From assembly GCF_027595985.1 (NCBI RefSeq), contig NC_073312.1:7878983-7942982 (forward strand): a stretch of 64,000 nt of DNA, given 5' to 3'. Positions 1 to 64,000 of the stretch are shown piece after piece. The first letter of the stretch is position 1; every line of letters starts with the position of its first letter. Source of the DNA: Sorex araneus (lineage: Eukaryota > Chordata > Mammalia > Eulipotyphla > Soricidae). The notes beneath the pieces are model-generated. The model saw nothing but the letters and a program-made list of their open reading frames with translations, was not told the origin of the DNA and searched no databases. The translations under genes and the position numbers were made by a program.

Positions 1-385
1 GAAGCCAACTAAGCGCAATAAACAAAAACAATAACACAGGAGGCTCAGCTAGCAACAAACAGCTTGGGAAACCCTCAGACAAGGACTTAACGACCCTGTG
101 GGGTGAAATGACAACTTTCACAATTTTTTTTTTACTGAAATATTTCTTTTTTTATAATTCCATTAGCCATTTTATGTGGTATGCAGTGGTAATGAGCGGT
201 ATAAAATAAATTATTTTGTGCCTGCTCAGGGGGTTTTAGCAGGGGTGGTTGGGAGAATGGGGACAATGGTGGAGAGGTCACTCTGGTCATGGGGTTGGTA
301 TTGCCACATCGAATGTCCGTAACAACTTGTATTATGAACCGCTTTGTAAGCCAGTGTTTAGATGAAAGCTTAAAAATAAAATGGA
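1..385 (+). mobile_element. Probable LINE-like 3' fragment at window start
   Basis: 'acaataacacaggaggctca', 'tgtgcctgctcaggggg' and 'gggacaatggtggagaggtc' recur at 60590-60880; ends A-rich 'cttaaaaataaaatgg'. The copy continues to the left of the window. Confidence 0.55.
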
Positions 386-579
386 TGACTCAGTGACTCA
401 TCTGGGGCCCGGGGACTATCAGGACTACATCTGGACTTGTCTAGGGCCCTCGAGGGCGATGCTGTGCCATACCACAGAGAGGTTCAGGCGTGGGCTCTTC
501 GGCATACCTGGCATATGTCAGCCTTACCCCAGATCTCTGCTTGGCCTCTTTAACATTTTTCTGTAATTTTTGTTTTGTT

Positions 580-584
580 TTATT

Positions 585-615
<31 letters not shown>

Positions 616-630
616 TGTATGTATGTATGT
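580..630. repeat. (TTTA)n / (GTAT)n tail of a SINE
   Basis: Tetranucleotide run directly at the tail side of the antisense SINE at 631-796; probably its expanded A-rich tail. Confidence 0.85.
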
Positions 631-796
631 TTGCCTTTTGGGTCACACCTGGCGATGCACAGGGGTCACTCCTGGCTCTGCACTCAGGAATCACCCCTGG
701 CCGTGCTCAGGGGACCATATGGGATGCTGGGATTTGAACCCGGGTCGGCCGCGTGCAAGGCAAATGCCCTACCCGCTGTGCTATCTCTCTAGCCCC
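631..796 (-). mobile_element. SOR-type SINE, full length
   Basis: Antisense copy: 'gggtcacacctggcgatgc' at the tail side to 'ctatctctctagcccc' at the head. Tail faces the (TTTA)n run. Confidence 0.9.
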
Positions 797-810
797 TTTT
801 GTTTTGTTTT

Positions 811-973
811 ATTTTTGAGTAACACCCAGTGATGCTCAGGGGTTACTTCTGGCTCTGCACTCGGGAATTACTTCTAGCAGTGCTTGGGGGACTGTAAGAG
901 ATGCCGGGGATAGAACCTGGGTCAGCCTTGTGCAAGGCAAATGCCCTACCTGCTGTGCTATCGCTCCAGCCCT
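811..973 (-). mobile_element. SOR-type SINE
   Basis: Antisense, moderately diverged; ends 'ctatcgctccagccc'. One of three consecutive copies in the same orientation. Confidence 0.85.
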
Positions 974-995
974 GTAATTTTTTTTTCAATTTTGT

Positions 996-1156
996 TTTTG
1001 AGTCACACCCAGCGGTTCTCAGGATACAGTCCTGACTCTGCACTCAGGAATCACTCCTGGCAGGGCTCAGGGGGCCATATGAAATGCTGGGGATCAAACC
1101 CACGTAGGCCGAGTACTAGGCAAATGCCCTACCCTCTGTACTATGGTTCTGGACCA
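996..1156 (-). mobile_element. SOR-type SINE, diverged
   Basis: Antisense third copy of the head-to-tail cluster. A further degenerate fragment follows at about 1170-1280. Confidence 0.75.
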
Positions 1157-1814
1157 TGGGGTTTTCTTTTCTTTTCTTGATATTTGGGCCACTCCCAGAG
1201 GTGCTCTGGGCTTCTCTGGGCTCTGCTCTGGGCCCTGCTCTGGGGGTCATGTCATACCAGAGTCAGAACCTGCCCTCTTGCATGTGAAACAAGAGCTGCA
1301 GCCTGAGATGGAATTTTCTCTGGCACCTTCCAGCCAGGGAGAAGTGATGTCATCACTGAACTCGGGCATTTCCTAGGGCCATGTCTGGTGACCACTTCCT
1401 AAAGGTCCTCAGTAAAAGGCTGCCCTGGCTCGGAGCTTTTGTGCGTGTCAAAAGCTTTTATCCGGGTACCCTGCCTTGGCTGTGTGCAGGAAGCTCACCC
1501 GGGCTCCCTTGTGCTGCTGTCTGGCTTCACGGCGAGGCGCCCAGGTAGGTTTCGCAAGCAGAGGCCGAGGGCTCGTCTGCAGAGTTACTGCCCGCCTTAC
1601 ATTGCTGCGCCCTGGGGTGCGGCCGGGAGATGGCTCAATGGGCTTCGCATGGAGGAAGCACGGGCTCCTGTCCTGCCCCGGGGAGACCCCTAGGCAAAGA
1701 GCCTGGACTGGAACATTGTCTGGGGCGGCCCAAACCTCTCCCCCTATGAAAGGCTGAGTGTCCCTGGGAGCTTTAAATGGCCCCCAATCTAGATGTCAGC
1801 TTGCCCCAGCAGGG

Positions 1815-1982
1815 TCGGATGAGTATAGGTGACTGTAGGGTGATAGTACGGCGGGTAGGAAGGAGGCTTGCCTTGCACAAGCCCGCCCAGGTTCCATCCC
1901 CGGCATCCTGTGTGGTCCCCCGAGCACCGCCAGGAGTGATCCTGAGATCAGAGTCAGGAGTAAGCCCAGAGCATGGCCAAAG
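1815..1982 (+). mobile_element. SOR-type SINE, diverged
   Basis: Sense copy with recognisable head, B-box-like region and 'gagcaccgccaggagtgatcc' in shortened form, just upstream of the MCMBP CpG island. Confidence 0.75.
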
Positions 1983-2059
1983 CAAGAGGGAAGGTGACTG
2001 TAGGGCTTGGGGCCGGATGCCCTGCAAGGGAGCACGAGAAGAGGAGGTGGGCGGGCCCC

Positions 2060-2618
2060 TGAAACAGCCTTCCCTGCTCTTTCTGTCCCAAGAGGACGCC
2101 GAGGGCGCTGGCCCGGCCGAGAGCGAAGAACCCGAGCCAGGCTCTCGGCCGCACGCCCGGCCAGAGGCACCGACACGCCGCCCGCCGCCGCCCGGTGGCG
2201 CCCGGCCCGGCCCGGCCGCCCCGAGGCCGCGCATGCCCTTTCTCTTGCCCGTCTCCAAGATGGCGTCGGGCCCGTCGGCGCGCCGAGGCCCCGCCCCCGG
2301 CCCGCCCCCGCGGGAGCCGGCCCGCCCCGCCTCCCGCCGCGGGGCCGCGCCGCGCGCGCTCCCGCCGCCCCTCCCCGCGCGAGCTCCACCCAGGTCGCCG
2401 GCAGCGCGGTCGGCGGCGCCTGTTTCCCGCCATTGTGCGAAGTGGAGGCTGGGGGCCGCCCGCGCCGCCCGCCCGTCGCCGCCGCCGCCGCTCCCGGGGG
2501 CCGAGGGGGAGGCGCGGCTCGCGCTGCGGGGGAGGGCGCGGGCGCCGCGCGGCCGAGCCCCCGAGCAGGAGCCGCGGAGCTGGACGCCGGGCCGCGCCGG
2601 CCGCGGGCCGCGGGCGAG
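2060..2618 (+). promoter_or_regulatory. MCMBP: MCMBP CpG-island promoter and 5' UTR
   Basis: Very GC- and CpG-rich sequence runs from about 2060 through exon 1 to about 3600, with no TATA box near the ATG. Visible motifs: an NRF1-like GCGCATGC at 2229-2236, a YY1-like AAGATGGCG at 2257-2265, and an E2F-type TTTCCCGCC at 2423-2431 running into a reverse YY1 core (CCAT). This is the architecture of a housekeeping, S-phase-linked promoter. The transcription start is not determinable from sequence alone; it probably lies between 2260 and 2600. Confidence 0.75.
2423..2431 (+). promoter_or_regulatory. E2F-type site overlapping YY1-like core
   Basis: TTTCCCGCC followed directly by ATTGTG, about 190 bases before the MCMBP start codon. 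MCM-pathway genes are classic E2F targets, so the site fits the gene; binding is inferred. Confidence 0.5.
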
Positions 2619-40406
<37,788 letters not shown>

Positions 40407-41125
40407 AGATCCGGCCGGCAGTGCGAGGCACACTGTCGCCACAGTATTGCAAAATTCAGTTATCGTTTATACCACATTATTTTGTAGATAATTTGTACCA
40501 GAAACAAATGACTTTTCCTGAAATCAAGCCTGGTAACATCTGAAGTTTATATAATATTCAGTAAGGGCTTTTACCTTACTGGTTTTATGGAGTTTTGGAG
40601 TTTGTTTTGTAATTATATAAATTAGTAACAATGTACAAAAATGTATTTGATATTAAAAAGTTTAATATTGATAATGTTGCTGATTATACCATTTCCTTAG
40701 CTTCAGCTAAGTCAGAGGCCAGACACTGTTGAAATGCTTATGTCCACCCCACTCGGAGCAAAGGGCAGTTCCAGGCCAGGCCATTCTTTCCCTCCAGATA
40801 CCCCCCTCCCGCCAGTGAGCAGTGGGGCCGGAGGCGGGCGCAGGTGTGGCTCATGGGGTGTGCGTGGGGTAGTGCAGGGGCCATGCCCAATTCTGAGGTG
40901 TTTCCCAGCAGTTCATCACAAAGCTTTTTATCCCTTTGGATAGTTAAGAGTTTGCAAAGTGAGTCTTTTAGATGGTAGTAGTTCCCAGGATTTTGGATTG
41001 AACATATCAGTACTATTTCCAAAAATTTGGGGGTCAGGGCTGCCCGACTTACTGTTTTTTTCCTATAAAAGGACAATCTTAGGAAAAGGATACTTTAAAT
41101 AAATGTAGCTTTTTAGTAACAGTAA
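40407..41125 (+). other. MCMBP: MCMBP 3' UTR (end approximate)
   Basis: AT-rich sequence after the stop. An ATTAAA lies at 40652-40657 and a canonical AATAAA at 41098-41103; the second is taken as the main poly(A) signal. No SINE interrupts this part. Confidence 0.6.
41098..41103 (+). terminator. MCMBP: MCMBP poly(A) signal AATAAA
   Basis: Canonical hexamer about 690 bases after the stop codon. A weaker ATTAAA at 40652 may give a shorter form. Confidence 0.5.
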
Positions 41126-41129
41126 CCCC

Positions 41130-42640
41130 AGCGCCATGGCAGCGTCTTTATTTTACACACTTAGCAGTGTAGTTGGAACCATTTTTATGGAGCTTAAAGG
41201 AGTATTTCTCTATGAAGTTGTTTTGCCCAAGTATAAAAATAGCAGACTTGAAAGGAACAAAAATATCCTTACTCCCAGCTAGGAAGCAGACGACTGTAGT
41301 GCAGTTCTGGTATCAGATCTCTGGGAAGGCGAGAGCTTTGTTTCAAGCTACTGGTGGTTATATATATTTTCTTTATGCTGAAAAAATACCTGCTTGAAAT
41401 GAGTGATCACTAAATGACTCCTTCCTTCTTCACACCCACTCCATAGGGCTCCATTTGGCCTTGCTAATAACCAAGGAAACAGGGTGAGCCGTGAAAATCA
41501 AGGAATTTATTATGCCTAATGAACGGAAATGGAAATTAGTTGTTTAACATTGAACTTTTCCTAAATGCAAATCTATTTTTATAAACTAATGTAAATAATC
41601 TGTTTATACTTAGAATTCTAACTGGTTTTCATTTTTATAACTGCTAGACTAGACCTTCCTTAAGGTTTTAGAAGTAAAATGAAGACTCAACTGAATTTAT
41701 GAGAATGAGACTTTCTCTAATTGGCCTAGAACTAAGTAGATAGTTACCATGTGCTTATTGTGCCAATGTGAATTGTAATTTACCAAAGATGAATACGTCT
41801 TTGCTTGGTCTTGCAGAAAAGTTCCCCTGAAAGGAAAACCCTCCTTCAAAATAAATAATACTTCCGAAATTACTAGTACTTGGAGCTGTTTCTCATGAAT
41901 TATGTAAGACATCCCAGGTGACCTTGTATTGGGGGGGAAAGATCATTCTCGGTGGGAGATCTGTGGGTGGTGGTGCTTCATGGTGTCCTGTTGAGCCCCA
42001 CCTCTAGGGGGAGAGTCTGGAGGGCTGCAGAAGCCCTTTCTCCCTCGCTGCCACACGGGACATTTGTTTGTTGAATCTGATCTTATCAGGAAACTGAGCA
42101 GACATCTAGTACTCTGACTGATTAGAACTACACAGCCCCTTAGTTTCAAAAGTGTTTGGAACTAGTTCCTATGGAAACTTGGGCACGGGGGAGCCTGGGG
42201 GTTGGGCTACACTCTGGTGCGCAGAGGACCACACATGATGCCGGGGATTTGAACCAGGGTCAGAGCTGCAGGCCACAGCAGCAGATGCCTGAACCATACA
42301 CCATGGGTGGGGATGGGTCCCTTCCACGTGGTTCTCGGGAGGTTCTGGGGCTCCACAGGCAAGTCTCGGCCAACCAGTCTATGGGTTCAGCACAGGGGCC
42401 CAAGAATGTGATGTAAAGATGTAATAATTTACTCTCTGGCCCTACGGTGCTGGGGAGAGGGGAAGAAACCTGGGCAGCAGGCACTCTAACTGCTGCATCG
42501 CCCACCCCTTGCGATGAAGTTGTTGCAGTCATGAAACCATTTTTAATGTGTCACCCGCTTTTGTAAAGTTTAATCCGACTTTAAAACCAACCTTAAGTAT
42601 TACTTACTTATTCAAGGAATTCTCAATACACATCACACAC
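41130..42640. other. Region between the convergent MCMBP and INPP5F 3' ends
   Basis: About 1.5 kb, mostly AT-rich unique-looking sequence; either gene could have a longer 3' UTR reaching into it. A very degenerate antisense SINE is visible at about 42185-42290 ('ccggggatttgaaccagggtcag'-like, in pieces). I see no ORF or RNA gene. Confidence 0.6.
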
Positions 42641-42658
42641 TGTAAATTATAATGGTAC

Positions 42659-42664
42659 TTTATT
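42659..42664 (-). terminator. INPP5F: INPP5F poly(A) signal AATAAA
   Basis: TTTATT on the + strand, so AATAAA in the INPP5F direction, about 1070 bases after the stop. Confidence 0.5.
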
Positions 42665-43544
42665 TTAAATAGTCACAACATTTGACACTTCAAAAAAAAA
42701 AAGATACCACTAATAAATAACATAAGTGGGAATACTTCATCAAAGTTACAACAGACATAATGTTTAGCCGAGAATTATTTCAACAACTCTAAAGATACCA
42801 GACAAACCAATACTTGTTTGGAATATGTGCACCCTTTCTCTCTGTGGGCTAGTAGGAGAGGTCCTAGTTCCATGTGGCCAGGATTAGAGTATAATCAATT
42901 CAGCACAGCTGTGCTTAGGACTAAAATAGTTGTGTAGTTTATTTATGTAAAATGCTAAGGAATGCCTCTAGAAAGAATTACAATTTGAAGACTTTAAGAA
43001 TGATCAGTTGCCAACAAATTTAGTTAAATTCCTGAAAAACAAGCAGGGCTGTTATTGACATCTGATGTATCAAGTTTTGTATGACTGGAAAAATATACTC
43101 AAGACTTTAGGGAGTGCAAGGTGACATCGTACTTTTAACTTGCTTAAGCAGAATATTGGGAATGGGCATATTTTTTGACTGCAGTGCCAAAATCAACTAT
43201 CAGAGATTGGTTAAATTATTAAGACTTTAGAGTTTTATATTCAGATACTTTTTTCATACTACTGGATACACTTTACCTATTCCACCAAAAAAAGATTCTT
43301 AGCTTTTACATCCCCAGATAAACCAGTCCTGAATTCTTTTCAAAGGAAAACAAACTGCTCTGGCCTATACAGTCTAGGATGACACGCTTCTGTTATTCTC
43401 ACTCCCAAATCGGGAAATCCGCTCCAGTTCAGGCTCCTCTTAGAACATTTCCCCAATAGACATAATTAGAATTTTGTTATCCCTAGACTCAAAGACACAG
43501 TACAGGTTAAAATAGCCTACTATGTGAAGTCTTTTTCGGGGAGG

Positions 43545-43681
43545 GATGGTGGTGTTTGGGCCACCCCCAGCCGTGCTCAGGGGCTTTTCCTGCCTCTGCT
43601 CGGAGGACCTTGTGCCACGGACTGCACCAGGGTCGGCCAGATGCAAGCTACATGCCTTAACCCCTGCACTCTCTCCAGCTG
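43545..43681 (-). mobile_element. SOR-type SINE in the INPP5F 3' UTR
   Basis: Degenerate copy in transcript orientation, 50-190 bases after the INPP5F stop codon. Confidence 0.7.
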
Positions 43682-43732
43682 GGAAGTCTTTTCCTACTGA
43701 CTAAAAGCCACAGGATTCTCTCGGGTACGAAA

Positions 43733-44861
43733 TCAAATCTGGATTATTCGTGTCTGGCATTGTGTAAACATGTTTTTAAGTTCGTTTTGTTGGACTTCAT
43801 TGATCATTTCGGGTTCTGCGGGGCTCTTCTGGACCTTCGCCACTGCAAAGTTGATGCCCTGGGTGAGTCCTGCTTGGGTAATACTAGCGACCTGGACCAT
43901 GGAGCTCCGGATCTTGGCAAAGGGGGAGACGGCTCTGCTGCTACTGCTTTCTGAAGGAGAAGGAGTTAGGTGAAGGCCTGTCTCGAGTTCGAGCAGGCTG
44001 GATCCAGAACCTGGGGTCTTTTGAGATACCACCGCATGTGCGGGCTCAACGGACAGGAGCTGTGGGCCTGCTGCAGAAGACGACACATCTAACTGCGACG
44101 GACGGGAAGGTGTCTGTCCCATCGATTCCGATCGGGTTTCTTCGTGAGAAACCTGATTGGTCGAGGGGTTTCCTTCCTCGCCAGCCTGCTGAGAAACAGA
44201 CCTGGACTCCGCTCGCTGGATCATTTTGTTCTGTGCGTCTTGTACAAACCTGTGGCAGTATATCTCCATTGGCTTGGCACAACCAGTCAGTCTGTGGATG
44301 TGGTCGGCAGAAGGACTTTTCTTCAAAGGAGACGTGTGGCCTTTCCCCAGCCCACTGCCATGAATGCTGCCCTCAGTGCTGCTGACGGACTGGGATCGAC
44401 TGCCTAATCGCGGTGCCGACGCAATAATCCCACAGCTGGGAAGAACATAGTCTACCGGACCTACATTCTCTAAAGAGCTAGCCAACTGCCGGTCTTCATC
44501 AGACCTGGAATTGGTAAGGAATTCATCGGAGTGGTAGGAGTCGTTCTCGGAAGATGCTTCCCCGTCCGACTCCTCCTGGATCTTACTATCCACCACACCT
44601 GCGTTTTCCATGGTCTCAAGGCTACTGTCTGATTTCCAAAGATTGACTTTTAAGTTTGGTTTAAGAAAGTTAACTTTCATTTCAGGTTTTGTAAAGTTGC
44701 CTAGTTTTCGTAGATTGCCAATGCTGACATTGGATTTTGTCTGTTTCACTTTTTGATTAAGAGATGAAAACTTGCTCATTAAAAATTTTTTTCCTTGGGC
44801 CAGAGAGCCTTGGTTTTGAGACCGAATGCCAATGATGTCTTCATGTGGTTTACTGCTCTTT
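43733..44861 (-). CDS. INPP5F: INPP5F terminal coding exon
   Basis: Acceptor tttttag|a aag; encodes (R)[20 protein letters not shown], then a Ser/Gln-rich tail including YHSDEF and [14 protein letters not shown], ending CQTRIIQI with tga at 43735-43733. 1129 coding nucleotides in one exon. Confidence 0.96.
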
Positions 44862-45846
44862 CTAAAAATTGAGGTGGGAAAAAAGTTTTAATTCCCTATC
44901 AAGTCTATAAGTGAATAATATGCTTATTTAAGTTGGGCCCAGCTCTCCTGAAAACTGTGCTGCTATTAAACAATTAACCCCCTGGAGTTTCTGCTAGAAC
45001 TTACCTTATCCAAAGAAGAGCTAAGTTTGCTAGGAGCCAGCCATATTAAAGAAATGCAAAATTAAACTTGAACAGTAATTAAACTTGAACAGTAATTTTC
45101 ACCCTACATATACAAAAAAGAACAACTGCAAAGGCAACAGTATTTATGATAGGAATCAATAGCATCTTCACAAAATGCCAACACTCCCATTCCCAGCGGG
45201 CTGACTCAGGTGTCAGGGAAGAATTCCATCTACCATGACTATCTTAGGGTTGCTCTCGACCTAACTTAGGTGGGCCACTGGCCATCACAGTGTATCTGGA
45301 CATTATCAGGGGCTGGAGAAACAGTCCAGGGGCATGTGCCTGGTCCTAGACGCTTTCTACTTACTAAGGACTGAACTGTTTTGCTCTGGAGAGCAAATGG
45401 CTCTCTTGTGGAACATGTATGTTTTTATATAGTGCTGGGGATTAAACCCAAAGGGCTCAAGAAGCATGAGGCAAAGTGCTCGCCTCTGAGCTACACCTGT
45501 GCCTTCCACCTAGACGAGTGTGAACCCATCTCCCCCTGTCTGGGGGGCCACACTCAGCAGTGTGTTGGAAGCGTCCCCAGCTCGGTGCTAGGTGCCAGGG
45601 ACCAGGCCTCCCCGACATGCAGAGCTACCCCTGCCCTGCTGAGCCACCCCCTAGCTCTGCCTTTCTCGAATGTTCAGGGAATGAATTCAGGCCCTGACAG
45701 ATGTAAGACAGTGAGTGCTTCGCTGCTAGGCCACACCCCAACCCAGATCCTACATTAAAAATTACAAATTTTTAATGTAAGAGTTTATGACAGGGACTCC
45801 TTTTACAGTTTTATAAAGCCGTATCTGTTAAAGCACACACACATAC

Positions 45847-45885
<39 letters not shown>

Positions 45886-46138
45886 TTTATCCTTCCTCAG
45901 TTTTTTATAAATATGACTCAGACAAAAAAAAATCCACGTTTTTTTTGCCTTTAAAAAAAATACATCAGTTGGGGCTAGAGAAAGAACAATGGGCAGAGTG
46001 CTTGCCTTGCACACAGCTGACTTGGGTTCGATCCTTGGCATCCTAGGGTCCCCTGAGCCAAGTGATTCCTCAGTGCAGAGGAGTGAGCCTTGAATAAGTC
46101 ACTGGGTGTGGCCAAAAGCCCTACCTCCCTGCCCCCTC

Positions 46139-46183
<45 letters not shown>

Positions 46184-47294
46184 CCAAAATCCCAACCTCC
46201 CTGTCCCCCTCCCGTCCCCGCCGCCCTCGTGTGCTGAGCACTGCCAGGTGTGGTCCAAAAATGAAAAATCAAAAAGTATTGCTTCTTTTATCAACAGCAA
46301 AGTGATGCTTTGCTCTCATGATCCACCTGTCACATGATGTGATCCCTCCCGTGTGCATCTAGAGAAAGGCTGCGTAATGCTTCTTTATTCTTGAGAGAAA
46401 AGCCGAAGGATACTTGCCTCTCGAGTTTTTTCTCCATTATTGGTACATCTGACCCCATTGCTTGCTTGGTGATGCGCAGCATCTCTGCGATGCACTGCAG
46501 GGTATCTGAAAGGCAAACAGAGCTGCCTGCTGGCGAAAGCACTTCTCACGGGGGAGCCCAAAAGCAATCTGTGGTCTTCAGATTTATTTGTTTTATTTAG
46601 GGAAAGCTGCTGCGTGTTCATTACTGCTTCCTAGCTTAGATGTTTCGTATGTTTTCAAATGGATGGAGAGATAGTATAGTGGGTAGGCAGCTTCCCTCAC
46701 CTGTGCCAACCTAGGTTTGATCCCTAGTACCCCAACGCCAGCACCCCCAGGCTTGGTTCCTGAGCGCAGAGCCAGGAGTCAGCCTTAAGCACTGTTGGGT
46801 TGTGGCCCAAACAAAACACAAAAAGTTCTATAACAAAGTGGAGAAAAAGACCCAATTCTTTATGTGTGTTGTGAGAGGTCTGTGTGGTCAGAAACGCTTC
46901 CACTCAGCAAGCCCAACAAAATTCCCAGGAGATTCCCTCAGCCCAAACTTTATCATCAGTTCAGGCCCTGCACCAGTGGGCGTCAAGTGGCTACAAGATA
47001 CCAAATCGCCAAACTGCTTCCTAAGGGATTCAGTGGCTAATGGTACGTAGGCACCAAGTTCACGTGGGCTTGTAAGAGCGGACAGAAAGTCACTGTTTTT
47101 CTCTTGCTTCATTACCTTTCCCATCCTCTTCTGGATTGCGCATGACAGCTCTCAGCGTGTGGAAATAGCCACCTGCTTCCTTGTGTCTGTAATGCAGTCG
47201 CATGCAGGAGAACTTTGGCTTGCCAAAAAGAGTGGGTTCTGGACCTAAAGATACAGACAGGAGTCAAATTCAATCTTGTTTCTGGAGGAGGCGC

Positions 47295-47351
<57 letters not shown>

Positions 47352-50300
47352 GGAGGGCTGGGAAAGTTGGGTCACATCCAGCTGTGCTCAGGTCTTACTC
47401 CTGGCTGCTCTGTGCTCAGGGACCACATGGGGTGCCTGGGATCAAACCTGGGACTGCAAGGCAAGGGCTTCGTCCGCTGTACAATCTCAGGCCTGAAACA
47501 TTCCTTCAGTCATTCATTCAGTTACTTCAAATGACACCCATCCATTGGACACTTATTTTTTATAATCTAAAGGACCTCACACAGCTTATGATCATCTGGT
47601 TTGCTAAAGCTATAAATAAAAACTTCAGCCTTGCTATCAGGTATGTAGTGGCTAGAGAGTACGACAGGAGTGCGGCACAGAGCAGGGAAAAACCTTGAGC
47701 ACAGCTGGGTGTGGCCCAAAAACCAAGGACTTACCCATCACTAAATTGACCTTTGTTAGATGATCAAAAGTGATACAATTAGGCTCTATTAATCACTGGT
47801 CTCTGGCGTTTTTAAAGAATAAAGTAGCCCTTTGTGGCTCTTACAAAGGGTACTCTTGATCCACGCTTAAAAGAACCAGTACTTGCTTCCTACCTGATCA
47901 GATCAAAACTTACCTATTTCTATTTTCTCCAGATCTTCCAGACTTAGCCGTTGATACTGGTTTACTTTATCAACTTCATCATCATAACTAAAGGAAGAGA
48001 GGTTCGTTATAAGTGGATTGAATCAAAAGCCAACAGACTTGAGAACTGAGATAAAATACCAAATATAAGCTATGCAGTTAAAATCTTCCATGGCACAAAA
48101 CATTCAAGGGTGAAGAAAATCATTTTAAAAACTAGATGACATAAATTTAATGCAGTAGTTTTAACAGCCAACAAGAAAGCCAGTTTACTGACCATACACT
48201 AAAAAAAAACACATTGAAAATCAAAAATAATTTAATAAAAAATTAGAAAACCAAAACCTGGGAGAATGGCAAAAAGACGTACAGTGAAACTGGGAATAAG
48301 GCAAATAAATCTGACATCCAAAGTCGAGAGGACCAAAGCTCCTTACAACGGATGTCAGTAGGCACCTGGGCCAGGGACCAGAAAAATGACCGTCACGCGG
48401 CTCAGGAGAGCGGCTGCTGACTTAGGGAATTAAACATCAGTGCTGGAAAGGTTAGGAGGAAAGAGAATTTGCGTTCTGGCGTGTGGCGCTGGTATGCGGT
48501 ATCTCTCCGGACTTCAGCCCGGCAATGCAGCACCGACGGCACGTGCCGCATTCACCCGCCCCTAGGAAGGGGGACGCAGTGCGCAGTGCGCAGTGCGCGC
48601 GGACTGCTGCATCATCCTGGCCAGCCACGACCCTGGCTGCCTCCTGGCGGCGAGACATGGAACTGCCGGGCAGCCGCCAGAACAGTGACGTGTGTCAGAG
48701 ACGTGTCCCCCGACAGATGGGAAATAAAACAACTCAAAACGCCGGTTATGATTCGCATCACGTTTCAGAGTGGTGACAAGAGAATCTGCCATGTAACGGG
48801 GGGCGGGGGTAAAGGGGCTCGATGGAGCGTTAGGCATTTCCGTGGCGAGACCATTTTACTGTGTTCGACTCGGAGACCCTAAAAGCAGGCGTCCACCCCC
48901 GTCTGCGTCCACTCGCCCCCTCCCGCCCGGAGCCACTCACTAGGCCACGTAGTAGGCGCAATTGGAAAGCAGCAGCAGCACGTCGACGTCTCGGTGAGTG
49001 GCGTCCGTGAGGCTGCGCAAAGGGGACACCGCATTAGACACTCCTGTCTGCATCTGCATTTCTGCAAGCGCGTTTCTACCGCGGACCCCCCTTAAGGGGG
49101 GCGGGGGGAGGACAGTGAGATGAGGTAATGAGCCCTACTCTGAAATTCAATGCATTCCATCTGTTAAGAAAACAACACCATGACTCGGCAGGTGAGGGGT
49201 GAGGTGGAGGGGTCTGGGGCCAAGCACCCCTCCCCGGAGAGAGGAGGCCGAGGAGCGCGGGGTGGGGGTGGGAGGACCGCAACATAAAGGATCTGGCATA
49301 AAGGACAACAGGCTGAGAAGGGGGCACGACCGTTTTCCAAGACAAACCTGCGCATCTGAAATCATTTTACGCTATCGATTACCCGAAAACACGTAGAAAC
49401 ACACAAAAACGGATCCCAGCCCAGGCTATGTTTCTTTTTTTTTTTTTTGCCCCCCCCCCCATTCAATACAGATTTATTTACTTGGCTTTTAAGGAACAAG
49501 GTGCATTTCCTTTCTCCGCATCTTTTGTTTGGTTTTTGGCCACAAAGACCGCTCATTCCCGGCACAGCTGGGGGCACCCCATGTGGGGCCCGGGCAGGAA
49601 CATGGGGGCAAACAATGCCCGACCCCCCATACTATCTCTGCAGCCCGCACTGCTACTACACTGAAACGAAGAAATATCCTGCACACGCGCACACACACAC
49701 ACACACGCACGCACGCACACACACACACACAAGCGCGCGCATTCTTCCTCATGAACACAAATACGCATCTCTCTGTCAGATCCAATTTTCCAAGACGCTA
49801 AACGCCGCGCTCTGCCCTGGTGGTCGGGGTGGGGGGGGGGGGCGCCCCCGCGGTCACTTACACGGACTCGGGGCCCCGGAGCCACAGCGCGCGCAGGTCT
49901 GCAGGTCTCGCCAGGCGCCCCGCTCCGGGCACAGACTATTGACAGCGGCCGCGGCGCCGCGGCCCGACACTTGGTCCTCAACGAAGAGCGCTCGGCCGCG
50001 ACGGAAAAAAAGCCCCCCGCCCCCCCCCGCCCCCCCGCCCTGCCTCGGCTGCAGGACACAGAAGACCCTCCCCCCCGCCCCCCCTAGCACAGAGATACAC
50101 AACAAGACACGACACGACACAACACGATACGACACGACGCAGTGCGGGAAACGCTGCTGCCCGGGGACCCCGCACTGCCCGGGGGACGCGCCGCCCCGGC
50201 CCGCGCTAGTCGTCCTTGCTGTCGGGCCACCCGAGCTGGCTCTCCTTCCACGCCACGAACACGAACACGGCCAGCACCATGTGCAGCCCCGCCACGGCCA

Positions 50301-53300
50301 CGATGGTGGCGTAGAAGCCGCTATCGTCGGGCGACATGTGCAGGAGGCCCTGGAAAAGGAGCAGCTTGGCGGGGAAATAGAGGCCCACGGGCACTTTCAT
50401 CAGGAGTCCGGCGAAGAGGAGGACCATTTTGAAGGCAGAGGCCAGGCTGGGGCCGTCCGGGATGGGCTCCGGGGCGCGGGCGGCCGCGCGGGCAGCCGCG
50501 GGCCGCTGGACGCTGCGCACTCGCCGGTGGGAGCGGGGCATCGTGGCGGCGGGCTCGGCTGGGGCTCGGCGCGTCCTTCCTTCTGGGGAGCTCAGCGAGC
50601 ACCGACCGGCTGCACCGAGACCGACGCAGCAACTGCGGCTCTCGGCGCGTCACCCTCTGCCCGCCGCACCGCGGCACGCCAGGGCGCAGGCGCAGCCCGC
50701 CCCTCTGCGCCAGGACGCGGGCGGGGCACTGCGGCAGGCGCGGGCGCGCCGGGCTGCGCGGGGGCGCGGGCGCGGGCACCGGTGCTCACTCCCGGGGCAG
50801 GGGTACTCTGCGGCACTCCGGGGTGCACGAGCACCGGCGCCCCTGCGGCACTCTAGGGGCGCGGGCACTGGTGCCTTTGCGGCACTCCGGGGGGACACTA
50901 GGGGGTCGCGGGCACTAGAGCTCTCCACAACATTGTGGGGGGACACTCTGGGGGCGCGGGCACCAGCGTTCTCCACAACATTGCGGGGGGACCCTCCGGG
51001 GGCGCGGGCACCAGAGCTCTCCACAACAATGCGGGGGGACCCTCCGGGGGCGCGGGCACCAGAGCTCTCCACAACAATGCGGGGGGACCCTCCGGGGGCG
51101 CGGGTACCAGAGCTCTCCACAACAATGCGGGGGGACCCTCCGGGGGCGCGGGCACCAGAGCTCTCCACAACAATGCGGGGGGACCCTCCGGGGGCGCGGG
51201 CACCAAAGCTCTCCACGACATTGCGGGGGGACTCTCCGGGGGCGCGGGCACCAAAGCTCTCCACGACACTCCAGGTGGATGAGCAACAGTTCCCCTGCAG
51301 CACTCCGTGGGGACGCGGATACCAGGGTCTCTGCGGCACTTCGGGGGGACACTCCGGGGGCGCGGGCACCAGAGCTCTCCACGACACTCCGGGTGGATGA
51401 GCACTGGTGCCCCTGCAGCACTCCGTGAGGACGCGGATACCAGGGTCTCTGCGGTACTCCGGGGGGACACTCCGGGGGGACACTCCGGGGGCGCGGGCAC
51501 CAGAGGTCTCCATGACACTCTAGGTGCATGAGCACTGGTGCCCCTGCGGCACTCTGGGGGGACATGGATGCCAGGGTCTCTGCGGCACTCCGGAGGGGCA
51601 CTCCGGGGGCGCGGGCACCAGAGCTCTCCACGACACTCTGGGGGGACACCCCGGGGGCGCGGGCACCAGAGCTCTCCACGGTGCCCCAGGTGGATGAGCA
51701 CCGGCGCCCCTGCGGCACTTCGGTGGGCCGCGGGTACGGGGGTCTCTGCGGCACTCCGGGGGCACAAGCACCGGTGCCTCTGCGGCACTCGGGTGGTGCG
51801 GGCTGACCAGTGCCCCCCGCGGGCAGGGAGCCGCGCACGCCCGCCCGGCCCGCGCCGAGGAGATCACGGACCACTGCAGGGCCGGAAGCTCGGGCGGGGC
51901 TGCACAACCTGCAGGGGCGGGGGTGGGCGCAGTCGGGGAGAAGGGGGCGCCGCAACAGCCGCATTGGCGTTTCTGCAATGGCCGCTTGGCACAACATCCC
52001 TCTGCCAAAGAGCCCGGCCACCAAAACTACGTATATATACACACACGTATATATATTTTTCTTTTTGTTTTTGTTTCTGGGCTATACCCGGCAGTATCCC
52101 GGGCTTACACCTGACTCTGTGCTCAGGGACAATTTCTGGCGGGGACTGGGAGGGCAAAGGGGCCCCCTGGAGGGGTGCTGCTCTGCACCGAAGGCAAATA
52201 CCCTTGTTTTATCCTCTAGCCGACCGCTCCAGCCCCATCAGGATACTTGTTTGGTGTGGATTTTTTTCTGCGTTTTCCTTTTTTTTTTCCTTGCGGCTAC
52301 ACTCAGCAGAGCGCAGGAAACCACTCCTGGTGGGGCTCAGGGGAATATATGTGGTGCAGAGATCAAACCCTGGTGGCTGGGAGTAAGGCAAGCTGTGCTC
52401 TCTGGACCCAAAGCATGGTATAAATTCTGTCTCCATAAAGGTATTTTAAAAAAAAATCACACAAAACCCAAAAGAAGGAAGAAAAAAAAAAAACAGCAAC
52501 TGCTTCCCTTGCAGGAATAAGCCCAGATCCTCTCCTGAATGCCACACACAGTCCTTGAGCCCCACCACGACTGATCCCAGAGTGGAGAGCCAGGAATAAG
52601 CCCTGGGCCCCACCAGGCACAGCCCCAAACAAACAATAACCTTTTAAAAGTCCCGCAGAATCCAAGAGCGGATGGTTCAAGCCCCTCCGCCCCCCACAGC
52701 CCGCCTTTGCAGTCCTTCCCAGGGCAGCCTCCCTGCCACACCTCGGCCATCCGCCCTGGTCCACAGCCTGAGCTCAGTTACTAGCGAGGTTTCGGAAAGG
52801 GGAAGACTACCCACCACTGGGAAACTCTTCGAGCATTGCGAATTAAGAAGTGGAGAGAGATGCAATTGTCAAGAAATCTTGGCAAAGCTGCAAAGGGTGA
52901 GACCTATTCGGGCGGCCACTCTGACGGACAGCAGCTGCCCAGCACAGCGCGCAAAGAGAACGGCTTCATAACGTGAAGATGATGACTTTGAGGCTCCCAC
53001 CTGAAGGCACTCTGGTGGATAAGCTCAGATCTTGCCACTGACATTCTGAAGAACCATTTGAAGGCTTGTTGAATTTGGGGATGGGGGCGGGGGTGGGGGG
53101 GCAGGGCCCAGAGCCTTCTCTCAGTGTGCGGTGCTTGGGGGCACCATGGACACCAGCAGCCAACAAGCAGCCCGCGCTCGGCCCCACTGGTGGGTCTCGT
53201 TTATAGAAATGTTTCAGGCACACATCGGCCCATTTCTCTCACGAGATGCCAGGAAGCCTTTACGACCCACCAGGTCTCTGGCTCCGTGTTGTGCTCCACA

Positions 53301-56300
53301 CGCGCATTCACGCAAACCCAGGTTTGGGGCCAGGGCAGAGGCCCACAGAGCCACCTCTAAACTACAGCTCTTCGGTTTAGAAGCGCAGATATTGCATTAA
53401 GAAGCTTCTTCCTTACTGAGCTTTCAATGCCTTCCTAATCTCTGCACCCCAGCGGTGCCCTGTCACATCCGGCCACCAGCGTATAACTGAAAGCTGCCAC
53501 GCTGACGTCTCAGCCCGCAGCTCCAGGAATCCTGCCAGGGTTTACCGCAAGGACTCGGTGTGCTCGTCAGTCACCAGACCCCCCCGGCCCCCCGACTCAC
53601 CTGGGGTCACAGTCAATGAGGGCCCAGCCCCCATGGAATGTTTCGTCATCAGGCAGCAGCAGCCTCATGTAGCTCTGCAAGAGCTGACTGATGAGTTCCT
53701 GGTGGCTCCTCTGAGTGTCCTTGTGCAAAGCCTCGTGCTCTTTCTCCTTGGTAAATATGGAATAAAGATCTTCTGTCACTGGGATGCCTTGCATCAAATC
53801 TGGAGTGGAAAGTGTCACATCTATCGTCACCTTCATTTATGAGGACAAACGTTTTACTTCTCTTGGCTTGTGCGGTACCAGGAACCGAGCCCAGGGCTGC
53901 ACACATGCAAGGCAGTGCTCTACCTCCGAGCCACATTCCTGTCCCCTCACACATTTTTACAAACAAAAAGAATGTAAGACCTGAAACAATGAAGCTTTTT
54001 GTTTTGCTTTGTCTTGTGTTTGGCCCACATTCAGCTGTGCTCAGGACTTACTCCTGGCAGTGCGCAGGGGACCATATAAGAACCCGACCCTGGGTGAGCT
54101 GCATGAAAAGCAAGCATGCCTTACTGCTTGGACTACCTTTCCCGCCACAATTTTTATTTGAAAGCCTTATTTTTTTTTTTTTGGGGGGGGTACTTGTGCA
54201 ATACCCAACAGTGCTCAAAGATCGCTCCTGGCAGAGCTCAGGCCCTATGTGCTGCTGGCTAGATGTAATGTGACCAAACTGGGGCAGCCGTATGCAAGGC
54301 AAGGTCCTCAACCCATTCTGTCCAGCCCCAAACACCACCCCGCCTTTTTGGGGGAGTTTTGAGCTAAGTTCAGCAATGCTCAGGGCTGACTCCTGGCTCT
54401 GCGCTCAGGGATCACTCCTGGTGGTGCTCAGGGGGCCAAATGAAATGACAGGGATCAACCACATGCAGGGATACCCTACCTGCTGCACTAACACTGCGGC
54501 CCCTACAACTCTTATAAGAAAACACAGGCATAAACAGTCGTGACCTAGGATTAGGCAATAACAAAATGCGACACCCAAATTACAAAGAAATAATAACAAA
54601 ACGCAGACCAGACATCAACAGAATTTGAGAAATTTTTGCTTCAAATGGGAGAGGCTACCTTTTGGAAACAAGTTCCTACCTGGTAAGGTTGTGAGAACAA
54701 CTAAGCCATGACAAGGTAAATAATTCCGTCAATAAGCGGGCAAAGGAACAGCACAGGCAAGCGCCTTCTTCCTGGTCTGGCCCGGGGCTCACACTTGAAT
54801 AAAGCCCTCTCATCTGACTCCCTGTGGCTATCTGAATGGAGCACTCAGCTTAGAGGAGTGTTCAAGAACACCGCCTGAGAGGGGGGCAGCAAATCCAATG
54901 CTTCTGGCCTTTCCCCCTCAGTCAGGCCGGGCTGAGCTGATGTTACAGATGGTGAACAAGAGCCAGGGTTCTCAAGACATAATTGTGTGGCTATATCAAC
55001 CAGAAAAAAGCATCTTAACTTTCCTCAAACTGGTAGGAAACAATTTTCCACTCAGGACATTCTATCTGTGGCAAATAACTTCATTACACCAAATTTCCCA
55101 AACTCCTAAGCAGTCTGTGACTCAAGTCTTCATAAGTTTCATGTGTGAAGGAGTATATAACTGTTAGGCTGCAAGGTAAACTGTTTCAGCAATAGAGAGA
55201 AGCTCAGAACGAGTTCTTCTTACATCTGGCCCGATCCAAAACATTCTACATTTGCTTTAATTCTCTAAGGTAATATTTTCATTAATAGTAAATGAAAAAA
55301 AATGCCAAGGTGTGTATATGTATATATATATGTATATATAATATATAGTGTTTAGGTTGCCATATTTATAACCCCTACTTCCTCTACTCAATAATAAGAG
55401 TAGTTAGGATAATCTCTAAATCTGATACTCTAATCCTACCCTATTAAATCAGACTCATAGGGAAAGTTCGGTGTATTTACCCACAGCAGAAGATATGATT
55501 AGTGTAATAAGGGGAAAGAATTATACTTATCAGTTTGACTAACAGAAAAGCAAAGGGAATGTGAAGTTTTCAGTAGATGCATTTTGGGGTTTTCTTTGGG
55601 GGGTGGGCCCACAGCTGGCTGTACTAAGGGCTTACTCGTGGCTTTGAGATCAGGGATCACTCCTGGTGGGGCTCTGGGGACTATATCAAGTGTGGTGGAT
55701 CAACCCAGGACGGCCACAGACAAGACAAGTGCCCTGCCTGCTGTACTATCTCTCCGGCCCCAGTTGTTGAAGTTTTAGGGTGCCTTATTTCAGGCCCCAG
55801 AAGGCTCCTGTGACATCAATAGCAAACTGACAGTTAAGGAAACAGTGGTTCCTTCTCTTGCAGCATACCAAAATAGCTGTCAAATGCTAATCTTGCAATA
55901 GCCTGAATCTGATTTTTAGGTACCATGTTTGGTAACAGAAACAAGGATATAATAAAACACAGAAGCTAAGTTAATCAAGTTAACTTCTATAAAATGTCAG
56001 CCACAGAAAGACCTTTGTGTTTCTTACCTATGACTGCTTGCCTGTAAGCATCCTTAAACCGGTTCAGGTAATACCTGTTGGCCGAGTTCACACCATCCTT
56101 CATCACGCCCACCAACTTCCTTTCTCCAGTCCTTGTGAAGTCGCCCTTGGGAAGTCAAGGAAACAGACAATTGGACAATTTATTCAGACACAAGAAAGTT
56201 TCCAAAGCCCATGTGGGCTTTCCATTCAAGACTGGAATTCTATACAATTTGAAAATGCCTAAACTGGGGCTAGAGTGATAGTACAACGGATAGGATGTTT

Positions 56301-59300
56301 GCCTTGCATGCGGTTGACCCAGGTTCAATTCCCAGCGTTCCATATGGTCCCCTGAGCACCGCAAGTAGTAATTCTGAGTGCAAAGCCAGGAGTAACCCTA
56401 TGCATCACTGGATGTGACCGAAAAAGCAAAAAATTAAGAAATAAAATAATAAAAAATAGGGGCTGGAGGGTAGAGCATTTGCCTTGCATGCAGCCAACCC
56501 AGATTCGATTCCCAGCATCCCATATGGTCCCCCGAGCACCACCAGGAGTAACTCCTAAGTGCAGAGCCAGGAGGAACCCCTGTGCATCGCCAGGTGTGAC
56601 CCAAAACGCAAATAAATAAATAAATTAAATGAAAATAAAAATGCCTAAACAGGGAAGCTAAATTAAAACATCTAGAATTTCACTGATCCAACCAGGTCAA
56701 ACAATTAAATGTGCTGCCTGTGGCATTAAGTCCTCACAACTGATGGTTCTTGGAAACCTGTGGAGTTTCTAACATTTACAAGGCCAAAACATTTTATAAC
56801 AAAAATATTCTCAAAATCCATAAATTTCTGACTTAAGAAAAAGCAGACAGGGGCTAGAGAGATAGTCCAGTATGTAAGGCCTTTGCCTCACACATGGCCA
56901 ACCTAGTTTGCCCCTCAGCCATATGTGCCCCGAGCCCCGCCAGGAGTGATCCCTGAGTGCAGAGCCAGGAGTCGCCCCTGAGCACCACCTGCTCCAAAAC
57001 AAAATCAGAAAACAAAAAAGCAAGACAGTCCCATTTGATTTAACTATAATGGAACTTAACATCTGTGATGGATCTATACCAAGCCTAGAGAGGGAGGTTT
57101 CCATATTTCACAGAACGTTACAGTCTATATTTTAAATCATTCTAGAATGAGCCAGTGAAGATTAAAATTCTTTGACTTCCCTTGCTTTTCACAACAAAAT
57201 GTCAGAGCAAGACCATAATTTCCTAGAGAAACAGTGACTAAATTTTTGGTTCGAAGTTGCACCCAGTGGTGTTCAGGGCTTATGTCCTGGCTCTGTGCTC
57301 AGGGAGCATTCCTGGGGGTGCTCAGGGGATATATGTGATGCCAGGGATGGAACTCTGGGTGAGATGCTGCAAGAAAAAGTGCCCTACCAACTGTATCATC
57401 TCTCCAGCCCCAGTAATAAATTGAAGACAAGCAAAACATAGTCTCCCATCCCTAGCATTCTATCCAAAGCAATCTGACAAACAGGCCTACTCACAGAACG
57501 GACAATCTAGGGAAAAAACACCACCAAGTAGTGAGATCTTTGAGAGGAAATTATTAATATAGTGAAAAAAAGCAACAAGGATGCTGAGTTCAAAAAAATT
57601 CACTATCAGAGTTTTTCTCCTAGCTTTGATGTATGGCTGACCTCAAAAAACTGTGAATTGGGGCTGGAGCAATAGCACAGCGGGTAGGGCGTTTGCCTTG
57701 CACGCGGCCGACCCGGGTTCGATTCCCAGCGTCCCATATGGTCCCCTGAGCACCGCCAGGGGTAATTCCTGAGTGCAGAGCCAGGAGCAACCCCTGTGCA
57801 TCGCCGGGTGTGACCCAAAAAGTAAAAAAACAAAAAACTGTGAATTCTGGTGAATTCATAATACAACATACGTGCTTGTTGTGAAATGATTTTATTAAAG
57901 TTCTTTAACACATCCTTCCCATCACATAATTTCCTTTTGTAAGTGCATAATGAGAACATTTAAGATCTCTTGGGAATGCTATGCAAGAGATAAATAAATC
58001 TCAGAAGAGATAAACTAGCTGCAAAAATGTAATAGGTAACCATTCCAGCTGGGACTGTCAGGGTGATCTGGGGAGTGGGAGGGACAGTCCCTGCCTAACA
58101 ACCCCCTGGCGGCCAAACTTGCAGCCAGTCCACCTCTACTCTCTCAGGACTGAGCTCCACACAGAGGCTAGCCTGCGGAACATCTCAGGTCTACTGGGGT
58201 GAGGGCTGAGAACTCCGGCCTTCTTGGAGTAGAGATGGGTGACCTCCCCCCACATCTCTGTACTTCCAGAGGCCCCGGCAGCCACCCCTACATTTCACCA
58301 CCACGGCCACGTAAACTCATCTACTGGCCTTGTTCAGAGACTCATAAATAAATCTTGGAAGAGATCAACTAGGAATATTATGCAGCTTCTGCAAGTAGAA
58401 AAAAAAATCATACAGTCTGCTGCGACTTGAATGGAACTAGCAGACCTCACATTAAATAAAGTAAGTCAGAATAAGTTTAAATACCAGATGACGTCACTTA
58501 CTGTGGTATAAAGAATAACATGACAAGGGAATACAAGATAACAAAAGTGAACAAACCCTTGACCCTAGGTTATAGAAATAAAACATCCAAGGGGAGTAGA
58601 AGAATAAGGGGGCTGGAGGTGTGGGGGGAAGAAGAGGTGGGCAGAAGGTAATGGGCAAGGGTCAGGGGCCTACAACACACTATAGGATAGGGGTGAAGGA
58701 GGTATACACATAGATTATATTTAGATATACAGATAAGCGTTTTGGTATCTATCTAAACTACAGAGCCATGAATACTACAAGCACGGGTCCCAAAACACGA
58801 TTAAGATGTGCCTGCTAAGGAGGCAGGCTGGCGTCTGGGGGAACCTGGGAGCAACTGTAGAGAGAAGCTACACTGGTTGGAATACTGTATGCCTGAAGCT
58901 CTATCTCGGACAGGTTTGTAAATCAATGTCCTTAAATAAAATAAATTTCTTTTCTTTTTTTTGGGGGGGAAGAAAACCAACCCAAACTCACTAGCCCAAA
59001 AGAAAAAGGATCCTCTCTCAGGGCTGGAGATAGTACGGGGTCAGGCACTTGCCTTACAGGCAGCCAGTCCCATTAGACCCCCCCAGTACTGCTAGGACTG
59101 ACCGTGAGCACAGAGCCAGGAGTAAACTCTGAGCACCACCAGCCGTGGCCCCAAAACAACAAAGATACTCTCGCACCGATTTCAAGCCTACGATATAGAA
59201 TGTCACCTATGACGCCAGGCTGTGCAATGAACTCCCAGGACTTACTCATCTCCTAACTCGGACCCTGCAGCCTTTGGCCAGCAGCACCCTGTTTTCCCAC

Positions 59301-62300
59301 CTCCTGGGAGCCCCTACTTGACTCCTGAGCTTGACGCTTAGATTCCTCACATAAGGGAAATGATGCTGTGGGTGTCTTTCTCCACTTGGCATGTTTCACT
59401 TTCTATAAAGCCCTCAACATTTAGTCATGTTTGCTGCAAATACCAAAATTTTCTTTTTTATGGCTTAGTAACATTCCATGATACACTCTACATTTTCTTT
59501 TTTTTTTTTTTTTGCTTTTTGGGTCTCACCTGGCGATGCACAGGGGTTACTCCTGGCTCCTGTGCTCAGGAATCGCTCCTGGTGGTGCTCAGGGGACCAT
59601 ATGGGATGCTGGGAATCGAACCCGGGTCGGTCGAGTGCAAGGCAAATGCCCTACCCGCTGTGCTATTGCTCCAGCCCCTCTACATTTTCTTTAGCCGTTC
59701 ATCTATTGTTAAACTCCAGAAAGCAGTTACATACACACATACCCCTCCCGCCTGGAGCCCACATACCCTCCTTTGCAAACCCTGCTTTCACAGTCAACGG
59801 CCAACCTCACCTTCAGAGCGGCTGTCCCCGCGTACTGTCTGCTGATGGCGTCCCCGTTGTTGGCCCACATTATCTGGTAGATGCGATTGCATTTCACTGG
59901 CAGTGGCTGCTCTGGGGGCAGCACACCTAATTTTTTTAGCTAAAATGAACACATTAGTGGGTTAATAACATGTAAGTCAGGACACCATAGCATACAAGGT
60001 ATACAAAGAGAAAGGATGCATGCTCATGTATAATTTAAGATCCTTAAAAGAAATGAAATGTTTGCAGGTTTTTTCAAAATAAAGCACCTGACAGACAGGC
60101 TATGGATTGCTACAGCTCAATTATCAGCAGAATGAACCACCGAGGCTGCTTTGGTCTGACTCTCAAAGTGGAGGCTCATACTGGAATATGTGTTAATTTA
60201 GATTTGCTGTTCGAGTGAAACTAATGATAAAAAAAAAAATCATAGCAGGGGGTCAGAGCAATAGTACAGCAGAGAGGGCGTTTGCCTAGAACCTGGTCAA
60301 CCTGGGGTCAATCCTCAGGTTAGCTGGATTTCACAGTACTGACAACCCAGTAGGAGCATGGAAGATTCATTTTTTGGTTGTTTGGGGGCCACACCTGGCA
60401 GTGCTCAGGGCTTACTCCTGGCTCTGCACACAGAGGTTATTCCTGGAGGCTTGGGGAACTATATGGGATGCTGAGGGTCGAACCCGGGTCAGCCATATGC
60501 AAGGCAAATGCCCTCCCCACTGTACTTTTGCTCCAGCACTCTTCTATGCTTGAAACACAACCAATCAGATGGGAACGTGGCATAGAAGCCCACTAAATTC
60601 AATGAGCAAAAACAGTAACACAGAAGGCTCAACTAGCACCAACCAGCTCAGTAACCCCGAAGACAAGGACTTTGGTAACACCACTGTGAGATATATGTTA
60701 TAATATGCAACGTAAAGTAATTATTCTGTGCCTGCTAAGGAAGCCATTTGGCAGAGGGTGGAAAACTGGGGACATTGGTGGAGGGAAGGTCACAGTTGTG
60801 GTGGGACTGTGCTGGAGCACTGAGCACTGCCTGAAGAGGAACACCTATTTGAAAAGGAGGCACAGAAACTATTTGTTTTTATTTCCGGAAATAATTGTTT
60901 CCCGGCTCACAGCACTGTTTTAAGCACTTGGCAGTACTAGACACATTCATACAATTTCACAGACAAGGAATGTGCCACACTGACTTAGGAACTTAGGAAC
61001 TGTATTAGGAAGCACTTTACATATCACTGTGGTGTAAGTAGTTTCAAAGATTAAAACAACAACAAGAAGATTCCAAATTACCTGCTGCTCCATGACCACC
61101 CGTGCGATGGCAGCTTGGACCACGTTGGTGCGGTCCAGACAGTCCATGCAATTCACTCGAAAAATCCCTTCTTGCTTACATATTACCCCTGCCGGATCAA
61201 CCCTTTTCAAAGACAGTACAGGATCATCTTACAGTATGAAACTCTTGAACTGAAGTATAATAACAGCACTGGTAATCAATCTGTGTCAAATATTACTATG
61301 TGGCAGGCATTACTGAGTTTGCAGCAGAAAATACTGTTGATGGACATAACAGCAATACTGACAACCAACATACTGTGATGCCCATTTAGACACAAATAAA
61401 ACAAAAACAAAAAGTGAAAAAGACTTGTCCCAAGTCACACAGTACCAAGTAGAGCTGATATACTGCTAAGTGATGCTTTTCTGTTTTCTGTTTCCTTTGG
61501 GGTCTACACCCAGCTGTGCTAAGGGGTACTCCTGGAGGGGCTCAGAGAACTATATTGGATGCCGGGATCATACCTGGGTTGGCTGTGTGCAAAGCAAATG
61601 CCCTACCCGCTGTACTGTCTCTCCAGCCCCAGTGATGCTCTTTGGAACCAGACATCATTCAGTCCCTCCTCTGCGACTTCACGTAGAAACCAGTTTGAAT
61701 TAAACAATTCACATTAGTACCCCGAAGGTAGTCATGTGCATGCCTTATCATCTACTTTGTCTCTGGCCATCCATTGCCTTTCCTCCTCCTTCCCTCCCTT
61801 CCTTCTTTCTTTTTTGGTTTCTGGGTCACACTCAGTGATGTTCATTTGTGGTTCTACACTCAGGAATTATTCCTGGTGGTGCTTGGAGGACAATATGGGA
61901 TGCCGGGGATTGAATCTGGCCAGTCACGCATGCAAGGCAAATGCCCTACCTACTGTACTATTCTCCGGCCCTGGCCATTCCGTCTTAATACTGAACCAAC
62001 TATTGTTCTCTCCCACTCTTCACAGCAACTTCTTCCTGCTTCTTTCTTTAAGCTGGAAACTATCTTCCTTCTCTAACAATTTAGAAATACCTGAAAACTT
62101 AAAACCAAGCGCCTCTATAGCCTTTCTTTCCACATTAGGCACAATAAGAGAGTGAGAGAGGAGTGTCGGCTCTGTAGCGTCAAAAGGAATCAAGGAGAAA
62201 CCCCCGAGCACTTCACTCAACTTCATGCCAGCTGACGCCTTTCACCTGTTCTAAGTGAGCACAGCCTAAAGACTACCACCTACTCAAAAAGGAGACGTGG

Positions 62301-63867
62301 AAACAAGAAGCAAAGCAAGGAAATAATTCTCAGCTTACTGCACCGTTTTAAGCTCTTAATGGTACTAAATAAATTCAGGCGATTGCACAGACAAGGAATC
62401 TGTCACACTGACTTCTTATGAAATACTTACCAACACCACTTCATGTCAAGAATAATGTCATGAATCGCATCTGTCAGCGTTTGAACATTCTCAAACTTCA
62501 TTCCTCGGCTAAAATAAGTTTCAAAAGAAGAAAAAATGCTTCAATGATGTTTTTGATATATTTAAGACTGAAAAAATTAAAAGAAAAATTCCACAAATAC
62601 ATGAGGTGATTACCACTGAAAATCATACAGGTAATTACACAAAAGTTCTCTTGTACTTTGTTTTGTTCTGTGTTGGACCAGGGAGAGGGCTCAAAGGGCT
62701 TAAACGCTTTGCTTCCGGGAGCCCCAAGTTCAATCTCTGGCACCACAAAGTTCCTTAAGCATCACTGAGCAGGGCCAGAAACAAACAAAAAAAGCCAACA
62801 AAAATTTCTCCCAGATGTACACACAAATTAAAATTGCTGTTTTTCAAAAACAAAATTTAGGGGGGGTTGGAGCAATAGTATAGTAGGTAGGGGTTTTGCG
62901 TTGTATGTGGCCAACCCAGGTTTGATCCCCAGTATACCATATGGTTCCCCAAGCACAGCCAGAAGTAATTTCTGAGTGCACAGCCAGGAGTAACCCCTAA
63001 GCATCTCTCTCAGTGTGGCCCAAAAAGAAAATAAAATTTAGTGAAACAGCAACAGGAATATAAATATGAAAATTCGTCAACAGGCTGAGAATTAAATGGA
63101 TTCAAAACCTCTGCCACACTGTTACTCAAGCAGAAAGAAAATCTCCAGCTCTTAAGTAACCGTTTAAAGAGAAAAACAGAACTCTTTCTCTCCTGGTCAT
63201 TTTGGAACAGGAAGAGAAAATATTTCTGGAAAAATTAACTCATATTGCTACCTAATATACAATGTTTTAGCTTATTTTTTTTTTAAATACAACAAATACC
63301 TGTTGCATGTTTTTTTTATTCAACTACATAAACATTTTAAACTCAGTAAGTGGGCTAGGGATGTGGCCCAGGGGTAGAGTGCATGCCTTGTATATGGGAG
63401 GCCTGGGCTGGGTTCTCAGCACCACAAAAATAAAACTAAGTAAACAAAGGATACTCCTTCCCTTTTTAGTGATGGGGGGGTAGGGTGGGTGCAGAGGAAT
63501 AATAACATCTGACAGTGCTCAGGATCACTCCTGACAGTGGGCAACCATACACAGTGCCGTGGATCAAACCCTGGTCACCTGAGCTGCTTGCAATGTAAAT
63601 GCCTTTACTTGCTGTACTATCTCTCCAGTTTAACTCCTTCCCTTTCTAGCAACAAGAAAAAGAACATTTTCCTTCTCAAAAAAGAGCAGAGAAACCACAA
63701 ACACCGGGACCGACCCCATCCCGTCTCAGGAAGCTCTCTTACCAGTGCTCATGGAAGTCGAAGGACACGTAAGTGAGCTGTGGGTTGTTGAAGAGCAGCA
63801 CCTGCTTCAGGTAGGCGTCGCCGATGATCTTCTCTCTTCCTGCCTGGTCCACCAGGTTAATAATAAC
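43733..63867 (-). CDS. INPP5F: INPP5F (Sac2) C-terminal part, 11 coding exons
   Basis: Minus-strand exons in transcript order: 63867-63743, 62508-62431, 61202-61082, 59939-59811, 56145-56028, 53799-53601, 49012-48941, 47987-47914, 47244-47116, 46505-46418, 44861-43733. They total 2262 nt, in frame throughout: 753 residues plus stop. The segment starts [16 protein letters not shown] inside the Sac domain, carries the catalytic CMDCLDRT (CX5R-T) motif at about residues 86-93 of the segment, continues into the hSac2 dimerisation domain ([12 protein letters not shown] to FHTLRAVM), and ends with a long Ser-rich, probably disordered tail finishing CQTRIIQI. Known role: PI4P 4-phosphatase of early endosomes and endocytic sites, acting with OCRL-type 5-phosphatases and damping AKT signalling. 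By comparison with the 1132-aa human protein, roughly the first 380 residues lie beyond position 64000. Partial at its 5' end by window edge, not by damage. Confidence 0.96.
45849..45886. repeat. (TA)n microsatellite
   Basis: About 19 TA units in the last INPP5F intron. Confidence 0.95.
45970..46110 (+). mobile_element. SOR-type SINE, diverged
   Basis: Sense; 'ggggctagagaaagaacaat' to 'gtcactgggtgtggcc', followed by the GT tract. Confidence 0.75.
46141..46185. repeat. (GT)n then (GC)n
   Basis: About 17 GT units followed by five GC units, in the last INPP5F intron. Confidence 0.95.
46418..46505 (-). CDS. INPP5F: INPP5F coding exon ending at a GC donor
   Basis: Acceptor tttcag|at acc; encodes (D)[20 protein letters not shown]...EKKLE plus ag. 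The next bases are gcaagt, so the exon ends at a GC-type donor with otherwise perfect consensus (ag|gcaagt). Confidence 0.93.
46657..46815 (+). mobile_element. SOR-type SINE, diverged
   Basis: Sense; 'gatggagagatagtatagtg' to 'gttgggttgtggcccaaac'. Confidence 0.75.
47116..47244 (-). CDS. INPP5F: INPP5F coding exon, hSac2 domain
   Basis: Acceptor tttag|gt cca; encodes (G)[20 protein letters not shown]...RNPEEDGK; donor g|gtaatg. Confidence 0.95.
47296..47348. repeat. (TG)n microsatellite
   Basis: About 26 TG units, starting 50 bases upstream (on the minus strand) of an INPP5F exon acceptor at 47244. Confidence 0.95.
47365..47494 (-). mobile_element. SOR-type SINE, truncated
   Basis: Antisense; adjoins the TG microsatellite at 47296-47348. 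Confidence 0.7.
47914..47987 (-). CDS. INPP5F: INPP5F coding exon, hSac2 domain
   Basis: Acceptor ctttag|t tat; encodes (Y)[20 protein letters not shown]...EI; donor g|gtaagt. Confidence 0.95.
48941..49012 (-). CDS. INPP5F: INPP5F coding exon after the retrogene-bearing intron
   Basis: Acceptor cgcag|c ctc; encodes (S)[23 protein letters not shown]; donor ta|gtgagt. First host exon that a transcript starting at the intronic retrogene promoter could splice to. Confidence 0.95.
49434..49478 (-). other. Possible 3' end of the retrocopy: AATAAA and A-run
   Basis: On the minus strand an AATAAA (49478-49473) is followed within about 30 bases by a G-run and then a run of 13 or so A (49448-49434). 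This could be the retroposed poly(A) tail or a working polyadenylation site, about 730 bases after the ORF stop. Homopolymer runs are common here, so the reading is tentative. Confidence 0.3.
49681..49740. repeat. (CA)n microsatellite with CG variants
   Basis: About 60 bases of alternating CA and CG, 3' of the VMA21-like ORF; potential Z-DNA former. Confidence 0.9.
49856..49862 (-). other. Candidate splice donor 3' of the VMA21-like ORF
   Basis: Minus-strand ccgt|gtaagtgac, a full consensus GTAAGT starting at 49861, about 344 bases after the ORF stop. Splicing from here to the INPP5F exon at 49012 would create an Inpp5f_v2-type transcript. No ATG in the frame joining INPP5F lies between 49978 and this donor, so the VMA21-like ORF would remain the first ORF. 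Confidence 0.4.
50010..50140. repeat. C-rich tract and (GACAC)n-like repeat
   Basis: Runs of C interrupted by G (50010-50090), followed by imperfect 5-base repeats 'acgac/acaac' at about 50105-50138. Lies just 3' of the VMA21-like ORF. Confidence 0.75.
50206..50541 (-). CDS. VMA21-like intronless retrogene inside an INPP5F intron (probable Inpp5f_v2 locus)
   Basis: Complete 111-codon [15 protein letters not shown]... to ...GWPDSKDD and stop. From about residue 30 it aligns without gaps to human VMA21 as I recall it: SLAS, then a hydrophobic stretch with VPxGLYF, then FYAxIVAVxxxHxVLAxFVxVAW, with about half or more of positions identical. Two membrane segments are clear (about residues 39-60 and 73-94), with a charged C-terminus. 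VMA21 is the ER chaperone for assembling the V0 sector of the V-ATPase; its gene has introns, this copy has none. The N-terminal 30 residues are Arg/Ala-rich and unlike VMA21. The copy sits in a CpG island with a tandem array 5' of it. Gene identity is well supported; expression and imprinting are inferred from the known mouse/human locus. Confidence 0.88.
   Translation of the reverse strand: MPRSHRRVRSVQRPAAARAAARAPEPIPDGPSLASAFKMVLLFAGLLMKVPVGLYFPAKLLLFQGLLHMSPDDSGFYATIVAVAGLHMVLAVFVFVAWKESQLGWPDSKDD
50780..51810. repeat. GC-rich tandem array, 48-bp units and 118/131-bp composite units
   Basis: Eight successive 'ctctccac'-type anchors fall at 50921, 50969, 51017, 51065, 51113, 51161, 51209 and 51257, exactly 48 bases apart. 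Further anchors follow at 51375, 51506, 51624 and 51672 (spacings 118, 131, 118, 48). The longer units are the 48-mer plus a 70-base module containing 'tggatgagcac' and 'acgcggataccagggtctc'; the 131 unit carries an extra 13-base duplication. The edges (50780-50900 and 51680-51810) contain looser copies of 'gcggcactccgggggcgcgggcac'. Every unit carries several CpGs. Confidence 0.9.
52070..52640. mobile_element. Cluster of degenerate SOR-type SINEs 5' of the retrogene array
   Basis: Antisense pieces at about 52070-52235 and 52290-52410 and a sense piece at about 52480-52630. Between them and the INPP5F exon at 53799 the sequence (52650-53590) shows no recognisable element. Confidence 0.65.
53601..53799 (-). 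CDS. INPP5F: INPP5F coding exon before the retrogene-bearing intron
   Basis: Acceptor ctccag|at ttg; encodes (D)[18 protein letters not shown]...[10 protein letters not shown]; donor ag|gtgagt at 53600. Counting back from the last exon this is exon 15 in a 20-exon model. Confidence 0.95.
53865..53942 (-). mobile_element. tRNA-Ala-like SINE (ID-like)
   Basis: Reverse strand reads 'gtggctcggaggtagagcac', 'tgccttgcatgtgtgcagcc' and 'ctgggctcggttcctgg': A- and B-box spacing like an Ala-tRNA-derived element, unlike the SOR head. Confidence 0.6.
54020..54505 (-). mobile_element. Three degenerate antisense SOR-type SINEs
   Basis: Pieces at about 54020-54145, 54185-54330 and 54350-54505, in an INPP5F intron. 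Confidence 0.7.
55310..55348. repeat. (TA/TG)n low-complexity tract
   Basis: Short 'gtatatgtatatat' run in an INPP5F intron that otherwise looks like unique AT-rich sequence (54510-55580). Confidence 0.75.
55585..55762 (-). mobile_element. SOR-type SINE, diverged
   Basis: Antisense; ends 'tactatctctccggcccc'. Confidence 0.78.
56028..56145 (-). CDS. INPP5F: INPP5F coding exon, end of Sac domain
   Basis: Acceptor cccaag|ggc; encodes [20 protein letters not shown]...DAYRQAVI; donor g|gtaaga. Confidence 0.95.
56265..56625 (+). mobile_element. Two SOR-type SINEs in tandem within one target duplication
   Basis: Sense copies at 56265-56430 and 56459-56600. The exact 'aaaatgcctaaac' flanks the pair at 56252-56264 and 56638-56650. 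Confidence 0.92.
56848..57000 (+). mobile_element. SOR-type SINE, diverged
   Basis: Sense; lacks part of the middle. Confidence 0.75.
57245..57411 (-). mobile_element. SOR-type SINE, diverged
   Basis: Antisense; ends 'catctctccagcccc'. Confidence 0.75.
57660..57829 (+). mobile_element. SOR-type SINE, essentially consensus
   Basis: Sense; the best reference copy in the window. 'caaaaaactgtgaatt' on both sides is the target duplication. Confidence 0.95.
58330..58955 (+). mobile_element. Probable LINE (L1-like) 3' end, sense
   Basis: Contains 'cttgaatggaactagcagac' and 'attaaataaagtaagtcaga', typical of mammalian L1 3' ends, then 'cctgctaaggaggcaggctg'-type sequence shared with 60720 and 220, ending in 'aaataaaataaattt'. 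Confidence 0.6.
59018..59155 (+). mobile_element. SOR-type SINE, truncated
   Basis: Sense; 'cagggctggagatagtacgg' to 'gcaccaccagccgtggcccc'. Confidence 0.75.
59512..59679 (-). mobile_element. SOR-type SINE with target duplication
   Basis: Antisense; 'ctctacattttcttt' at 59486 and 59678, about 130 bases 3' (minus sense) of an INPP5F exon. Confidence 0.93.
59811..59939 (-). CDS. INPP5F: INPP5F coding exon, Sac domain
   Basis: Acceptor ttttag|cta; encodes [20 protein letters not shown]...YAGTAALK (43 codons); donor aag|gtgagg. Confidence 0.95.
60380..60540 (-). mobile_element. SOR-type SINE
   Basis: Antisense; a degenerate sense copy lies just before it at about 60246-60350. Confidence 0.8.
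60590..60880 (+). mobile_element. Probable LINE-like 3' fragment
   Basis: 'cagtaacacagaaggctcaa', 'agacaaggactt' and 'ctgtgcctgctaaggaa' match the window's first 300 bases. Confidence 0.55.
61082..61202 (-). CDS. INPP5F: INPP5F catalytic exon (CX5RT)
   Basis: Encodes (W)[17 protein letters not shown], then CMDCLDRT, then [15 protein letters not shown]. The catalytic Cys and Arg are both intact. The acceptor gaaaag|g has a weak pyrimidine tract; donor cag|gtaatt. VDPAG replaces VDEAG of human as I recall it. Confidence 0.95.
61495..61632 (-). mobile_element. SOR-type SINE, diverged
   Basis: Antisense; ends 'tactgtctctccagcccc'. Confidence 0.8.
61815..61972 (-). mobile_element. SOR-type SINE, diverged
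   Basis: Antisense, with a TTCC-rich tail (61785-61812). Confidence 0.78.
62431..62508 (-). CDS. INPP5F: INPP5F coding exon, Sac domain
   Basis: Acceptor ttttag|c cga; encodes (C)[18 protein letters not shown]...DMKWC; donor tg|gtaagt. Confidence 0.95.
62865..63028 (+). mobile_element. SOR-type SINE, diverged
   Basis: Sense; 'ggttggagcaatagtatagt' to 'cagtgtggcccaaaaag'. Confidence 0.8.
63350..63432 (+). mobile_element. tRNA-Ala-like SINE (ID-like)
   Basis: 'gggctagggatgtggcccag', 'gggtagagtgcatgccttgt' and 'gggttctcagcaccac' then an A-rich tail. Head differs from SOR and resembles Ala-tRNA-derived elements; related degenerate pieces at 53865-53942 and about 45420-45740. Confidence 0.6.
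63743..63867 (-). CDS. INPP5F: INPP5F coding exon (first in window, Sac domain)
   Basis: Acceptor ctcacag|gtt, encodes [20 protein letters not shown]...SFDFHEH, donor tg|gtaaga. Probably exon 10 if the gene has 20 exons as in human. Confidence 0.95.
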
Positions 63868-63939
63868 CTGTGAGAGTAAAGAAACGGGGAAAAGTTCACT
63901 CAGATCAGATGTTAGAATTGCAGGGGGATTCAAATGATG

Positions 63940-63959
63940 CACACACGCACAGACGCACA

Positions 63960-63998
<39 letters not shown>
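63940..63998. repeat. (CA)n microsatellite at window edge
   Basis: Imperfect then pure CA run, 70 bases upstream (minus strand) of the INPP5F exon at 63867; may continue beyond the window. Confidence 0.95.

Positions 63999-64000
<2 letters not shown>

Follow-up and report, generated by a model that had tools for sequence, protein, structure and literature searches.

A probable shrew orthologue of the imprinted retrogene Inpp5f_v2, with a partly constrained VMA21-like reading frame

Intron 15 of the shrew INPP5F gene contains an intact, intronless reading frame derived from VMA21, the X-linked gene for a V-ATPase assembly chaperone. We consider it likely (probability roughly 0.8) that this copy is the orthologue of Inpp5f_v2, that is, an imprinted promoter locus with a partly constrained VMA21-like frame. 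Because it corresponds to an imprinted locus already known in mouse and human, the retrogene is real but was for the most part to be expected: a 2011 paper (PMC3107425) had described the locus together with its age and dN/dS pattern, and the shrew is a further genome. What is added here, from a 64-kb stretch of DNA (the window) and the genome around it, is a pairwise pn/ps value, a gap between the GC contents of third and second codon positions (GC3 and GC2), a K-D-D tail, a tandem array, and a cluster of TGCCGC hexamers.

A first-pass annotation of the window had described a 111-codon intronless frame on the INPP5F strand, with two membrane segments and strong collinear similarity to VMA21 from about residue 30 to the end, and these features were recovered, the membrane segments as hydrophobic stretches (Table 1). 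The alignment extends without a gap over residues 32-111, with 42 of 80 residues identical to human VMA21 and 41 of 80 identical to the VMA21 parent in the same genome. The protein search that the annotation had proposed matched the Pfam family VMA21 (PF09446) over retrogene residues 36-98 (E 6.8e-13, profile positions 2-64 of 64), the score of 49 bits lying above the curated cut-off of 29.5 bits. Hydropathy places two hydrophobic stretches at about residues 30-63 and 74-101, and a single-sequence structure model predicts helices at 33-49, 52-68, and 74-102, with a mean pLDDT of only 73.8 and a pTM of 0.39. A PDB sequence search at E up to 1 gave no match for the retrogene or for human VMA21. 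Across the 2.4-Gb genome, for which 33 of 33 first-look candidates were scored, the retrogene is among just four sites that match the VMA21 profile, which argues that the frame is more than chance; two of the four are exons of the parent gene. In viral_contigs and genome_contigs, 10 and 137 pattern matches, respectively, yielded no confirmed relative, an absence that says little because both sets consist of viruses and prokaryotes.

The parent, which had been expected to be multi-exonic and X-linked, indeed has three coding exons (53, 110, and 143 nt) on contig C12, where the androgen receptor gene, X-linked in therians, also lies; the window lies on a different contig (C11). Within the 80 aligned codons, no intron interrupts the point where exons 2 and 3 of the parent meet, and the part corresponding to exon 1 is unrecognisable. 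The first 31 residues of the retrogene have no significant similarity to the N-terminus of VMA21-101 (342 of 2000 shuffles equal), which is a feature of that isoform and not of the whole family, and at the DNA level the 5' part and flank show no similarity to the parent beyond that of shuffles (91 of 500 as good). The muscle isoform VMA21-120 was tried as the origin and is not supported: in the single 10-kb piece fetched, one candidate first exon cleared the length and donor filter, and its local score to the retrogene N-terminus was 12. At the other end of the protein, the final SKDD fits, as judged from its residues, the XKXD signal by which animal VMA21 is reported to be retrieved to the endoplasmic reticulum (PMC13142848). 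Elsewhere in the genome, contig C5 bears a young, intact VMA21 retrocopy that has a poly(A) tail and a target-site duplication of 17 bp, which shows that VMA21 has retroposed recently in the shrew.

INPP5F exons flank the retrogene on both sides and on its own strand, and a count over 20 exons (19 matched, and one seen solely by its last residues and donor) bears out the placement in intron 15. The hSac2 Pfam match in exon 15 is weak (E 0.00062; 19.8 bits, under the cut-off of 26). Downstream of the retrogene lie four INPP5F exons plus the last exon. The candidate donor for the retrogene exon is 344 bases past the stop and scores 6.78 versus 7.19, 9.39, and 11.14 for three INPP5F donors in register; it may be used in splicing to INPP5F exon 16. 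The run of A residues farther downstream is ambiguous, being possibly a remnant of the retroposition tail or a later insertion. The retrogene 3' flank aligns with the 3' part of the parent no better than shuffles do (26 of 200). Other matches comprise a 70-base exon-3 match and repeat-like ones.

Table 1. Features of the retrogene locus, with positions in the window
Feature	Position	Strand	Basis or remark
VMA21-derived intronless ORF, 111 codons + TAG stop	50206..50541	-	Frame list, Pfam, alignments
C-terminal K-D-D codons, fit to XKXD ER retrieval signal	50209..50217	-	Retrogene ends SKDD vs GKQD
INPP5F host intron 15, 4,588 bp, donor GTGAGT, acceptor GCGCAG	49013..53600	-	Exon matches
INPP5F exon 15	53601..53800	-	Exon match; weak hSac2 Pfam match
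INPP5F exon 16, matched part	48943..49012	-	First exon downstream of retrogene
Candidate 3' end of retrogene exon, donor CGT/GTAAGT	49862..49864	-	Top donor score, scan of 49015-50759
A-run, n=14, on retrogene strand	49435..49448	-	758 nt past stop; AATAAA at 728 nt
Presumed promoter	50542..50800	-	Island composition just upstream of ATG
G+C-rich tandem array	50808..51796	.	Related units of ~34, 48, 118 bp
TGCCGC hexamer cluster (ZFP57 site), n=11	50671..51787	-	~135 to 1,246 bp upstream of ATG

The retrogene was also said to sit in a CpG island, and this holds: an island-like stretch at 48251-52350, with a core at 49750-51950 (GC 0.72, CpG observed/expected 0.82), contains the frame and its 5' end. 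Within the presumed promoter, which would act as such by analogy with mouse and human, positions 50542-50760 have a GC of 0.80 and a CpG observed/expected of 1.06. The 48-bp unit of the tandem array occurs in 7.9 copies at 50888-51268, and the array has no similar stretch elsewhere in the 64-kb window at E 1e-5. The upstream island holds 11 of the window's 22 TGCCGC hexamers, all on the retrogene strand, and none is found in the MCMBP promoter island (1801-4000). The 11 observed compare with 4.0 expected, a number as high arising in one of 500 shuffles; the count is inflated by tandem duplication, and 24 of 1091 one-CpG hexamers are commoner in the island (complements counted apart).

It has to be asked whether the frame itself matters. 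The copy could serve solely as a CpG-island promoter or imprinting control region for the short INPP5F transcript, the frame being a non-working leftover, although we regard this as unlikely. In its favor, 38 of 80 residues differ from human VMA21 and 39 of 80 from the own-genome parent, no likeness to VMA21 is recognisable in the first 31 residues, and PMC3107425 assigns 55% of codons in the retrogene lineages an omega of about 0.80 and describes direct evidence of protein products as lacking as of 2011. In addition, a stop-free frame survives in 14-40% of neutral runs, so that the open frame alone is weak evidence. However, in neutral runs with an assumed 0.1 indels per substitution, the frame remained open over its full length in only 1 of 2000 at 0.2 substitutions/site and in 0 of 2000 at 0.3 or more, and the shrew copy has kept its frame open, its 80 aligned codons ungapped, and both its hydrophobic segments and its K-D-D tail. 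Its base composition also speaks against a leftover: GC is 91% at third positions and 35% at second positions, within island flanks of 72-80% GC, and a GC3-GC2 gap as large as the 0.56 observed is attained in 0 of 2400 two-branch neutral simulations. The first 31 codons show little contrast between codon positions (GC 0.87, 0.74, 0.94).

Pairwise pn/ps between the retrogene and its parent is 0.39 (bootstrap 0.27-0.53). For each of two kappas, none of 1000 neutral runs went as low; if the parent-branch synonymous distance is set to 2.0, 36-45 of 200 neutral runs match the value. The BLOSUM sum is unusual, being reached in 7 and 19 of 1000 neutral runs; the number of conservative substitutions is not unusual (287 and 299 of 1000). 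The neutral simulations support a coding constraint on the frame that is looser than that on parent VMA21. Together, the retrieval tail and the coding-like base composition argue that the locus may still encode something VMA21-like.

Two further explanations concern the origin of the frame. An independent, later retroposition of VMA21 into the same intron, distinct from the Inpp5f_v2 insertion, is very improbable. The young copy on contig C5 demonstrates that such events occur, and the 14-A run, with AATAAA 30 nt before it, could be a tail; but synonymous sites are saturated between retrogene and parent (ps 0.78), so the retrogene is old, the 3' flank has no discernible relation to the parent 3' part, and sharing the intron, strand, and island of the mouse and human copies would require coincidence. 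A chance frame unrelated to VMA21 would be in keeping with the G+C-rich island, where several long mechanical frames of up to 469 codons occur on both strands; it is refuted by the Pfam match and by the ungapped 80-residue alignment across the parent's exon junction, and we give it practically no credence.

Orthology with Inpp5f_v2 is best judged against the published locus. The insertion of Inpp5f_v2 predates the radiation of placental mammals; elephant and armadillo have orthologues, opossum has none, and relaxed constraint on the retrogene is in print (PMC3107425). The claim that the insertion is older than the split of shrews, primates, and rodents holds because of this published age; the parentage is established in the shrew's own DNA, and the age is taken from print, not from sequences aligned here. 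The shrew copy shares with Inpp5f_v2/INPP5F_V2 of mouse, human, and macaque, and with the elephant and armadillo orthologues, a VMA21-derived intronless frame in INPP5F intron 15. It also shares with Inpp5f_v2 a 5' CpG island and the downstream arrangement of four common exons plus a last exon, as described for the mouse transcript (PMC2585789). The mouse interval is 321 bp (PMC3107425), whereas the shrew frame has 111 codons. Mouse Inpp5f_v2 is paternally expressed with a maternally methylated island, and the human promoter is likewise maternally methylated (PMC9241299); the mark is disputed, being paternal according to PMC2585789 and maternal according to others. In macaque, expression is monoallelic and the oocytes are without the methylation mark at the locus (PMC4417110). 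Compared with VMA21 itself, the retrogene retains the 80 collinear residues, two putative membrane helices, the XKXD-type tail, and Asp63, but has a longer and different N-terminus, Ser in place of Gly91, and no introns. Mcts2, Nap1l5, and U2af1-rs1 (Zrsr1) are also imprinted retrocopies of X-linked genes in host introns (PMC3107425), although their parents and host genes are others.

Under the orthology reading, a spliced copy of X-chromosome VMA21 would have entered INPP5F intron 15 at a time before placental mammals diversified, and the copy with its flank would have become a CpG-island promoter; the island is observed, and its promoter use is presumed. On the paternal chromosome, by analogy with mouse and human, the transcript probably starts at about 50.55-50.8 kb, has a first exon that takes in the entire frame, and would be spliced from a donor such as that at 49862 to exon 16 of INPP5F and the exons after it. 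The maternal copy of the island is probably methylated, and ZFP57 on the TGCCGC cluster may maintain this methylation; the motifs themselves are observed, and the binding and methylation are predicted. Partial coding constraint has preserved the frame, and its product would most likely be a small membrane protein with two helices that would cycle between ER and Golgi by means of its K-D-D tail and might serve V-ATPase assembly as an accessory or modified chaperone.

The shrew thus adds one more placental genome for a locus that is used to ask how imprinting follows retroposition. Its genome also combines the VMA21 parent with one old and one fresh retrocopy, so that constraint could be tested without outside alignments, and the kept tail and base composition bear on the protein question left open in 2011 (PMC3107425). 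Tentatively, and with more doubt than confidence, the retrogene may provide a second assembly factor for the V-ATPase, dosed by the paternal allele, that combines the VMA21 hairpin and tail with a new basic N-terminal tail; the imprint would be kept by a tandem array that has multiplied ZFP57 sites in one orientation in this lineage. If it is such a second assembly factor, imprinting would tune organelle acidification in the brain.

The retrogene within INPP5F matches VMA21 over most of its length. The first-pass annotation had described an intronless frame, collinear with VMA21 from about residue 30 to the end and containing two membrane segments; this intronless frame is present, and its collinear similarity is borne out. 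The Pfam VMA21 model aligns to residues 36-98 along positions 2-64 of its 64, with an E-value of 6.8e-13 and a score of 49 bits (cut-off 29.5), so that the protein family search proposed earlier gives the expected family. An ungapped alignment of 80 residues, which reaches the last residue, has 42 identities with human VMA21 (a sequence borne out by the parent gene of the shrew genome) and 41 with the shrew parent protein. The stretches at about residues 30-63 and 74-101 are hydrophobic and compatible with two membrane segments, and a single-sequence structure model, of moderate confidence only (mean pLDDT 73.8, pTM 0.39), has helices at 33-49, 52-68, and 74-102.

A VMA21 profile search of the shrew's own genome (2.4 Gb, 65 contigs) finds four places. 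One is the retrogene of the window, two are exons of a spliced gene on contig C12, and the fourth is a copy without interruption on contig C5. Three coding exons (53, 110, and 143 nt) make up the C12 gene, whose 101-residue VMA21 product closely resembles the human protein. The androgen receptor gene, which is X-linked in therian mammals, lies on the same contig. Consequently, the parent is spliced and X-linked, as had been claimed, and the window copy, which lies on contig C11, is a retrocopy of it. (The C5 copy, at about 172046865-172047321, is a young second retrocopy with an intact 101-codon frame; it differs from the parent at 7 of 306 bases, with 4 amino-acid changes. It carries an AATAAA and a poly(A) tail, and its 17-bp target-site duplication is perfect.)

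INPP5F, on the minus strand, spans the upper part of the window; MCMBP, on the plus strand, is directed toward it. Using human INPP5F as query and extending the search upstream in the shrew genome, 19 exon matches were obtained; an additional short exon is mostly N, with only its final residues and donor visible. Together these give 20 exons, with four exons and the last one 3' of the retrogene, the arrangement stated for mouse Inpp5f_v2 (PMC2585789), and thus place it in intron 15 on the INPP5F strand, in agreement with the first-pass annotation. The intron is 4,588 bp, versus 5,329 bp for its mouse counterpart (PMC3107425). On the retrogene strand, an AATAAA lies 728 nt 3' of the stop and a run of 14 A's (49435-49448) lies at 758 nt, 30 nt apart. 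This run may be a tail remnant; since 14 bases would hardly outlast so old an insertion, a later insertion or slippage may instead account for it. On the strand opposite the retrogene, a frame of 469 codons (49447-50856, plus strand) has a TTG start, crosses simple repeats, and looks mechanical.

Features of the retrogene locus, in coordinates of the window
Feature	Position	Strand	Details
INPP5F intron containing the retrogene	53600 down to 49013	minus	4,588 bp; GTGAGT donor, CAG acceptor
Retrogene ORF	50206-50541	minus	111 codons and TAG stop
Best donor candidate for a retrogene first exon	49862	minus	
Stretch with CpG-island composition	48251-52350		
G+C-rich tandem array	50808-51796		related 34-, 48-, and 118-bp units; upstream of the frame

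The retrogene frame is constrained. It differs from the parent at 101 of 240 aligned bases (32, 18, and 51 at codon positions 1, 2, and 3), giving a ps of 0.78, with synonymous differences saturated, a pn of 0.31, and a pn/ps of 0.39 (bootstrap 0.27-0.53). Under a neutral G+C-biased model, none of 1000 runs gave so low a ratio at either of two transition rates. A cruder neutral test was in partial agreement, with the BLOSUM sum unusual (7 and 19 of 1000) and the count of conservative changes not unusual (287 and 299 of 1000). The one-branch test of pn/ps is too kind, as constraint also acts on the parent branch; a two-branch simulation was therefore made in which the parent branch evolved under constraint and the retrogene branch neutrally (12 settings, each of 200 runs). 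With the parent synonymous distance at 0.3 or 0.6, the ratio was matched in 0 of 200 runs in each of six settings; the matches were 5, 0, and 3 of 200 at a distance of 1.0 and rose to 45, 38, and 36 of 200 at 2.0, so that pn/ps by itself can decide only for parent branches that are not very long. The difference in G+C between third and second positions is hardly affected by that branch. These positions are 91% and 35% G+C in the retrogene, within flanks of 80% and 72%; none of 2,400 neutral runs produced a gap as wide as this 0.56 (maximum 0.30), and second-position G+C fell to 0.35 in one of them. The earlier suggestion that a long-kept open frame indicates a working protein is supported as to coding constraint; the lack of stops is weak evidence alone, because 14-40% of neutral runs also lacked them. 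When frameshifts are simulated at an assumed rate of 0.1 indels for each substitution, 1 of 2000 runs retained an open frame at 0.2 substitutions per site, and none of 2000 did so at 0.3, 0.45, or 0.6.

The codon-position contrast is small in the first 31 residues, whose similarity to VMA21-101 is not significant (342 of 2000 shuffles were equally good); at the DNA level this 5' part has no similarity beyond that of shuffles (91 of 500). An origin from VMA21-120, a longer muscle isoform with an alternative first exon (PMC13142848), was sought in one 10-kb piece of sequence and is unsupported. At the other end, the frame terminates in S-K-D-D and so preserves in form the XKXD tail signal of animal VMA21, whose termini are both cytosolic; a KQD mutation in the human protein leads to lysosomal localisation (PMC13142848). 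Asp63 of VMA21 is retained, whereas Gly91 is replaced by Ser.

The island core (49750-51950) contains 235 CpGs. The window has 22 TGCCGC hexamers (the ZFP57 site), of which eleven fall at 50671-51787, all on the retrogene strand; 4.0 are expected in the core, and one of 500 shuffles was as high, but nine of the eleven belong to the tandem array and do not count independently. In the island, 24 of the 1091 hexamers with one CpG (complements counted apart) are commoner, and TGCCGC ranks third of the 36 with its composition. The control, the MCMBP promoter island (1801-4000; 2.2 kb, 296 CpGs, over exon 1 at 2619), has none by direct count. ZFP57 sites are described in an imprint-control role in PMC9241299, which also predicts a control region at cattle INPP5F_V2. 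Of direct repeats beside imprinted promoters, PMC1657038 notes that one locus requires them and that others can do without. Mouse Inpp5f is among the ATRX-bound maternal somatic differentially methylated regions (PMC4410944). The sources conflict over which allele of the Inpp5f_v2 island is methylated, PMC2585789 naming the paternal one, contrary to PMC9241299 and PMC4410944. Counting against a simple imprinting picture, macaque oocytes are without the mark at INPP5F_v2 (PMC4417110), and full-length Inpp5f is paternally biased in newborn mouse brain (PMC2585789).

Taken together, INPP5F intron 15 holds a retrocopy of VMA21 with an island, repeats, motifs, and a constrained frame. PMC3107425 names Vma21 as the parent of Inpp5f_v2, places the insertion between the marsupial-placental split and that of Xenarthra and Afrotheria, and reports constraint in every lineage for 45% of sites and, for 55%, a retrogene omega near 0.80. 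The claimed insertion before shrews parted from primates and rodents follows from this published date. Parent, age, and constraint are thus already in print, and the window retrogene is a further orthologue of the known Inpp5f_v2 locus, with some added detail; no shrew is mentioned in the main text of that paper or among the species named in its section 4. By analogy with mouse and human, paternal transcription would start at about 50.55-50.8 kb, the maternal island would be methylated, and a first exon carrying the frame would be spliced, perhaps from the candidate donor, into INPP5F exon 16 onward. More tentatively, the product might be a membrane protein that cycles through the endoplasmic reticulum and has a part in V-ATPase assembly.
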